The position numbers and the translations under genes were made by a program. Positions 1 through 64,000 of a stretch of DNA of 64,000 nt are shown here, piece after piece (position 1 is the first letter of the stretch; each line of letters starts with the position of its first letter). Under the pieces are notes generated by a model. The model searched no databases, was not told the origin of the DNA, and worked only from the letters and a program-made list of their open reading frames with translations. The stretch is from Parvularcula marina (lineage in GTDB: Bacteria > Pseudomonadota > Alphaproteobacteria > Caulobacterales > Parvularculaceae): NCBI RefSeq assembly GCF_003399445.1, contig NZ_QUQO01000001.1:372001-436000 (forward strand), in the 5' to 3' direction.

Positions 1-335
1 GTGAGCTTGAGGCCGAAGGCGGCTCCGTCATGGAAGGGATCGGTCAGGGCCGGATCACGGCCAATGTTGAGGGCACCGAGATCGATGAGGCCTACCGGAT
101 TTCCGATGCAGAGGCGCTCGAAATCCTCTTTGCTCTGACGACTGAGGAAGGCTTGTGCCTTGGCGGCTCCGCCGGGATCAATATTGCCGGGGCGATCGCG
201 CTCGCAAAGGATCTGGGGCCCGGCCACACCATCGTCACCATGCTGTGTGATTACGGCAACCGCTATCAGTCCAAGCTCTATAATCCGGCATGGCTGACCG
301 AAAAGGGCCTGCCGACGCCGTCCTGGCTGAGCTGA
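1..335 (+). CDS. cysK: Cysteine synthase A, C-terminal part (cut by window edge)
   Basis: This is the C-terminal end of a PLP-dependent cysteine synthase, read from base 3 to a TGA at 333-335. The enzyme makes L-cysteine from O-acetylserine and sulphide in the cytoplasm. Visible family features are the EGIGQGRITANVEG segment, the GGSAGIN loop and the C-terminal CDYGNRYQSKLYNPAWL block, typical of CysK. The N-terminal two thirds, including the PLP lysine, lie outside the window, so CysK versus CysM is judged only from the tail. The next gene begins 4 bases after the stop, and metC follows two genes later, so the cluster looks like sulphur amino-acid metabolism. Confidence 0.85.
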   Translation, partial: ELEAEGGSVMEGIGQGRITANVEGTEIDEAYRISDAEALEILFALTTEEGLCLGGSAGINIAGAIALAKDLGPGHTIVTMLCDYGNRYQSKLYNPAWLTEKGLPTPSWLS

Positions 336-339
336 CCTT

Positions 340-711
340 ATGCATCTGATCCATGATCCTGCGGCCCCTCCTCTGCCGATCGTCGAGTTTGACGAGTTCC
401 TCAAACTCGATATCCGCGTCGGCACGGTGATCGAGGCGGCGGACTTCCCCGAAGCGCGCAAGCCAGCGCTCAAGCTGCAAATCGATTTCGGCGACGGCGT
501 CGGGGTGAAGAAAAGCTCCGTGCAGATCACCGAGCACTATCAGCCGGAAGAGCTGATCGGCCGTCAGGTCATGGCCGTCGTCAATTTCGCGCCGCGTCAG
601 ATCGGCCCGGTCCGCTCCGAAGTGCTGACACTGGGTTTTGCAGATCGCGACGGACACATTATCCTCGGGGGCGCCGACAAGCCTGTCCCGAATGGAGCCC
701 GTCTCGCATGA
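340..711 (+). CDS. csaA: tRNA-binding domain protein of the CsaA family
   Basis: A 123-residue protein made almost wholly of one OB-fold tRNA-binding domain. The hallmark KLDIRVGTVIEA is near residues 23-34, and the second half carries VNFAPRQIG, the usual CsaA core. CsaA homologues are small cytoplasmic dimers with tRNA-binding and proposed chaperone activity. Length is slightly above the usual 110 residues because of a short N-terminal extension. The ATG at 340 lies 4 bases after the cysteine synthase stop, and the gene overlaps the next by 4 bases (ATGA), so the four genes from here to metC are probably co-translated. Confidence 0.85.
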   Translation: MHLIHDPAAPPLPIVEFDEFLKLDIRVGTVIEAADFPEARKPALKLQIDFGDGVGVKKSSVQITEHYQPEELIGRQVMAVVNFAPRQIGPVRSEVLTLGFADRDGHIILGGADKPVPNGARLA

Positions 712-1253
712 GTGCCAAGCAGATCACACGGTCCGCGCCCGAACGCCACAAGGTGACCATCACCTATCTGGAGCAGACGCGCCCGCCCCAGCCCCACGCC
801 GTGGCGCGCCCGGCGGCGAATGTCGCGATCCTGCGTTGTGAGACCCCGCCGGTTGATTTCTACCGTCATCTCTACAACGCCGTTGGCGAGCCGCATAAAT
901 GGGTCAGCCGCCGTTATCTTGAGGATGATATCCTCAAAACCCTGATCCATGCCGAGACGGTCAGGATTTACGTTCTTTACACTGATGGATGGCCGGCTGG
1001 CTTTGCCGAGATAGATCTCGCAAAGCCGGAGACTCCTGTTATCCGCTTTTACGGCATCGTGCCGGAAGCCCAGCGCCAGGGTCTTGGCCGCTGGTTCTTC
1101 CATGAAATTCTGGGGCTGATCTGGGCGGAGGGACCGAAATCCGTCCGTATCGATACCTGTTCAATGGACAGCCCTTCCGCCCTCCGGCTCTATCAGCGGG
1201 CCGGTTTCGACGTAATTGGCCAGGAGGCTGGCCTGATTGAGTGGTATGGATGA
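708..1253 (+). CDS. GNAT-family N-acetyltransferase
   Basis: A 181-residue protein with a GNAT fold in its C-terminal 110 residues. The acetyl-CoA loop is visible as VPEAQRQGLGRWFFHEI (Q/RxxGxG/A type), followed by SALRLYQRAGFDVIG, the usual beta-6/beta-7 closing motif. The N-terminal 70 residues are not recognisable. The substrate cannot be read from sequence. The gene overlaps csaA by 4 bases upstream (ATGA) and metC by 4 bases downstream, suggesting translational coupling within a sulphur amino-acid operon, but this does not identify what it acetylates. Confidence 0.8.
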   Translation: MSAKQITRSAPERHKVTITYLEQTRPPQPHAVARPAANVAILRCETPPVDFYRHLYNAVGEPHKWVSRRYLEDDILKTLIHAETVRIYVLYTDGWPAGFAEIDLAKPETPVIRFYGIVPEAQRQGLGRWFFHEILGLIWAEGPKSVRIDTCSMDSPSALRLYQRAGFDVIGQEAGLIEWYG

Positions 1254-2392
1254 AGGGACCGACAAAAGACGCCCATAAGGGCCGCCCGGCAGAAGGCGTC
1301 AGAATGGTCAACCCGGCGGTCGAGTGCGGCTCCACCGTTCTGTTTCCGGATTATGCGAGTTTTCGGGCGCAGAACCGCCCGTGGCATTATGGCCGGATGG
1401 GCACCCCGACGCATAAGGCGCTGGAAGAAAGCCTTGGCGAACTTGAAGGGGCCGAGCATGTCTCCCTGACGGGTTCAGGGCTTGCCGCCTGTACGCTTGC
1501 GATCCTCAGTGTCGTGAAGGAAGGCGGGCATCTGCTCGTCACCGACAGCGCCTATGAGCCGACCCGCGCCTTTTGCGATATCTATCTTAAATCGCTGGGC
1601 ATCGAGACAACCTATTTCGACCCGCATGCGGATGAAGCCGCGATAAGGGAGTTGGTCCGCCCGAATACGCAAGGCATATTCTGTGAATCGCCGGGCTCGC
1701 TGACCTTTGAGGTCCAGGACATCCCCGCCATCGTGCGCGGCGCAGGCGATATCCCCGTGATCGTCGATAATACCTATGGCGCAGGGGTTCACTACAAACC
1801 GCTGGAGCTGGGCGCGGCGATCAGCCTTCAGGCGCTGACAAAATATGTCGGCGGGCATTCGGACCTCCTTATGGGGGCCGTCATTACCCGGAAGGATCTG
1901 GCAACTGCCGTGCAGCGCACCGCGCGGGTGCTCGGCATCTCCGTTTCCGGCAAGGATGCCTCCCTCGCCCATCGAGGCCTGCGCACCCTTCACCGGCGGC
2001 TTGATGTCCATGAGGCGAGCGGCCTTGCCGTCGCCCGCTGGCTGGAGGACAGGCCCGAAATCGCCTCAGTCCTTCATCCAGGGCTTGAGAGCCATCCCGG
2101 TCATGCCCTCTGGGCCCGTGATGGGACGGGTACGAATGGTCTTTTCTCGGTGATTGCCGACTGGGAAGACGAAGCGACGACCGGCCGGTTCATCGATGCA
2201 CTTCATTACTTCGGGCTCGGCTATAGCTGGGGCGGGTATGAGAGCCTGTGCCTGCCCGCCTGGCCCGCCAAAGTCAGAAGCGCCGTGCCGTGGACAGAGA
2301 CTCGCCAGCTCCTGCGCTTCCATATCGGTCTTGAAGACGTCTCGGACTTGACGACAGACCTCAAAAACGCCTTCGATATGCTCAAACGATAA
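1250..2392 (+). CDS. metC: Cystathionine beta-lyase
   Basis: A Cys/Met-metabolism PLP enzyme of 380 residues that splits cystathionine into homocysteine, pyruvate and ammonia. The PLP lysine is K198 in SLQALTKYVGGHSD. YGRMGTPTH near 47-55 and the Asp in VDNTYGAG are the usual cofactor-binding positions. C-terminal SWGGYESL matches the beta-lyase branch. A GTG at 1241 would lengthen the protein by 3 residues, but the ATG at 1250 overlaps the stop of the preceding gene as ATGA and is preferred. It is last in the likely cysK-csaA-GNAT-metC operon. MetC versus a related gamma-synthase is inferred from overall resemblance. Confidence 0.85.
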   Translation: MKGPTKDAHKGRPAEGVRMVNPAVECGSTVLFPDYASFRAQNRPWHYGRMGTPTHKALEESLGELEGAEHVSLTGSGLAACTLAILSVVKEGGHLLVTDSAYEPTRAFCDIYLKSLGIETTYFDPHADEAAIRELVRPNTQGIFCESPGSLTFEVQDIPAIVRGAGDIPVIVDNTYGAGVHYKPLELGAAISLQALTKYVGGHSDLLMGAVITRKDLATAVQRTARVLGISVSGKDASLAHRGLRTLHRRLDVHEASGLAVARWLEDRPEIASVLHPGLESHPGHALWARDGTGTNGLFSVIADWEDEATTGRFIDALHYFGLGYSWGGYESLCLPAWPAKVRSAVPWTETRQLLRFHIGLEDVSDLTTDLKNAFDMLKR

Positions 2393-2405
2393 AGGGGTGA
2401 CGGCG

Positions 2406-2729
2406 ATGAAACTGGCCATCGGCATTGCGGCATTGGGGCTCCTCGTCTCCGCTTGCGAGACGACGTCGGGTTTTTCGAATGAGCCTTCCTTCGTCATGGT
2501 CAAAACCGAGCCGAATGATGCGACCATCACTTTCGTGAACGGCACGAGCTGTGAGACGCCTTGCCGGGTCGGCGTCATTGATGAAGTCCCGCTCACCATC
2601 GCGCGGACAGGGTATAAGGCGCACCGCATGGTGCTGACCCGGAAAACGAAAAAGACGATCCTCGTCAAACTCGAACGAACTGTCGTTGAGACAGAACTTG
2701 AGGCCGTCGAGCTGCCCGACCTGCAATAG
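2406..2729 (+). CDS. PEGA-like lipoprotein
   Basis: A 107-residue predicted lipoprotein. The signal peptide MKLAIGIAALGLLVSAC ends in a lipobox with C17 as the lipidation site. The mature part resembles a PEGA carbohydrate/surface module: VKTEPNDATITFVNG, then CETPCRVGV with two cysteines, then a TIARTGYKAHRMVL strand. AAGGGG at 2392-2397 is a good Shine-Dalgarno for the ATG at 2406, so the in-frame GTG at 2397 is not used. It lies 13 bases after metC and could share its transcript. Function unknown. Confidence 0.75.
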   Translation: MKLAIGIAALGLLVSACETTSGFSNEPSFVMVKTEPNDATITFVNGTSCETPCRVGVIDEVPLTIARTGYKAHRMVLTRKTKKTILVKLERTVVETELEAVELPDLQ

Positions 2730-2807
2730 AGACGCCCCGGCTTCTCCCTCGCCAAGCTCGTCTGCACATGGTAACCCTGTCGCGGGGTGTCGCGATGCGA
2801 GTGGGTC

Positions 2808-4319
2808 ATGAGCGTAGTTAGAGAGAGCTGGAAGCCGCTGCCTGTCAGCGACGAAGTCGGGAAAGTCATCGACCGCAACGTGACAGGCCCGGAATGGTTC
2901 GGCTTTGTGCCCGAAAACGGCTCTGATGATGCCCGGGCCAAGCATCTCGACGAAGCGCTGCCCAGCGACGTCAATCGACTCGCCGCTATCCTTGTGAATA
3001 ACCGCGTGGCCGACCCGGCCGGTGTCGTTGCCTATGGCCGGGATGACGGCAAGAATTATGTGCCGCCCCGTGCGGGCGAGCCGCTATATGACCGCACCCT
3101 TATCGCGCGCATGCTCAGCGGCCACAGCTATTGGCCCTATCTGACGACTAGGCTCTTCTGGACGCTGCTACTGACCGGCGGCAGCACGGTCCTGTTTTAT
3201 GTCCTGAGCTGGTATGGCGCAGAGCGCGGATGGTTCGGCGGGATGCTCGCTTTAGGCACTAGCGTCCTCTTTGTTCTTGGCTGGCTCCTGATCCGCCTCG
3301 TCCGGGAACAAACGAACAGCCGCGGTGGCGGCTTCTTCCGGCACAAGGGCAGCCTTGCGCCCATACAGGCCGTCTCGACCGCGACCGCGTTCCTTGAAGA
3401 GCATCTTGATGCGTTCAAGGACGAAGTCGAGGAATACCAGACAGATTGTATTTCGAAGAGCGACCAGCTCCCCCGGATTGATCCTGACGATAAACGCAAA
3501 AAAGCTGACTACTGCGACAACGCCAATGCCATGGCGCGTTCCATGGTGACCTGGGCTGTTGCCCGCCGGGCCGCACAATATCTGTGGTTCCAGCCAATCA
3601 ATGTTCAGGACAAGTATGAAATGAGCGGCATGACGAAGACCGTCATCGCCGCATGGAACACGACCTATTCCGCCATCATCATAATGAGTGTTGCGCTTAT
3701 CGTCGGCATCGGCATCTTCCTGCCCTTCATCCTGATCAAATCGAACCCTGCGCTTGATTTTACGTTCTGGGCGGTCGAGCTGTCCGGCAGTCATTTCTAC
3801 GCCTGGTCGATCATTCAGGCCGTCTTTGCCGCCGGCATGACCCTTTGGCTAAGCGGCGCGGACAAGCGGACCTATCTGAAGGACCGCAACCGCGTGACGC
3901 TGGCCCTTGATGATTTCTGGCGCCGCGGGACTCTCCGCACGCCTGACCAGATCAGCGCGCTCGTTGTCCCTGCATCCGCGACCTATTCGGACTGGTTCAA
4001 GTCCTCCGCCGTCCTGATGCTGGCGCAAGAGATCCCGCCGAATGTCGCCGATTTCGAAGCGGCTCTCGAAGACAAGATTGCGAATTGGGAAGTCGAGCGC
4101 ATCTGGCATGACGATCTTGTCGCGACGGACCCGACCCCGAGGTTGATGCGCCGATACCTGAAGTTCCTCGAAACCGTCGGGGCCCGCTCTGTCGTGCATA
4201 ACCGTTCGATGACGAGCCAGTCGCCCGAAACCCCGATCCCGAGCGGCATAGGCTCGGATGCAAGGCCGCGCACCCGCGCGCTCGCCACCCTCACCCGCCG
4301 GGAAATCTGGCACCCGTAA
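2808..4319 (+). CDS. Unrecognised multi-pass membrane protein
   Basis: A 503-residue protein I do not recognise. Four hydrophobic segments are visible, two near residues 111-165 and two near 285-350. Between the pairs is a charged, probably cytoplasmic domain of about 120 residues, and a soluble C-terminal domain of about 150 residues follows. An upstream in-frame GTG at 2787 would add 7 residues; ATG 2808 is chosen, although neither has a strong Shine-Dalgarno. The gene stands alone between the metC cluster and convergent anmK, with 2 bases separating the stops. Codon use matches its neighbours, so there is no sign of recent transfer. Confidence 0.65.
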   Translation: MSVVRESWKPLPVSDEVGKVIDRNVTGPEWFGFVPENGSDDARAKHLDEALPSDVNRLAAILVNNRVADPAGVVAYGRDDGKNYVPPRAGEPLYDRTLIARMLSGHSYWPYLTTRLFWTLLLTGGSTVLFYVLSWYGAERGWFGGMLALGTSVLFVLGWLLIRLVREQTNSRGGGFFRHKGSLAPIQAVSTATAFLEEHLDAFKDEVEEYQTDCISKSDQLPRIDPDDKRKKADYCDNANAMARSMVTWAVARRAAQYLWFQPINVQDKYEMSGMTKTVIAAWNTTYSAIIIMSVALIVGIGIFLPFILIKSNPALDFTFWAVELSGSHFYAWSIIQAVFAAGMTLWLSGADKRTYLKDRNRVTLALDDFWRRGTLRTPDQISALVVPASATYSDWFKSSAVLMLAQEIPPNVADFEAALEDKIANWEVERIWHDDLVATDPTPRLMRRYLKFLETVGARSVVHNRSMTSQSPETPIPSGIGSDARPRTRALATLTRREIWHP

Positions 4320-4321
4320 GG

Positions 4322-5467
4322 CTAAAGATTGACCGGCTTCCGGTGATAGCTGCCGCCCGATAGGGGCTGGGGCACGCGCGTTGTTTTCGGGAAACTCAAG
4401 GGCAGTTTGCGGAGCGAGCGGACCGCAAGATAGGCAAACGCCTCCGCCTCGATCATGTCACCGCGCCAGCCGGCTTCTTCTGCCACCAGCACCTGGCCTT
4501 CGAGACGGCGTCCAAGCTCTGCCATCAGGACCGGATTGTGCCGCCCCCCGCCGCAGGCAACCCAATAGGCTGGCGCCTCGGGCAGCAGCGCTACGGAACG
4601 GGCCACACATTCCGCCGAGAACGCCGTCAGCGTTGCCGCCCCATCCGGCGGAGAAAGATGGTCCGCCGCTTTGAGTTTGAAATCATACCGGTCGAGCGAT
4701 TTGGGCGCTTTTCGTTTGAGATAGGGATTAAGCGCCATCATCCGGAGGACTTCGTCATCGACCGAACCTGACGCCGCAAGCGCGCCGTCCTCATCCATAT
4801 GATGGCCGGTGTGCCGTACCATCCATTCATCGATCAGCCCGTTGCCGGGCCCGCAGTCAAAAGCAACGAGGCCCATCGGATCACGATCCGCCGGGACATA
4901 AGTGATATTCGCGACTCCGCCGAGATTGAGCACCGCCACGGCGCCATCGAACTCGCATGCCTCCACAAGCGCCGCGTGATAGATCGGCGCGAAAGGCGCG
5001 CCCTCGCCACCAGCGGCCATATCCGCCTGCCGGAACTGGTCGACGACATCGATACCTAACTCCTCCGCGATGATACCGCCGCCGCCAATCTGCCAGGTAC
5101 GGCCGATAGAGGACGCATCGAGCGGCGGGCGATGCAGAATCGTCTGGCCGTGAAAGCCGATCACATCGATTTCGTCGCGCCGCAGGCCAGTCTCGGAAAG
5201 GAAATTCCGCACCGCCTCGATATGCGCGCTGGTCACCATATTTCCGGCCACCGCGATGTCATTGGCCTCTTCGCGGCCTTCAAGCGCCGCCTTTGTTGCG
5301 GAAATGATCGTCGCGCGTGTTGGCGCATCATAGGGGAAGGACATGGCCGGTCCCCATTTGTGGACGGTTTCGCCATCTGTGCGCAGGACGGCCACGTCCA
5401 CCCCATCGAGTGACGTGCCTGCCATGAGCCCGATAGCCGTCAGCCTGTGCATCTCTTCACGATCCAT
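4322..5467 (-). CDS. anmK: Anhydro-N-acetylmuramic acid kinase
   Basis: A 381-residue sugar kinase of peptidoglycan recycling. It hydrolyses and phosphorylates 1,6-anhydro-MurNAc to MurNAc-6-phosphate in the cytoplasm. The family start [16 protein letters not shown] is complete. [14 protein letters not shown]-type [10 protein letters not shown] and [14 protein letters not shown] are the expected ATP and substrate motifs. Length agrees with the family. The ATG at 5467 is taken; a second in-frame ATG at 5452 (MHRLTAIG) is possible. It is divergent from tyrS with 59 bases between starts, an arrangement I associate with other alphaproteobacteria, so the two probably share a promoter region. Confidence 0.93.
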
Positions 5468-5526
5468 GGTGGACGGTCTCCCTTGGCGCCATTAGAAGCC
5501 GGAACTCTTGGAGAAACGGTTACCAA

Positions 5527-6798
5527 ATGTCTGAATACAAGTCCGATTTCCTGCGCATCCTCGAAGAGCGCGGATTTATCCACCAGATCACGCACCCCGA
5601 GGCGCTGGATGCGGCCGCGCAAAAGGGGCCGCTGACGGCATATATCGGCTTTGATGCGACGGCAGACAGTCTGCATGCGGGCAGCCTCGTCCAGATCATG
5701 ATGCTCTACTGGTTCCAGCAGACGGGCCATAAACCGATTGCCCTGATGGGCGGAGGCACGACCAAGATCGGCGACCCCTCCGGCAAGGACACGCAGCGCA
5801 AGCTGCTCAGCGATGCCGATATCGAGGCGAATATCAACGGCATCAAGCGCGCCTTTGAGCATTTCCTGACCTTCGGTGACGGGCCGACCGACGCGATCAT
5901 GGTCAATAATGACGAATGGCTGTCGGAGCTCTCCTATATCCAGTTCCTGCGGGATTTCGGGGTGCACTTCACGATCAACCGCATGCTGACCTTTGATTCG
6001 GTGAAGCTGCGGCTCGAGCGTGAGCAGCCGCTCACATTCCTCGAATTCAACTACATGCTGATGCAGGCCTATGACTTCTTCGAGCTGAATGAGCGCTATG
6101 GCTGCGCCCTACAAATGGGCGGCTCGGATCAGTGGGGCAATATCGTCAATGGGGTCGAGCTTTGCCGCCGGATTGCCGCCACGGAAGAGGAAGGCAAGTC
6201 GCGCGATGTGATCGGGCTGACGACACCGCTTCTGACCACCGCGTCGGGCAAGAAAATGGGCAAGACCGAGAGCGGCGCCGTGTGGCTGAATGCCGACCGG
6301 CTCTCACCATACGATTACTGGCAATATTGGCGGAATACGGAAGATGCCGATGTCGGCACCATGCTGCGCCGCTTCACTGTCCTGCCGATGGATGAGGTCC
6401 GCCGTCTCGAAGCGCTTGAAGGCGCCGAGATCAATGAGGCGAAAAAGATCCTCGCCACCGAAGCAACCGCCATGCTGCATGGTCGCGCGGCGGCAGAAAG
6501 CGCAGCTGAAACCGCGAAAGCGACGTTCGAACAGGGCGCGGCCGCAGGCGATCTTCCGACCAAGGATGTTGCGGCAGGCGACCTTGCTGGCGGCGTGCCG
6601 CTGCTTGATCCCTATATCGATCTCGGACTGATTGCCTCGAAGGGTGAAGGCCGCCGGCATATCAAGGGCGGTGCCCTGAAGGTGAATGATGCGCCCCTTG
6701 CAGAGGAACGCACCCTCACCTCTGGCGATGTGATTGACGGGCAGATCAAGCTGTCTGTCGGCAAGAAGAAGCACGGTCTTCTCAAGGTGATCTCATGA
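5527..6798 (+). CDS. tyrS: Tyrosyl-tRNA synthetase
   Basis: A class I aminoacyl-tRNA synthetase of 423 residues that charges tRNA-Tyr. The HIGH-type signature is HAGS at 50-53 and the KMSKS-type loop is KMGKT at 243-247. [15 protein letters not shown] is the tyrosine-binding region and the last ~70 residues form an S4 RNA-binding domain. GGAG at 5509-5512 lies upstream of the ATG. It overlaps prmA by 4 bases (ATGA), so both proteins are probably made from one transcript. Confidence 0.97.
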
Positions 6799-7673
6799 GC
6801 GGTGAAACAGAACGCCTCGCCTGGCGCGGGGATCGTGCAAGCCTTCAGCTGGCGGAATTACGGCTGACCGAGGTCATGTTCCCGCCCGCCGACGCGGTCT
6901 CCCTCATCAAGGAAGACCCGACCGAAGAGGACGGTGAGTCAGGCTGGGTGCTGCAGGCCTATTTCGAGACCCTGCCCGATATGGCGGTCGTGAATTCAGC
7001 GCTTGACGGGCTGGCCCTTGATACGCCGGAACGCGAAACACTCGAAGACCGCGACTGGGTCGCCGAAGCGCTCGAAGGACTCGGCGTCGTCGAAGCGGGC
7101 GCCTTCCTTCTTTACGGCTCTCATGATGCAGACAAGATCGAAGGCCGCGACGGGCTCCCCCTTCTCGTGGAAGCAAACCGCGCATTCGGGACCGGCCATC
7201 ATCCGACGACATCCGGCTGCCTTGTGGCGCTGACGGGCCTGCGCGATCTTGCGCCTGAAAAAGTGCTAGATGTCGGCACGGGCTCAGGCGTTCTTGCCAT
7301 GGCGGCACGGCGGCTCTGGGAAACGGCCGATATTCTGGGAACGGATATTGATGCGCCCTCCGTCGCCATTGCGCTCGAGAATGCGCATGACAATGGCATT
7401 GAGGATATCCGCTTTTTCGAGGCCGCAGGCATCCCTGAAGAAGTCGCCGAAGACGGCCCCTTCGATCTCATCCTTGCCAACATCCTCGCAGAGCCCTTGA
7501 TGATGCTGGCCCCGGATATCGCTGCAAACTTGTCAGAGAACGGACGGGTCGTCCTCGCGGGCCTTCTTGCCCGGCAGGAAGACGGCGTGATCGATGCCTA
7601 TAAGGCCGCAGGGCTCAACGTCATAACCCGCGTCGATGATGCGACCTGGCCGGTGCTGGTGGTAGGACGGTAA
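6795..7673 (+). CDS. prmA: Ribosomal protein L11 methyltransferase
   Basis: A 292-residue SAM-dependent methyltransferase that trimethylates ribosomal protein L11. The C-terminal half carries the SAM loop [15 protein letters not shown], the acidic loop GTDIDAPSV and [11 protein letters not shown], the PrmA variant of motif [11 protein letters not shown] just before the SAM loop is diagnostic for PrmA. The N-terminal half is the substrate-recognition domain. It overlaps tyrS by 4 bases and is the last gene of that operon; no clear T-run terminator follows, only the palindrome array. Confidence 0.93.
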
Positions 7674-7695
7674 AACTTTTCTCCCCGTCTTCTTT

Positions 7696-7815
7696 CTTCC
7701 CCCTGTGGGGGAAGTCCCTCGCGCAGCGAGGGGATGGGGGCACGCCGCCCCTCAGGCATCAGGGGATGACACGCCCCCTCCGTCGGCTTCGCCGACACCT
7801 CCCCCACGGGGGAGG
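7696..7815. repeat. Array of tandem palindromes (alphaproteobacterial intergenic repeat)
   Basis: About 120 bases are built almost entirely of short hairpins: CTTCCCCC/GGGGGAAG (7696-7714), CCCTCGC/GCGAGGG, CCCCT/AGGGG, GTCGGC/GCCGAC and CCTCCCC/GGGGAGG (7798-7815). The wording matches a dispersed palindromic repeat I know from many alphaproteobacterial intergenic regions. It sits between the convergent ends of prmA and the DUF559 gene, where it could stop transcription from both sides, although it lacks T-runs. Confidence 0.8.
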
Positions 7816-7820
7816 AAAGC

Positions 7821-8207
7821 CTAGCTTTCACATTGTTTCATCTGATTGAGCTCATCGCATCGCTGACGGATCGCCTGAAGAGCATCGTGCAATCCAGAAC
7901 GAACTTCGTCATTCATTAATCGGACAACCTCATATCCATTCTCTTCAAGGAACTTTGATCTCTGCTCATCATATCGCAACGCGTGTTCATCCGTGAAATG
8001 CGATCCTCCATCGACTTCAACGCACAACCGAACCTCCGCACTATAGAAGTCGACAATATAGGGACCAATGGGGTGCTGTCGCCGGAACCGGTAGCCAAGT
8101 GCCTTCCGCCTCAAGCCATTCCATAAAATGACTTCAGCCTCCGGCAGCGTTTGCCGAAGCATGCGTGCCCTGTCGATTTCTGGACGCGCGCCCTTCTCCC
8201 TCAACAC
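7821..8207 (-). CDS. DUF559 (Vsr-like) endonuclease-fold protein, copy 1
   Basis: A 128-residue DUF559 protein, a PD-(D/E)XK-type fold related to Vsr nucleases. The family core is intact: D53 in IVDF, E64 and D66 in VEVD, then GGSH with H70, followed by FLEENGYEVVRL. The start is GTG 8207 (or TTG 8204), placed by GAGGAG five bases upstream; ATG 8162 would remove part of the first helix. The start lies inside the end of the Y-family polymerase gene with a 7-base overlap, so it should be translated with that gene and share its LexA-type control. Nuclease activity is inferred from fold only; substrate unknown. Confidence 0.8.
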   Translation of the reverse strand: MLREKGARPEIDRARMLRQTLPEAEVILWNGLRRKALGYRFRRQHPIGPYIVDFYSAEVRLCVEVDGGSHFTDEHALRYDEQRSKFLEENGYEVVRLMNDEVRSGLHDALQAIRQRCDELNQMKQCES

Positions 8208-9553
8208 AAGAACTCCTCTTCCTTGGGCACGCGAGAGAACGCGATCTTGGTCCCCAGATAGTCAAGGTCGATGGCCTGTTGATCCGCCAGCATTACATGG
8301 CGCGGCAGGGTCGAGCCCATCCGCCGCTTTGCGCCCTTGCCCGGCGGGGCCGCGAGCCGGGCAAGCCGCCCATCCGCATCGCGATTGAGCTGGTCGATCA
8401 CTTCCCAGAGCCGACCCTTTTCCGCTCGCTCCTCCGCCCGGCCGGCGCAGGCGAAAAGATCCCCCTGCACCGCACGCGGATCATCCGGCGCCATCAGGCC
8501 GTGGAGGAACACAGAGACATGAGAGAGCTCCATCCCCTGATTTTTTGCGTCCAGGCTCTCAGAGGCATGGCGCCATAATTCATTGAGGGCATCAAGAAAG
8601 CGGGTTGAATCCCGGCTCGCCTCAAAGCCGACCTCGACATCCGATACCCCGTCCGGCGCGCGCTTCATATTGAGGCTGAGCCGTGTTGCGAGCAGCCCTG
8701 CCATGCGCAGCCGCGCAGCGGCTTTCAAGAGCAGCGCCCGCGCCACTGCCCGCGCCTTGTCCGGTGATCTGTACCCGGAAGTCAGGACGCGAGAATGCCC
8801 GAACATCATCGTCTTGGTCGGAGGTTCTGCGACCTCATAGCCATGAAGCGCGTACCAGAAGCGCTCGCCCTGCACCGAATGCCAGATCGCCCGTGCATGT
8901 TTGGGTGCCAGATCCCACAGCCCCCGAAAGTCCGTAACACCATTCTGCGCCAACCGCTTTTCAATCCCGCCGCCGACACCCGGAATTTTCGAGAGCGGCA
9001 GGCCGAGGAGCTTGCCCGGCAGATCGGATGCCTCAAGCACGGTGAGCCCGTCCGGCTTGTTCATCCCGGCGGCCAGCTTGCCGAGCAGCCGCGTCTGCGC
9101 AAGCCCGATCGAGGACCGGAAAGCCGGCCCCACCCGTTTGGTGATGATCTCCTTGACCTCTTCGGCCACCGCGAGCGCCGCCTCCCGCTCCCGTTCGCGC
9201 CGCCCCAGCCGGAAGGCCGCCTCATCAATCGAATAGACCTTGTCGACCGGCAGGACAGTGCCGATCGCGCTCATCAATTGTTTGTGCAGCCCGACATAGC
9301 GGTCATGCCGCGCGGGCCGGACGACGAGATCGGGGCAGAGCTCCCGCGCCTCCCTGATCCGTGTCCCCCGCGTAATGCCGAAAGGCCGCGCCTCATAGCT
9401 CGCAGCGATCGCGCCCGAATATTCGGACTTATGCGGGGTGATCACCACCGGCCGCCCCATCAGGTCAGGCTCGTCATGCTGTGCGGCGGCGGCAAAAAAC
9501 GCATTGAAATCAATGAACAGATAGCGAAGGCCGCTGGCCGGAACGTAGTCCAT
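8201..9553 (-). CDS. Y-family (DinB-like) translesion DNA polymerase
   Basis: A 450-residue Y-family polymerase. Catalytic acids appear intact: D15 in FIDFNAFF and D110-E111 in YSIDEA, with F19/F20 at the steric-gate position. A helix-hairpin-helix LSKIPGVGGGIEKRL and a little-finger domain follow. It is therefore not a catalytically dead ImuB. The longer frame would start at 9577, but that ATG lies inside the LexA-type box, whereas ATG 9553 has GGGAG six bases upstream and is chosen. Expected role is replication past damaged bases during the SOS response. The DUF559 gene begins within its last codons. DinB versus another Y-family subgroup cannot be settled here. Confidence 0.88.
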   Translation of the reverse strand: MDYVPASGLRYLFIDFNAFFAAAAQHDEPDLMGRPVVITPHKSEYSGAIAASYEARPFGITRGTRIREARELCPDLVVRPARHDRYVGLHKQLMSAIGTVLPVDKVYSIDEAAFRLGRREREREAALAVAEEVKEIITKRVGPAFRSSIGLAQTRLLGKLAAGMNKPDGLTVLEASDLPGKLLGLPLSKIPGVGGGIEKRLAQNGVTDFRGLWDLAPKHARAIWHSVQGERFWYALHGYEVAEPPTKTMMFGHSRVLTSGYRSPDKARAVARALLLKAAARLRMAGLLATRLSLNMKRAPDGVSDVEVGFEASRDSTRFLDALNELWRHASESLDAKNQGMELSHVSVFLHGLMAPDDPRAVQGDLFACAGRAEERAEKGRLWEVIDQLNRDADGRLARLAAPPGKGAKRRMGSTLPRHVMLADQQAIDLDYLGTKIAFSRVPKEEEFLC

Positions 9554-9571
9554 ACCATGCTCCCAGAATAA

Positions 9572-9586
9572 GAACATTATGAGAAC
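9572..9586 (-). promoter_or_regulatory. LexA-type box upstream of the Y-family polymerase
   Basis: On the plus strand the site reads GAAC-ATTATGA-GAAC, a perfect match to the alphaproteobacterial LexA motif GTTC-N7-GTTC when read on the minus strand. It lies 18 bases upstream of the chosen polymerase ATG at 9553. The motif is short, so one or two chance copies are expected in 64 kb; its position before an SOS-type polymerase is what makes it convincing. Confidence 0.8.
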
Positions 9587-9682
9587 ATAAAAATCCCCGC
9601 TTCACAAGCGGCCAATCCGGCATTTTCCGCGAAGACAAATCCGGATAGATGTTACCGATAACAATAAAGAGGGAGAGGGCGC

Positions 9683-10846
9683 ATGGGGGCCACCACAAAA
9701 CCGGACCGGATGGTACTGGTCGATTCACTGCGCGGCTTTGCGCTGCTCGGCCTTTTCCTCGTTCACTGCGTCGAGCGCTTCGAGCTGTTCTGGCTCGACC
9801 CGGTCTATGATCGGACGTTTCAGTGGACCTTCGGGATATTTGCCGGGAAGGCCTATGCGCTGTTTGCGCTCTGCTTCGGGCTGAGCTTTTACATCATCAT
9901 GGAACGCGCGCGGGAACGTGGTGAAGCCTATGCTGGCACCTTCGCCTGGCGGCTCGTGATCCTGCTTGGGTTCGGGATCCTGCACAGCCTCATCTATCGG
10001 GGCGATATCCTGATGCTGCTCGCTCTATTCGGATTTCTCCTGCTCCTGTTTGACCGCATAAAGAATAACTGGCTGTTGCTGGGGCTCGGTGTACTGATCC
10101 TCGCCCAGCTCCCTCTTCTCTTCCGGGCATGGGCAGCGATGGACGGGCAAGCCTGGGCATTGGCCACTCCCCGCTATTTCGATAATCCGAGCCTTGGGGT
10201 CATGGCGACCGGCAGCCTGTGGGACATGATCAAATCCTTCGCGACGGATGGTCAGGGCGCGAAATGGTGGTTCATGCTGGAATCAGGGCGCATCACCCAG
10301 ATTATCGGCCTCTTCGTGATCGGGCTGCTACTCGGCCGGATCCGGTTTTTCCGTGACCCCGAGCGATATGGCCGGACACGGATCATCGCGCTTGTAGTCA
10401 GCCTTGCGGCATGGCTGGGGCTCTGGGCGGTGCAGGTTCAGCTCTTCCCCAGCGTCGCTGAGGCACTACCGGAAGCGCAGCGTGAGCTGGGACAAGCACT
10501 TGAGAACCTCATCCAGCTGGCGCTCCTCAGCGTCCAGATCCTTGTGTTCATCGAGCTCTATCAGCGCCTCAAGGGCGCCGTGATCAGCTGGCTGGCCCCA
10601 ATGGGCCGCATGACCCTGACCCTCTATCTCGGCCAGTCGCTCATCTTTGTGCCGATCTTTGCAGGCTTCGGCCTCGGGCTTTATGACGATATGTCGAACG
10701 CAACCGCGCTCCAGATCGGGATCGTGACCTTCGCCCTCCAGATGGTCTTTGCCGCCTGGTGGTTCCGTCACTTCTATTACGGGCCGCTCGAATGGGTCTG
10801 GCGCGCCGCGACACGGCGGACGCTCGATGTGCCATTCAGGAAATAG
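9683..10846 (+). CDS. DUF418 integral membrane protein
   Basis: A 387-residue multi-pass protein of the DUF418 family. The N-terminus DSLRGFALLGLFLVHCVE is the usual start of these proteins, and the C-terminal third has GRMTLTLYLGQSLIF and the conserved FYYGPLEWVWRAAT ending. About eight hydrophobic helices are visible, and an RFELFW-containing loop follows the first. GGGAGAGG stands 6-13 bases before the ATG. No biochemical function is established for the family. It is transcribed divergently from the polymerase gene and appears monocistronic. Confidence 0.85.
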   Translation: MGATTKPDRMVLVDSLRGFALLGLFLVHCVERFELFWLDPVYDRTFQWTFGIFAGKAYALFALCFGLSFYIIMERARERGEAYAGTFAWRLVILLGFGILHSLIYRGDILMLLALFGFLLLLFDRIKNNWLLLGLGVLILAQLPLLFRAWAAMDGQAWALATPRYFDNPSLGVMATGSLWDMIKSFATDGQGAKWWFMLESGRITQIIGLFVIGLLLGRIRFFRDPERYGRTRIIALVVSLAAWLGLWAVQVQLFPSVAEALPEAQRELGQALENLIQLALLSVQILVFIELYQRLKGAVISWLAPMGRMTLTLYLGQSLIFVPIFAGFGLGLYDDMSNATALQIGIVTFALQMVFAAWWFRHFYYGPLEWVWRAATRRTLDVPFRK

Positions 10847-10926
10847 TGCCGTAAACCGCTATTTAAAATTCAGTATACCATGGCATACTTGTGACATGGG
10901 ACGACGAATCCATTCTTATTTATTTA

Positions 10927-11148
10927 ATGAAATACAAATGCGATCTCTGTGAACAAAGTTTCCAGTACGCGGCTCATCGGTATGAAGGCCGTGCAATACC
11001 CGAATGGAATGTGCGGCTTTGCGAGACCTGCGTAAGCCTAAATCATGACGGCATCCTCATCCAAAACCACCCGCGTTTCAGAGAAAAACTTGAAGCCAAT
11101 GGCGTCACAGTCACCCCAAAACATGGCCTTCTCCAAATTCCTATGTAG
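10927..11148 (+). CDS. Small protein with paired CxxC motifs
   Basis: A 73-residue protein with CDLC near the N-terminus and CETC about 25 residues later, the arrangement of a small zinc-binding knuckle pair. The rest is polar with no membrane segment. I do not recognise a family. The start is uncertain: ATG 10927 is taken, a GTG at 10891 would add 12 residues, and neither has a good Shine-Dalgarno. The gene and its flanks are visibly more AT-rich than the neighbours, which may indicate transfer. Confidence 0.5.
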   Translation: MKYKCDLCEQSFQYAAHRYEGRAIPEWNVRLCETCVSLNHDGILIQNHPRFREKLEANGVTVTPKHGLLQIPM

Positions 11149-11199
11149 GTTATATTTCTAGGCTATCCCGCACTGCACAATATGTGTATGGGCGCGCGC

Positions 11200-13044
11200 A
11201 TGTCAGAATTACGCAATATCGCCATCATCGCTCACGTCGACCATGGCAAGACCACCCTTGTGGACGCGCTCCTGCGCCAGTCCGGGGCGGTACGGGACAA
11301 TGCCGAAATGGCCGAACGGGCCATGGACTCGAATGATATCGAGCGCGAACGCGGCATCACCATTCTAGCCAAGGCGACCTCTGTTGAGTGGTCGAGCCCC
11401 AAACATGGCGAAGCGCGGATCAATATCGTCGATACGCCCGGCCACGCCGATTTTGGCGGTGAGGTCGAGCGCATCCTCTCCATGGTCGATGGCTGCGTCC
11501 TGCTGGTCGATGCCGATGAAGGCCCGATGCCGCAAACCAAATTCGTGCTGTCCAAGGCGCTGGGCCTTGGCCTCAAGCCGATCGTCGTCCTGAATAAGGT
11601 CGACCGGCCGACCGCCGAGCCCGACCGCGTGCTCGATGAGGCCTTTGACCTTTTCTCGGCGCTTGGCGCCAATGAGGACCAGCTCGACTTCCCCGCGCTT
11701 TATGCCAGCGGCAAGGAAGGCTGGGCCGATGAGAGCCTCGACGGCCCGCAAAAAGACCTCTCAGCCCTCTTCGAGGCGATCCTCGAGCATGTACCTTCGC
11801 CGGAACTGCCGGAGAATGCGGGTGAGCTGCCTTTCGAGATGCTGGCAACAACGCTTGAAGCCGACCCGTTCCTCGGGCGCATCCTGACGGGCCGGATCGT
11901 CGCCGGTCACCCGAAGGTCGGTCAGACACTCAAAGCGCTGACGGTTGACGGCAAGCTCGTCGAGCAGGCACGGATTTCAAAAGTGCTCGCCTTCCGTGGC
12001 CTGAAACGCCAGCCGGTCGAGACCGCCGAGCCTGGCGACATCGTCGCGATTGCCGGTTTCACCAAGGCCTCCGTGTCGAACACGCTCTGTGATCCGTCTA
12101 TTGCCGAGCCTCTGCCTGCGCGGCCGATCGATCCGCCAACCCTGTCGGTCACACTGTCGCCGAACGATTCGCCGCTTGCCGGCCGCGAAGGCGACAAGGT
12201 GCAGTCTCGGGTCATCCGTGAACGCTTGATGCGTCAGGCCGAAGGTGATGTCGCCATCCGCGTGACCGAGACGGCCGAGAAGGATGCCTTCGAGGTTGCT
12301 GGCCGCGGCGAGCTGCAGCTCGGTGTGCTGATCGAAAACATGCGCCGCGAAGGCTTTGAGCTGACCGTGTCGCGCCCGCGCGTCCTCCTTCGCGAAGAAG
12401 GTGGCCAGACGCTGGAGCCGATGGAAGAAATCGTCATCGATGTGGACGAGGAATATTCCGGTGCCGTCATCGACAAGCTGACCCAGCGCAAATGCGAACT
12501 ACAGGAAATGAAACCGGCCGGTGGCGGCAAGACCCGCCTTGTGCTGCACGGGCCTGCCCGCGCGCTGATCGGCTATCATGGCGAATTCCTGACCGACACG
12601 CGCGGCACGGGCGTCATGAACCGTCTGTATCTGGAGCATGGTCCGCATAAGGGCCCGCTCGACAGCCGCCGGACCGGCACGCTGATCTCCAACGTCTCAG
12701 GCGAAGCAGTTGCCTATGCACTGTGGAACCTCGAAGAGCGCGGCGTGATGTTCATCGATCCGGGCACCAAGGTTTATGAAGGCATGATCATTGGCGAGAA
12801 CGCCAAGCCCCAGGACCTCGAAGTCAACCCGCTCAAGGGCAAACAGCTCACCAACATCCGTGCTGCCGGCAAGGACGAGGCCGTCCGCCTCACCCCGCCG
12901 CGCCGCCTCTCTCTTGAGCAGGCGATCAGCTACATCATGGATGATGAGCTGGTTGAGGTGACGCCGCAATCAATCCGCCTGCGGAAACGATATCTCGATC
13001 CGCATGAGCGCAAACGGCACGCGAAAGCTTCCGCCGCAGCGTAA
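11200..13044 (+). CDS. typA: Ribosome-associated translational GTPase TypA/BipA
   Basis: A 614-residue GTPase of the EF-G-like class that acts on the ribosome in stress and cold adaptation. G1 is AHVDHGKTT, the switch region has RERGITI, G3 is [11 protein letters not shown] and G4 is NKVD. C-terminal EF-G-like domains and the TypA-specific tail with [11 protein letters not shown] are present. The open frame begins at 11182, but the family N-terminus [16 protein letters not shown] fixes the start at 11200. There is no strong Shine-Dalgarno. It appears to be a single-gene unit. Confidence 0.95.
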
Positions 13045-13095
13045 GCATCTCCGCCTCTCATTGAGGTGACCCCTGACGCGCAAGCATGCTAGCCT

Positions 13096-13116
13096 CCTCC
13101 CGGTTATACCGGGAGG
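13096..13116 (+). promoter_or_regulatory. Hairpin that sequesters a Shine-Dalgarno
   Basis: CCTCCCGGT (13096-13104), a three-base loop and ACCGGGAGG (13108-13116) form a perfect 9-bp stem. The 3' arm contains GGGAGG, the ribosome site for the lipoprotein ATG at 13122. No T-run follows, so it is not a typical terminator. When folded it would block initiation; whether it is a thermosensor or is opened by a factor is not visible. Confidence 0.55.
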
Positions 13117-13121
13117 GGTCT

Positions 13122-15122
13122 ATGCGGTTGATTTTCCTTGCATCTCTGGCGGGCCTTTTCGCGGCCTGTGCGAGCACGACGCCTGAGGGCGGGCCTGCCG
13201 ATGAGCGCCCGGATGGCAGCGCCGAGACGATCATCTCGCAAGTCACGAGCCCGACCCTCAGCCGGTTCAGCAGTGAGGAAGAGCTGCGCGCCTATCTCGA
13301 GGCCGTCGAGCAGACCGCCGCGCGCTACTACCCCGAGCCCGCACCCATGGCCATTTCAGATGCCGCGTCGAGCGAGATCGTCGTGACCGCCTCAGCGCAG
13401 GTACAGGACTCGACCGCAACCGCAGATGTGTCGATCACGAATAATCAGGTCGAGGGTGTCGACGAAGGCGACATCGTCAAGCGCATCGGCAATTACTTCG
13501 TCACATTGCAGGATGGCCGCGTCTTCACGGTCGCCATTCGCGATGCCGGCATACCGGTGCTCGATCCCCGCGCGCGCCTCGATGTCTATGCGAGCGCCGA
13601 TCAGGACACCTGGTATGATGAGATGCTGGTCAGCGGAAACCGGATCGTCGTCACCGGCTATTCCTATGACGCCGACGCCACCGAAATCGCGCTGTTACGG
13701 CTGGCCGATGATGGCAGCCTGACCTTCGAGCGGCGTTTCTTTCTGTCATCGGATGATTATTACGACACAGAGAATTATGCGACCCGGATGATCGGCTCGA
13801 AACTAGTCCTGCACACGCCGATCTGGCTCGGCAATCTCGACTGGGAAGCGCAGTCGCTTGCCTTCCCGGTCATCGTGCCCGACCGTGGCGGTGAAGACCG
13901 CTTTGAGATGATTGACGGCCGCCCGCTCTTTGACGTCACCGATATCTACCGGCCTGTTCGCGAACTCGACGAGCCGATGCTCCATGCGGTCTCGGTCTGC
14001 GATCTTGATACACTAGGCACGGATGATTTCGAGGGCTGCGAGACGACAGCCTTTATCGCTGAGGCCGAGCATGAGGTCTTTGTTGCAGGCAAGGATATGT
14101 ATGTCTGGAGCTGGGAGAATTTCGGAGAGGCCTGCGAGACCGATACAAGGCCGGATTTTGCGCGGCTAATCGACGGCACCGTCCACCGGGTCTCGCTTTC
14201 GGGTGAGCCCCTCGTCGTCTCTGCGATGCGCGGCCGGCCCGTCAACCAGTTCAGCATGTCCCTGCGCGATGATGATTTCCTCGCGCTGACCCACTGGATG
14301 CCGCCCTGCTGGGGCTGGCCGACGCTGCATTTCGCCCTCGCCAATATCCCGGATGAGGGGTTCAGCCGTACGCTGGATGAGAGCACCCCGGACGACTATA
14401 CGCCCCTGCCCTCGCTTGATGACATGGACGATATCGAGAACCGGTTCACCGACAGCTATCTTCTCTATACCGGCAGTGAACGGAGTTATATTTACGACCT
14501 CCTTTATGGGGATGTCGATATCGCGCCCGGCAGCCCACTGGTCGCCGTCAGCCTTGATGCCCCTGAGGCACCGAAGATCCTGACCCTGCCCCATAGCGTC
14601 ATTCGTCTCGACCGGGCCGGGGCAACTGATGCGGTCGCTACCGGCTATCGCGGCGGCGAAGGGCTCTATGTAACCTATATCGATCTCGATGACCTCGCCT
14701 CGATTGCCTCAACTACGCTGATTGAGGATCGCTTTGAAAGCGAGAACCGCTCCCACGCCTTTAATGCGCTGATTACGGAAGAAGGCGGGATCATGGGCCT
14801 GCCGACAGTTCGTTATGTGCAGGAGGCAGGCCGCTGGGTCAGCCGCAGCGACGCCTCCGATCTCAGCTTCCTCACCGTCAGCGGAGACGGCCAGCTCGAT
14901 ATCGCAGGCACGCTTGTGGCGAGCGAAGAAGAGACCCACCCGGATTATGATTGCGAAGTCTCCTGCATCGACTGGTATGGCAATTCGCGGCCGATCTTCA
15001 CCGATGACCGGATCTTCGCGCTGAGTGTCAGCGAAGTGATCGAAGCGCGCCTGACCGGCAACAGGATCGAGGAGCTGCGCCGGATCAACCTGACCGATCC
15101 CAGCGGTATGGCCGGACGGTGA
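13122..15122 (+). CDS. Beta-propeller domain lipoprotein (PF09826 type)
   Basis: A 666-residue predicted lipoprotein. The signal peptide MRLIFLASLAGLFAAC gives C16 as lipidation site. The mature part carries the family signature TNNQVEGVDEGDIVKRIGNY followed by repeated beta-rich blades, as in secreted beta-propeller proteins of PF09826. Paired cysteines (CDLD...GCET and CEVSC) suggest disulphides, in keeping with an extracytoplasmic site. GGGAGGGG before ATG 13122 decides the start; an upstream frame from 13086 is not used. The cupin gene starts inside its stop codon. The molecular role of the family is not established. Confidence 0.82.
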   Translation: MRLIFLASLAGLFAACASTTPEGGPADERPDGSAETIISQVTSPTLSRFSSEEELRAYLEAVEQTAARYYPEPAPMAISDAASSEIVVTASAQVQDSTATADVSITNNQVEGVDEGDIVKRIGNYFVTLQDGRVFTVAIRDAGIPVLDPRARLDVYASADQDTWYDEMLVSGNRIVVTGYSYDADATEIALLRLADDGSLTFERRFFLSSDDYYDTENYATRMIGSKLVLHTPIWLGNLDWEAQSLAFPVIVPDRGGEDRFEMIDGRPLFDVTDIYRPVRELDEPMLHAVSVCDLDTLGTDDFEGCETTAFIAEAEHEVFVAGKDMYVWSWENFGEACETDTRPDFARLIDGTVHRVSLSGEPLVVSAMRGRPVNQFSMSLRDDDFLALTHWMPPCWGWPTLHFALANIPDEGFSRTLDESTPDDYTPLPSLDDMDDIENRFTDSYLLYTGSERSYIYDLLYGDVDIAPGSPLVAVSLDAPEAPKILTLPHSVIRLDRAGATDAVATGYRGGEGLYVTYIDLDDLASIASTTLIEDRFESENRSHAFNALITEEGGIMGLPTVRYVQEAGRWVSRSDASDLSFLTVSGDGQLDIAGTLVASEEETHPDYDCEVSCIDWYGNSRPIFTDDRIFALSVSEVIEARLTGNRIEELRRINLTDPSGMAGR

Positions 15123-15547
15123 GTCTGACTGCGGATGAGCTGATTGACCGGCTCGGCCTGGCGCCTCATCCTGAGGGCGGCTATTTCCTGGAGGTATTCC
15201 GGGACGGCCGCGAGCAGGATGGCCGGACCGCCTCCACGGCCATCTATTATCTTCTCAAGCCGGGAGAGCGCTCGCACTGGCACCGGATCGATGCGGTCGA
15301 GATCTGGCATCATTATGCGGGCGGATCGCTGGAGCTCAAGATTTCTCCGGACGGGAAATCCGTTGAGACGCTTCTTCTCGGTACGGATTTCAACAAAGGC
15401 GAAGAACCCCAACGGATCGTGCCGGCAGGTGTCTGGCAGGCCGCCCGGCCTGTTGAGGGCTGGGTGCTCGTCGGATGCACCGTCGCGCCGGGGTTTCTCT
15501 TCGAGACGTTCGAAATGGCGCCGCCGGACTGGTCGCCCGGCGGCTAG
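15119..15547 (+). CDS. Cupin-fold DUF985 protein
   Basis: A 142-residue single-domain cupin of the DUF985 type. It begins with the usual LIDRLGLAPHPEGGYFLEVFRD, and the first cupin motif contains SHWHRIDAVEIWHHYAG, whose histidines could bind a metal. The later PAGVWQAARP and VGCTVAPGFLFETFEM blocks are also family-typical. The GTG start at 15119 overlaps the stop of the beta-propeller gene, so it is probably translationally coupled. Enzymatic activity is unknown for most members. It converges with the coiled-coil gene 12 bases away. Confidence 0.85.
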   Translation: MSLTADELIDRLGLAPHPEGGYFLEVFRDGREQDGRTASTAIYYLLKPGERSHWHRIDAVEIWHHYAGGSLELKISPDGKSVETLLLGTDFNKGEEPQRIVPAGVWQAARPVEGWVLVGCTVAPGFLFETFEMAPPDWSPGG

Positions 15548-15559
15548 CCTGTCGTGAGA

Positions 15560-16228
15560 TTACCGGCCCGGTTCACCGATCACGATCCGGTCAACACCGT
15601 CACGTTTCCCCGGATCGGTTTCCTGCACCCGGATATGAACGTCCGCATCTTCATCGCGGGGGCGAACAGCGTTTTGGCGCGGCGTATTGGGCGCGACATA
15701 AGCTGCCTGCTGACGAGTTGCCGTTGCCACTTCTTCCTTTACGGCCTTCGCCGCAGCAATCGCTTCTTCTGCCTCGGCCTGGGATTCCTCGACCTTCTCG
15801 ATAGCTTCGGCCATTTCAACGGCCTGATCCGACAGCGGTTCGGCTTCTGAAAGGCTTGCATTCAGGCGGCTTGCATAGATCCGCATCATCCGTGTGGCGC
15901 GTTCGGCGTCACTCGTCGTCGCGGCAATGGCCTCATAGGAAGTCGGCACGGCCTCATTGTCCCGTCTCAGGCTCAGCAATTCGCGGCTCGCCGCCCGGCT
16001 TTCTGCAATCGCCTCATCAAGGCGCGCAGCCACCTGCTCCGCCTGCTGCGCATTTTTTACCGCATCATCAAGCGCATGGGCCAGATCTCTCGCCGCCGCC
16101 TCATGCCTTGAAGCAATGCGGACTTCAGGGTCATCGACCCGAACCGTCTCTTCAGGCGATGTCTTGATCGCCAGATAGGTCACAAAACCGATCGCCACGA
16201 TAATCACCAAAATCACAACAGCACGCAT
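15560..16228 (-). CDS. Membrane-anchored coiled-coil protein
   Basis: A 222-residue protein with one N-terminal membrane segment (VVILVIIVAIGFVTYLAI) and a long Ala/Glu/Arg-rich region, residues 45-175, strongly predicted by eye to be coiled coil. The last 40 residues are charged and probably flexible. GAGG seven bases upstream selects ATG 16228 over ATG 16240, whose codons overlap that ribosome site. It lies 87 bases downstream of hisS on the same strand and may be a distal operon member. No family recognised. Confidence 0.65.
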   Translation of the reverse strand: MRAVVILVIIVAIGFVTYLAIKTSPEETVRVDDPEVRIASRHEAAARDLAHALDDAVKNAQQAEQVAARLDEAIAESRAASRELLSLRRDNEAVPTSYEAIAATTSDAERATRMMRIYASRLNASLSEAEPLSDQAVEMAEAIEKVEESQAEAEEAIAAAKAVKEEVATATRQQAAYVAPNTPRQNAVRPRDEDADVHIRVQETDPGKRDGVDRIVIGEPGR

Positions 16229-16315
16229 GGGACACCTCATTTGTTGTCGAGGTGTAAACGTCCCGAACCGAAAAAGGTTTCAGTATGGCACAGTGTGGCG
16301 CAGAGCCCCCTGCGT

Positions 16316-17806
16316 TCAGTCGCGGAAGGCCAATGTCTTAAGGATCGCCGCTTCGAGGTCACCTTCGGGCACAGACACCTGTGCGGGCTGGCCAGAGCGC
16401 CATTCCTCATTGCTCTCGATCTCTTCGGAGAGCTTGGCGCCGAGGATCAGATCCTTCACCGTGACTTCGCCCTTGGCGCGTTCATCCTCACCCTGAATGA
16501 TGACTGCTGCCGCGCCGCGCTGATCGGCATATTTGAGCTGTTTGCCGAGATTGGCGGCGCCGAAGGCGATATCGACGGCGACATTGTGGCCGCTGAACTT
16601 CTCGCGCAGCCTTGCCGCTATCTGGAAATAGTCCGCCATACGCGAGCGGTCGGGCGTTGCGACAACGATCAGCTTTTGCGTATCGTCCGCCCCCTGCCCT
16701 TTGGCTTCAAGCGCGGAGAGCAGCCGCGAAACACCGATGGAGCAACCGACCGCCGGGACTTCAACACCCTTGAAACGCTTGACGAGATCGTCATAGCGGC
16801 CACCCGAGCCAATCGAGCCAAACTGGACTTCCTGCCCCTTGTCATTGGTGACGGCGAAGGTCAGCTCCGCCTCAAAGACAGGGCCGGTATAGTAATCGAG
16901 CCCGCGCACGACCGACGGATCGATCTTCGCCTGATCCGCATAGCCCATGGCCTCCAGCGTTTCGGCAATGCCGCGCAGCTCGTCGATCCCGGCAAGGCCG
17001 GTTTCACTGCCACCGATCAGCCCCGCCATGGCGTCGAGCGTCTTTGCGTTGTCCGCCCCCGCCGCCTGCATGAAGGCGAGCACTTGGTCCGCCTGATCGC
17101 CGGAGAGCTTGGCGCCTTCAGTGAAGTCGCCACTCTCATCCTTGCGCCCCTCGCCGAGGAGCAGCTTCACGCCCGCCGCGCCGAGGCGGTCGAATTTGTC
17201 CATGGCCCGCAGAACCGTGCCCGACTGGCCACCATCCTCCGTATCAAGACCGATAGATGCGAGAAGCCCCGACATGATCTTCCGCGAGGAGATACGGACA
17301 GCAAAATCCTTTTTCTCGACCCCGGCGGCCACGACCGCATCGGTCAGCATCATGATGGCCTCAGCATCCGCATGAGGAGCAGCGGCCCCCACCGAATCCG
17401 CATCACACTGGGTGAACTCGCGGAACCGGCCTGGCCCCGGCTTTTCATTCCGCCAGACCGTGCCCACCTGATAGCGCCGGAAGGGTTTCGGCAGCGCCTC
17501 ATAGTGCTCGGCCACATGCCGGGCGAGCGGCGCCGTCAGATCATAGCGCAGGCTCATCCACTGCTCGTCATCATCCTGCAGCGAGAAGACACCCTGATTG
17601 GGCCGGTCGACATCCGGCAGGAATTTGCCGAGCGCGTCAGTGTATTCAAAGGCCGGGGTCTCCTGCGGCAAAAAGCCGTAAGACGCATAGACAGCGGTAA
17701 TCCGCCGCAGCATCTCCTGCTCGGCGAGAAGCTCAGCCCCCGAACGGTCGCGGAACCCGCGGGGTTTTCTGGGTTTGGGGCGGAACGTCTTCTGTTTCTT
17801 GGCCAT
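16316..17806 (-). CDS. hisS: Histidyl-tRNA synthetase
   Basis: A class II synthetase of 496 residues, longer than the common 420-residue form through insertions and an N-terminal basic tail (MAKKQKTFRPKPRKPRGFRD). Motif 2 is YQVGTVWRNEKPGPGRFREF with the expected Arg, and the histidine-specific motif is VVRGLDYYTGPVFE. The C-terminal anticodon-binding domain begins near residue 395. The long plus-strand reading frame opposite it is antisense shadow. Confidence 0.96.
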   Translation of the reverse strand: MAKKQKTFRPKPRKPRGFRDRSGAELLAEQEMLRRITAVYASYGFLPQETPAFEYTDALGKFLPDVDRPNQGVFSLQDDDEQWMSLRYDLTAPLARHVAEHYEALPKPFRRYQVGTVWRNEKPGPGRFREFTQCDADSVGAAAPHADAEAIMMLTDAVVAAGVEKKDFAVRISSRKIMSGLLASIGLDTEDGGQSGTVLRAMDKFDRLGAAGVKLLLGEGRKDESGDFTEGAKLSGDQADQVLAFMQAAGADNAKTLDAMAGLIGGSETGLAGIDELRGIAETLEAMGYADQAKIDPSVVRGLDYYTGPVFEAELTFAVTNDKGQEVQFGSIGSGGRYDDLVKRFKGVEVPAVGCSIGVSRLLSALEAKGQGADDTQKLIVVATPDRSRMADYFQIAARLREKFSGHNVAVDIAFGAANLGKQLKYADQRGAAAVIIQGEDERAKGEVTVKDLILGAKLSEEIESNEEWRSGQPAQVSVPEGDLEAAILKTLAFRD

Positions 17807-17930
17807 CGGTGGGCTCTAAGCGAGGCCACGCATTCGGGCAAGATGGGCGGAGATTAACTGCACAAAGGGGTGGTAGGCTCGAATGACGGGCGCGATATGC
17901 CAGACCAGAAAAAATTCGAGGAGTTCTCTC

Positions 17931-18722
17931 ATGTTCGACGATCTCAAGGGCCGCAGCGCCGTCATCACCGGGTCCACTTCCGGCATCGGCAAGGCATTCG
18001 CCGAAGGCCTCGCCAGCCAGGGCGTCAATATCATGCTCAATGGCTTCGGCGATGCGGGCGAAATCGAGGAATTCCGCGCCGGGCTGTCCGAGGCGCATAA
18101 TGTCGATGTCTTCTACAACGCCGCCGACATGACCAAGCCCGACGAGATCAAGGGCCTGATCGACGAGACCGCCGAACGGTTCGGCGCGGTCGATATCCTG
18201 ATCAACAATGCCGGGATCCAGAAGGTCTCGCCTATCGACGAATTCCCTGATGACAAATGGGATGCGATCATAGCGATCAACCTGACCTCCTCCTTCCACA
18301 CGATCAAACACGCCCTGCCGCATATGAAGAAGGCCGGCTTCGGGCGGATCGTGAACCTTGCCTCCGCCCATGGGCTTGTCGCCTCCCCCTTCAAATCGGC
18401 CTATGTCGCGGCCAAGCACGGCATCATGGGACTGACCAAGACGGTCGCGCTTGAGGTCGCAGAGAACGGCATCACCTGTAACGCGATCTGCCCAGGTTAT
18501 GTCGCAACACCGCTGGTCGAGGGGCAGATTGCCGACACCGCCAAGGCGCGCGGCATGACCGAAGAACAGGTCAAAAAGGAAGTCATCCTCGCGGCCCAGC
18601 CGACCAAGGAGTTCATCACCTATGAGAACCTCTGCGGCATCCTCTTCTATCTCTGCTCGAAGGCCGGGTCCGGTGCGACGGGCACCCATTTTGCGATCGA
18701 GGGCGGCTGGACGGCGAAGTAA
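17931..18722 (+). CDS. bdhA: 3-hydroxybutyrate dehydrogenase (SDR)
   Basis: A 263-residue short-chain dehydrogenase. The NAD motif is TGSTSGIGKA, INNAG is present, and the catalytic Ser, Tyr and Lys appear in NLASAHG and SAYVAAKHG. AEFVTYENLCGILF-like sequence (FITYENLCGILFYLC) near the C-terminus and the overall pattern match D-beta-hydroxybutyrate dehydrogenases, which interconvert 3-hydroxybutyrate and acetoacetate in polyhydroxybutyrate/ketone-body use. GAGGAG selects ATG 17931 rather than the frame opening at 17883. The patatin gene starts at the last base of its stop codon, so the two should be made together. Confidence 0.88.
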   Translation: MFDDLKGRSAVITGSTSGIGKAFAEGLASQGVNIMLNGFGDAGEIEEFRAGLSEAHNVDVFYNAADMTKPDEIKGLIDETAERFGAVDILINNAGIQKVSPIDEFPDDKWDAIIAINLTSSFHTIKHALPHMKKAGFGRIVNLASAHGLVASPFKSAYVAAKHGIMGLTKTVALEVAENGITCNAICPGYVATPLVEGQIADTAKARGMTEEQVKKEVILAAQPTKEFITYENLCGILFYLCSKAGSGATGTHFAIEGGWTAK

Positions 18723-19756
18723 TGTCCGCGGCCAAGCCCATTAATCTGGCGCTGCAGGGCGGCGGCTCCCATGGCGCATATGCCTGGGGTGTCGCTGACC
18801 GGCTGCTCGAATCGGGCCGGGTGAAGCTCAATGCGATCACCGCGACCTCGGCGGGGGCGATGAATGCGGCTGTCCTCGCCTACGGGATGCATGTCGGCGG
18901 AGAGGATGGCGCGCGGGCAAAGCTCAAGGAATTCTGGCGGGCGGTGGCGCGGGAGCGCGAACGGCTCGGCTTTTTTGACAATCCGTTGTCGGACCAGTTC
19001 CCGATCTTCGGCGAGATGAGCCGGATGTTCACCCATATGACGATGGAGGCGCTGCATCTGGCGGCATCCCCCTATCAGCTCAATCCGCTGGGGCTTAATC
19101 CGCTCAAGGAAATTCTTGAGCACATCATCGATTTTGATGAGCTTAGGAAATGCAACCGCATCAAGCTATTCATCACCGCGACTAATGTCCGTACCGGCAA
19201 GGCCAAGGTCTTCCGCAATGAGGACATCACCGTCGATGTCCTGCTGGCGTCGGCCTGCCTGCCCAATCTCTATCAGGCGGTCGAGATCGGTGACGAGGCC
19301 TATTGGGATGGCGGGTTCATGGGGAACCCCAGCCTGTGGCCTCTCTTTTATGAGACCGATGTCGAAGACCTGCTGGTCGTTCACATCAACCCGATTGAAC
19401 GCAATGACGTGCCGCACACGGCGGCGGAGATATCGAACCGGGTCAACGAAATTTCCTTCAATACCGCGCTCCTCAAGGAAATGCGCGCCATCGCCTTTGT
19501 CCAAAAACTGATTGAGCAGGGATGGATCAAAAAGCAGTATGAGGATCAACTCTCGGACATCAAGTTCCACTCGATCCGGGCAGACGCGGTTTTCGAGGCT
19601 TTCGATGTCGCCTCAAAATACGATACGAGCTGGAGTTTCCTCGAAGACCTCCACAAGCTGGGCCGGATCGAGGCCGACCGCTGGCTCGACGAGCATTATC
19701 GGCATGTCGGCAAGAAGAGCAGCGTCAATCTGCATGAAGAGTTTTTGGGGGTTTGA
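18722..19756 (+). CDS. Patatin-like phospholipase/esterase
   Basis: A 344-residue patatin-fold hydrolase. The oxyanion loop is LQGGGSHGAY (residues 11-20), the nucleophile is S43 and the catalytic Asp is in YWDGGFMGNPS. The nucleophile elbow reads A-T-S-A-G, not the canonical G-x-S-x-G. There is no signal peptide, so it is probably cytoplasmic. Its start overlaps the bdhA stop (TAATG). The pairing with a 3-hydroxybutyrate dehydrogenase suggests a role in lipid or polyhydroxybutyrate turnover, but that is inference. Confidence 0.85.
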   Translation: MSAAKPINLALQGGGSHGAYAWGVADRLLESGRVKLNAITATSAGAMNAAVLAYGMHVGGEDGARAKLKEFWRAVARERERLGFFDNPLSDQFPIFGEMSRMFTHMTMEALHLAASPYQLNPLGLNPLKEILEHIIDFDELRKCNRIKLFITATNVRTGKAKVFRNEDITVDVLLASACLPNLYQAVEIGDEAYWDGGFMGNPSLWPLFYETDVEDLLVVHINPIERNDVPHTAAEISNRVNEISFNTALLKEMRAIAFVQKLIEQGWIKKQYEDQLSDIKFHSIRADAVFEAFDVASKYDTSWSFLEDLHKLGRIEADRWLDEHYRHVGKKSSVNLHEEFLGV

Positions 19757-19853
19757 GACAGCCGTAGCGGTAGGGTGGATTGAGCGCGAGCTAAGTGCAC
19801 GTATAGACCGATCGTGAGTTGCAGGGAACGCTTTTTATACAGACCGCTTCAGA

Positions 19854-20297
19854 TCAATTCATCTTTTTTTGAGCGAATCTGATGTCTTCAGCAAACTTTT
19901 TGGGGAATCCGTGTTTTTCCATGTCCATGACGATGCGATTGTACTTCTCGTCACGCAGTAGCAGCGCCGCACCATCTACTTTTGATTTGTACTCGCCCTT
20001 CTCAATCATACCTACCCTCCACAAATGATAGGTCGTTTGCGCTTGGCTCAGGAAATAAAAAACGGCTCTACTATCTTCATCAAGGATATTAGCCATTTCG
20101 GGCATCAGCTTCGCATAAGTATTACGAAGAGAATCATTCGTGGCTAGCTCATGATCGAAGTCGATCCATTGCTTCCCATGAGATACGATAGCGTTCAATT
20201 TCGCTAAACGGGACGAAATACGAAGTGAGTAAAGCGATGCAGCGGCGGATATCGCCGCCACAAAAATTGCTACGTAGGCAACCAAATTTTCCGCCAT
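19854..20297 (-). CDS. Small membrane-anchored protein, AT-rich gene
   Basis: A 147-residue protein with one N-terminal membrane segment (ENLVAYVAIFVAAISAAASLY) and a soluble, mostly helical C-terminal part. I do not recognise it. ATG 20297 is preferred over GTG 20309 because the G-rich GGTGGGG sequence stands just before it. The gene and its upstream region are distinctly more AT-rich than the flanking genes, consistent with recent acquisition. It stands alone between convergent patatin and the DUF2785 gene. Confidence 0.6.
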   Translation of the reverse strand: MAENLVAYVAIFVAAISAAASLYSLRISSRLAKLNAIVSHGKQWIDFDHELATNDSLRNTYAKLMPEMANILDEDSRAVFYFLSQAQTTYHLWRVGMIEKGEYKSKVDGAALLLRDEKYNRIVMDMEKHGFPKKFAEDIRFAQKKMN

Positions 20298-20428
20298 TTT
20301 CCCCACCACAAAATTATAACCTTAATTTAAACACCTACAGTGAATTCTGAAACCCTATTCTGGAAACCCACGCCTGTTTTTATTTAAACTCGCGCGAGAA
20401 TCGTTCGGTATTCCGTGCCACGCCTCCC

Positions 20429-21316
20429 TCAAGGCAGCGCCTTCAGCACTTCCAGCGCCCCCTCTTCGAGCGGTTTTGCCCAGTCATCCTCAACATTCGC
20501 GGCTGTCGCATAAAGCGCGAGCGCAAAGGCCTTGGTGTTGTGAAGGACCGCGAGGCCCTCTTCCGAGGTGAAGGCCTCGCCCCAATCCGCCATGGGGGAA
20601 GGATCGGCAAGGCTTTCCAGCCAGGGGGCCCAGCCGCCCGGCGGTTCGGCACCTCGGCGTGCCGCATAGACAACCGGCCGGACGAGGCGCGACGGCTCCC
20701 CATGAATATAGGAATGGCGCGACGGTGCGATCTGAGGCTTCAGCGAGGATAGCAGGAAGGAAACATTCTCATTACTGACATTATCATTGAGAATGAGCTG
20801 CAGCATCAGGTCCGCCGTATGGGCGACGAAATGGCGCCAGCCCTCCTCATCATCAAAGCCTCGGTAGTCGGTATTCGTCCGCATCTTGATGGACGCGAAA
20901 AAGACCAGATCCTTGCGCAGGCTGTCCGGCATCCACGGGTCGAGCCGGTCCGTCCGGACAAATTCGGAAATCACCAGAATGGCAAAGGGCTGGGCGACGC
21001 CTTCGGGGTCCGGGCCATTTGCAACATTCAGGGTCAGCTCCATGACTTCATCAAGAAGCTCCGGCCGCGCCTCTCCCCGCCGCAGCAATGCCGACATGCC
21101 GGTATAGCCGATGTGATCACGCAAATAGGGATCGGTTTCGTCAAGGCAGGGCACGAGACCGCGTAAGGCAATGTCATATTCTTCCCCGGTCGGAAAATCC
21201 CGCTCGGCCCAGGAGGAGAGCGCCTCCCCACTCAGGCCCAGCGGCGCACAGTCTCCCTGCTCTGGCGCCGCGCCAAGGCTTGCCAGTATCATCAGGGTAG
21301 AAATCAACATGTTCAT
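20429..21316 (-). CDS. DUF2785 protein with signal peptide
   Basis: A 295-residue protein matching DUF2785 by its DETDPYLRDHIGYTGMSALLRRG block, FAILVISEFVRTDRL and the EEGWRHFVAHTADLMLQL motif. These proteins look like helical repeats; no enzyme activity is known. An N-terminal hydrophobic stretch MNMLISTLMILASLGAAP looks like a signal peptide, so it is probably exported. It overlaps the upstream SRAP gene by 4 bases (ATGA), so the two are translationally coupled despite one being a DNA-associated family. Confidence 0.75.
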   Translation of the reverse strand: MNMLISTLMILASLGAAPEQGDCAPLGLSGEALSSWAERDFPTGEEYDIALRGLVPCLDETDPYLRDHIGYTGMSALLRRGEARPELLDEVMELTLNVANGPDPEGVAQPFAILVISEFVRTDRLDPWMPDSLRKDLVFFASIKMRTNTDYRGFDDEEGWRHFVAHTADLMLQLILNDNVSNENVSFLLSSLKPQIAPSRHSYIHGEPSRLVRPVVYAARRGAEPPGGWAPWLESLADPSPMADWGEAFTSEEGLAVLHNTKAFALALYATAANVEDDWAKPLEEGALEVLKALP

Positions 21317-22008
21317 AGCAGGCTGTCCTGTCTTAAATCCCGGCCCGGCTTGATGAGTTCCGCATCATCGGGCTTCCAACTATTGACGCGCCGGCTGACC
21401 GGCCAGAATTCAAAAGGCGGTGGCGGCAGGCCGATTATCGCCTCGGCGGGCGCCATCACCGTCTCATCGGGGTCGAGCCAGTCGGCATAGCGCTCAGGCG
21501 GCACATAGATCGGCATCCGGGAGTGAAGCTGCGTGATCGGATAAACCGACTCTCGCGTCAGGAATGCCGCTGTCTCCATCTCGCTGCCATTCTCCCCCAG
21601 CCAGTACTCCCACAATCCTGCGACACAGAAGAGCGGCATGTCCTCACCCATTGTGATCAGATAGGGCTGTTTCCCGTCCTTCTCCTGCACCCATTCGTAA
21701 AAGCCGTTCATCGGGAAAAGGCATCGCCTTCGCCGCCAGGCATTCCGGAAAGACGGCTTCTCCGGCGCGGATTCAGAGCGGATATTGACGACGGATTTCT
21801 TGAAGAACTCGCCCTTTTTGTCCCAACCGGGCACAAAGCCCCAGCGGACCAGCGCGAATTCGCGTCCGTCCTCTCGTGTCTCACGGATGATCGGCACGGG
21901 CTGGCTCGGCGCGATATTGTAGCGCGGCGGGAAATTCTCCGATACGTCGACGCCGAGCTGGACCCGAAGGTCGTAAGGGCCCGAGCTGAAGACATAACGG
22001 GTATTCAT
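21313..22008 (-). CDS. SRAP (YedK/HMCES) family protein lacking the catalytic Cys2
   Basis: A 231-residue SRAP-domain protein. Family members shield abasic sites in single-stranded DNA by a covalent link through Cys2. Here the start reads M1-N2-T3-R4-Y5 instead of MCGRY, so the crosslinking cysteine is absent. The other active-site residues remain: R4, N75 and R77 in VNIRSE, E105 in NGFYEW and H162 in LHSRMP. No in-frame upstream codons restore an MCGR start, and two codons differ, so a single sequencing error is unlikely. The ATG has no clear Shine-Dalgarno. It overlaps the DUF2785 gene by 4 bases and is divergent from the Nudix gene, with 19 bases between starts. Confidence 0.85.
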   Translation of the reverse strand: MNTRYVFSSGPYDLRVQLGVDVSENFPPRYNIAPSQPVPIIRETREDGREFALVRWGFVPGWDKKGEFFKKSVVNIRSESAPEKPSFRNAWRRRRCLFPMNGFYEWVQEKDGKQPYLITMGEDMPLFCVAGLWEYWLGENGSEMETAAFLTRESVYPITQLHSRMPIYVPPERYADWLDPDETVMAPAEAIIGLPPPPFEFWPVSRRVNSWKPDDAELIKPGRDLRQDSLL

Positions 22009-22027
22009 GACGCTAAAGGAGACCTCA

Positions 22028-22444
22028 TTGCCAGACGCGCAGACCGTAACACTCGCCACGGGGGCTGTCATATTCCGCGGCCGCGAAGTTCTCCTGATCC
22101 AGCGCGGGCGGGCGCCCTTTCTGGGCCATTGGAGCATTCCGGGCGGCAAGGTCGATTTCGGCGAGAAGATCACCGATGCCCTGCATCGCGAGATCCTTGA
22201 GGAAACGGGCATCCGCATGGAGATCCTCGGCCTGATCGACGCCTTCGAAGCGCTGCCGCAAAAGGACAGCGAAAAGCATTATGTCATGATCGACTATGCC
22301 TGCAGATATCTTTCGGGCGATGTCGTGGCCGGTGATGATGCGATGGATGCGGGGTTCTTCTCCATCCCCGAGGCCATGTCGCGGCTCGCCTGGGACAAGA
22401 CCCGGCTCGCCATCCAGCGCGCCCTGCCCTATGTGAAGGACTGA
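22028..22444 (+). CDS. Nudix hydrolase
   Basis: A 138-residue Nudix protein. The complete Nudix box is GGKVDFGEKITDALHREILE followed by ETGI, with all expected Glu residues. These enzymes hydrolyse nucleoside diphosphate derivatives; the substrate cannot be told. An ATG at 22007 is in frame but overlaps the divergent SRAP start; AAAGGAG at 22015-22021 with a TTG six bases later at 22028 is a better initiation site and is chosen. TIGR02301 follows 17 bases downstream, a pairing I have seen in other alphaproteobacteria. Confidence 0.85.
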   Translation: MPDAQTVTLATGAVIFRGREVLLIQRGRAPFLGHWSIPGGKVDFGEKITDALHREILEETGIRMEILGLIDAFEALPQKDSEKHYVMIDYACRYLSGDVVAGDDAMDAGFFSIPEAMSRLAWDKTRLAIQRALPYVKD

Positions 22445-22461
22445 ACGGAGACCGCCCGCCG

Positions 22462-22857
22462 ATGCGCCTGCTATCAGCCCTGATGTTCATGCTCGCTGGC
22501 TTTGCCGGGCTGGCCCATGCCGCGCCGCCCGGAACGGTCGAGGCGCAGGAAAGCTTTGAGTCTCGCCAGCGGGATCTTGTGGCGCTGGCCGGGCATCTGG
22601 GCAGGCTTCACCGCCTGCACCAGCTCTGCGGGGACGGCTACCGCGAAGGGCTCTATCGGGTCCGGATGCAGCAAATCGTGGAACTCGAAGTGCCGATGGG
22701 GTCGACCCGGCTCGACATGGTCGCGGCGTTCAACTCCGCCTATCGCGATGCCTCACGGGATTATCTCGCCTGCGGCGTCGATGCCCAGACACTATATGAG
22801 AGCGAAGCGAAGCAGGCCCTGCTCGTCGTTGAGCGGCTCTACGCGCCTTTCCGTTAA
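22462..22857 (+). CDS. TIGR02301-family exported protein
   Basis: A 131-residue protein with a cleavable signal peptide (MRLLSALMFMLAGFAGLAHA). The mature part has RQRDLVALAGHLGRLHRLHQLC and the two well-separated conserved cysteines, C56 and C104, expected to form a disulphide in the periplasm. It matches the alphaproteobacterial TIGR02301 family, whose function is unknown. It lies just after the Nudix gene and converges on dihydroorotase with a 4-base overlap of the coding ends. Confidence 0.82.
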   Translation: MRLLSALMFMLAGFAGLAHAAPPGTVEAQESFESRQRDLVALAGHLGRLHRLHQLCGDGYREGLYRVRMQQIVELEVPMGSTRLDMVAAFNSAYRDASRDYLACGVDAQTLYESEAKQALLVVERLYAPFR

Positions 22858-24188
22858 GCGGGTTCGAGCGTTTCCTGGAATTTGATTGGCGCGCCGATCG
22901 GCTCACCGATGACTTCATCTTCCCACATGACGCGCTGACCACGGATGATCGTGCCCTTGGGCCAGCCCGTGACTTCCATCCCGTCAAACGGTGTCCAGCC
23001 CGAGACGTTGGCCATTGCCGCATCAGAGATCGTGCGTTTCGCCTTGAGGTCGACGACCGTGATGTCGGCGTCATAGCCGATCGCAAGGCGGCCCTTGCCG
23101 GCGATCCCGAAGACGCGGTTCGCGCCATGTGACGTCAGATCGACAAAGCGTTGCAGCGTCAGGCGGCCCTCGGCGACATGGTTGAGCATGATCGGCACGA
23201 GGGTCTGCACCCCTGGCATCCCCGATGGCGAGGCCGGATAGGATTTAGCTTTTTCTTCGAGCGTGTGCGGTGCGTGATCCGAGCCGACAACATCAAAGAG
23301 GCCAGCCTGTAATCCGCCCCACAGCCCCTCGCGGTGCCGGGCATCGCGGACGGGCGGGTTCATCTGTGCCCGTCCCTTCAGCCGCTCATAGGCTTCGGGG
23401 CCTTCAAGTGTCAGGTGCTGGGGCGTGACTTCGCAGGTCGCGATATCCTTGTTTGCGGCAAGGATCGGAAGCTCATCAGCGGTCGAGATATGAAGGACGT
23501 GGATACGGCGCGCGACTTTGCGGGCAATCCCGATCAGGCGTTCCGTACACCGCAGGGCCGCTGCCGCTGAGCGCACTTCAGGATGAGAGGTCCAGTCTCC
23601 TTCACGCGCCAACTCCTTGTTCGCGCGCAGGATCGCTTCATCCTCTGAGTGGATCGCGACACGGCGACGGCCATGAGAAAGAACGTGTTCGACGCCTTCA
23701 TCATCGGGCACCAGAAGATTGCCGGTCGAGGCGCCCATGAAAATCTTCACGCCGCACACACCGGGCAGCATTTCAAGCTCCGGCAGGTTCACCGCATTGT
23801 CGTGTGTCGCACCGACATAGAAGGCGTGGTCGCACCACATGCGACCCTTGGCACGATCCAGCTTGTCATTGATCGCCGGCGCATCGGTCGTCAGCGGATT
23901 GGTGTTCGGCATCTCAAAGACACCTGTCACCCCACCAAGGACAGCGCCCTTGGAACCAGCGGCCAGATTTTCCTTATGCTCCGCCCCCGGCTCACGGAAG
24001 TGAACCTGCGTGTCGATCACACCAGGCAGGACGTGAAGGCCGGTACAGTCAATGATCTCGCCCGCATCCTCGTCATGCAGGTCACCGATGGCGGCGATCT
24101 TGCCGTCCTTCACGGCGACATCGCGAATACCTTCGCCGTCATGATTGACGACCGTGCCGCCCCGAAGAATGAGATCGTAGTTTGCCAT
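22854..24188 (-). CDS. pyrC: Dihydroorotase (amidohydrolase)
   Basis: A 444-residue amidohydrolase of the class I dihydroorotase type, which cyclises carbamoyl aspartate in pyrimidine synthesis. The metal motif DTQVHFREPG, bridging lysine region GVKIFMGAST, HISTADE and the late metal Asp in VGSDHAPHTLEEK are present. Alphaproteobacteria often carry two such genes, and the main pyrC usually lies beside pyrB; here there is no pyrB, so this may be the second form or a related hydantoinase-like enzyme. Its ATG lies next to the stop of the M23 gene upstream on the same strand. Confidence 0.8.
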   Translation of the reverse strand: MANYDLILRGGTVVNHDGEGIRDVAVKDGKIAAIGDLHDEDAGEIIDCTGLHVLPGVIDTQVHFREPGAEHKENLAAGSKGAVLGGVTGVFEMPNTNPLTTDAPAINDKLDRAKGRMWCDHAFYVGATHDNAVNLPELEMLPGVCGVKIFMGASTGNLLVPDDEGVEHVLSHGRRRVAIHSEDEAILRANKELAREGDWTSHPEVRSAAAALRCTERLIGIARKVARRIHVLHISTADELPILAANKDIATCEVTPQHLTLEGPEAYERLKGRAQMNPPVRDARHREGLWGGLQAGLFDVVGSDHAPHTLEEKAKSYPASPSGMPGVQTLVPIMLNHVAEGRLTLQRFVDLTSHGANRVFGIAGKGRLAIGYDADITVVDLKAKRTISDAAMANVSGWTPFDGMEVTGWPKGTIIRGQRVMWEDEVIGEPIGAPIKFQETLEPA

Positions 24189-25169
24189 TTAGAGTCCCGG
24201 CGTGCAGCGGGCACGCTCCTCCACATTTAGTTCAGGATCGAGCAACCGGTCCCGCCATTTCAGCGACCAGTGAAGATGCGGGCCTGTGACCCGGCCTTCC
24301 ATGCCGACCTTGCCTAACAGGTCCCCCTGCTCGACCGTATCGCCGGCTTCCACAAGGACTTCTGACATGTGCATCATCGCAGACTCAAGGAGCTGCCCGT
24401 GATCTATGAGGACGAGCCCGCCCTCGAAGAACATGTCAGGCTCTGCCAGAGTGACGATCCCGTCCGCAGGCGCATAAATCGGTGTACCGATGTAATCGAT
24501 CGGGCTCATACCGTCCGGCGCCGCAACATCGACACCAGAGTGATAGTTCCGCGCTTTGCCATTGACGATCCGGCGATAGCCGAAGGGACTGGAGACACAG
24601 CCCTCGGCCGGCCAGACAAATCCCGACAGCCAGTAGACAGAGCCAGACATCTGACTACGCGCCTTGTCCTTCAGCTTCTTGTCAGCCGCGATTTTCTTGA
24701 GGTCGAAATCCGTGCGCGGATTGGCCTTGTTCTCGGCAACGGTCACGCTGCTTTCGAGCCATTGTTGCGGACGCACCTGAATGGTCTCGCGCTCTTCCTT
24801 ACCATCAGGTGAGACGACCTTGAGGACTGCCGTGGCCGGATGATCCCGGTCGAAGCCGATCAGGAAGTGACCGCCTTCATCGACCAAGACCTCTGTATCG
24901 TCGAGAAAGACCTTGCTGCCCGGCGGGGTTTGCCCGCGCAAAAGGCCGCCCTGAAACTGGGTGCCCTCAAGCACGGTCTGGGTGACCTTTGCGGCAGGGC
25001 CATCGGTGCGTGGGGCAGTATCATCCTCATCATTGCGGGCCGCGGTCGGCACAGCGCTGACGGAGGAGACATTCTCTTCATGCTTGGGCGACAGCGAAGG
25101 GACCGGCGGCGCAGCAGTTGCGGCACAAGCGCTGAGCGCGGCGAGCGGAAATAACACAACCGATTTCAT
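24189..25169 (-). CDS. M23-family peptidase lipoprotein
   Basis: A 326-residue predicted lipoprotein whose signal peptide ends in LAALSAC (C15). The C-terminal 130 residues are a LytM/M23 metallopeptidase domain: FGYRR, YHSGVDVAAP with the zinc His and Asp, and GPHLHW with the final HxH. M23 domains cut peptidoglycan cross-bridges or act as amidase activators. The zinc-site residues appear complete, so it is probably active. It lies between DUF2093 (1-base overlap) and dihydroorotase (adjacent), forming a three-gene leftward unit. Confidence 0.87.
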   Translation of the reverse strand: MKSVVLFPLAALSACAATAAPPVPSLSPKHEENVSSVSAVPTAARNDEDDTAPRTDGPAAKVTQTVLEGTQFQGGLLRGQTPPGSKVFLDDTEVLVDEGGHFLIGFDRDHPATAVLKVVSPDGKEERETIQVRPQQWLESSVTVAENKANPRTDFDLKKIAADKKLKDKARSQMSGSVYWLSGFVWPAEGCVSSPFGYRRIVNGKARNYHSGVDVAAPDGMSPIDYIGTPIYAPADGIVTLAEPDMFFEGGLVLIDHGQLLESAMMHMSEVLVEAGDTVEQGDLLGKVGMEGRVTGPHLHWSLKWRDRLLDPELNVEERARCTPGL

Positions 25170-25396
25170 TAAAAGGCTTCTCCCTTTTTGAGCGCCGCCG
25201 CATAGGCCTCATGCGATGCGGCCGCATCGGCATAGGCTTCCTGTCGGCTGACGCTCCAATAACGCAGGTCTCCCAATGGGATATGCCGCCCCGTCACGGC
25301 GCAGACGACATAGTCGCCCGGCAGGATGATTTCGAAATCACCATCGAGGTAGCTGAGTCTGGCCGGCGTGCCGCCGGTATCATTCATTCTGTTCAT
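25169..25396 (-). CDS. DUF2093 small protein
   Basis: A 75-residue protein matching DUF2093 through ARLSYLDGDFEIILPGDYVV, CAVTGRHIPL and LRYWSVSRQEAY. The single CxxxG segment is conserved in the family, whose function is unknown. ATG 25396 is used; ATG 25387 is possible. Its stop codon shares a base with the ATG of the M23 gene, so it leads a DUF2093-M23-dihydroorotase operon. Confidence 0.85.
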   Translation of the reverse strand: MNRMNDTGGTPARLSYLDGDFEIILPGDYVVCAVTGRHIPLGDLRYWSVSRQEAYADAAASHEAYAAALKKGEAF

Positions 25397-25524
25397 CGGC
25401 GGGACTATAGCGGCGGATTCGCGAAATGGCAGGGGCTAGGTGTCGCCCCTGCTATCTTGTCATGTGACAATGATTTCGCTGGTCCCGATTGCCTAGAATG
25501 GCAAACGTCGTAGGCGCCCTCCGA

Positions 25525-26844
25525 TCAGAAGCGCGCATCTCCGCCGATGATGAAGGTGTGGCTCTCCACACCGGTGTCGGAGGCTTCCTGAATGCCAACA
25601 AAAGGTTGGAAGCCGTTATTGTAGACATATTCCGCCCCCAGATTGAGGAAGGGTAGCACCGACCATTCAAGCGCGGCCGAGTGCTGATCAGCAAGATCGA
25701 ACTCGGTATCGTCCGGGCCGAAAATGCCGCGGCTGAGCACAGCCGAGAAATTCGCGCCCTTGCCCATCAGGTCGAAATGATAGCGCCCCTGCAGCGTGAT
25801 CGCCTGAAGAACGGGCGAGTCGTCATAGCTCTCGCCGGTAAGCGCTGACATGGTCGTTGCCGGCCATTTGTCAGTCGAACGGGTGTACTCTGCTTCGACA
25901 TCAATGTTCTCGAAATTGAGGAGCGCCGCGACATTCATCAGCCCGTTGCGTTCCTGAAAGAAGACCGGCGGGAAGGCCGGCGCATTGGGCGGTCCTGCGC
26001 GGATGATCGCCTCTTCGGTGTGGGCGGTGAAATTGTTGTTGTAGATCGTGTCATGCAGATAGCTGGCGGACAGCCTTGCCCGCGCACCGATGCGGTCGAG
26101 GGTGAAGACCTTCTCCGCCTTGACCGCGAAATTGCCGAAGACATCGTCATTATCCGAATAGGCGACCCGCATCTGGCGGCTGCCATTGATCAGCGTGCCC
26201 GAGACGCGGAACGTATCCCCGATATAGCCAACCTCGACGACCGGATCGTCCGACAGCGTCCAGAAATAGTGCTGGTTCACCGAATGGGTGAAGGGCGTGA
26301 ACGTATCGAACTGACCGAAATCGACCGTCTTCCGCCCAACCGCAGCATAGAACGGAGATTGCTCGAGATTACCGAAGATCACATAGGCTTCGCGAAGCTG
26401 CACATTGTCCTGATCCGGACGATAGAAGACTTCTGAATGCTCAATCTGGGCAAAGCCGGTGATCCATTTGCCAAAATTGCCGGTGAAGGTGACGGCGGCA
26501 TTCTGGATCAGCGCTTCGGTATTGTCGGTGTCACTGTCATGCTGGAACGGAAAGCGCGACAGGATCGGGAATTTGCCTGCGGTGTTGGTCTGTTCCTTGT
26601 AAAGACCGCCGCGGATCAACCCGCCGACATAAATGCTGTTGGTCTTGAGTTCGCCCGCCTCGTAGCGCTTGAGCAGGTAGGGCACATCCGAGGTCAGCCC
26701 TTCCTGAAAATCGAGTACCTTCTCAGTCAGCGCCCGGTCGCGTTCGACCGTGACAGGGCCGAGCCGCAGGCCGCGCCCCTCTTCTGCTGCCGCAAAGGAC
26801 ATCCCTGCGATGATACTGGAAATGGCAAAAACAAACGATTTCAT
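25525..26844 (-). CDS. Outer-membrane porin, LbtU-like
   Basis: A 439-residue outer-membrane beta-barrel protein. The signal peptide MKSFVFAISSIIAGMSFA is followed by a short coiled segment and alternating amphipathic strands, ending in the aromatic C-terminus DARF expected of barrel proteins. Pattern and length resemble LbtU-type siderophore porins, but the ligand is not evident and no siderophore gene is nearby. The reading frame extends to 26994, yet the signal peptide fixes ATG 26844. No strong link to the neighbouring ABC genes is seen. Confidence 0.68.
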   Translation of the reverse strand: MKSFVFAISSIIAGMSFAAAEEGRGLRLGPVTVERDRALTEKVLDFQEGLTSDVPYLLKRYEAGELKTNSIYVGGLIRGGLYKEQTNTAGKFPILSRFPFQHDSDTDNTEALIQNAAVTFTGNFGKWITGFAQIEHSEVFYRPDQDNVQLREAYVIFGNLEQSPFYAAVGRKTVDFGQFDTFTPFTHSVNQHYFWTLSDDPVVEVGYIGDTFRVSGTLINGSRQMRVAYSDNDDVFGNFAVKAEKVFTLDRIGARARLSASYLHDTIYNNNFTAHTEEAIIRAGPPNAPAFPPVFFQERNGLMNVAALLNFENIDVEAEYTRSTDKWPATTMSALTGESYDDSPVLQAITLQGRYHFDLMGKGANFSAVLSRGIFGPDDTEFDLADQHSAALEWSVLPFLNLGAEYVYNNGFQPFVGIQEASDTGVESHTFIIGGDARF

Positions 26845-26923
26845 GGCCCCGGCCTTCACCTCAAGACGATGAAGCGGGGCTAGCAATGAGGTGTTAACCG
26901 AGTGTTCCCTCGCCCTGCGGCGA

Positions 26924-27679
26924 TCAGTTCCAGTCCTTTCGGGACAGCCAGACCGCGATGACGATGAAGAGCGCGCCGCCGCCGAGCCCGCCAATCAGCA
27001 AAGTCTGCGTACCCAATCCGGCTTCCGAGCTGAGCATGTTGGCGGGCAGCAGCCACGGCATGAAATTGTAATTCTCGGTCGCGATGCCGAGGAATTTGAG
27101 CTGGTTGAGCGTGCCGACAAGAATCGCAAGGAACACCCCGCCAATGCCGGTCAGCAGCGGTAGGACCAGCCCGCCAAACCGCATCGCGACTCCGAACTGG
27201 ATGGCGACAAGAAGGAAGCTGGCAAGCCAGATCTCGAACATCTCCTTGCCCATATGCTTCCATGGCACCATGCCAAAGAACGCATAATCAGGGCGGAGAA
27301 GGCCATGCACCTTGCCCGCGCCGATGCTCGCCCCGACAACAAGCGCACTGATCAGTGCCATGACGACAAGCGCGACAATCGCTTTGACGAGAAAGACCTG
27401 CCATTTCCGCTGTGGCAGCGTCAGCATGTAGGACCAGGTGTTCGGGCGGTATTCGATCTGCCCCATCATCGCGGTGATCACCGTCGCCGTCATCGGCAAC
27501 AGGAAATAGGCCCAGGCATAGGACGCGCCTGTCTCCAGCATCGTCCAGGCCGGCCGCTCATCGACATTGCCGAGCCCGATCAGGAAGATCGAGAAAAGGA
27601 ACACCGGCACGGCCAGCGAAGTCAGCCAGAGCTTTGACCGGCGGAGCTTGAAGAGTTCTGCGAGGAATAAACGAAACAT
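26924..27679 (-). CDS. ABC-2 type transporter permease
   Basis: A 251-residue membrane protein with six hydrophobic segments and the start LFLAELFKLRRSKLWL typical of bacitracin/lantibiotic-type ABC-2 permeases. QIEYRPNTWSYMLTLPQRK is the usual cytoplasmic coupling loop. It follows the ATPase gene after a 3-base gap on the same strand, so the two form one exporter. The substrate is unknown; peptide antibiotic resistance is the common role in this subfamily. Confidence 0.85.
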   Translation of the reverse strand: MFRLFLAELFKLRRSKLWLTSLAVPVFLFSIFLIGLGNVDERPAWTMLETGASYAWAYFLLPMTATVITAMMGQIEYRPNTWSYMLTLPQRKWQVFLVKAIVALVVMALISALVVGASIGAGKVHGLLRPDYAFFGMVPWKHMGKEMFEIWLASFLLVAIQFGVAMRFGGLVLPLLTGIGGVFLAILVGTLNQLKFLGIATENYNFMPWLLPANMLSSEAGLGTQTLLIGGLGGGALFIVIAVWLSRKDWN

Positions 27680-27682
27680 GGC

Positions 27683-28597
27683 TCAGCCCTCCCCGCCCGG
27701 TTTAGTCAGCTCAAGGAAGACATTCTCGAGCTGCGGTTGTTTGAGTTCGAAATAGCTGACTTCGATGCCGGCCCCGACGAGCGCCGCCAGCAAGGCCGCC
27801 CGGCCCTTTTTATCCCAGTCACAGCGCGCCTCAACGAAGGAGCCGCGGATATTGGGCTCAAGCCCGCTATTGGTGAAGACCTCCGCAGCGCGGGTGGGAT
27901 CATCGACTTCCGCGATCAGGAAGGCGCCTGCACTGGCTTTCAGTTCCTCAAGCGGCCCCTGAAAGAGCAGCTTACCCTTGTTGATGAGGGCGCAGGTGTC
28001 CGCCATCTGCTCGACTTCCGAGAGAAGGTGGCTGGAGAGAAGGACGGTCGTGCCGGTCCGTTCGGGCAGCGATTTGATCAGCTCCCGGACTTCGGCGATG
28101 CCGGATGGATCGAGCCCGTTGGTCGGCTCATCAAGGATCAGGAGCTGCGGCTTACCCAGAAGCGCGCGACCGATCGCGAGGCGCTGGCGCATTCCGAGCG
28201 AATAGCCCTTCGATTTGCGGTTCGCCGCATGGGTCAGCCCGACCAGCGCGAGAATTTCCTCGACCTCATCCCTGCCGCGCCCAATCAGGGTTGCATGCAT
28301 CCGAAGAGTCTGGCGGCCGGTCAGGGTCGGATAGAGCGCGGGCTGCTCGACGATCGCACCGACCTTCCCGAGCGCCGCATAACGGTTGCTCCCCAGATCC
28401 GCGCCATTGACCCGCACACGCCCGCGATTGGGGCGGATCAGGCCAAGAAGCATGCGAAGGGTTGTCGTCTTGCCAGAACCATTGGGGCCCAGGAAGCCGA
28501 AAACACTGCCCTCCGGCACCTGCAGATCAATCCCGTCGACCGCCCGGACGCTGCCGTAACGCTTTGAAAGTCCTGATGTTTCAATAGAAAAATTCAT
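27683..28597 (-). CDS. ABC transporter ATP-binding protein (BcrA-like)
   Basis: A 304-residue ATPase. Walker A is GPNGSGKT near residue 40, the Q-loop is VEQPALYP, the signature is YSLGMRQRLAIGRAL, Walker B is LLILDEPTNGLDP and the switch His is in LLSSHLL. A C-terminal extension of about 80 residues is typical of the bacitracin/lantibiotic exporter class. It precedes its permease partner by 3 bases. The upstream region of about 140 bases is shared with the divergent molybdoenzyme gene. Confidence 0.9.
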   Translation of the reverse strand: MNFSIETSGLSKRYGSVRAVDGIDLQVPEGSVFGFLGPNGSGKTTTLRMLLGLIRPNRGRVRVNGADLGSNRYAALGKVGAIVEQPALYPTLTGRQTLRMHATLIGRGRDEVEEILALVGLTHAANRKSKGYSLGMRQRLAIGRALLGKPQLLILDEPTNGLDPSGIAEVRELIKSLPERTGTTVLLSSHLLSEVEQMADTCALINKGKLLFQGPLEELKASAGAFLIAEVDDPTRAAEVFTNSGLEPNIRGSFVEARCDWDKKGRAALLAALVGAGIEVSYFELKQPQLENVFLELTKPGGEG

Positions 28598-28739
28598 AAG
28601 CGCCTAGTCAACTCCACATCATGAAGGTGGGTGACGTCATATCGACTGTCAATAAGTGAATTGCCCCGCAACAATGATAGTGTGAGGCCCAATTCGATTC
28701 ACCCTGCCCTGTTACCAGCCTATCCCGCAGGAACTGTTC

Positions 28740-30905
28740 ATGTCCAAACCACCCATTGGCGGCGGCACAAAGAAAATCCTCTATGCGCTCGACTCGCTGC
28801 GGCAGATCGGAGTGCGACGCTCAGCCAAGGCGCTAACCTCGAAGAATACCTGCAAGGCCTGCGCGCTCGGCATGGGCGGCCAGCATGGCGGCATGACCAA
28901 CGAAATGGACGAGTTTCCATCCGTCTGTAACAAGAGCATTCAGGCGCAGCTGACGGATATCCAGCCGGCAATCCCTGAAGGGCTGTTTGACCACGGCCTT
29001 GCCGATTTCCGTGAGCTGTCAGGCCGGGAGCTGGAACGCCTCGGCCGGCTCGACACCCCGCTTCACAAGAAAGCAGGCGAGCTGCGGTTCTCGCCCATCG
29101 GCTGGGATGAGGCGATGGAGATCGCTGCCGCGCGTTTCGGAGACACCGATCCCGCACGGACATTCTTTTATTCTTCCGGCCGGTCTTCAAACGAAGCGGG
29201 CTTTCTCTTCCAGCTTCTCGCACGGGCCTACGGCACCAACAACGTCAACAATTGCTCCTATTACTGTCATCAGGCGACCAGCGTCGCGCTGGGCACGACC
29301 ATCGGCACGGGCACTTCGACGGTGGAGCTGGCCGATCTTGGCAGGGCGGATTGTATCTTCGTGATCGGAGCCAATCCGTCCTCGAACCATCCGCGCTTTA
29401 TCCATCAGCTGAAAGCGTGCCGGGACCGTGGCGGCGAAGTGATCATCATCAACCCGGCAAAGGAGCCGGGTCTCGTCAAATTCGCGGTACCCAAAAGCCC
29501 CAAATCGCTGCTCTCGGGCGGGACGGAGATCGCGTCCTTCTATCTGCAGCCGCGCATCGGCGAGGATATGGCCCTCTTCAAGGGGATCGCAAAAGCGCTC
29601 CTCGCAATGGACGCCCTCGATCAGGATTTCATCGCTCATCATACAGACGGGATCGAAGCGTTCTGCGCCGATATCGAGGCCACCAGATGGGAAGAGATTA
29701 CCTCCCGCACCGGGATCGAGCGCGGGCAGATCGAGGACGCCGCTCGGCGCTATGCTGGCGCAAAGTCTGCCGTCTTTGCCTGGGGCATGGGGATGACCCA
29801 TCACCTCCATGGCTGCGAGAATATCGAATATATCGCAGGGCTTGCGCTCTTACGCGGTATGATCGGGCGGCCGGGCGCCGGACTCCTACCCCTGCGCGGG
29901 CATTCGAATGTGCAAGGCATCGGCACGATCGGCGTGAAACCCGTCCTGCCAGAAGACATCCTTACTCGGATGGAAGAAACGCTCGGCGTCACCCTGCCCC
30001 GTGGCGGCGGGCTCGATACAATGGCCTCGATGCAGGCCGCGAGCGAGGGCCGGATCGATGCCGCGCTCCTGATGGGCGGGAACCTCCTTGAGGCCAATCC
30101 CGACCGGGACTGGGCGGCAGCAGCGCTTGACCGGATCGGGTTCCGGCTGTGCCTGACGACGACGCTCAATCGCAGCCATGTGTCGGGGAATGATGCGAGC
30201 GAGATGATCATCCTGCCGGTCACTGCGAGGGATGAAGAGCCCGAGCCGACGACACAAGAATCGATGTTCAACTTCGTGCGCCTCAGCGATGGTGGGATTG
30301 AACGACTGATCAATGTCCGCTCCGAAGTCCGTATTCTGACAGAGCTTGCAGCCCGCCTCTTCCCCGATGGCCCCATCGACTGGGAGAGCTTTGCGCGGCA
30401 CCGCACGATCCGCGAGGCGATTTCCGATATTGTCCCCGGCATGGAGGAGCTGCGTGACATCTATGTCGCGAAGCACGAATTCCATATCCGCAACCGGCTG
30501 ATCCACACGCCGCAATTCAACACAAATGACGGCAAGGCGCATTTCGTCACGCACCCTTTGCCTACTCAACCAGATGAACGGCCTTTCCGGCTGACCTCCC
30601 TGCGCAGTGAAGGCCAGTTCAACTCCATCATCTATGAGGAGAAGGACAGCTATCGGGGTACGGAAACCCGCTGGTCAGTGATGATGCACAAGGACGATAT
30701 CACGGAGCTGGGGCTTGGCGAGTATGCCGATATCACCTCCGATCATGGCGAGATGCGCAAAGTCCGGGTCTATCCCTTTGACCTGCCCAAGGGCTGCGTC
30801 ATGGCTTACTACCCCGAGGCCAATGCCCTGACCGGCACGGCGGTCGATCCGCGCAGCCGCACGCCCTCCTTCAAATCGACACCGGTCTCGATCAGCCCGG
30901 CCTGA
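28740..30905 (+). CDS. FdhF/YdeP-family molybdopterin oxidoreductase
   Basis: A 721-residue molybdopterin enzyme of the YdeP type. The position equivalent to the selenocysteine of FdhF is C176 in NNCSYYCHQATS, with the following His kept. N-terminal cysteines C38, C41 and C63 form an incomplete three-Cys set, not the usual four ligands of a 4Fe-4S cluster. MGGNLLEANPD and the C-terminal SLRSEGQFNSI segment are cofactor-binding blocks. AGGAA precedes the ATG. No FdhD or quinone partner is adjacent. YdeP homologues have been linked to acid resistance; the true substrate is unknown. Confidence 0.85.
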   Translation: MSKPPIGGGTKKILYALDSLRQIGVRRSAKALTSKNTCKACALGMGGQHGGMTNEMDEFPSVCNKSIQAQLTDIQPAIPEGLFDHGLADFRELSGRELERLGRLDTPLHKKAGELRFSPIGWDEAMEIAAARFGDTDPARTFFYSSGRSSNEAGFLFQLLARAYGTNNVNNCSYYCHQATSVALGTTIGTGTSTVELADLGRADCIFVIGANPSSNHPRFIHQLKACRDRGGEVIIINPAKEPGLVKFAVPKSPKSLLSGGTEIASFYLQPRIGEDMALFKGIAKALLAMDALDQDFIAHHTDGIEAFCADIEATRWEEITSRTGIERGQIEDAARRYAGAKSAVFAWGMGMTHHLHGCENIEYIAGLALLRGMIGRPGAGLLPLRGHSNVQGIGTIGVKPVLPEDILTRMEETLGVTLPRGGGLDTMASMQAASEGRIDAALLMGGNLLEANPDRDWAAAALDRIGFRLCLTTTLNRSHVSGNDASEMIILPVTARDEEPEPTTQESMFNFVRLSDGGIERLINVRSEVRILTELAARLFPDGPIDWESFARHRTIREAISDIVPGMEELRDIYVAKHEFHIRNRLIHTPQFNTNDGKAHFVTHPLPTQPDERPFRLTSLRSEGQFNSIIYEEKDSYRGTETRWSVMMHKDDITELGLGEYADITSDHGEMRKVRVYPFDLPKGCVMAYYPEANALTGTAVDPRSRTPSFKSTPVSISPA

Positions 30906-30908
30906 GCC

Positions 30909-31997
30909 CTATTCGAGACCCAGCGCCGCAAGTGCGCCGGGGATCCAGTCATCCGTGCCAAGATCGTAAAGCGCAAAATCGCTGAGGAAATTCCACATGC
31001 ACCAGGGAATGGTGTTGGCCTCAGCGGCCATGCGCATATCCTCATACCATTCGAGCCGTTCGGACAGCGGCACACCGATATAGACGCCGCCCTCGCCCAT
31101 GAAGAGCGGCACCTGCCGGTCGGCCGAGAACTGCGCGGCATCTGCAAAATCAGTCGCCATCTGCGCAAGTTCCTGCGCTGTGCCCCATTCAGTGCCGGTC
31201 GGCGGCGGGTTCTGAAGGAAGGTCGCCCCCTGGTGGGTGAAATTGAACGGGTCATAATAGTGGAATGAGGCGATGATATAGCGGTCATCCGGCCCCTGAA
31301 AATTATTGAGGAGCCCGGACAAACCGCCAAATCCATCCCCTGACAGGATCAGCGGCCGGTCGGGATTGGTCTGCCTTATGATCGGCACGACTTCGGCATT
31401 CAGCATGCCGAGCACATCCCCGCTCAACGCATCACGCGGCTCATTGATCAGCTCGAAATAAAGCCTGCCCGACTTGTTCTGGAAACGCGGCGCGATCTGC
31501 TCCCAGAGCGCTAAGAAAGCCGGGCGCTCCGCCGCGGGGTTCGAATAAAGCGGATCATAATGATGGACATTCATGATCACGGTCAGATTGCGTGCCAGCG
31601 CCTGATCAATCACTTCCTCGACTCGGTCCATCCAGACAGGATCGATTGTATAATCGGGTGCCGGGCCGGTCTTGTTATGCCACCTGATCGGAATGCGGAC
31701 GATATCGAACCCGGCATCGGCGATGATATCGAAATAGCGCTCCTCGATCGTCACACCCCATGAGCCTTCGGTCGGATCGCCTTCAAGCGCATTGCCCATA
31801 TTGATGCAGGTCGATCCCTCGACCATCGCCTCACTTGGTGTCCCGCTATCGCCCATATAGGGCGGCGGTGGGGGTGGAGGCGGCGCGGGCGGCGTGACGG
31901 CGACAGTGGATGAGCCGCCACCCCCTCCTCCGCAAGCGGACATAAAGAGGCCAGCGGCGATCATCCCGCAGCGCAACAAATTCGACCGGATACGCAT
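30909..31997 (-). CDS. Glycoside hydrolase family 5 lipoprotein
   Basis: A 362-residue lipoprotein. The lipobox is FMSAC with C22, followed by a Gly/Ser run and a proline-rich linker of about ten prolines. The catalytic domain is GH5: FDIVRIPIRW, NVHHYDPL, the acid/base E186 in ELINEPRDA and the nucleophile E302 in LFMGEGG. GH5 enzymes cut beta-1,4 or related glucans or mannans; the exact polymer is not evident. GGGAGGA precedes the ATG. A LacI-type operator-like palindrome lies 56 bases upstream. Confidence 0.88.
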   Translation of the reverse strand: MRIRSNLLRCGMIAAGLFMSACGGGGGGSSTVAVTPPAPPPPPPPPYMGDSGTPSEAMVEGSTCINMGNALEGDPTEGSWGVTIEERYFDIIADAGFDIVRIPIRWHNKTGPAPDYTIDPVWMDRVEEVIDQALARNLTVIMNVHHYDPLYSNPAAERPAFLALWEQIAPRFQNKSGRLYFELINEPRDALSGDVLGMLNAEVVPIIRQTNPDRPLILSGDGFGGLSGLLNNFQGPDDRYIIASFHYYDPFNFTHQGATFLQNPPPTGTEWGTAQELAQMATDFADAAQFSADRQVPLFMGEGGVYIGVPLSERLEWYEDMRMAAEANTIPWCMWNFLSDFALYDLGTDDWIPGALAALGLE

Positions 31998-32052
31998 GAG
32001 TTCCTCCCGGCATGTTCTTGTTTTACGGCAGCCTAAGGGATCAACGCGATTT

Positions 32053-32067
32053 TGTTAAGCGCTAACA
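32053..32067. promoter_or_regulatory. LacI-family-type operator candidate
   Basis: TGTTAAGCGCTAACA has TGTT/AACA arms around an AGCGCT core. It resembles the TGTTAGCGCTAACA-type operators of sugar regulators in alphaproteobacteria but carries one extra A, so symmetry is imperfect. It lies between the GH5 start and the divergent prohibitin-tail gene. No LacI-type regulator is encoded in the window. Confidence 0.35.
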
Positions 32068-32145
32068 TTGGCGTCATTACTGGACTTCTTGAACCCGCCG
32101 CGCTCACGTCCTACATTAACCATGGGTCATGGCAGGGAACACATC

Positions 32146-32541
32146 ATGAAACGTACCGCATCCGCACTCGGCAGCCTCATCCTGATCATCGCGATCGGCG
32201 CGGCCGCTATGTATATCCTTCCGCAATGGAATGTCTGGCGCGCCGACCTCGCGGGGCAAGCCGCCCTCGCCGAAGCGGAGAACGCCCGCAAGGTCCAGAT
32301 CGAAGAGGCGAAAGCCCAGCTCGAATCTGCCCGCTATTATGCCGAAGCCGAAATCGAGCGCGCCAAAGGCGTGGCCGAGGCCAATGACATCATCGCCGAC
32401 GGGCTCGGCGGTCCGGACGGGTATCTGCGTTATCTCTGGATCCAGAAGCTGGGCCAGAATAATCAGGACGTCATCTATATCCCGACCGAGGCAGGCATCC
32501 CGATCCTCGAAGCGGGCCGCATCCCGATGGCCACGGAATAA
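32146..32541 (+). CDS. Small membrane protein resembling a prohibitin/SPFH C-terminal tail
   Basis: A 131-residue protein. One N-terminal membrane segment (LGSLILIIAIGAAAMYIL) is followed by an Ala/Glu-rich coiled coil (residues 40-80) and a tail containing YLRYLWIQKLG and DVIYIPTEAGIPILEAGR. The coiled coil and tail read like the end of prohibitin/HflK-type membrane proteases, but the SPFH core is missing. ATG 32146 is placed by the membrane segment; a frame from 32068 is not used. A strong terminator follows directly, so it is a single-gene unit. Confidence 0.65.
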   Translation: MKRTASALGSLILIIAIGAAAMYILPQWNVWRADLAGQAALAEAENARKVQIEEAKAQLESARYYAEAEIERAKGVAEANDIIADGLGGPDGYLRYLWIQKLGQNNQDVIYIPTEAGIPILEAGRIPMATE

Positions 32542-32565
32542 CAGACAGAATAACAGCCTGAATTC

Positions 32566-32599
32566 GGGCGCACAGGATAAGTCCTGTACGCCCTTTTTT
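32566..32599 (+). terminator. Rho-independent terminator
   Basis: GGGCG-C-ACAGGA pairs with TCCTGT-A-CGCCC around a TAAG loop (one mismatch), followed by six T. It ends the prohibitin-tail gene. It lies against the stop of the convergent PcfJ-like gene. Confidence 0.9.
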
Positions 32600-32601
32600 C
32601 A

Positions 32602-33558
32602 TCAATAGTAACGGAACCAGCTGCCCCGGTGGAGTTGGGGCGGCATGGCGCCGATCCCCGCCTCTGCAAAGATCGCCCGGATCCGGCCGACAATCGTCGC
32701 AGGGACGGTGTCGTTCTTGATCCCCTCAATGTCACCCACTGACCAGCCAGCGCCGGGCAGGCGGACGATCTCGACAGTGGCAACGGGTCGACCTTTCTCC
32801 GAATACCGATAGAAATAGCTCGTCCCGTCGAGGACATCGAGGTGATAGGTCCGCACACAATTGTCGAATTCAAGCGCCAGACGCTTGAGTTCGGCAAAGC
32901 TGGTGATCGGCCGCAGATCCTCATTCCCCCGCCAAGGTGGCGCAGGAAACGGGGCATGCTGATAGTGATGCTGGACCCAGCGACGCATGATGTCTTCTTC
33001 CTCCTCCGTTTTACACTGACTGAGGGAGCGGAGGATATCTTCTTCCGTCATGTCTGGACGAATGCGCCGCACGACATCCAGCGTGAAGATCAACTCCTCG
33101 ACATCCTGTGACCGTTTGAGGCGGGACATCACTTTCTCCGTGCGGAGGATCGGCGGCAGACGGTAGAGCGTTCGGATGGCCCGGCGGGAAATCGCCTTGC
33201 GTCGGCGGAGAACCTCAATCGCGTGCTCATCCTCGACCAGGGCCGCGAGCCGCCGATAGGATGCCGGCCGCCACAGCTCGCCCGATAATTTCAGGACGAG
33301 CTTCAGCACTGCCGCCGGCACGTCCGGGGCAACATCCGCCAGCACATCTTTCCGCTTACGGCTCAAAAGCCCGCGTTCAACGGCGGCAAAATGATCAGTA
33401 TCCTCCGCCATCTCGCCCATCAAAGCGACGATCAGGCCGACATAGTGCCAGTCCCGGCGGCGCAGGGCGAGATAGTCGGCAAGTCGCGACGGCTCGCGCT
33501 CGAAAACGGGCACGAGATAAGGCGTCAGCCACCAGAATGGATAGGTACGGATTGTCAT
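32602..33558 (-). CDS. PcfJ-like protein
   Basis: A 318-residue protein with a helical N-terminal two thirds and a C-terminal domain containing LALEFDNCVRTYHLDVLDG and YFYRYSEKGRPVATVEIVRL, which resembles the C-terminal block of PcfJ-like proteins found near mobile elements. The assignment is tentative. GGGAGG before ATG 33558 fixes the start although the frame extends to 33717. A 12-codon reading frame with its own strong ribosome site lies 51 bases upstream on the same strand. Confidence 0.6.
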   Translation of the reverse strand: MTIRTYPFWWLTPYLVPVFEREPSRLADYLALRRRDWHYVGLIVALMGEMAEDTDHFAAVERGLLSRKRKDVLADVAPDVPAAVLKLVLKLSGELWRPASYRRLAALVEDEHAIEVLRRRKAISRRAIRTLYRLPPILRTEKVMSRLKRSQDVEELIFTLDVVRRIRPDMTEEDILRSLSQCKTEEEEDIMRRWVQHHYQHAPFPAPPWRGNEDLRPITSFAELKRLALEFDNCVRTYHLDVLDGTSYFYRYSEKGRPVATVEIVRLPGAGWSVGDIEGIKNDTVPATIVGRIRAIFAEAGIGAMPPQLHRGSWFRYY

Positions 33559-33608
33559 GCCCGCCTCCCGTGAGTGGTTCACTCCGGAAGGTCCCGCCTG
33601 CCGGAGAT

Positions 33609-33647
33609 TCAGATATCGTTGAATGTCTGGTCGCGGAAATCGCGCAT
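33609..33647 (-). CDS. 12-residue leader peptide candidate
   Basis: The frame encodes MRDFRDQTFNDI and stops at 33609. It is preceded by AAGGAG six bases before the ATG, one of the best ribosome sites in the window. A CTCCGG...CCGGAG inverted repeat (13-base loop) lies between its stop and the PcfJ-like gene, so translation of the peptide could influence folding there. No repeated amino-acid codons suggest a specific signal. It could also be the remnant of a longer gene. Confidence 0.4.
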   Translation of the reverse strand: MRDFRDQTFNDI

Positions 33648-33775
33648 GGGTTACTCCTTCAACCCGGCAGCCAATGGCCGGGAGGCGCCAGATGGCGGAA
33701 CTCCGTGCACAAGGCAAGAGGCATGCGGAAGGAAATCAGGAGCGTTGCGCCTGCGCAACAGTGAGGCTCTCGCGC

Positions 33776-34543
33776 CTAATTGGCGGCCAGTGAGCTGACG
33801 AATTCGGCACGGACGCGCTCGGCACCGTCCGTTTTGGCATCGCGCATAGCCGTCAGATACCAGATGAGCGCGATACAGACATCTTCCTCATCGACCTGCA
33901 TACCGGAGATGAGCGCGATGTAGCGGTCTTTTTCCTCCGAGGACGGAATGGAATCAGCAACCTGCTGCCAGTCATCGGCGCGCAGCGGCTCGCGGCCCAC
34001 CGGATGGTCGCGGCCTTCGGCAATAGCGGTCAGGAGCGCGGTCGACTGCTCGCCCAGCCGGTCGATCATCTCATTCATCAGCGGCGTACCAACGAACCCC
34101 ATCGGCCCCTCCATCGCGTAGCGCTGGCAGGTCTGATAGCCCCATTTGGTCTGGACAAATTCATGCGCCTCGATCTGCATGTCGAGCACCGCGATCAGGG
34201 CATCGTCCGGGGCCTGATAGGCGTGGGGCGCATTCGATTTGCGGATGTTCGCTGTGAACTGGGCCGAGGCCTGTTCGATCTCAACCGCGCTCGCCCCGGC
34301 TTCGGTTTTCTCCAGCACCATGTCGAGAAGCTGGCCATATTCGTCGGGGAAGTTCTTCTGGATATTTCGGAAGGCCGCGGCATCCGCCGTGTCGGCGCTG
34401 GCAAGCTCAGCCTCGAGCTGTTCGCGCGCGGTTTTGGGTTTGTCCGCTTCCTCGCGCGGACCGCCATTGAGAAAGTAGCCGGCCGTAAAGGCGATGACGA
34501 CGAGGGCTATGACCCCTGCCCCGGCGATGATTTTCTTGTTCAT
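33776..34543 (-). CDS. Membrane-anchored protein of unknown function
   Basis: A 255-residue protein. The N-terminal segment IIAGAGVIALVVIAFTAGYF is a membrane anchor or uncleaved signal, followed by a charged linker (EEADKPKTAREQLEAEL) and a helical domain with two cysteines (YQTCQRYAM and DEDVCIALIW-like EEDVCIALIW) that could pair in the periplasm. I do not recognise a family. It is upstream of the 12-codon leader and PcfJ-like gene on the same strand, about 130 bases away, and divergent from a tiny plus-strand gene. Confidence 0.6.
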   Translation of the reverse strand: MNKKIIAGAGVIALVVIAFTAGYFLNGGPREEADKPKTAREQLEAELASADTADAAAFRNIQKNFPDEYGQLLDMVLEKTEAGASAVEIEQASAQFTANIRKSNAPHAYQAPDDALIAVLDMQIEAHEFVQTKWGYQTCQRYAMEGPMGFVGTPLMNEMIDRLGEQSTALLTAIAEGRDHPVGREPLRADDWQQVADSIPSSEEKDRYIALISGMQVDEEDVCIALIWYLTAMRDAKTDGAERVRAEFVSSLAAN

Positions 34544-34569
34544 TTTGCGCCCCTCGCGATCAGCCGCAG

Positions 34570-34698
34570 ATGGTGCGCGTGCCGGTTGATGGGGTCAAGA
34601 GAGCCCCGCGCGGCGGCTATTATTACGCCCAGCTCGACACAGGTGAGATCGTCATGGTCGCCATTGCCAGCCAGCTGATTACCGAGTTCCTCGACTAA
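34570..34698 (+). CDS. 42-residue protein candidate with its own terminator
   Basis: The frame starts MVRVPVDGVKRAPRGGYYYA and ends ITEFLD. Third codon positions are strongly GC-rich, as in the real genes around it, and a strong terminator stands 25 bases after the stop on the same strand. There is no obvious Shine-Dalgarno, and the start lies only 26 bases from the divergent membrane-protein start, so it may be leaderless or the remnant of a longer gene. No family recognised. Confidence 0.45.
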   Translation: MVRVPVDGVKRAPRGGYYYAQLDTGEIVMVAIASQLITEFLD

Positions 34699-34722
34699 TC
34701 CTCCCCTTGCTGGCGAGGCATG

Positions 34723-34758
34723 AAAGCCGGTCTGCTCCCCCTCGCAGGCCGGCTTTTT
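34723..34758 (+). terminator. Rho-independent terminator
   Basis: AAAGCCGG (34723-34730) pairs with CCGGCTTT (34749-34756), followed by a T-run to 34758. The only plus-strand reading frame upstream that it could serve is the 42-residue one. Confidence 0.8.
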
Positions 34759-34830
34759 CGTGGGCGAGGACGGGTGGTGAGACTAAATCGGCTGACGGCC
34801 CTGCCGCTCATTTGTTCTCTTAATAGCGCC

Positions 34831-34872
34831 GTCATCCCGCGGCTTGACCGCGGGACCCAGGAAGCAATGGGG
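34831..34872. repeat. GTCATCCCGCGG-type palindromic repeat
   Basis: GTCATCCCGCGGCTTGACCG followed by CGGGACCCAGGAAGCAATGG contains the CCCGCGG/CCGCGGG palindrome. It matches a dispersed repeat widespread in alphaproteobacterial intergenic regions. It lies in the roughly 235-base gap between the 42-residue gene and the gene downstream of nrdB; apart from the terminator I see nothing else in that gap. Confidence 0.75.
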
Positions 34873-34933
34873 TAAAAAAAAAGGGATGAGCGGGTGGTGG
34901 ACATTGGTCAGATGACGGATAGCTACTACCCTC

Positions 34934-35155
34934 CTACCCGTTCACCTCACACCAATCCGCCACACGGAGCCAGCCCCGGATCATCTCCCAGCCGCTGGCA
35001 TCAGGGCCGAGAAGATCCGGCGCATTCTCCCGCAAATGCCGGTAGAAGCCGAGCGGCGCGTCGGACGCCCCGCTCTCTTCCGTCTCCGGAGGGTTAACGG
35101 CCCGCCAGCGTGCAAACTCGTTCATCACGAGCGGGCGGGCATCCCCGGCCATCAT
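34934..35155 (-). CDS. 73-residue protein coupled to nrdB
   Basis: A small Trp-rich soluble protein (FARWRAVNPPE, PLGFYRHL, SGWEMIRGWLRVADWCEV). Its ATG overlaps the nrdB stop as ATGA, so it should be translated together with the reductase subunit. No membrane segment or known family is visible. A role in ribonucleotide reduction is suggested only by this coupling. An internal start at MNEFARWRA is possible. Confidence 0.6.
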   Translation of the reverse strand: MMAGDARPLVMNEFARWRAVNPPETEESGASDAPLGFYRHLRENAPDLLGPDASGWEMIRGWLRVADWCEVNG

Positions 35156-36210
35156 CCGCGGCCTGCCTCCATGACGGCTTTTTTCTGTTTCCAGTTATCG
35201 AACTGGGCCCAGACGCCCTCATCGCCGTGCCATTCGCCTTGCGTTGCGCCTTTGGAATATTCCGTGGCCCGCGCTTCGAAGAAGTTAGCGTGCTCAACCC
35301 CGTTGAGGATCTCGCGCAGCCAGGGAAGCGGGTGCTTGTCAATGCCGTAAACGGTCGGCAGGCCAAGCTGGCCCAAACGCCAGTCCGCGATATGGCGGAT
35401 ATAGGTCTTGATGTCGTCCGGCGTCATGCCGGGCACCTCACCCATCTCGAACGCCAGATCGATGAACTTGTCCTCCATCGACACTACCGTCTTGCAGCAA
35501 TCGACGATATCGTCCGCAACGGCAGGTGTCAGGCAGCCGGTTTCTTTGGTGAATTCATGGAACAGGCGGATCATCCCCTCACAGTGAAGACTTTCATCGC
35601 GCACCGACCAAGAGACGATCTGGCCCATGCCCTTCATCTTGTTCTGGCGCGGGAAATTCATCAGCATGGCGAAGGAAGCAAAAAGCTGGAGCCCTTCGGT
35701 GAAGCCGCCGAACATGGCGACCGTGCGGGCAATGTCTGCCTCGGTGTCGACGCCGAATTCCTGCATGTAGTTATGTTTGTCCGCCATCGCCTCATATTCC
35801 ATGAAGGCGGAGAATTCGGATTCCGGCATGCCGATAGTTTCAAGCAGAAGCGCATAGGCCGCGATATGGATCGTCTCCATATTCGAGAAGGCCGACAGCA
35901 TCATCTTGATCTCGGTCGGTTTGAAGACGCGGGAATAGCGCTCCATGTAATTGTCGTTCACCTCGACATCCGACTGAGTGAAGAAGCGGAAAATCTGTGT
36001 CAGGAGGTTCCGCTCATTATCGGTCAGGGTGTTCGCCCAATCCTTGCAGTCCTCGCCGAGGGGCACTTCTTCCGGCATCCAGTGCACCTGCTGCTGCTTT
36101 TTCCAGTAATCATACGCCCACGGATAACGAAACGGCTTGTAGCTGTGCGAAGGCGTCAGAAGGCCGGGCAGGTTCATGGCTTTATCGTCGAACATCGGAT
36201 GATCACTCAC
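35152..36210 (-). CDS. nrdB: Ribonucleoside-diphosphate reductase class Ia beta subunit
   Basis: A 352-residue radical-generating subunit of aerobic ribonucleotide reductase. METIHIAAYALLLE matches the iron ligand Glu, iron ligand His and radical Tyr spacing, and RDESLHCEG holds the later Glu and His ligands. The start is taken as GTG 36210; ATG 36195 is an alternative. The usual partner nrdA is not upstream, so it must be elsewhere in the genome. An NrdR-type box lies about 73-88 bases upstream. A 73-residue gene is coupled downstream. Confidence 0.93.
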   Translation of the reverse strand: MSDHPMFDDKAMNLPGLLTPSHSYKPFRYPWAYDYWKKQQQVHWMPEEVPLGEDCKDWANTLTDNERNLLTQIFRFFTQSDVEVNDNYMERYSRVFKPTEIKMMLSAFSNMETIHIAAYALLLETIGMPESEFSAFMEYEAMADKHNYMQEFGVDTEADIARTVAMFGGFTEGLQLFASFAMLMNFPRQNKMKGMGQIVSWSVRDESLHCEGMIRLFHEFTKETGCLTPAVADDIVDCCKTVVSMEDKFIDLAFEMGEVPGMTPDDIKTYIRHIADWRLGQLGLPTVYGIDKHPLPWLREILNGVEHANFFEARATEYSKGATQGEWHGDEGVWAQFDNWKQKKAVMEAGRG

Positions 36211-36282
36211 TGGTCAGTTGAAAGGCGGATCGGTTGTAGCGTGGCAAACAGGTGACGCGATTCGGCACGCCCCCAACAGGCT

Positions 36283-36298
36283 CCACTATATCTTGTAT
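36283..36298. promoter_or_regulatory. NrdR box candidate upstream of nrdB
   Basis: CCACTATATCTTGTAT matches the NrdR consensus ACACTATATATTGTGT at 13 of 16 positions by eye. NrdR represses ribonucleotide reductase genes when dATP is high. NrdR usually binds two boxes; the best second candidate, at 36325-36340, is weak (about 9 of 16). Confidence 0.6.
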
Positions 36299-36350
36299 GG
36301 TTAACGCGCGATATGCCGCAATTTCCACAAAATCTGGGTTAGTCGAATTT

Positions 36351-36390
36351 ATTGCCACCCACACGCTTTGGTGGTAATTTTTTGACCACC
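36351..36390 (+). promoter_or_regulatory. Attenuator-like leader of the 63-residue membrane protein
   Basis: ATTGCCACC (36351-36359) pairs with GGTGGTAAT (36370-36378) with one G-T wobble and is followed by a T-run, a terminator shape. The same GGTGGT can instead pair with ACCACC at 36385-36390. No plus-strand gene lies upstream to terminate. A 26-codon frame from ATG 36297 ends LWW at a TAA inside the stem. Confidence 0.4.
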
Positions 36391-36404
36391 TGGGAGGGCA
36401 TGAG

Positions 36405-36596
36405 ATGAATTGGTTTATGATTGAGCGCTGGCTCGGCAGGGGTCTCTGGATCTTCTTGGCTGTCGTGTCGGTGAAACTTTTCCTTGTCCCGAAAATCACC
36501 GGCGTCAGTCCGGTCGGCGGCTATTCCGATACGCTGCTCTTCTTCTCTTCCATTGCTGTGATCTCCCTCTTCGTCTCGCTCATCACCTTGAGGTGA
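36405..36596 (+). CDS. 63-residue two-helix membrane protein
   Basis: A small protein with two hydrophobic segments, GLWIFLAVVSVKLFLV and TLLFFSSIAVISLFVSLITL. GGGAGGG about 8 bases upstream supports the ATG. I do not recognise it. Its leader contains competing hairpins. It precedes the msrA gene by 63 bases on the same strand and could share transcription with it. Confidence 0.6.
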   Translation: MNWFMIERWLGRGLWIFLAVVSVKLFLVPKITGVSPVGGYSDTLLFFSSIAVISLFVSLITLR

Positions 36597-36659
36597 TAAA
36601 ACTGGCGAGCGGCGCCTCCACGCCGTAACCTCTGGCCGGTCCGCAGCGAAAAGGCCGGT

Positions 36660-37328
36660 ATGACCAGATTTTTTGCCCTCCCGCTCATCCTTCTTTGTGC
36701 CCTCGCCGCCTGTGGTGGCAGCAAAGGAGGGAGCGCTGCCGAAAAGGCGCCTGATCTCATGGACGTGCCCGAAGACGCGAGCACCCTCGTCGTCGCGGGC
36801 GGCTGTTTCTGGTGTGTGGAAAAAGATTTCGAAGCGCGGGCCGATGTCTATGAGGCGGTTTCAGGCTTTGCCGGCGGGGATAAGCGCGACGCGACCTATC
36901 GTGACCATGAAGGCCATCGCGAAGCGGTCGAGGTCTATTATGACGCAAGCCAGACGAGCTTTGCGGAGCTGATCTACTTCTTCTTGCGCACCATCGATGT
37001 GACCGATGCTGGTGGTCAATTCTGTGACCGCGGCCACGCCTATACGACCGCCATCTATTATAAGAGTGAGGCAGAACGCGCCGCTGCCGAGGCCGCTATT
37101 GCCGAAGCCGAAAAGCTCTTGGGCAAGGAAATTGCGACCCGCGTCGAGCCCCTGCCCTTTTTTGTCGCCGCCGAGGACTACCACCAGGATTACTACAAGA
37201 GCGACGAGCAGATTCTGACCCGTTATGGCCGCCTGCCGAAATCCGAGGCCTATAAGCGCTATCGCAAAGGTTGTGGCCGGGATGCCCGTGTCCGCGCTGT
37301 CTGGGGCGACGAAGCCGCTACACATTAA
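36660..37328 (+). CDS. msrA: Peptide methionine sulfoxide reductase A, lipoprotein form
   Basis: A 222-residue MsrA that reduces methionine-S-sulfoxide. The catalytic motif reads GGCFWCVE, with nucleophile C49 and an additional C52 where most MsrA proteins have Gly. The Glu/Asp region YHQDYY and the C-terminal cysteine in GCGRDARV, a likely recycling residue, are present. The N-terminus MTRFFALPLILLCALAAC is a lipoprotein signal (C18), so it acts in the periplasm on envelope proteins and needs an exported reductant, none of which is seen nearby. Confidence 0.9.
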   Translation: MTRFFALPLILLCALAACGGSKGGSAAEKAPDLMDVPEDASTLVVAGGCFWCVEKDFEARADVYEAVSGFAGGDKRDATYRDHEGHREAVEVYYDASQTSFAELIYFFLRTIDVTDAGGQFCDRGHAYTTAIYYKSEAERAAAEAAIAEAEKLLGKEIATRVEPLPFFVAAEDYHQDYYKSDEQILTRYGRLPKSEAYKRYRKGCGRDARVRAVWGDEAATH

Positions 37329-37355
37329 GGGCTTTTCCCCTTTTGTGGAAAAATA

Positions 37356-37370
37356 GTTCCCTTTATGTTC
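37356..37370 (+). promoter_or_regulatory. LexA-type box upstream of DUF559 copy 2
   Basis: GTTC-CCTTTAT-GTTC is a perfect match to the alphaproteobacterial LexA consensus GTTC-N7-GTTC. It ends 46 bases before the chosen ATG at 37417. A second GAAC with a near-consensus partner follows at 37388-37402. Confidence 0.75.
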
Positions 37371-37416
37371 TCTTTCATGCTAAATGAGAACATACCAGAA
37401 ACATGGGAGCAGTCAG

Positions 37417-37770
37417 ATGGCGGATCTTGCAGAAAACAGGCTGGCGGAATGCCTTGAGCGGGCAGCCCGAGGCGAAGCGCGATTTGTACGCGGCGCCCGG
37501 CTGGGGCCACATATGGTGGATTTCTTCTGCATGGAGGCCCGACTCGTCGTCGAGCTGGATTGCGCGCCCCTGCGCACTGAATCTGCGCGGACGGCTCACC
37601 GCCTTCGGTTACGCTCTTTGGAGCAGCGCGGTTACCGGGTGCTGCGGTTCTGGGCCGATCATGTCGAAGCCGCGCCAGCCAGTGTGGAACGGCTCGTCCG
37701 CCAGGCGCTGGGGCGGGGGCGCCGCCCTCTTCGCCACGCAACACCAGCACCGATGCCTATCGCGGCATAA
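37417..37770 (+). CDS. DUF559 (Vsr-like) protein, copy 2, diverged
   Basis: A 117-residue DUF559 protein. D35 in MVDF and E46-L47-D48 in VVELD are kept, as is RSLEQRGYRVLRFW, but the expected G-G-x-H after the Asp reads C-A-P-L, so one active-site His is missing. GGGAG before ATG 37417 fixes the start; an upstream frame from 37384 is possible. A perfect LexA-type box lies upstream and a terminator-like hairpin follows the stop, so it looks like a single-gene SOS unit. It may be degenerate or specialised. Confidence 0.72.
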   Translation: MADLAENRLAECLERAARGEARFVRGARLGPHMVDFFCMEARLVVELDCAPLRTESARTAHRLRLRSLEQRGYRVLRFWADHVEAAPASVERLVRQALGRGRRPLRHATPAPMPIAA

Positions 37771-37783
37771 GCTGCGATACAAA

Positions 37784-37813
37784 GAAGCAGCGATACCGGA
37801 GTATCGCCGCTTC
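37784..37813. terminator. Bidirectional hairpin between convergent genes
   Basis: GAAGC-A-GCGATAC pairs with GTATCGC-C-GCTTC around a CGGA loop, a 12-bp stem with one mismatch. There is only a T/A-rich stretch after it and no clean T-run. It lies between the stops of DUF559 copy 2 and the 69-residue gene. Confidence 0.6.
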
Positions 37814-37859
37814 CTATTATTTACATGTTGGATCTTGTGACAGCTGCCCTGTTAGCTTT

Positions 37860-38069
37860 TTAGCCTTTTGCCGACGTCAATTCCCGATCGAGGAGATCGA
37901 CGGCTTTGCCCAGATGTTCCGCGATTCCGTCCAGCCCCTTTTGACGGCACCACACTTCCAAGCTGATAAGTCTCGGCGCGAGGCTCATGAGCTCAGTCTC
38001 TCTCCCCATCTGACTGGCGCTGTCTTTCACTTCCTCTTTTTCAGGCCCCTCATCAGGGGGTGAAGACAT
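37860..38069 (-). CDS. 69-residue soluble protein
   Basis: A small acidic/helical protein (LISLEVWCRQKGLDGIAEHL) with no membrane segment. AGGAGG before ATG 38069 is a strong ribosome site and chooses this start over the frame opening at 38102. No family recognised. It is divergent from topA across about 180 bases that are more AT-rich than average and contain a TTGACA at 38182-38187; I see no gene in that stretch. Confidence 0.6.
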   Translation of the reverse strand: MSSPPDEGPEKEEVKDSASQMGRETELMSLAPRLISLEVWCRQKGLDGIAEHLGKAVDLLDRELTSAKG

Positions 38070-38247
38070 GCCCGCTCCTCCTAGGTTGCGAAGCAGACGC
38101 AATACCAGTTATCCGCTAATACAACAACCATAGATACCCATATAATGCATCACTCGCGCGAACATAGTTATCCCCCCTTATTGACAGCGCAAAGGGGCTT
38201 CACCAGTCTCCGGACACCAGACACCCACCCAAAGGTATTCCCCGTTC

Positions 38248-40887
38248 ATGCAGGTTGTGATCGTCGAATCGCCATCCAAGGCGAAGACCATCAACAAGTA
38301 TTTAGGTAAGGACTACAAGGTCCTGGCCTCCTATGGTCACATCCGTGACCTGCCGTCCAAGAATGGCTCCGTCGATCCTGACGAAGATTTCTCGATGGTA
38401 TGGGAGAGCGATTCGAGGTCCAAGCAGCACGTCTCGGACATCCTTGATGCGGTCAAGGCGGCCGACGGCGTCATCCTCGCCACCGACCCCGATCGCGAAG
38501 GCGAAGCGATCTCCTGGCACCTTCTCGAAGTCCTGCAAAAGCGCAAGGTTCTCAAAGACAAGCCCGTCAAACGAGTTGCATTTAACGCCATCACCAAACG
38601 CGCCGTCGAAGAAGCGATGGCTGAGCCTCGCGATATCGACCAGCATCTGGTTGATGCCTATCTGGCACGCCGCGCGCTCGACTATCTCGTCGGCTTCACG
38701 CTCTCACCCGTCCTGTGGCGCAAGCTGCCCGGCGCCCGGTCCGCCGGCCGGGTCCAGTCGGTCGCCCTGCGGCTGATCTGCGAGCGCGAGCTCGAAATCG
38801 AAAAATTCGTCCCCGAAGAGTTCTGGACCCTCGAGGCGCAAGTCACTTCCGGGGGAAGTGATCCGTTCACGGCACGCCTGACCCGGCTTGACGGCGAGAA
38901 GCTCGAGAAATTCTCGCTGACCTCCGAAGCCGATGGGGCACGCGCGAAAGCCGCCGTCGAAGGCGCAAGCTTCACCATCGGTTCGGTTGAGGCAAAACCG
39001 ACCAAGCGTAATCCAGCCGCGCCCTTCACTACGTCGACCCTGCAGCAGGAAGCTTCGCGCAAGCTTGGGTTTAATGCCCGCCGGACGATGCAGACCGCCC
39101 AGCGGCTCTATGAAGGGATCACGATCGGCGGGGAGACAACTGGCCTCATCACCTATATGCGGACCGACGGCATCGACATGGCGCCCGAGGCCGTCATGGC
39201 CTGCCGCGACGAGATCAAATCCGCGTATGGCGAGAATTATGTGCCGTCCTCGCCGCGCATGTATAAATCAAAACAGAAGAATGCGCAGGAAGCTCATGAA
39301 TGTATCCGGCCGACCGACTTTCGTCGGCACCCGGACAGCCTCAAGGGCCTCGATCAGGATCAATACCGGCTATACGATCTGATCTGGAAACGCGCCATGG
39401 CCTGCCAGATGGAGGCCGCCCGGCTCGAGCAGACAACTATTGATGTCGAAAGTACCGACAAACAGGTCGCCCTTCGCGCGACCGGCTCGGTCATCACTTT
39501 TGACGGTTTCCTCAAGCTCTATCAGGAAGGCCGCGACGATGATGATGACGAGAATTCAAGCCGCCTTCCCAAGGTAAGTCAGGGCGCTGGCGCGGATGTT
39601 AAAGATCCGTCCCCGGATCAGCATTTCACGCAACCACCGCCCCGCTTTACTGAAGCAAGTCTCGTAAAACGGCTTGAGGAATTGGGTATTGGCCGACCTT
39701 CGACCTATGCATCGATCATCTCGACGCTACAGGACCGGACCTATGTCACGATGGACAAGAACCGGTTCATTCCCGACGACAAGGGCCGGATTGTTACCGC
39801 CTTCCTAGAGAATTTCTTCGGCCGATATGTCGAATATGACTTCACGGCAAATCTGGAAGAAACGCTCGACGAGATTTCCAACGGCGATGTTCAGTGGAAA
39901 GCATTTCTTCGGGAATTCTGGAATCAGTTCAACGCAAACGTTGAGGAGATGAAGCCTCTCCGCATCACTGAAGTTCTCGATGCCCTTAACGAGGCTCTCG
40001 GCCCGCACATTTTTCCCGAACGCGAAGATGGCAAGCCGGCGAGAGAATGTCCGCTTTGTGCGGAAGGTGAGCTGTCCCTCAAAGTTGGCCGTCAGGGCGC
40101 TTTCGTCGGTTGCTCACGCTATCCAGATTGCAAATATACCCGCTCACTCGGTCAGTCAGGTGACGAGCCCGACGCATTTGAAGACAAGCAGCTTGGCGTT
40201 GATCCGGATACGTCCCTTCCTGTCTGGCTGAAAACCGGCCGGTTCGGCCCCTATGTTCAGCTTGGCGAAGAAGACCCCGAGTCCAAGGAGAAACCCAAAC
40301 GCGCCTCGATCCCAAAGACATGGGAAGCAGCTTCCCTCGATTTCGACGGGGCGATGAAGCTCCTCAACCTGCCGCGCGATGTCGGTCCGCACCCGGAAGA
40401 TGGCGAGACCATAACCGCTGCGATCGGCCGCTATGGCCCCTATATCCGGCATGGCAAGACTTCCGCCAGCCTTGAAACCGTCGAGGATGTCTTTGAGATC
40501 GGTATCAACCGCGCCGTCTCGGTGCTCGAAGACAAGAAAAAGAACCCGGGCCGTGGCCGGGGTTCCGCCGCCAAGGCGAAACGAGAGCTTGGCAATCACC
40601 CGGTCACGGGCGAGCCCATCGGAGTCTTTGACGGCCGTTTTGGCCCCTATGTGAAGCACGAGAAGACCAATGCGACGATCCCCGCCGGGGTCGATCCTGA
40701 CGAGATCACGCTTGATCATGCGGTCGAGCTGATCACCGCGCGCGAAGCGAAAGTCGCGGCCAAGAAGGGCACCAAGAAAAAGGCGACCAAGAAGAAGGCC
40801 ACGAAAAAGAAAGCCGCCAAGAAAAAAACAGCCAAAAAGGCGACGAAGAAAGCCGCCAAAAAGGCTACCAAGAAAGCGGAATCATAA
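38248..40887 (+). CDS. topA: DNA topoisomerase I
   Basis: An 879-residue type IA topoisomerase that relaxes negative supercoils. The N-terminal Toprim domain has VESPSKAKTI and DPDREGEAISWH; the active-site Tyr is in GLITYMRTDG. A four-cysteine zinc finger (CPLC...GCSRYPDC) follows near residue 600, then repeats with FGPYV-type motifs, and a C-terminal tail of about 40 residues built from KKATKKK-type units. The Lys-rich tail is histone-like and probably holds DNA. It converges with a 64-residue gene; weak Shine-Dalgarno. Confidence 0.96.
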   Translation: MQVVIVESPSKAKTINKYLGKDYKVLASYGHIRDLPSKNGSVDPDEDFSMVWESDSRSKQHVSDILDAVKAADGVILATDPDREGEAISWHLLEVLQKRKVLKDKPVKRVAFNAITKRAVEEAMAEPRDIDQHLVDAYLARRALDYLVGFTLSPVLWRKLPGARSAGRVQSVALRLICERELEIEKFVPEEFWTLEAQVTSGGSDPFTARLTRLDGEKLEKFSLTSEADGARAKAAVEGASFTIGSVEAKPTKRNPAAPFTTSTLQQEASRKLGFNARRTMQTAQRLYEGITIGGETTGLITYMRTDGIDMAPEAVMACRDEIKSAYGENYVPSSPRMYKSKQKNAQEAHECIRPTDFRRHPDSLKGLDQDQYRLYDLIWKRAMACQMEAARLEQTTIDVESTDKQVALRATGSVITFDGFLKLYQEGRDDDDDENSSRLPKVSQGAGADVKDPSPDQHFTQPPPRFTEASLVKRLEELGIGRPSTYASIISTLQDRTYVTMDKNRFIPDDKGRIVTAFLENFFGRYVEYDFTANLEETLDEISNGDVQWKAFLREFWNQFNANVEEMKPLRITEVLDALNEALGPHIFPEREDGKPARECPLCAEGELSLKVGRQGAFVGCSRYPDCKYTRSLGQSGDEPDAFEDKQLGVDPDTSLPVWLKTGRFGPYVQLGEEDPESKEKPKRASIPKTWEAASLDFDGAMKLLNLPRDVGPHPEDGETITAAIGRYGPYIRHGKTSASLETVEDVFEIGINRAVSVLEDKKKNPGRGRGSAAKAKRELGNHPVTGEPIGVFDGRFGPYVKHEKTNATIPAGVDPDEITLDHAVELITAREAKVAAKKGTKKKATKKKATKKKAAKKKTAKKATKKAAKKATKKAES

Positions 40888-40890
40888 GTC

Positions 40891-40912
40891 GGAGGGCGCT
40901 GAGGCTCCCTCC
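40891..40912 (+). terminator. Weak terminator-like hairpin after topA
   Basis: GGAGGG pairs with CCCTCC across a 10-base loop, followed by TCTT. The T-run is poor. It lies between the convergent ends of topA and the next gene. Confidence 0.4.
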
Positions 40913-40921
40913 TCTTATCCC

Positions 40922-41116
40922 TTATAGCTTCCGCGCAATCTTGATCGATGCCTGGAACTCGCCATGATCAGGATAATGAGCAACTTCCGTCACGACATAG
41001 CGTTCCCAGCCGCCCTGATCATTTTTGAAGGCGACCTGCTCTCCCATGCGCGGCAGCGCCTCGAATGGCAGGGTTTCCTTGTAATCGGGGCCGAAAACTT
41101 CGATTTCGATGGTCAT
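40922..41116 (-). CDS. 64-residue small protein
   Basis: A small beta-rich soluble protein (MTIEIEVFGPDYKETLPFEA, then GWERYVVTEVAHYPDHGEFQ). The ATG at 41116 is chosen because the upstream frame to 41212 runs into the divergent ArsC-like gene; GGAG lies about 11 bases upstream. No family recognised. Its start is 85 bases from the divergent ArsC-like start. Confidence 0.55.
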   Translation of the reverse strand: MTIEIEVFGPDYKETLPFEALPRMGEQVAFKNDQGGWERYVVTEVAHYPDHGEFQASIKIARKL

Positions 41117-41201
41117 TGCCTGCTCGCTCCTGATCGACTGCACCAATCTTGAGCCGATCCCGACCGTTCCGAAAAGTCTTCTCTGCACAAGGAATTTTGA
41201 T

Positions 41202-41546
41202 ATGCCCCTCACGCTTTACGGCCTCAAAAACTGTGACACCTGCAAGAAGGCACTCAAAGCCTTGGGCGATCAGGATGTCCATTTTGTCGACATCCGAGCC
41301 GAGGCGGACCTTGAGGAAAAAGTCCCTGCCTGGCTGAAGGCCGCAGGCGCGGAGTCGCTGGTCAACAAACGCTCGACGACATGGCGGCAGCTTTCCGATG
41401 CTGAGAAGGCCGCGGGCGAAAGCGGGGATGCGGCAGACCTACTGATCGCCCATCCGACGCTGATCAAACGTCCAGTGATCGAAGCGGACAAGGCGGTTCA
41501 TGTCGGCTGGACACCCGCCATCTCAAAAGCATTGTTGGGTGAGTAG
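41202..41546 (+). CDS. ArsC/Spx-family thioredoxin-fold protein (YffB-like)
   Basis: A 114-residue ArsC-family protein. The active-site region is LYGLKNCDTCKKALKAL with a CxxC pair, and the second conserved block is LIAHPTLIKRPVIE with the cis-proline and Arg. This is closest to the YffB branch, not true arsenate reductases; Spx-like regulators share the fold. AAGGA lies 9 bases before the ATG at 41202, which is favoured over the frame from 41109. Physiological substrate unknown. Confidence 0.83.
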   Translation: MPLTLYGLKNCDTCKKALKALGDQDVHFVDIRAEADLEEKVPAWLKAAGAESLVNKRSTTWRQLSDAEKAAGESGDAADLLIAHPTLIKRPVIEADKAVHVGWTPAISKALLGE

Positions 41547-41649
41547 CTCTCACTGGCTTAAATGCTTGAAGGTAACTGGCCTCAGGCTTAGCACCATTCT
41601 TGGGACAACATTCTCTATTCCTGAATGTTGAGAGAGAGGAGCTTTGATT

Positions 41650-43434
41650 ATGGCCTTGAAATGGATTCTGGCTGGCAGCGCAGGCATTGCCGCTCTGACC
41701 GGTGTGACGCTGAATGTCGAATGGCAACCGCAAGATGACGGTGTCTCGTTCATTCCGCCGATTGCTTTCAGCTCAGCCCTTTGTGGCGGCAAGGATGGCT
41801 TGGCTGCTCGCCGTCAGTTTTTCGTCAGCGCGGCGGCTGCATATGCGGCAGCTCTTCCGGAGGTCACGTCAGACGGCTCTATTTCCGATGAGACCCTGAG
41901 CCGTCTGGGGTTTGAGATTACGACATCGAGCCCGGAAGCGCAGCTCTGGTTTGATCGTGGCATGGCGCTTGTCTACGGGTTCAATCACGAGGCCGCCGCA
42001 ACAGCATTCCGAAAAGCTCAGACAGCTGATCCTGATTGCGCCATGTGTTTCTGGGCAGAAGGGCTCGCATACGGCCCCAATATCAATCTGCCTATGGATG
42101 AAATTGCCGGCGCAAAGGCCATTGCAGCAACGCAAAAAGCCGCTGAACTCTCCGGCAATGCATCAGAGCGCGAGCGTGCATTAATCGATGCCCTGATGAA
42201 GCGTTATTCGGACGATCCAGAAGCGGATCGCGGCGCGCTTGATCTGGCATTTGCCGAGGCTATGGATGAAGTCGCTCTTCTCTACCCGGAAGATAACGTC
42301 ATTGCCGTTATTGCGGCGGAAGCCAATATGGACACGCAAGCCTGGGATTACTGGGAGGTCGATGGCCTGACGCCAAAAGGACGTTCCGCACGCACACTCT
42401 CTCTCCTCGAAGGCATTCTGGCCCGTAAACCTGATTACGCCCCTGCCATTCATTTATATATCCACCTGACAGAGGCATCCAATAACCCCTACAGAGCCGT
42501 TCCTTATGCGGATGAATTGGCTGCCCTTGCGCCAGAACTTGGTCACTTGGTTCATATGCCCGCACATACCTATTACCGTGTGGGAGACTGGAAGAAATCG
42601 ATTTCACACAATATCGCGGCTGTCGCTGCGGATGAAGCATTTCTCGCCAACAATGAAGCGAGCGTGATTTATGAGTATGGTTATTACACGCACAATCTGC
42701 ACTTCCTGCTGACTTCTGCCCAGACAGGGGGTGACAGCGAGACGGCGCTTGCGCTCGCGAAGAAGCTCGATGAAAAACTGCCCCTCGAAATGGCAACGAG
42801 CGCACCCTGGATCCAGCCAGTGAAAGCTGCCCCCTATTACACGATGGCGCAGTTTGGCGCACCTGGTGACGTACTCGCGATGGAAGATCCGGGTGATGAT
42901 ATTCCGTTCCTGAAAGCCGCCTGGCACTATGCAAGAGGTGAAGCGCTGGCCAGCATGGCCCGCACCGACGATGCACGCGCAGAGGCTGCCGCGATTGCAA
43001 GCATTGCCGCAAATACCGATTTCAGTGAACTGATCGGTGGCGGCGTTCCCGCGGATGGCGTCCTTGAAGTCAGCCGCCTGACGATTCTTGCGCGCGCGGC
43101 CGCAGCGGAAGGCGATTATGAAACCGCCGTTGAGGCGATGGAGCGCGCCGTCATTCTGCAGGACGGCTTTCCTTACATGGAGCCGCCCTTCTGGTATTAT
43201 CCTTCGAAACAGACTCTGGCGGCAATGGTTCTCCTGACCGGAGATCACGACCGGGCTCGCCAGCTCTTCCATGAAACGCTCGTTCAGTCTCCCAATAATG
43301 CGTGGGCATTATTCGGCCTTGCTGAGGCCTATCGACGCGAAGGTGAGCGGTCTGGCGCAAAGCTTGCCGACAAGCTTTTCAAAGACGCCTGGCTTGGAGA
43401 ACGCGGGACCAGACCGAAATTGATGCATCTCTGA
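41650..43434 (+). CDS. Exported tetratricopeptide-repeat protein
   Basis: A 594-residue protein with a hydrophobic N-terminal segment (signal or anchor) and TPR units, the clearest at residues 95-130 (ALVYGFNHEAAATAFRKAQT), 255-290 and 490-560. Two CxxC-like cysteines (DPDCAMCFW) occur in the first repeat. AYTYYRVGDW-like and HLYIHLTEAS motifs match a family of exported TPR proteins found near redox genes. AGGAG eight bases upstream chooses ATG 41650 over TTG 41644. It looks monocistronic. Function unknown. Confidence 0.75.
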   Translation: MALKWILAGSAGIAALTGVTLNVEWQPQDDGVSFIPPIAFSSALCGGKDGLAARRQFFVSAAAAYAAALPEVTSDGSISDETLSRLGFEITTSSPEAQLWFDRGMALVYGFNHEAAATAFRKAQTADPDCAMCFWAEGLAYGPNINLPMDEIAGAKAIAATQKAAELSGNASERERALIDALMKRYSDDPEADRGALDLAFAEAMDEVALLYPEDNVIAVIAAEANMDTQAWDYWEVDGLTPKGRSARTLSLLEGILARKPDYAPAIHLYIHLTEASNNPYRAVPYADELAALAPELGHLVHMPAHTYYRVGDWKKSISHNIAAVAADEAFLANNEASVIYEYGYYTHNLHFLLTSAQTGGDSETALALAKKLDEKLPLEMATSAPWIQPVKAAPYYTMAQFGAPGDVLAMEDPGDDIPFLKAAWHYARGEALASMARTDDARAEAAAIASIAANTDFSELIGGGVPADGVLEVSRLTILARAAAAEGDYETAVEAMERAVILQDGFPYMEPPFWYYPSKQTLAAMVLLTGDHDRARQLFHETLVQSPNNAWALFGLAEAYRREGERSGAKLADKLFKDAWLGERGTRPKLMHL

Positions 43435-43483
43435 TCGAGCGCATGATCTCCTTCTTGCGTCGAGGCCCGAACAGCGCTCGCAT

Positions 43484-43870
43484 ATGCTTATGCGTCTTTT
43501 TAGCCTGACCATCATTGCGTGCCTTACGGCTGGCTGCACTCTTCTGAAGCCGGTGCCCGGCTGGCAGCCAGAACGCCCCGTTGTCATCGGGTCGACCAGC
43601 TATGACTGGAGCGTGCCGCTCCTGACTGATGCGGTGGTGGACACGATCGACTTTGAAGGTGGCGCCATCATCCGTGTGGAACCCAAGCTGGAGAAGACAT
43701 CGATCCTGTTTGCAGGACCTCAAGGACGATATGTTGTTGAGATCGAGACCGTCGCGCCGAACACATCTACCGTCACGCTTGGCTACCCGCAGGATTCAAT
43801 AGGCGCGACGCCGGAAATCGCCGACGGGTTTTTCGCATCGCTCGAGAAACGCCTCGGCATGGTGAACTAG
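43484..43870 (+). CDS. Small lipoprotein
   Basis: A 128-residue predicted lipoprotein with signal peptide MLMRLFSLTIIACLTAGC and C18 as lipidation site. The mature part is beta-rich (RYVVEIETVAPNTSTVTLGY), ending LEKRLGMVN. Start could also be ATG 43490. No family recognised. It converges with the alpha/beta hydrolase gene with a 4-base overlap of the coding ends. Confidence 0.68.
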   Translation: MLMRLFSLTIIACLTAGCTLLKPVPGWQPERPVVIGSTSYDWSVPLLTDAVVDTIDFEGGAIIRVEPKLEKTSILFAGPQGRYVVEIETVAPNTSTVTLGYPQDSIGATPEIADGFFASLEKRLGMVN

Positions 43871-44787
43871 TCGAGTAGCAACCGGCGGATCGCCGCCAGT
43901 TCCGTCTCGAATGCTTCCGTGCCCGGAGAGACAAGCTCGACATGCCCGCCAGGCACCTCAACGAAATGTGCTTCATCCCCTGAAAGGTCAGCCTTCAATG
44001 TCCATTGCTCGCCCAGAATGGACGGCGCGATGCGATCCCGCGCACCATTGATGCTGACCTGAATCGTGCCGAGCGGCAGGAGATTGACTGGTGAGGTTTC
44101 GGAGAACCCGTTCGGGCCTTCAAGCCTGTCCTTGATATCGGCAAGGCAGGATTTGAGGGTCAGCGGTTCGGACGCTTCAAGATCGGCAAGCCCGCCGGAA
44201 TTAACGACACCGTAGAGGCGTGCAGGATCTTCCGTGTAAAGCGCGCTTGATGACGGCAGGCGATGCCGCCCCGCCGCCCAGATCGCCAGATGACCACCCG
44301 CCGAGTGACCAAATGCAACGATTTTTGACGTATCAAGACCGAATTCGCCCCCGCGCTCCATCAGCGCATCGGCGGCGCGCCCGACATCGAGGAAAGTGCC
44401 GGGATAGCCGCCCCCCTCCTCATCGACGCCACGATATTCGATGTTCCAGACTGCAATTCCCGCTGCACGCAGGGCTTCGGCCGAGTAATTCATCAGAGTA
44501 CGGTCGGCGATGGCCTTCTGCCAGCAGCCGCCATGGATCATCAGGACAACCGGGTGTGGTCCCTCGCCCTCCGGCAGCCAGAGATCGACAATATCGGTGT
44601 CGCCGTCGCCAATCCGTATAGATTGCGTCGGTGCAGGCAATGGGCGACCCAGAAGGTCCGGCCAGCTCATCAATGGCGCATCATCGCGCAAATCGGCTTG
44701 CGGTGGGCTGATCACTGGCGGCACGCCTGCATGAGCAGAAACGACGAGCAAGAGCGGCAGGAGAGCCGAGCCAAGGATACGCCTCAC
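43867..44787 (-). CDS. Exported alpha/beta hydrolase
   Basis: A 306-residue esterase-type alpha/beta hydrolase with a signal peptide (MRRILGSALLPLLLVVSAHA). The oxyanion motif is HGGCWQ, the nucleophile elbow GHSAGG, the acid is probably in NGARDRIAP, and the His in PGGHVELV. HGG-x-W resembles arylformamidases, and kynureninase lies 446 bases away divergently, but the signal peptide argues against a kynurenine pathway role. It overlaps the upstream membrane-protein gene by 4 bases. Confidence 0.8.
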   Translation of the reverse strand: MRRILGSALLPLLLVVSAHAGVPPVISPPQADLRDDAPLMSWPDLLGRPLPAPTQSIRIGDGDTDIVDLWLPEGEGPHPVVLMIHGGCWQKAIADRTLMNYSAEALRAAGIAVWNIEYRGVDEEGGGYPGTFLDVGRAADALMERGGEFGLDTSKIVAFGHSAGGHLAIWAAGRHRLPSSSALYTEDPARLYGVVNSGGLADLEASEPLTLKSCLADIKDRLEGPNGFSETSPVNLLPLGTIQVSINGARDRIAPSILGEQWTLKADLSGDEAHFVEVPGGHVELVSPGTEAFETELAAIRRLLLD

Positions 44788-45140
44788 GCCTTGCGCCGTC
44801 CGAATTTGATCAGCAGCCAGAGGACAAGGATCGAAGCCGCCGCAAAGCCGATCTGGATAAGAAGACTGCCGCCTGCATCCCCTCTGCCGCCCGCATCGAT
44901 CGAGGAGGTGCCCACTCGCTCACCACCGGCGGTGCCCGTATCGGCGCCGGAAAGATTCGCGATCAGCCCGCTCCATTTATCCGCAAGATCGGCGATAGCG
45001 GCGAGCGCCATATTACCGCCCGAGCGCAACAGCGCATCGGTATCAACCCCCATATGGTCTTTGAGAATATCGAGCGAGGTCAACCCCAGCGTGCCGAGCG
45101 CAGCCAGCAGCATGAAAAGCCGGACGATGAAAGAAAACAT
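44784..45140 (-). CDS. 118-residue two-pass membrane protein
   Basis: Two hydrophobic segments bracket a Gly/Ser/Ala-rich loop: MFSFIVRLFMLLAALGTLGL at the start and LIQIGFAAASILVLWLLIKF at the end, with a basic C-terminus. GGGAGG before ATG 45140 sets the start although the frame runs to 45176. It overlaps the hydrolase by 4 bases (ATGA), so the two are coupled. No family recognised. Confidence 0.62.
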   Translation of the reverse strand: MFSFIVRLFMLLAALGTLGLTSLDILKDHMGVDTDALLRSGGNMALAAIADLADKWSGLIANLSGADTGTAGGERVGTSSIDAGGRGDAGGSLLIQIGFAAASILVLWLLIKFGRRKA

Positions 45141-45232
45141 GGGACGCCTCCCGTTGTGACGCCTTAAGAGTCGCATCCGGACGGGCGCGCGTCAATCGTG
45201 ACCCGGCCCCCGCGACCCTGTAAGGCGGTCTG

Positions 45233-46456
45233 ATGACGACGAGTTTCCCCTCCTCTTTTGACGATTGTGTGGCACGCGACCGGGACGACCCTTTGGCCGA
45301 GCGGCGCGATCTTTTCGCATTGCCTGATGGGCTTCTTTATCTAGACGGTCATTCGTTGGGCCCGGCGACGCACAAGGCGCTGGCCCGGCTGGAACAGGCA
45401 GCAAAAGACGAATGGGCCCAAGGGCTTATCAGGTCGTGGAATGATGCGGGCTGGATCGATCTTGCACGGGACACCGGCGCCCGGATCGCAAGGCTGATCG
45501 GCGCCGGACCGGACGAAGTGCTGGTCTGCGATTCGGTCTCGACCAATCTCTTCAAGCTCGCCGCTGCTGCGCGGGACCTATCGGCCTCCCCCACTCTGAT
45601 TATCGAGGAGGACGAGTTCCCGACGGACCAGTATATCGCCGAGGGGCTTGCGCAACTAACGAAGTCCAATTTGCTTCGTGTACGGCCCGATGAGGGGCTC
45701 CAGCGGCTGGCCGAGACCGGCGGGATCCTGATCCGCAGTGCAGTCAATTACCGAACCGCAGCGGTTGCAGATATGAAGGAGGCTGAAAAGGTCGCGGACC
45801 TTTCCGGCGGGGTGATCGTCTGGGATCTCAGCCATGCGACGGGGGTTCTGGCGCTAGATATGTCGATTGCGCGACTGGCGGCAGGGTGTACGTATAAATA
45901 TCTCAATGGCGGCCCCGGCGCACCCGCCTTTATTTATGTGCGGCAGGATGTGGCGAACCGGATCACAAGTCCGCTCCCCGGCTGGATGGGACATAAATCC
46001 CCATTCAACTTTGCCAGTCATTATGAGCCGGCAGACGGCGTCGCCCGCTTTGCAAATGGCACACCGCCTATCCTGTCGCTTTCAGCGCTCGCAGCTGCGC
46101 TTGATGCGTTTGAAGGGATCACACCCGCAGAGCTTGAAGCGAAAGCCAGAGCTTTGGGAGACTTCTGCCTGTCGCTGGCGGAAAAGATCGGCCTACAGAG
46201 CAGCTCACCTGCCATAAGCACGCGCCGGGGCGGTCATGTCACGCTTCATCATGAAAATGGCTATGCCATCATTCAGGCACTTATCGCTCGCGGGATCATC
46301 GGTGATTTTCGGTCACCCGATGCCATGCGGTTCGGGTTTTCTCCCCTTTATACAGGCTTTGCGGATGTCTGGCGCGCCATGGACGCGCTCGGAGATGTGC
46401 TGAAGACCGGAGAATGGGACAGCCCCACCTTCCTCGCGCGCGCAAAAGTGACGTAA
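45233..46456 (+). CDS. kynU: Kynureninase
   Basis: A 407-residue PLP enzyme that splits kynurenine to anthranilate and alanine (or 3-hydroxykynurenine to 3-hydroxyanthranilate) in tryptophan breakdown. YLDGHSLGP near the start, SVSTNLFKL, WDLSHATG and the PLP-lysine loop AGCTYKYLNGGPGAPAF are all family hallmarks, and SPLPGWMGHKSPF and RFGFSPLY are present. It is a single gene here: no tryptophan dioxygenase or other pathway gene adjoins, except for the divergent hydrolase. Start at ATG 45233. Confidence 0.93.
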   Translation: MTTSFPSSFDDCVARDRDDPLAERRDLFALPDGLLYLDGHSLGPATHKALARLEQAAKDEWAQGLIRSWNDAGWIDLARDTGARIARLIGAGPDEVLVCDSVSTNLFKLAAAARDLSASPTLIIEEDEFPTDQYIAEGLAQLTKSNLLRVRPDEGLQRLAETGGILIRSAVNYRTAAVADMKEAEKVADLSGGVIVWDLSHATGVLALDMSIARLAAGCTYKYLNGGPGAPAFIYVRQDVANRITSPLPGWMGHKSPFNFASHYEPADGVARFANGTPPILSLSALAAALDAFEGITPAELEAKARALGDFCLSLAEKIGLQSSSPAISTRRGGHVTLHHENGYAIIQALIARGIIGDFRSPDAMRFGFSPLYTGFADVWRAMDALGDVLKTGEWDSPTFLARAKVT

Positions 46457-46545
46457 TTGCGGCCTACGGAACTGTTAGCATCACCGCGCGGAACGGCAGC
46501 CGCGACTTCACGTTTTCTTCTTGTTGACAGACATGGAGGCGAACG

Positions 46546-47229
46546 ATGTTCGACCGGAGAATACTGCTTGTGACCGCGGCGTCGCTTTCCCTTGCCGCAT
46601 GTGGCGATAACGCTTCGACCGAGGCCGACTTTGCTGAGAATGATGTCGAGGACCAGAAGGCCCCGACCGAGGATATGACGGCGGTAGAACCCGCCTTTGT
46701 CCGTGCCGACAGCATCGATATCGAGGACCAGCTTGATGGCGCGACGAGTTCGGAAGACCTCTTCGAAGACGATCATCCCGTTATGCTTGCCTATGTGCGG
46801 GATACGGATGATGTCGAAGAACTGGTCAATGAGAAATTCGAGGAAGCCGACCGTGACGGCAATGGCGAACTCGATGATCGCGAATATCTGACCGTCGCCG
46901 TGGCCCTTGGCCAGTCTTATACGGAGCCAACTGTACCGCTGGTACCGATGGATGAAACGGGTGATGTGACGGATGAAACCGAGACGGCCGAAGCCGATAC
47001 GGAAGAAGCCGAAGCTGAACCCGTCTCCGTCGAAGGCTGGCGCGTCGCCAGCCACACCGAATTCCGCGATGCCGTTGCCGGTGAAAACGAAGCTGTTGAA
47101 CGCAGCGAGCTTCGCGAGGCCCTGATGGCCCGGTTCGAAGCGGCGGATACGGATGACAGTGGCGCCCTTGATGAAGAAGAGTTCGAGATGTTCTCCTTCT
47201 ACGCCCGAGCGGTGCCGAGTTCGGTCTAA
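46546..47229 (+). CDS. EF-hand calcium-binding lipoprotein
   Basis: A 227-residue predicted lipoprotein (signal to C19 in SLAAC). Two canonical 12-residue EF-hand loops are seen: D102-R-D-G-N-G-E-L-D-D-R-E113 and D201-T-D-D-S-G-A-L-D-E-E-E212, each followed by a helix. The linker between them is extremely acidic (DETGDVTDETETAEADTEEA). It is probably an envelope Ca2+ sensor or buffer. GGAGG precedes the ATG and a strong terminator follows, so it is a single-gene unit. Confidence 0.82.
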   Translation: MFDRRILLVTAASLSLAACGDNASTEADFAENDVEDQKAPTEDMTAVEPAFVRADSIDIEDQLDGATSSEDLFEDDHPVMLAYVRDTDDVEELVNEKFEEADRDGNGELDDREYLTVAVALGQSYTEPTVPLVPMDETGDVTDETETAEADTEEAEAEPVSVEGWRVASHTEFRDAVAGENEAVERSELREALMARFEAADTDDSGALDEEEFEMFSFYARAVPSSV

Positions 47230-47246
47230 GCCCTGAATGCCCCCTT

Positions 47247-47275
47247 AAAGGCGAGGCCCAGAGCCTCGCCTTTTT
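47247..47275 (+). terminator. Rho-independent terminator of the EF-hand gene
   Basis: AAAGGCGAGGC (47247-47257) pairs perfectly with GCCTCGCCTTT (47263-47273) around CCAGA, followed by further T. It is 17 bases after the stop. Confidence 0.95.
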
Positions 47276-47314
47276 CATATTGCGATCCCTCCCCGTCTGC
47301 CGCAAATCCGGGAG

Positions 47315-48511
47315 ATGATCGGCTTCCTCAAGCAGAATTTCCGCTGGATTGCTGGCGGCGCCTTGCTGACCTTCGCGTCGAGCTTCGGGCAGACCTTTTT
47401 CGTCTCAGGGGCCAGTGCCGAATGGCGGGCGCTCTTTGGGCTGAGTGATGGCCAGTTCGGCACGCTATACATGATTGCGACGCTGTGCAGCGCACTGTCG
47501 TTGCCCTTTATCGGCCGACTGGTCGATGTCTGGCCTGAGCACAAGGTCATCATGCTGACCATCCCGGTGCTGGCCTTTGCCTGTCTGCTCGCCGCCTATG
47601 CGCCCAACGTGCTGGTCCTGGGGTTTGCGATCTATCTATTGCGGCTCTTTGGCCAGGGGATGATGAGCCATATCGCGATCACCGCGACGGGACGGTGGTT
47701 TGCCGCCCAGCGCGGGCGCGCCATGTCGCTGGTCGTGCTCGGCCATCAGGGCGGCGAAGCGATCCTCCCGTCCCTTTACGTGGCGATCTCACTGGCAGCC
47801 GGATGGCAGATGGCGTGGACACTTGGCGCAGGCGCGCTCCTGCTTATTGCCCTGCCAATCGCGGTCACCGCTTTCCGGGTACCGCGAACGCCGCGAGGAC
47901 ATGCGCCGGAGATCGAGACCGAGGCCCGCAACTGGACTCGCGCGGAAGCCTTACGCGACCCGATCTTCTGGGTCCTTTTAATGGGTGTCCTTGCCCCGCC
48001 CTTTATCGGCACAACGATTTTCTTCCATCAGGATTACCTGACCGCTTATCGCGGCTGGCCGGCCGCCCTTTTTGCGACGGGCTTTACCGCCATGGCACTG
48101 ACGACAGTCTGTTTCGCGCTTATCTGTGGGGCGTTGATCGATCGCTTCGGGGCAAGGCGCATCCTGCCGTTCTTCCTGATCCCCCTGTCGAGCGCGTGTT
48201 TCTCTGCCTCAGTGATCGAAAGCGGGACCGGGCTTTATGTCTTCATGATCCTGCTGGGGGTCAGTTACGGCTTCTCCTCGACCCTGTTCGGTAGTCTGTG
48301 GCCGGAGATTTACGGCACGAAACATTTAGGCGCGATCCGCTCGGTGATGATGCCCTTCATGGTCTTTGCGACCGCCGCAGGCCCCGGCATCACCGGCACG
48401 CTGATTGATCGCGGCGTCTCGCTGCCAACCCAACTGTTAGCGATGGGCAGTTATTGCCTCATCGCCTGCGTGATCATGGGGTTTGCCTCATGGCGCCTGC
48501 GTCACAGGTAA
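47315..48511 (+). CDS. MFS transporter
   Basis: A 398-residue major facilitator with about 12 hydrophobic helices. The loop GRLVDVWPEHK between helices 2 and 3 matches the MFS motif A position and GALIDRFGARR the equivalent in the second half. FFHQDYLTAYRGW and LGHQGGEAILPS are distinctive, but the substrate is not clear; it resembles the oxalate/monocarboxylate side of the superfamily. The GGGAG just before ATG 47315 is too close to be a good ribosome site. Confidence 0.8.
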   Translation: MIGFLKQNFRWIAGGALLTFASSFGQTFFVSGASAEWRALFGLSDGQFGTLYMIATLCSALSLPFIGRLVDVWPEHKVIMLTIPVLAFACLLAAYAPNVLVLGFAIYLLRLFGQGMMSHIAITATGRWFAAQRGRAMSLVVLGHQGGEAILPSLYVAISLAAGWQMAWTLGAGALLLIALPIAVTAFRVPRTPRGHAPEIETEARNWTRAEALRDPIFWVLLMGVLAPPFIGTTIFFHQDYLTAYRGWPAALFATGFTAMALTTVCFALICGALIDRFGARRILPFFLIPLSSACFSASVIESGTGLYVFMILLGVSYGFSSTLFGSLWPEIYGTKHLGAIRSVMMPFMVFATAAGPGITGTLIDRGVSLPTQLLAMGSYCLIACVIMGFASWRLRHR

Positions 48512-48517
48512 GAACGC

Positions 48518-48814
48518 TCAGTCGCCGTCCTTTTTGACAACCGCTGCCTCGATCTTCGAGACCTTGTTGTATTGTGCGAAGAGTACGATCCACAGCTCGC
48601 ATGTGACACGCCAAACCAGCACGCCGACAACATAGCCGAAACAGGTCAATAGCAGACCAGAAAATCCTGCCCCGAAACTTAGCCGGAACGCCGCCAGCGC
48701 TGCGAACAAGGACCCCAAAGCACCGAGCGTGATGAAGATAAGTCCGATGTAATACAAAAGTTTGATGAGCCCTTCGCCCATCAGCTTGTCGAAACTCAGC
48801 AGCTTACCGATCAT
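48518..48814 (-). CDS. DUF4282 membrane protein
   Basis: A 98-residue two-helix membrane protein matching DUF4282 through its MGEGLIKLLYYIGLI start, GLLLTCFGYVVGVLVWRV and CELWIVLF. Function unknown. Its ribosome site GGGAG lies inside the 3' arm of the preceding terminator hairpin, so initiation and termination compete for the same bases. It converges with the MFS gene. Confidence 0.82.
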   Translation of the reverse strand: MIGKLLSFDKLMGEGLIKLLYYIGLIFITLGALGSLFAALAAFRLSFGAGFSGLLLTCFGYVVGVLVWRVTCELWIVLFAQYNKVSKIEAAVVKKDGD

Positions 48815-48817
48815 GAC

Positions 48818-48854
48818 AAAAACTCCCTCTAAAGCCGTCAGCTCTAGAGGGAGT
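48818..48854 (-). terminator. Terminator whose 3' arm holds the DUF4282 ribosome site
   Basis: On the minus strand ACTCCCTCTAGAGC pairs with GCTTTAGAGGGAGT (14-bp stem with one mismatch, five-base loop), followed by five T and then the DUF4282 ATG. It ends the cyclophilin operon. The GGGAG used for DUF4282 translation is in the 3' arm. Confidence 0.85.
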
Positions 48855-48891
48855 CGTTTCGATTACAAAAAGAGGAAATCCGTAAAACCGA

Positions 48892-49338
48892 TCAGTCGTC
48901 GATCTTGCGGAAACTCTTGATCTTTGTCGGATTCTTGGGCGGCTCGCCCTTATGGATCGCGTGAACAGCATCCATGCCTTCGACCACACGGCCCCAGGCA
49001 GTATACTGATTATCAAGGAAGGTCGCATCATCAATGCAGATGAAGAACTGGCTCGACGCCGAGTTCGGATCCTGCGCGCGCGCCATAGAGCAGACGCCCT
49101 CGACATGCGGGGTGTCGTTGAATTCAGCCGGAATGTTCTCATCCGCGCCGCCCATGCCATTGCCGTCCGGGCAACCGCCCTGGGCCATGAAGCCGTCAAT
49201 GACGCGGTGGAAAGTCAGGCCGTCATAGAAGCCGTCTTCTGCAAGACGTGCGATCTGTTCAACGTGTTTCGGCGCCTTGTCATCGAACGCCTCGATGATC
49301 ACGTCGCCGGTTTCAAGTTCAAGTTTGAGTTTGGTCAT
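48892..49338 (-). CDS. ppiB: Cytoplasmic cyclophilin-type peptidyl-prolyl isomerase
   Basis: A 148-residue cyclophilin without signal peptide. FHRVIDGFMAQGG holds the catalytic Arg, CSMARAQDPNSASSQFFIC the core motif and GRVVEGMDAV the closing helix. It catalyses proline isomerisation during folding. The open frame extends to 49383, but ATG 49338 overlaps the upstream cyclophilin stop (ATGA), giving a coupled pair. The terminator follows. Confidence 0.9.
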   Translation of the reverse strand: MTKLKLELETGDVIIEAFDDKAPKHVEQIARLAEDGFYDGLTFHRVIDGFMAQGGCPDGNGMGGADENIPAEFNDTPHVEGVCSMARAQDPNSASSQFFICIDDATFLDNQYTAWGRVVEGMDAVHAIHKGEPPKNPTKIKSFRKIDD

Positions 49339-50240
49339 TCTGTGAGTTCGCCATTGATTCGGATGGGCACGTCGATACCGCAAGCCTCTCGGACATAGCC
49401 ATTCGACGTCACGCGAAGGCTGGTCGTGAGATACTTCTCGAAGGTATCGGACGCAGGGTTTAGATATTCGACTGTCTGCTGTTCCGCCGCTGGCAATTGC
49501 CGCATCATCCGCATCCGGACGATAGGTGTCGGCCGTACAGGCGGCTCACCACGCGAGATCCGCTTAGCATGCTGGAAGCCGCTGACGACTTTGCCCCAGA
49601 CCGTATAGCCCTGATCCAGCGAGCCGCGGCGGTCGCCATACATGATGAAGAACTGGCTGTTCGCGCTGTTCGGTGATTGCGCGCGCGCCATAGACATGAC
49701 GCCCTGACAATGGAGGCCCCAAAGGGCGTAGACGTCATTATTGAGGAATTTCGGCAGAGTCGGCGGCTGGGTGCCAACCGGAACAACGCCGACAAAACCG
49801 ATCTGTGCGGCGCGGTCATCCCGGCCGATAATCGCGACGTTCGAAACATGCGCTGCATCCTGCGCAAATTCGCCGGCAATGTCCGGCAGCTCAGAGCCGC
49901 CTGTGCCGGTGCCCGTCGGATCCCCGCCTTGCGCCATGAAGCCGTCAATCACGCGGTGGAAGATCGTGCCGTTGTAGAAGCCCTGGCTGGTCAAAGTGCG
50001 AACGCGCTCAATATGGTTTGGCGCCAGCTCCGGCTGCATCGCGATGATCATCGGCCCCGAAGGCAGGTCCATCACGACCAGATTGTCGGGATTGATGGTG
50101 ATCCAGTCGCTCTGCGGCGCCTGTTCGACCATCTCACGCAGGGATTGCTGGGGCGTATTTGATTGCGCCACCGAAACGGCCGGCAGGAAAGCCATAAGGG
50201 CGGCAGCGCCAGCCATGGCCATAAGCTTATTTCTCGACAA
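49335..50240 (-). CDS. Exported cyclophilin-type peptidyl-prolyl isomerase
   Basis: A 301-residue cyclophilin with a signal peptide (MAMAGAAALMAFLPAVSVAQ) and insertions in the domain. FHRVIDGFMAQGGDPTGTGT and MSMARAQSPNSANSQFFIMY are the catalytic blocks; the C-terminal 70 residues are an extra tail with a lone Cys. Start is probably TTG 50240 (AAAGGG upstream, basic n-region SRNK), although ATG 50222 is possible. Coupled to the cytoplasmic cyclophilin. In many alphaproteobacteria these follow gyrA-coaD; here an SDR gene on the other strand separates them. Confidence 0.83.
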   Translation of the reverse strand: MSRNKLMAMAGAAALMAFLPAVSVAQSNTPQQSLREMVEQAPQSDWITINPDNLVVMDLPSGPMIIAMQPELAPNHIERVRTLTSQGFYNGTIFHRVIDGFMAQGGDPTGTGTGGSELPDIAGEFAQDAAHVSNVAIIGRDDRAAQIGFVGVVPVGTQPPTLPKFLNNDVYALWGLHCQGVMSMARAQSPNSANSQFFIMYGDRRGSLDQGYTVWGKVVSGFQHAKRISRGEPPVRPTPIVRMRMMRQLPAAEQQTVEYLNPASDTFEKYLTTSLRVTSNGYVREACGIDVPIRINGELTE

Positions 50241-50442
50241 GGGATGCCCTTTCGTCCTGATCAGGAAGTGGGATAGCGGATTGGACGCGCGGCGCAAAGA
50301 CGCTGCGTCCTAAATCGTTGGAGAGGCAAAAATACCGATTCTGGCTCGGATTAGATAGCGAGGTCGCCGCAGGGTCCGGTATCCGCCAGCAGATCGCCCG
50401 CCGCTTTGTCATTCCGGTCTTCCCAATCAAGGAGGACGACGA

Positions 50443-51207
50443 ATGGGATTGCTGGATGGAAGAACGGTCATCATCACGGGCGCAAGTTCGGGCGTCGGTG
50501 AAGCCGCCGCGTATCTTTTCGCAAATGAAGGCGCGAATGTCGTTCTGACCGCGCGGCGGGCCACACGGCTCGAAGAGATCTGCGGGCGGATCGCGGACCA
50601 GGGCGGCAAAGCAAGCTTCATCGCCGGCGATCTCACCGATGCGGCGCTGCATAAGGCGCTGGTCGTGGAAGCTGTCCACCGGTTCGGCGGGCTTGATGCG
50701 GCCTTTAACAATGCAGGCGATCTTGGCGCCCTCGCCCCGACGGCTGAGCTAACCGACCAGGGATGGCGCGAGACGATTGAGCTCAATCTGACAGGGCATT
50801 TTCTTGCCGCGCGGGCGCAGATCCCGGCCCTGCTTGAAAGCGGGCATGGCTCGCTGATCTTCACGTCGAGCTTTGTCGGCCCCGAGGTCGGGTTTCCTTC
50901 CATGGCCGCCTATGCCGCCGCGAAAGCAGGACTTGTCGGGCTGATGCGCGTGATTTCCTCCGAATACGCCCCAATGGGCTTGCGCGCCAATGCGATCCTT
51001 TCGGGCGGCATCGATACGCCGATGGGCCGGGAGTCTGCGAACAGCCCGGAGGCTATGGATTACGTGAAGAACCTGCACGCGCTTAAGCGGATCGCTGCGC
51101 CTGAAGAGATTGCGAATGCCGCGCTTTATCTGGCCTCGGATCTGTCGAGTTTCGTGACCGGCACGGCCCACTCGGTCGAAGGCGGGGTCACGACCAGCCG
51201 GACATGA
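50443..51207 (+). CDS. SDR-family oxidoreductase
   Basis: A 254-residue short-chain dehydrogenase. TGASSGVGEA is the cofactor loop, AFNNAG the second motif, and the catalytic Ser, Tyr and Lys are in FTSSFVG and AAYAAAKAG. An Arg after the first strand (TARRATR) favours NADP. The substrate cannot be told. GGAGGACGACGA lies before the ATG. It stands on the plus strand between the leftward cyclophilin and coaD genes, interrupting a cluster usually co-directional, so it is probably an insertion. Confidence 0.82.
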   Translation: MGLLDGRTVIITGASSGVGEAAAYLFANEGANVVLTARRATRLEEICGRIADQGGKASFIAGDLTDAALHKALVVEAVHRFGGLDAAFNNAGDLGALAPTAELTDQGWRETIELNLTGHFLAARAQIPALLESGHGSLIFTSSFVGPEVGFPSMAAYAAAKAGLVGLMRVISSEYAPMGLRANAILSGGIDTPMGRESANSPEAMDYVKNLHALKRIAAPEEIANAALYLASDLSSFVTGTAHSVEGGVTTSRT

Positions 51208-51708
51208 TCAGCGGCCGACTTTCTTGAGGAGTTTCGGGACCACCGTGTCGGGCACGAAGGAAGAGATATCCCCGCCGAGCCGGGCGATTTCCTTGACCAG
51301 TTTCGAGGCAATCGCCTGGTAGCGGGCATCCGCCATCAGAAAGACGGTCTCGATTTCCTCATTCAGAAATGAGTTCATGCCGACCATCTGGAATTCATAT
51401 TCGAAGTCGGAAACCGCCCGTAAGCCTCGGATGATGACATCGGCCTTACAGTCCTCCGCGAAGCTCATCAGCAGATCATCGAAGGGTTTGACGACGATGT
51501 TGGCACGCTGGCCCTCATCCATGCCGTCAAGCGCTTCCTTGATCATCTCGACCCGCTCATCGAGGTCGAAGAGCGGTCCTTTGTCCTCATTGATCGCGAC
51601 CCCGATGATCAACGTATCGACGAGCTTCACCGCCCGGCGGATAATATCCGTATGCCCCAGCGTGATCGGGTCAAACGTGCCAGGATAGAGGCCGGTGAGT
51701 GAGGTCAT
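51208..51708 (-). CDS. coaD: Phosphopantetheine adenylyltransferase
   Basis: A 166-residue nucleotidyltransferase catalysing the fourth step of coenzyme A synthesis. YPGTFDPITLGHTDII carries the T/HxGH motif, RGLRAVSDFEYE the phosphopantetheine site and ISSFVPDTV the C-terminal ISS-type motif. It normally follows gyrA closely; here a 206-residue AT-rich gene lies between, overlapping its start by 4 bases. Essential housekeeping gene. Confidence 0.96.
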   Translation of the reverse strand: MTSLTGLYPGTFDPITLGHTDIIRRAVKLVDTLIIGVAINEDKGPLFDLDERVEMIKEALDGMDEGQRANIVVKPFDDLLMSFAEDCKADVIIRGLRAVSDFEYEFQMVGMNSFLNEEIETVFLMADARYQAIASKLVKEIARLGGDISSFVPDTVVPKLLKKVGR

Positions 51709-52325
51709 ATCGGATCTCTTGAGATGGCTGCATCATAAGTAGAAGATGAAACCTTCAACGCCTCACCTCCGTCACTTACAATGAGATACTCCTTAGGCAC
51801 ATTATTTAACACAAGCAATGCAGGGATGTAGGCATCCCTCAGAATGCGCCGTAATTTGTTCACGCTATTACCGTTATTTGAAACAAAGTCCATGCTCGTG
51901 GGGTCTTCAATAGTCAACAGTTCCTTCACCTTATCTACCGCTCTCCCATAGTCATCTGCTATTTCCGAAGATATCACAGGAAACAATAAGAACTGTCGAC
52001 GACCTAAAAGTGACCGCGCGTCACTCACCTTATTAGTCACTTCCTTCCGAGCTTCAGGGGAGTCTTCAGACTCCTGAAAAACATTTAGAGACTGGAGTAT
52101 TTTGGCTTGTACCTTGCTGAGACGTACAATTGCTGCACGCGGCTTGTTAGGGATCGCCAATATCATACTAATGAGCAAAAATAACAATCCTAGCGTCAAG
52201 TCTCCAGCGTACTCGTCAAAAAGATTTTCTCTCCCCCCTCCATCTATTATCAGCAATATCAGTAAACAGACAGCTGCAGAGCTACCCAGTAATAATATCC
52301 TAACACCAAACCCGACTTGTCGCAT
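51705..52325 (-). CDS. 206-residue membrane-anchored protein, AT-rich insert gene
   Basis: A protein with two N-terminal hydrophobic segments (ILLLGSSAAVCLLILLII and LTLGLLFLLISMILAI) and a soluble helical domain (residues 65-206) ending SSTYDAAISRDPI. I do not recognise it. GGGGGAAATAA before the ATG is a strong ribosome site. Base composition is markedly more AT-rich than gyrA and coaD on either side (one 60-base line counts about 42% GC), suggesting acquisition. Its stop overlaps the coaD ATG, so coaD translation may now depend on it. Confidence 0.62.
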   Translation of the reverse strand: MRQVGFGVRILLLGSSAAVCLLILLIIDGGGRENLFDEYAGDLTLGLLFLLISMILAIPNKPRAAIVRLSKVQAKILQSLNVFQESEDSPEARKEVTNKVSDARSLLGRRQFLLFPVISSEIADDYGRAVDKVKELLTIEDPTSMDFVSNNGNSVNKLRRILRDAYIPALLVLNNVPKEYLIVSDGGEALKVSSSTYDAAISRDPI

Positions 52326-52348
52326 TTATTTCCCCCGACAAAACAAGA

Positions 52349-55132
52349 CTAAATCTCTTCGGCTTCCTCGCCAGCTTCACCGCCCTCACCTTCAGGGACA
52401 TGCTCGACAGAGACGACATGCTCGTCCTCGCGGGTGGTGATGATCTTCACGCCTTGCGTGTTCCGGCCCGCAATGCGGATATCATGGACGGGTGTACGGA
52501 TGAGCTGGCCGCCATTGGTGACCAGCATGATCTCATCGGCATTCTCGACCGGGAAGGAGGCAACGACCTTGCCGTTCCGGTCACTGGTGACGATGCCGAT
52601 AATGCCCTTCCCGCCCCGGCCGGATGTCCGGTACTCAAAGGAAGAAGAGCGCTTGCCGTAGCCGTTTTCGGTGACCGCGAGGATGAACTGCTCGGCCGCC
52701 TCCATTTGGGCGATGCGCTCAGGGCTGAGCGCGGCTTCGCCGCCTTCAGTCTCGGCATCCGAGCCTTCCGTTTCACCTTCACCTGCCGCACGCCGCATGG
52801 CCGCGGAGTGCTTGAGATAGGCGCGGGCCTCTTCAGGCGTCGTGTCGAGATGGCGCAGGATTGCCATCGACATCACCCGGTCCATGCCGAATTTCTCACC
52901 CTCTGAGAGGCGGATACCGCGCACCCCGGTACTCGTCCGGCCACTGAAGACACGGACTGCATCCACGGGGAAGCGGATCGTATTGCCGTGCTGGGTCGTC
53001 AGGAGGAAGTCATCTTCTTCCCGCGCGATCGCCACACCGACCAGCGTGTCGCCTTCGTCTAGCTTCATGGCGATCTTGCCGGCTTTGTTGATCTGCGTGA
53101 AGTCCGAGAGCTTGTTGCGCCGGACATTCCCGCTGGCCGTGGCAAAGACAATATCCATCTCCGCCCACTGATCTTCATCAGTCGGCAGCGGCAGAATATT
53201 CGTCACACGCTCATCCTGCTCAAGCGGCAGGAGATTGATGAACGCCTTGCCGCGTGAGGTGGGCGCGCCTTCCGGCAGCCGCCAGAGCTTGAGCTTGTAG
53301 GCCATGCCTCTGTCGGTGAAGAATAAAAGCGGCGTATGCGTATTGCCGACAAAGAGTTGGGAGACGAAATCCTCGTCCTTCATCGCCATGCCGGAGCGGC
53401 CCTTGCCGCCGCGGCGTTGCGCCCGATAGGTGTCGAGCGCGGTCCGCTTGACGTAACCCGCATGGGTGACGGTCACGACCATCTCTTCCTGCGCGATGAG
53501 GTCTTCATCTTCCATCTCGATGGCGTCGATAAAGTCTGTCTTGCGCGGGGTCGCGAATTTCTCGCGCACCTCGGAAAGCTCTTCCTTGATGATCGTCAGC
53601 ACACGGTCACGATTACGCAGGATATCGAGATAATCCGCGATTTTCTCGGCAAGGCCCTGTAATTCGTCGCCGATCTCGTCGCGGCCAAGCGCGGTCAGAC
53701 GTTGCAGCCGCAGATCAAGGATCGCGCGGGCTTGCGTCTCGGAGAGCTTCAGCGTGCCATCTTCCTGCAGGGAGTGGCGCGGGTCGGCGACGAGCGCCAC
53801 GAGTGGCGCAAGGTCTTTCGCCGGCCAGTTGCGCGCCATCAGTTCTTCACGCGCGGCATTAGGGTTCGGCGCCTCGCGGATCAGCTTGACGACCTCATCG
53901 ATATTGGCGACCGAAATCGCAAGACCGACCAATACATGCGCGCGGTCACGCGCCTTGTTGAGCAGGAATTTCGTCCGTCTCGTGATGACGTCTTCGCGGA
54001 AATAGATGAAGCTCTTAAGGACGGAGCGCAGTGTCATCTGCTCCGGCCGTCCGCGGTTCAGTGCGAGGATGTTGTAGGAGAAGGTCGTCTGCAGCGGGGT
54101 CTGCTTGTAGAGATTGTTGAGCACAACCTCGGCATTGGCATCGCGCTTCATCTCGACGACGACGCGGATCCCCTGACGGTCGCTTTCGTCGCGCAGATCA
54201 GCAATGCCTTCGAGTTTCTTCTCGCGCACCAGCATGGCGATGCGCTCGACCATGGCAGCCTTGTTCACCTGATAGGGAATCTCGGTGATGATGACTGCAT
54301 AGCGGTCCTTGCGGATCTCCTCGATCGTCGCCTTGCCGCGCATGATGACCGAGCCGCGGCCCGTCGTCAGCGCCTGACGCGCGCCAGAATGCCCAAGGAT
54401 CGACGCGCCGGTCGGGAAGTCCGGACCCGGCACAATCTCAAGAAGCTCCGTGTCGGTGATTTCGGGATTATCGACCATCTGGATGGTCGCATCGACGATC
54501 TCGCCAAGGTTATGCGGCGGAATGTTGGTCGCCATCCCGACGGCGATGCCGCCCCCGCCATTGACGAGAAGGTTGGGGAATTTGGCAGGCAGGACGATGG
54601 GTTCTTTTCGTTCCCCGTCATAGGTATCCTGAAAGTCGATCGTGTCCTTGTCGATATCGTCGAGAAGGTAGTTCGCAACCTCCTCCATCCGGCATTCCGT
54701 GTACCGCATGGCCGCGGCCGGATCATTATCGATGGAGCCGAAATTCCCCTGCCCGTCGATCAGAGGCACGCGCATGGAGAAATCCTGCGCGAGGCGCACA
54801 AGCGCGTCATAGACCGCCGAATCACCATGCGGGTGATATTTACCGATCACGTCGCCGACGACGTTGGCCGATTTCCGGTGCTTCTTGTCAAAGGTGAAGC
54901 CGGTCTGCTGCATCGACCAGAGGATGCGGCGGTGAACGGGTTTGAGCCCGTCTCGCGCGTCCGGAATGGCCCGCGACACAATGACCGACATGGCATAGTC
55001 CAGATAGGACTTCTCCATCTCGTCAGTGATGGAAATCCGCCCGATTCCGGGGGGCAGCTCTCCATATCCCTTGGGGGAATCGTCGTCCTGGTTCTCGTCG
55101 GAAGGTGTGTTTTCGTCTTCGGGATCAGCCAC
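52349..55132 (-). CDS. gyrA: DNA gyrase subunit A
   Basis: A 927-residue type II topoisomerase subunit. The active-site Tyr is Y144 in [10 protein letters not shown]. The quinolone-determining region [15 protein letters not shown] keeps Ser105 and Asp109, the susceptible pattern. The C-terminal half has beta-pinwheel blades including the GyrA-box region QRRGGKGR and an insert near residues 815-835 rich in Glu/Gly ([20 protein letters not shown]). The N-terminal ~25 residues are an acidic extension. The plus-strand 500-residue frame opposite is antisense shadow. Confidence 0.97.
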
Positions 55133-55238
55133 GGGAATACTAGCGTTCTTTCGTCAGAATCATTGGAAGGCCGGGTTAGCAAAACCGTCATGGAACTGCC
55201 ATGACGAAAGCGCCCCAAAGGCCCGAGAGGAGTAATAA

Positions 55239-55892
55239 ATGTTTCGCATGATTTGCCTGTCTGCCGCCAGTTTTCTTGCAGTTTCCGCATGTGGAGGGGG
55301 CGATGAGCCCAAGCCTGTGGAAAACGCCGCCGAAGAGGCGCCCCAACCAGAACTGGCGCCTGAAATGGCAAGCGAAGAAGCTCCTGCCGAAATGGAAATG
55401 GCCGAAGAACATCACGAGCATCATGAGATCCCCGCTCCTGCCGCGGGCGAAGACATGCGCGTTGATTTCACCGGCACAGATGGCGAGGCGACCGGCGAAG
55501 CAGTCGTGGTCAGCGGCCCGCACGGCATGCTGATGCGTGTCGACCTGGTGGACCTCGAGCACGGCTTTCACGGGATGCATCTGCATCAGGTCGGGGACTG
55601 TTCGGATTTCGATGGCGGCTTCAAGCTCTCAGGCAGCCACATCAACCCGACCGGCAAAGAGCACGGCCTGATGAACCCCGCGGGGTTCGAGCTGGCCGAC
55701 ATCCCGAACATCTATGTCCATCATAATGGCCATGCGCGGGCGGAGATCTTCGTGGCGGGCCTGACGCTGGAAGACGCGATGGACGAGGACGGCTTTGCCA
55801 TTGTCGTGCATGAGAACCCCGACGATCACATGACCCAGCCGATCGGTGGCGCTGGTGCTCGCGTCGCCTGCGCATCATTCAACGTCTTCTAA
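55239..55892 (+). CDS. sodC: Cu/Zn superoxide dismutase lipoprotein with altered zinc site
   Basis: A 217-residue SodC. The lipoprotein signal ends at C18; an acidic linker then contains a His cluster EEHHEHHE (57-63). Copper ligands H114 and H116 (HGMHLHQVGDC), H134 and H191 are present, as are disulphide C121/C211 and the active-site Arg in GARVACA. Zinc ligands are H134, H142 and D154, but the third His is E151 (GFELADIPN). Periplasmic detoxification of superoxide is the expected role; the zinc site may be weaker or changed. GAGGAG precedes the ATG. DUF1801 follows by 4 bases. Confidence 0.88.
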   Translation: MFRMICLSAASFLAVSACGGGDEPKPVENAAEEAPQPELAPEMASEEAPAEMEMAEEHHEHHEIPAPAAGEDMRVDFTGTDGEATGEAVVVSGPHGMLMRVDLVDLEHGFHGMHLHQVGDCSDFDGGFKLSGSHINPTGKEHGLMNPAGFELADIPNIYVHHNGHARAEIFVAGLTLEDAMDEDGFAIVVHENPDDHMTQPIGGAGARVACASFNVF

Positions 55893-55896
55893 TCCG

Positions 55897-56313
55897 ATGT
55901 CCGACAACAAGACTGTCCCGACCGATGTCGACCCGAAAGAGTTTCTGAGCGCCGTCGAGCATGACCGGCGGCGCGAAGACGGCTTTGCCCTGCTCGAGAT
56001 GATGAACCGGGTGACGAAACTGAAGCCGGTGATGTGGGGGCCCTCCATCATCGGATATGGTCAGTATCACTACAAATATGATTCAGGCCGCGAAGGGGAT
56101 TTCTTTTATTGCGGCTTTTCTCCGCGAAAAGCGAACATGTCGCTCTATTTCATTCCCGGATATGGAACGTATAGTGAGTTTTTCACGCGCCTCGGCAAGC
56201 ACAAGACGGGCGCCTCCTGCGTCTATATCAACAAGCTCGCCGACATCGACATGGGCGTGCTTGAAGAACTGACCGCCGCTTGCGTGAAACACATGAAAGC
56301 GACTTACGGCTGA
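55897..56313 (+). CDS. DUF1801 protein
   Basis: A 138-residue YdhG-like DUF1801 protein. MMNRVTKLKPVMWGPSIIGY, DFFYCGFSPRKANMSLYFIP and CVYINKLADIDMGVLEEL are the usual blocks. The fold is an iron-binding-frataxin-like alpha/beta sandwich in other members; function unknown. ATG 55897 follows the sodC stop by 4 bases, suggesting one transcript. The longer frame from 55846 is not used. Confidence 0.85.
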   Translation: MSDNKTVPTDVDPKEFLSAVEHDRRREDGFALLEMMNRVTKLKPVMWGPSIIGYGQYHYKYDSGREGDFFYCGFSPRKANMSLYFIPGYGTYSEFFTRLGKHKTGASCVYINKLADIDMGVLEELTAACVKHMKATYG

Positions 56314-56412
56314 GCCCCGCCCTTCCGGGCTTACGGCTCACGCGCTTTTCCCCTAAGAGCCGCTTTTCCGGCGCTTGCCGGGTCCGATCCGCAAGGGAAA
56401 GCCATCGCCCCC

Positions 56413-57303
56413 GTGACAAGCGCGCCGAAACATTCGCCCGCCCTGATGGGCGCCTTCTGGATGATCATGGCCGGGGTCGCCTATGCGACCGGCAATATCC
56501 TGATCCAGCAGATGACCATGGTCTTGGGCTTTCCGACAGCTTCCATCGCCTTCTGGCAATATGGCATCGCGCTTCTCTTCTCCCTGCCATATGTACTGAA
56601 GATCGGTTTGCGATCGATGCGCTCCCAGCATCCGATGATGCATCTGGTGCGGATCGTCCTTTCGGCGTGCGGGGTGCAGGCATGGACATTCGGTCTCGCC
56701 TCCGTGCCGATCAGCCAGGCGATTGCGCTGGTCATGACCTCGCCCTTCTTCATCATTATCGGCGCGCGACTGTTTCTCGGTGAGCGGGTCGGCGCATCGC
56801 GCTGGGCGGCAACTGCGGTCGGCTTCGCTGGTGCTCTCATCATCCTTCAGCCCTGGTCTGAAGCCTTTACGCCTGCTGCGCTATTGCCGGTGCTGGCCGC
56901 CCTCCTTTGGGGCGGGGTGTCGCTCATCACCAAGCGGCTCACGGCGGTTGAACGGCCCGAGGCGATCACCATCTGGCTTCTCTTGCTCCTCACCCCGATC
57001 AATTTTGCCGTGGCGCTCGGCGGCGGGTTCGAGATCCCGACAGGTGGCCTGATCTTGCTCCTTGGCTCACTGGGGATTGTCACCGCGCTGGCGCAGTATT
57101 TCCTGACCCTCGCCTATGCGAGCGCAGATGCAGCCTATGTGCAGCCCTTTGATGATCTCAAACTGCCGCTCAATGTGATTGGCGGCTGGTTGGTCTTCGG
57201 CTTTGCGCCCTCTCCCGTCTTCTGGGTCGGTGGCGTGATGATCCTCGGCGCCTCGCTCTTCATCATGACCCGCGAGCGGCAGCAGGAAGTCAGGCGCAAT
57301 TAG
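56413..57303 (+). CDS. DMT-superfamily (EamA) transporter
   Basis: A 296-residue membrane protein with ten hydrophobic segments in two EamA repeats, the second starting near residue 155 (LPVLAALLWGGVSLITKRLT). Motifs such as SQAIALVMTSPFFIIIGARL and ASADAAYVQPFDDLKLPLNV match the S-adenosylmethionine/metabolite exporter-type DMT proteins. Start is GTG 56413; ATG 56446 is an alternative. It converges with the MFS gene with a 4-base overlap. Confidence 0.82.
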   Translation: MTSAPKHSPALMGAFWMIMAGVAYATGNILIQQMTMVLGFPTASIAFWQYGIALLFSLPYVLKIGLRSMRSQHPMMHLVRIVLSACGVQAWTFGLASVPISQAIALVMTSPFFIIIGARLFLGERVGASRWAATAVGFAGALIILQPWSEAFTPAALLPVLAALLWGGVSLITKRLTAVERPEAITIWLLLLLTPINFAVALGGGFEIPTGGLILLLGSLGIVTALAQYFLTLAYASADAAYVQPFDDLKLPLNVIGGWLVFGFAPSPVFWVGGVMILGASLFIMTRERQQEVRRN

Positions 57304-58559
57304 GCCGGCGTTTCTGCCGCAGGCGTGCCCGGCTTCTCATCGTCCTCTTCTGATCTCGGATCCATCTCATAGACAGCAGGCGTCGTCCTCGGCATCGGCA
57401 CATATGGCTCTTGCTGCGTGGGTGATGCCCGCTGGGTCAACCGGTAGAAGCTGAACGCGACCAAGACCGCATAGACGATCCCTACCCAGATGAAGATGAC
57501 ATTCGCGCCGAAGGGGCCAATCAGCAGCGGTACCAGCGTCGGGCCGAGAACGGCCGCGATGCCGTAGAGCATCAGAAGACCGCCATTAACCTGCACATAG
57601 GTGCCGGGCTCGGCATGGTCATTCGCATGGGCCGCGGCGAGCCCGAAATTGGGCAGCGCAAAGACCCCGAATGCCGCGCCTGCGATGATCAATGCGGTCT
57701 GCCCAATCCCTGCGACAAGCGGCAACAGAAGCGCCGTCACCATGCCGCCGATAGCACATCCGATCAGCACATGGCGGCGGTCGAGCTTGTCCGACAGCAT
57801 GCCGAACGGCCATTGCGCCACGGCGCCGCCAAGGATGATCGCCGCCATGAAAAGACCGACCGTCCCCTTCTCATAGCCTGCCTCAGTGACAAAGACGGGG
57901 CCGAGCCCCCAGAAGGCCGAGGCACTGAGCCCAACCCCGACGGCGGTTGCGGCGGCGAGTGGCGACAGCTTCCAGAGCTTTTTCAGATCGAGCTTGGCGG
58001 TCGCCGGGACATCGGGCTGGGTCACGCGGGTCAGCGCGACGGGCACGAGCGAGACGGAGACCGCAATCGACATGACGATAAAGACCGGAAAGGCCAGCGG
58101 GTTGAAGAGCCCGACACTGGCCTGCGCCAGCGTCACGGTCGTGAAATCAGTGATCCTGTAGGCGGAAAGCACCCGCCCCCGCGTTTCATTCGTAGACAGC
58201 TCATTCAGCCAAGACTCAAGGATCATATAGAGCGAGGCCATGCAGAAGCCTGAGACAATTCTGAGCGGCAGCCAGAGCCCGGCATAGTCAAACAGCGAAT
58301 AGGCAAGCGTTGCGGCCGACGCGATCGACGCAAAGGCTGTGAAGGCGCGCACATGGCCGACACGCGCGATAAAGCCCGGCGCGAAACGGCACCCGCCAAT
58401 AAAACCGAGAAAGTAGAAGGAGTATAAGAGCCCGACGATGAGATCGGAGAAACCTGTCTCAATCGCGCGGAGCGCAAGGATTGTGTTCTGCATCCCGTTC
58501 GCACTGAGCAGAAGCGCGGTCGCGAGCAGGAGCGGAATTAGGGAGCGTATTCGGGCCAT
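57300..58559 (-). CDS. MFS transporter (YcaD-like)
   Basis: A 419-residue major facilitator with about 12 hydrophobic helices, a motif-A-like GMLSDKLDRRHVLIG in the middle loop, and ESWLNELSTNETRGRVLSAY, which is distinctive for the YcaD-type group. The last 50 residues are a hydrophilic cytoplasmic tail rich in Pro, Glu and Asp. Substrate unknown. No operon partner is seen on this strand. Confidence 0.82.
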   Translation of the reverse strand: MARIRSLIPLLLATALLLSANGMQNTILALRAIETGFSDLIVGLLYSFYFLGFIGGCRFAPGFIARVGHVRAFTAFASIASAATLAYSLFDYAGLWLPLRIVSGFCMASLYMILESWLNELSTNETRGRVLSAYRITDFTTVTLAQASVGLFNPLAFPVFIVMSIAVSVSLVPVALTRVTQPDVPATAKLDLKKLWKLSPLAAATAVGVGLSASAFWGLGPVFVTEAGYEKGTVGLFMAAIILGGAVAQWPFGMLSDKLDRRHVLIGCAIGGMVTALLLPLVAGIGQTALIIAGAAFGVFALPNFGLAAAHANDHAEPGTYVQVNGGLLMLYGIAAVLGPTLVPLLIGPFGANVIFIWVGIVYAVLVAFSFYRLTQRASPTQQEPYVPMPRTTPAVYEMDPRSEEDDEKPGTPAAETPA

Positions 58560-58640
58560 GCCCTCGCGCTAGCTGTGAATGCGAGTGGTGAAAAGGGGCA
58601 GGTTGCGACCTGTCACAACCTTATCCAACAACACGCCTCG

Positions 58641-58732
58641 CCCTTCGAGACGCTGCCGCCTCATCCTGAGGACCGGCAGACATGCCAGTCTGCCGGTGGA
58701 CTCGAAGAACGGCGGCTCCTCAGGGTGAGGCT
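58641..58732. repeat. Dispersed CCTTCGAG/CTCATCCTGAGG palindromic element
   Basis: The element has CTTCGAG at the left and CTCGAAG at the right, with GCCTCATCCTGAGG and CCTCAGGGTGAGG as matching arms. Its centre is a perfect 9-bp hairpin, CCGGCAGAC / GTCTGCCGG (58673-58696). It matches REP-like intergenic elements common in alphaproteobacteria. It lies downstream of the prolyl oligopeptidase gene, in the 190-base gap to the MFS start; nothing else is evident there. Confidence 0.75.
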
Positions 58733-58749
58733 ATCGCGAGAACAGGACC

Positions 58750-60945
58750 TTACTCGCCATACCCCTCGGGGAGTTCGAGGCCGGTGTGATAGCCGATAAA
58801 GGCCCACATATCGGCGAACTCCTCGATGATCTTGTCGGTCGGCTTGCCAGAGCCGTGCCCCGCCCTCGTCTCGATACGGATGAGTTTGGGGGCTGGGCCC
58901 GTCTCCGCCGCCTGAAGGGCCGCGATATATTTGAAGCTGTGGCCGGGGACGACCCGATCATCCGTATCCGCCGTCGTCACGAGCACAGCCGGATATTCCG
59001 CGCCATCCTTGATATTGTGATAGGGCGAATAGGCGTAATTCACCTTGAAGTCCGACTCGCTTTCAGACGGATTGCCGTAATCATCGGTCCAGTAGCGACC
59101 GGCGGTGAACTTGTTAAAACGCAGCATGTCCATGACGCCGACCTGCGGCAGCGCCGCCGCAAAAAGGTCAGGACGCTGATTGGTCACGGCCCCAACGAGG
59201 AGCCCGCCATTCGAGCGGCCCCGGATCGCCAGCTGGTCTTTTGATGTGGTGCCTTGGGCGATCAGATATTCGCCCGCCGCGATGAAATCATCAAAGACGT
59301 TCTGCTTGTTCGCAAGGCGCCCCTCATCATGCCATTCGCGACCATATTCGCCACCGCCACGAATATTGGCGAGCGCGTGAACGCCGCCCATTTCCATCCA
59401 GGCGAGGGTCGTCACATCGAAGCTGGGGCGGATCGAGATATTGAAGCCGCCATAGCCGTAGAGATGGGTCGGCGCGCCCTTCGACAAATCGAGGTCTTTC
59501 TTGTGCGCGATGAACATCGGGATTTCCCGTCCGTCCTTGGACGGATAGAAAACCTGCTCGACGACATAATCATCCGGATTGAAGGTCAGCTCCGGTGCCT
59601 TGAATTCCTCGGTTTCACCGGTCTCGACATCATAGCGGTAGATGGTCGAAGGCCGGTCAAAGCTTGAATAGGAATAGAAGGTCTCGGCATTGTCTTTAGC
59701 ACCTTCGAAGCCGCCGGCCGTGCCAAGGCCCGGCAGCTCAACCTCGCCGATCTCTTCGCCCTCGGTCGAGAAGAGAAGCACGGTGGTAGCAACATCCTTG
59801 AGATATTCCGCGATCAGCTTGCCGCCTACATAGGAAACATCAACGAGGACCGTGCCGTATTCGGGGATCACTTCGGTCCAGTTTTCTTCCAGCGGATTAT
59901 CAAGATCTATGGCGACAACCCGGCCCTTCGGTGCATTCCGGTTGGTCCGGACAAAGAGCGTCCGGCCCTCCGCGCCAATGAAGCTGTAATCATCCTCAAA
60001 GCCCTCGATGATCATCGTCGGCTCAGTCTCGCCTGCCTCTAGGTCCTGCACGGCAATCTCATAGGCGTCATCCGTGCCCAGAGAGTTGACGACGATCAGG
60101 AAGCGCTTGTCGACGACATAGCCGGAAACGCCGATTTCGGGATTGTCAGCGCGCTCGAAAACCAGTGCGTCCTCAGCCTGATCCGTGCCGAGCTTGTGGA
60201 AGTAGAGCTTCTGGTCAAAATTGAGCGACTGAAAGGCAGCCCCCTCTTCGGGAGCCGGGAAGCGGGAGTAATAGAACCCCTCACCCGATGGATGCCAAGA
60301 GAGCCCGGAGAATTTCACCCATTCAAGGCTGTCATCCATGGTCTCGCCGCTCTCGACATTAAGCACTTTGACAGTGCGCCAGTCAGAACCGCCATCCTGG
60401 ATCGAGTAGGCAACATATTCCCCACCCGGAGAAACGGATGTCGCCGACAATGCGGTCGCGCCATCTGTCGCCCAGCCATTAGGATCGATCAGGACGCGGG
60501 GCTCACCATTCAGCCCTTCCTGCACATAGAAGACATACTGGTTCTGGAGACCATCATTGCGGCGGTAGAAATATTTCCCGCCTTCCTCGGTCGGGATCGA
60601 GAATTTCTCGTAATCCCACAGCTCAGTCATCCGTGCCTTGATCGAATCGCGCATCGGCAGCGTATCGAGATAGGCATAGGTCACGGCGTTCTGGGCTTCG
60701 ACCCATTCGGCGACTTCTTCTGACTCGCGGACATCATCCTCAAGCCAGCGATAAGGGTCTGAGACGATCGTGCCGTAGAAATCATCGGTCTGCTCGACGG
60801 TTTTCGTCTCGGGATAGGTCAGGCCGACGATTACTTCTTCTGATACTTCAGGCGCAGCAGCTTCGGTCGTGGCTTCTTCCCCGCCACCGCAGGCGGCGAG
60901 CAGGAACAAGGCAGAGCCCAGAAAAAGAGTGTTCTTATTTTTCAT
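58750..60945 (-). CDS. Prolyl oligopeptidase family (S9A) lipoprotein
   Basis: A 731-residue serine peptidase. The lipoprotein signal is MKNKNTLFLGSALFLLAAC (C19). An N-terminal beta-propeller is followed by the hydrolase domain with nucleophile in GRSNGGLLVGA, Asp in DTDDRVVPGHS and His in TRAGHGSGKP. It cuts after proline in short peptides, here in the periplasm, and so contributes to peptide nutrition. GGGAG precedes the ATG. It follows glpX by 20 bases on the same strand. Confidence 0.93.
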   Translation of the reverse strand: MKNKNTLFLGSALFLLAACGGGEEATTEAAAPEVSEEVIVGLTYPETKTVEQTDDFYGTIVSDPYRWLEDDVRESEEVAEWVEAQNAVTYAYLDTLPMRDSIKARMTELWDYEKFSIPTEEGGKYFYRRNDGLQNQYVFYVQEGLNGEPRVLIDPNGWATDGATALSATSVSPGGEYVAYSIQDGGSDWRTVKVLNVESGETMDDSLEWVKFSGLSWHPSGEGFYYSRFPAPEEGAAFQSLNFDQKLYFHKLGTDQAEDALVFERADNPEIGVSGYVVDKRFLIVVNSLGTDDAYEIAVQDLEAGETEPTMIIEGFEDDYSFIGAEGRTLFVRTNRNAPKGRVVAIDLDNPLEENWTEVIPEYGTVLVDVSYVGGKLIAEYLKDVATTVLLFSTEGEEIGEVELPGLGTAGGFEGAKDNAETFYSYSSFDRPSTIYRYDVETGETEEFKAPELTFNPDDYVVEQVFYPSKDGREIPMFIAHKKDLDLSKGAPTHLYGYGGFNISIRPSFDVTTLAWMEMGGVHALANIRGGGEYGREWHDEGRLANKQNVFDDFIAAGEYLIAQGTTSKDQLAIRGRSNGGLLVGAVTNQRPDLFAAALPQVGVMDMLRFNKFTAGRYWTDDYGNPSESESDFKVNYAYSPYHNIKDGAEYPAVLVTTADTDDRVVPGHSFKYIAALQAAETGPAPKLIRIETRAGHGSGKPTDKIIEEFADMWAFIGYHTGLELPEGYGE

Positions 60946-60965
60946 TGTGTTTCTCCCAGGCCTGA

Positions 60966-61952
60966 CTAACGGCGGTAACTCGGGTTGTAGTTCTCGGCTT
61001 TCGACATGGCGTCGATATAGCGGACGGTACCGGATTTACTCCGCATGACGACAGTATGGGTCTGGACCTGATCGCCTACCCATTTGACACCTTTAAGCAT
61101 TGAGCCATCAGTGACGCCGGTGGCGGCGAACATGACATCGCCGGAGGCAAGGTCATAGAGCCCGTATTTCTTGTCGAGATCGGTGATCCCAGCCTTGGCG
61201 GCGCGAGCACGTTCCTCATCGTTCCGGAAAAGGAGCCGGCCCTGCATCTGCCCACCGACACAGCGCAGTGCGGCAGCGGCCAGCACGCCTTCGGGAGCTC
61301 CGCCAGAACCCATATAAAGATCGATGCCGGTCGCGGGATCCGTCGTGTGGAAGACCCCGGCGACGTCGCCGTCAGAGATGAGGAAAACCCGCGCATCGAC
61401 CTGACGCGCCGCTTCAATGATATGCTCATGACGCGGACGGTCGAGGACGCAGAGCGTAATCTCGGAGGGCTTCACGCCTTTGGCCTTGGCGAGGTTCTCG
61501 ATATTCTCAACGACCGGGGCATCAAGGTCGATGACCCCTTCGGGATAGCCCGGCCCGCAGGCGATCTTCTGCATATAGACGTCCGGGCTGTGGAGCAGCG
61601 TGCCGCCCGTCGCCATGGCGACGACAGCTAGCGCGTTTTGCATCGCTTTTGCGGTCAGCGTCGTCCCCTCCAGCGGGTCGAGCGCGATATCGACCTTGGG
61701 CCCGCCCTTGCCGACCTTCTCGCCGATATAGAGCATCGGTGCCTCGTCCCGCTCGCCCTCGCCGATGACGATCGTGCCGTCGATGTCGAGCTTGTTGAGC
61801 GCATTGCGCAGCGCCGTGACGGCTTCCTGATCGGCGCCTTCCTTGTCGCCCCGCCCGATCATGGTCGAGGCGGCAACAGCGGCAGCTTCGGTGCAGCGGC
61901 CCAGTTCAATCGTCAGGATGCGGTCAAGATATTCTGTCTGGCTGGCTTCCAT
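60966..61952 (-). CDS. glpX: Class II fructose-1,6-bisphosphatase
   Basis: A 328-residue GlpX that dephosphorylates fructose-1,6-bisphosphate in gluconeogenesis. IGEGERDEAPMLYIGE and DPLEGTTLTA are the metal and phosphate motifs, and MGSGGAPEGVLAAAALRCVG the substrate loop. It is 20 bases downstream of hom on the same strand, a pairing I know in alphaproteobacteria. The start ATG at 61952 agrees with the family. Confidence 0.95.
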   Translation of the reverse strand: MEASQTEYLDRILTIELGRCTEAAAVAASTMIGRGDKEGADQEAVTALRNALNKLDIDGTIVIGEGERDEAPMLYIGEKVGKGGPKVDIALDPLEGTTLTAKAMQNALAVVAMATGGTLLHSPDVYMQKIACGPGYPEGVIDLDAPVVENIENLAKAKGVKPSEITLCVLDRPRHEHIIEAARQVDARVFLISDGDVAGVFHTTDPATGIDLYMGSGGAPEGVLAAAALRCVGGQMQGRLLFRNDEERARAAKAGITDLDKKYGLYDLASGDVMFAATGVTDGSMLKGVKWVGDQVQTHTVVMRSKSGTVRYIDAMSKAENYNPSYRR

Positions 61953-61972
61953 TACTCGTGCCTTTTGTCTCG

Positions 61973-63253
61973 TTAGAGTGTCAGTATGGGGAACGTATTT
62001 TCAGTACGGGCGAGCCCGCGGGTGAAGAGAAGTGTGCGTGCCGATGACAGCGTCTTTTCATCTATAGGTGAGGTCGTGATCATCAGGTCATCACCAACAA
62101 GTTCACAGCGGCTGGTAAAGCAGCCCGCTTCGGCGAGCGCCGCCGTCACCGCCTCTTCGTCAAGCTCACCCTCTTCGGCGCGTAGACGAAGGGCGTAGAG
62201 CCTCAATTCCTCGCCTCCCTCACGGACGGGCAGCGGGCGAAGCCGGTCAACCGGCGCGGTGAATACCGGCCCGCCATCCTTTCGGGCGAGGGAGACAATG
62301 TCTGAAGCAACCGCAGAGGCCGTGGCCCCTGCCCCGGCTCCGGGCCCGGTGAAGAGAAGCTCGCCCAGCGGGTCAGCGATAACCGCGACCGCATTGCCTG
62401 CGCCCTCCATTTTGGAGAAGGCATGCCCCGTGGCCACAAAAGTCGGGCTGACCGCCATCGTGATGTCATCGCCCGCGCGTTTGGCCTCGCCCACGAGTTT
62501 GATGACAAAGCCGAAGCGGCGCGCGAAACGGATATCATCAAGCGTGATGTTAGATATGCCGTGCACGGCGAATATATTGTTCTGCTCAGTGATGAGCTCC
62601 GGATTTACAGTCCCATCGAAGGCGAGCATGGCAAGGATCGCCAACTTCTGGGCCGCATCGATCCCGTCGACATCGAGCGAAGGATCGGCCTCGGCAAAGC
62701 CTGCTTCCTGTGCCTGCACCACCGCATCATCATAGGCGACGCCGTGATTGGCCATCTGGTCGAGAACGAAATTGCAGGTACCGTTCAGGATGCCGGAGAC
62801 CGCCTCTACGCGGCAGGGCGCAAGGTTATCGCGCAGTGCCCGGACGATCGGCGTGCCTCCCGCGACCGCCGCCTCGAATTTGAGGGCACCGCCATTTTCT
62901 TCGGCCAACCGCGCCAGCTCCTCGCCATGCGCGGCGATAAGTGCCTTGTTTGCAGTGGCAACCGACTTGCCGGCTTTCAGTGCCGCCGTCACCGCCTCGC
63001 GGGCCGGACCTTCCGCGCCGCCCATCAGCTCGACAAATACATCTGTCCCCGGCGCTTCGGCCAGCGCCACGGGGTCGTCATACCAGTCATATGCGTCAAT
63101 CGGGACAGCCCGCGCCTTGTTCTTGGTGCGCGCGGAGACGCCTGTGACCGCGATGTCAGACCCGATCATCCGGGCACGTCCATCTTCCGTCAGAAGCGAT
63201 AAGAGCCCGCCGCCTACTGTACCGAGCCCTGCGATCCCAATTCGTAAAGTCAA
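61973..63253 (-). CDS. hom: Homoserine dehydrogenase
   Basis: A 426-residue enzyme of the threonine/methionine branch, reducing aspartate semialdehyde to homoserine. GIAGLGTVGGGLLSL is the NAD(P) site, SGILNGTCNFVL and PSLDVDGIDAAQKLAILA the catalytic blocks with the conserved Asp and Lys. The C-terminal ~80 residues look like an ACT-type regulatory domain, which usually binds threonine. It connects with metC metabolism at the other end of the window. Confidence 0.95.
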   Translation of the reverse strand: MTLRIGIAGLGTVGGGLLSLLTEDGRARMIGSDIAVTGVSARTKNKARAVPIDAYDWYDDPVALAEAPGTDVFVELMGGAEGPAREAVTAALKAGKSVATANKALIAAHGEELARLAEENGGALKFEAAVAGGTPIVRALRDNLAPCRVEAVSGILNGTCNFVLDQMANHGVAYDDAVVQAQEAGFAEADPSLDVDGIDAAQKLAILAMLAFDGTVNPELITEQNNIFAVHGISNITLDDIRFARRFGFVIKLVGEAKRAGDDITMAVSPTFVATGHAFSKMEGAGNAVAVIADPLGELLFTGPGAGAGATASAVASDIVSLARKDGGPVFTAPVDRLRPLPVREGGEELRLYALRLRAEEGELDEEAVTAALAEAGCFTSRCELVGDDLMITTSPIDEKTLSSARTLLFTRGLARTENTFPILTL

Positions 63254-63301
63254 TCTGTCTTCCTCTTCCTCGCCAGTCTGGCGTCCCTGTCCCCTCGGAC
63301 T

Positions 63302-63736
63302 TTACTGAGTTTCATTCTGCGACGGTTTGTTTGGGCTGACTGATGGCAGCACCGGCCGGTTCTGCGAGAGAAGCCCTTCGGCCTTCATCTGCGCCCGGTC
63401 GCGCTCGATCTGCGCCAGCAGACGCTCGGCCCGTCGCAAGAGGGCCTCTTCTTCAGGTGTCAGCCGGTCATCATCGATCTTTGCCCGCAATGCTGCCTGC
63501 TGGGCGAGGATCTGCGCGCGCTCCGCCTGCATCTCCGCCTTGGTCGGCAGTGCCGGCCCTTCAGAGGGCACGTCGTGAAGGTCAGGCGCCGAGGCCTCCC
63601 TTGCCTCAGCTAGGCGTGCCTCGATACGCTCTCCGATGAGCGGATTGGGCGGCTCGGTCAGGGCTGCCTCCTCCTCAGGTGAAGAAGCGCAGGCGACAAG
63701 AAGGAGCCCGAGGGGCAATATGGATAACAACCGCAT
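63302..63736 (-). CDS. Small coiled-coil lipoprotein
   Basis: A 144-residue predicted lipoprotein (MRLLSILPLGLLLVAC, C16). Residues 70-120 are charged and heptad-like (EMQAERAQILAQQAALRAKI and LLRRAERLLAQIERDRAQ), forming a coiled coil; the C-terminus is Pro/Ser/Asn-rich. It lies 48 bases upstream of hom on the same strand and could be its operon leader. No family recognised. Confidence 0.68.
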   Translation of the reverse strand: MRLLSILPLGLLLVACASSPEEEAALTEPPNPLIGERIEARLAEAREASAPDLHDVPSEGPALPTKAEMQAERAQILAQQAALRAKIDDDRLTPEEEALLRRAERLLAQIERDRAQMKAEGLLSQNRPVLPSVSPNKPSQNETQ

Positions 63737-63831
63737 GAAAACCTCGCCTCGCTCCGCGGAGAGCGATATGAGAGCCGAAAATCGCGCACAAGCTCTACGC
63801 CAGTGCGGTGCAACAAGGCAAGGAAACCCCC

Positions 63832-64000
63832 ATGCCCGATGATCAACGCCCTTTGCCTGAGGACAATCAGGCTAAACCGAAGAAAAAGGCCGCTGCCAAG
63901 AAGAAAGCAGCGCCCAAAAAGCCTGCGGCGAAAAAGCCCGCCAAGACAGGCGCTACGAATAAGCTGGCCGATGAGGCAAAGAAAGCCGCATCAAAGCCCG
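63832..64000 (+). CDS. Lys/Ala/Pro-rich protein, N-terminal part (cut by window edge)
   Basis: The frame opens at ATG 63832, preceded by AAGGAAA, and runs off the window. The first 56 residues are low-complexity: MPDDQRPLPEDNQ, then KPKKKAAAKKKAA- and KKPAAKKPAK-type units like histone H1 or PhaF tails. Such a tail could bind DNA or be a flexible prefix to an unrelated enzyme; only the next bases can tell. It is divergent from the coiled-coil lipoprotein, with 95 bases between starts. Confidence 0.6.
   Translation, partial: MPDDQRPLPEDNQAKPKKKAAAKKKAAPKKPAAKKPAKTGATNKLADEAKKAASKP

Follow-up and report, generated by a model that had tools for sequence, protein, structure and literature searches.

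What becomes of an SRAP protein that has lost the cysteine with which YedK and HMCES crosslink to abasic DNA? The question is raised by a single gene in the window, the 64,000-nucleotide stretch of Parvularcula marina DNA analysed here. In YedK, ring opening of the abasic sugar falls to Glu105 and His160, the α-amine of Cys2 forms a Schiff base and its thiol closes a thiazolidine (PMC9436759). Cys2 has been stated to be absolutely conserved or invariant across SRAP proteins (PMC3765255, PMC9436759), and no report of a natural lineage lacking it was found in the open-access literature.

An SRAP gene with asparagine at position 2

The gene lies on the minus strand (21313..22008) and is a clean ORF whose 231-aa product has the N-terminus MNTRYVFSSGPYDLR, with Asn (AAT, 22003..22005) as residue 2 of its MNTRY start in place of the Cys of canonical SRAPs. 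The product matched the Pfam SRAP profile (PF02586) over positions 1–213 of 214 (E 3.6e-57, 193.8 bits against a cut-off of 27.1), and YedK, HMCES and other SRAP structures were its sole phmmer matches in the PDB. An AlphaFold model built on 71 SRAP sequences had a mean pLDDT of 93.7; Foldseek searches with this model returned only SRAP structures at E ≤ 0.001, headed by YedK–abasic-DNA complexes including 8d2m, with TM values of 0.7–0.8 against YedK and HMCES structures. The full-length profile match and the fold place the protein in the SRAP superfamily, but outside the YedK subfamily PRK09951 of ncbifam, against which it scored 81.6 bits, far under the 349-bit cut-off.

The pocket is present, with codons all on the minus strand: R4 (21997..21999), invariant in the Asn2 proteins described below and in canonical SRAPs; N75 (21784..21786), R77 (21778..21780) and the general acid/base E105 (21694..21696), counterparts of the YedK residues of the same numbers; and H162 (21523..21525), counterpart of the ring-opening His160 of YedK. 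The Asn75/Glu105/His160 set (YedK numbering) that marks the SRAP pocket is thus complete, and translation and alignment bore out the initial annotation as to the MNTRY start and all five of these residues. The protein shares its fold, its full-length SRAP profile and R4, N75, R77, E105 and the His with E. coli YedK and the SRAP domain of human HMCES, and differs from them in having Asn2 for Cys, Thr3 for Gly, Ile76 for Ala and a Met1 that is expected to be retained. It is an SRAP by fold and profile, but lacks the Cys2 that defines the crosslinking YedK/HMCES type.

The genus was sampled with 10 Parvularcula genomes, including P. maris (G004) and P. oceani (G006), and Asn2 was found in eight of them, the window's included, with one SRAP apiece. 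These proteins start with MNTRY (window), MNARY or MNARF (six others) or LNARY with a TTG start codon (P. maris), and their Asn2 codon is AAC in six cases and AAT in two. In five members (L002, L003, L004, L006 and L008) no in-frame ATG, GTG or TTG was found upstream of the MNAR start, as far as the nearest stop or the limit of the 60-base region examined. As seven other genomes carry Asn2, that of the window is not an assembly error, and virtually no credence is given to a sequencing or annotation error hiding a real MCGR start, a case raised in the initial annotation for which nothing was found in favour, and against which stand eight independent assemblies (some single-contig), the synonymous AAC/AAT variation and the lack of an upstream start.

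Of the other two genomes, G009 encodes a Thr2 protein (M-T-A-R-Y) from a GTG start, whilst in G001 the gene is gone from an otherwise conserved M23-pyrC-DUF2385-NUDIX-patatin-SDR block. The G001 deletion is clean, NUDIX adjoining patatin and their tblastn matches lying about 140 bases apart (L280, about 8466–8604), which means that the SRAP gene is dispensable; the only SRAP-like match in this genome is a remnant at another site, broken by a TAG stop. In the gene-order tree of the neighbours G001 grouped with G000/G008 at a weak support of 31–39 %, and its deletion can be dated only loosely. The window gene is the sole SRAP of its genome, which is 99.5 % complete: the canonical second copy that might have accompanied it was found neither there nor in the other Asn2 genomes.

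Residue 2 is otherwise rarely anything but Cys, which was present in 128 of the 140 cellular SRAPs whose N-terminus could be read and in 78 of 80 viral loci (the remaining two being unreadable there), in a sample skewed to relatives of the window, so that these counts are not global rates. The 12 exceptions, all cellular, comprise the eight Asn2 proteins, the Thr2 protein of G009 and single Phe2 (L045), Val2 (L101) and Ser2 (L193) proteins. A search of 289 genomes of the class with the DNA pattern M-N-[TASG]-R-[FY]...[R][FY]N, which requires an ATG start and fixed spacing and misses some members, matched the window alone, the Cys2 version of the pattern matching 64. L193 (G177) starts with MSGRF, has Lys for N75 and Thr for the His, and comes from a genome with several SRAP matches; L045, from a Bacteroidetes MAG, is strongly diverged, with an MFSRY start, Ser for N75 and Thr for the His; L101 (G049 C108; MVQRY) is a frameshift-split copy, a decaying paralogue. 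The Parvularcula Asn2 proteins are unlike all three in mostly retaining the pocket. The reverse change was seen in L095 (G017) and L090 (G054), which keep Cys2 but have E105 replaced by Asp or Val and the His by Phe or Asp, both genomes holding a second SRAP; L182 (G253) is a Cys2 protein with Arg at the N75 position and is otherwise canonical.

Neighbourhood and origin of the Asn2 proteins

Across the genus the gene order is M23-pyrC-DUF2385-NUDIX-SRAP-patatin-SDR, and the Asn2 SRAPs all lie at this one locus. The divergently oriented NUDIX hydrolase gene (22007..22444, plus strand) served as an orthology marker, since it adjoins SRAP in nine of the 10 genus genomes, in G026 and in Marinicaulis; beyond it lies the gene for a DUF2385/TIGR02301 protein (22462..22857, plus strand), a conserved member of the neighbourhood. 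The ATG codons of the SRAP and NUDIX genes overlap as CATG (22006–22009); the presence of AAAGGAG and then, about 20 bases on, of a TTG suggests that NUDIX may truly start at this TTG. Marinicaulis has the same DUF2385-NUDIX-SRAP order with a Cys2 SRAP, and NUDIX also adjoins a Cys2 SRAP in G026, of the family Parvularculaceae. These two orthologues share 41–52 % identity across the clade as well as the NUDIX neighbour, but start with the canonical MCGR[FY], unlike the Asn2 proteins.

A tree of 116 SRAPs grouped the eight Asn2 proteins in one clade (support 100/91) nested inside Cys2 proteins, with the Thr2 protein of G009 as sister (100/99) and the Cys2 protein of G026 as the next sister (100/96). 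The initial annotation had envisaged that homologues without Cys at residue 2 might make up a conserved clade, and such a clade was found, monophyletic and spread over eight genomes of one genus. From this tree order and the shared synteny, a single orthologous gene is judged to have gone from Cys2 to non-Cys in place, once, with neither transfer nor a duplicate. Horizontal acquisition was ruled out by the synteny and the tree, and a phage origin was rejected in view of the Cys2 of viral SRAPs (78 of 80 loci) and of phage and plasmid matches below 50 % identity. A direct change from Cys to Asn takes two base changes, so that it probably passed through an intermediate such as Ser or Tyr.

The 200 bases preceding the gene contained no LexA box (GTTC-N7-GTTC) in any Asn2 member and no DNA-repair genes lie beside it, its neighbours being NUDIX, DUF2385, pyrC, M23 and patatin; an SOS/LexA-regulated SRAP operon was therefore discarded.

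Consequences of Asn2 for abasic-site chemistry

With no Cys2 thiol a thiazolidine cannot form, and by established chemistry the canonical crosslink is impossible for the window protein and its seven Asn2 relatives. The fate of Met1 also bears on the reaction. Methionine aminopeptidase takes off Met only before small P1' residues, a set which, as observed in Salmonella, does not include Asn (PMC3174948); since Met1 is also lost from YedK proteins mutated in the active site, the bacterial SRAP site plays no part in its removal (PMC9436759). Met1 should accordingly stay on in front of Asn2, and both observations are consistent with the view of the initial annotation that Asn2 would block Met removal.

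Two forms of YedK offer a comparison. The C2A mutant makes no stable crosslink, its Schiff base leading instead to strand cleavage of AP-DNA, whilst wild-type YedK with a blocked N-terminus still cleaves AP-DNA in a manner dependent on Glu105 and His160 (PMC9436759). The C2A mutant (8d2m, a Schiff-base complex; PMC9436759) resembles the window protein in having an SRAP pocket without a thiol, and is among its best structural matches. However, this artificial protein loses Met1 and forms the Schiff base, and acts as a lyase, through a free Ala amine, whereas in the natural MNTRY protein Met1 should stay and displace the amine; an AP-lyase-like SRAP of the C2A type has a free N-terminal amine in its pocket, and the aminopeptidase rules predict that the window protein would keep Met1 (PMC3174948). 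As Met1 is expected to be retained and the SRAP site does not remove it, the protein is better likened to an N-terminally blocked SRAP, and by that analogy should bind, perhaps open the abasic sugar, and form no thiazolidine.

On balance we favour, with a little more confidence than doubt, the reading that a single-copy, vertically inherited SRAP lost its crosslinking Cys once, before the sampled Parvularcula radiation, and was kept as a non-crosslinking SRAP. The Asn2 protein would bind abasic-site ssDNA in the usual SRAP channel, and Glu105 and His162 would probably still convert the abasic sugar to its ring-opened aldehyde form. The outcome would be at most a transient Schiff base with β-elimination, as in an AP lyase, or a reversible shielding of the site, rather than a stable DNA–protein crosslink. 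The retention of R4, N75, R77, E105 and R164 and of the fold, the single locus and the lack of any other intact SRAP in the Asn2 genomes argue for this reading; counting against it, a retained Met1 shifts the α-amine by one residue, so that the Schiff base may fail to form altogether, and the pocket residues lost in G008 and G009, the clean deletion in G001 and the want of any clear preference for pocket over core weigh in the same direction.

Maintenance, erosion and other readings

Pairwise dN/dS among the Asn2 SRAPs was 0.11–0.53 where dS could be estimated, the larger dS values being near saturation; the closest pairs gave 0.27 (L002/L003) and 0.14 (L004/L006). N75, R77, E105, W106, R164, P34, W62 and T151 are invariant or nearly so in the eight Asn2 proteins and their 40 closest Cys2 relatives. 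The clade keeps the majority of the near-invariant SRAP columns, so that the pocket is not clearly favoured over the conserved core. Residue 2 is itself retained, since its codon drifts between AAT and AAC whilst Asn stays constant. Judged from these substitution patterns, the gene is under purifying selection.

A live rival, possible although on the unlikely side, is that of slow erosion, in which the loss of Cys2 ended the AP-site chemistry, leaving a residual or structural role (e.g. weak ssDNA binding) for a gene on its way out. It is kept alive by the Asn2 member in G008 (L008), in which H162 is replaced by Val, by the broken pocket of the Thr2 sister in G009 (N75R, E105V and H162V) and by the clean deletion in G001, and it accords with the damage seen in the isolated non-Cys2 proteins L193, L045 and L101. 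Against it stand eight full-length copies which, at identities down to 51 %, mostly show dN/dS values of 0.1–0.5 and which all keep N75, R77, E105 and Asn2 itself, with His162 in seven. The proposal of the initial annotation that this was not a decayed gene thus holds for most members, and its claim that the rest of the pocket is conserved holds for N75, R77 and E105 throughout, but neither extends to the His of G008 or the sister in G009, and the loss in G001 weighs against the former; the lone decaying copy that it had set out as the contrary case is not what was found, Asn2 occurring in eight of 10 congeneric genomes.

It is distinctly improbable that the suicidal Cys crosslinking has given way to a multi-turnover or reversible N-terminal chemistry, whether a Schiff-base AP lyase acting through the amine of Met1 or Asn2 or, if some unusual route were to take off Met1, a six-membered cyclic aminal, instead of the thiazolidine, in which the amine and the side-chain amide of Asn2 capture the abasic aldehyde. 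Asparagine is known to give six-membered cyclic aminals with aldehydes in small-molecule chemistry. Nth is encoded in all 62 genomes of the family, so that there is no obvious call for a further AP lyase, a point that weighs against the favoured reading, and the loss of Nth was ruled out as a motive for such a lyase.

Equally doubtful is a switch to some other substrate or partner, with no link to abasic DNA, for which the Glu/His/Asn pocket would be used and Met1–Asn2 would form part of a new pocket. Several changes accompany that of Cys2 to Asn and are specific to the clade: Gly3 is replaced by Ala in seven of the eight proteins (by Thr in the window protein), and Ala76, which lies between N75 and R77 and is Ala in 40/40 close Cys2 relatives, by Ile (as in the window protein) or Val in all eight, to which are added the fixed changes R95 to His, A100 to Met or Leu, and Trp and Lys at 211/212. 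R4, R77, R164, W62 and other near-invariant positions of the SRAP channel are unchanged, however, no new domain is present, and NUDIX, DUF2385, pyrC and patatin give no hint of a pathway.

A peptidase-like SRAP is hardly credible, the points in its favour being the family name and the Cys-Glu-His thiol autopeptidase predicted in 2013, with Cys2 as nucleophile (PMC3765255): that triad is broken here by the absence of Cys2, which argues as strongly against a peptidase as against crosslinking, and Met1 removal from YedK active-site mutants speaks against such an activity in bacteria (PMC9436759). Of the two roles put forward in the initial annotation, a non-covalent abasic-site SRAP and a peptidase-like one, the former is thus retained as a plausible inference and the latter abandoned.

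The best reading of the Asn2 lineage is an in-place conversion, across the sampled Asn2 members of the genus, to a non-crosslinking SRAP and not to a peptidase. The accepted HMCES/YedK mechanism rests on Cys2, a residue described as absolutely conserved from bacteria to humans, and the Parvularcula clade departs from this pattern. That Cys2 was exchanged for Asn whilst the remainder of the protein was maintained suggests that this SRAP has a use that needs no crosslink. As the only SRAP gene of its genomes, without Cys2 and yet with a pocket apparently under purifying selection, it represents a natural separation-of-function case, for which the syntenic Cys2 orthologues of Marinicaulis and G026 provide a clean comparison pair. 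The clade can show whether SRAPs have a crosslink-independent job in abasic-site recognition, ring opening or the shielding of ssDNA.
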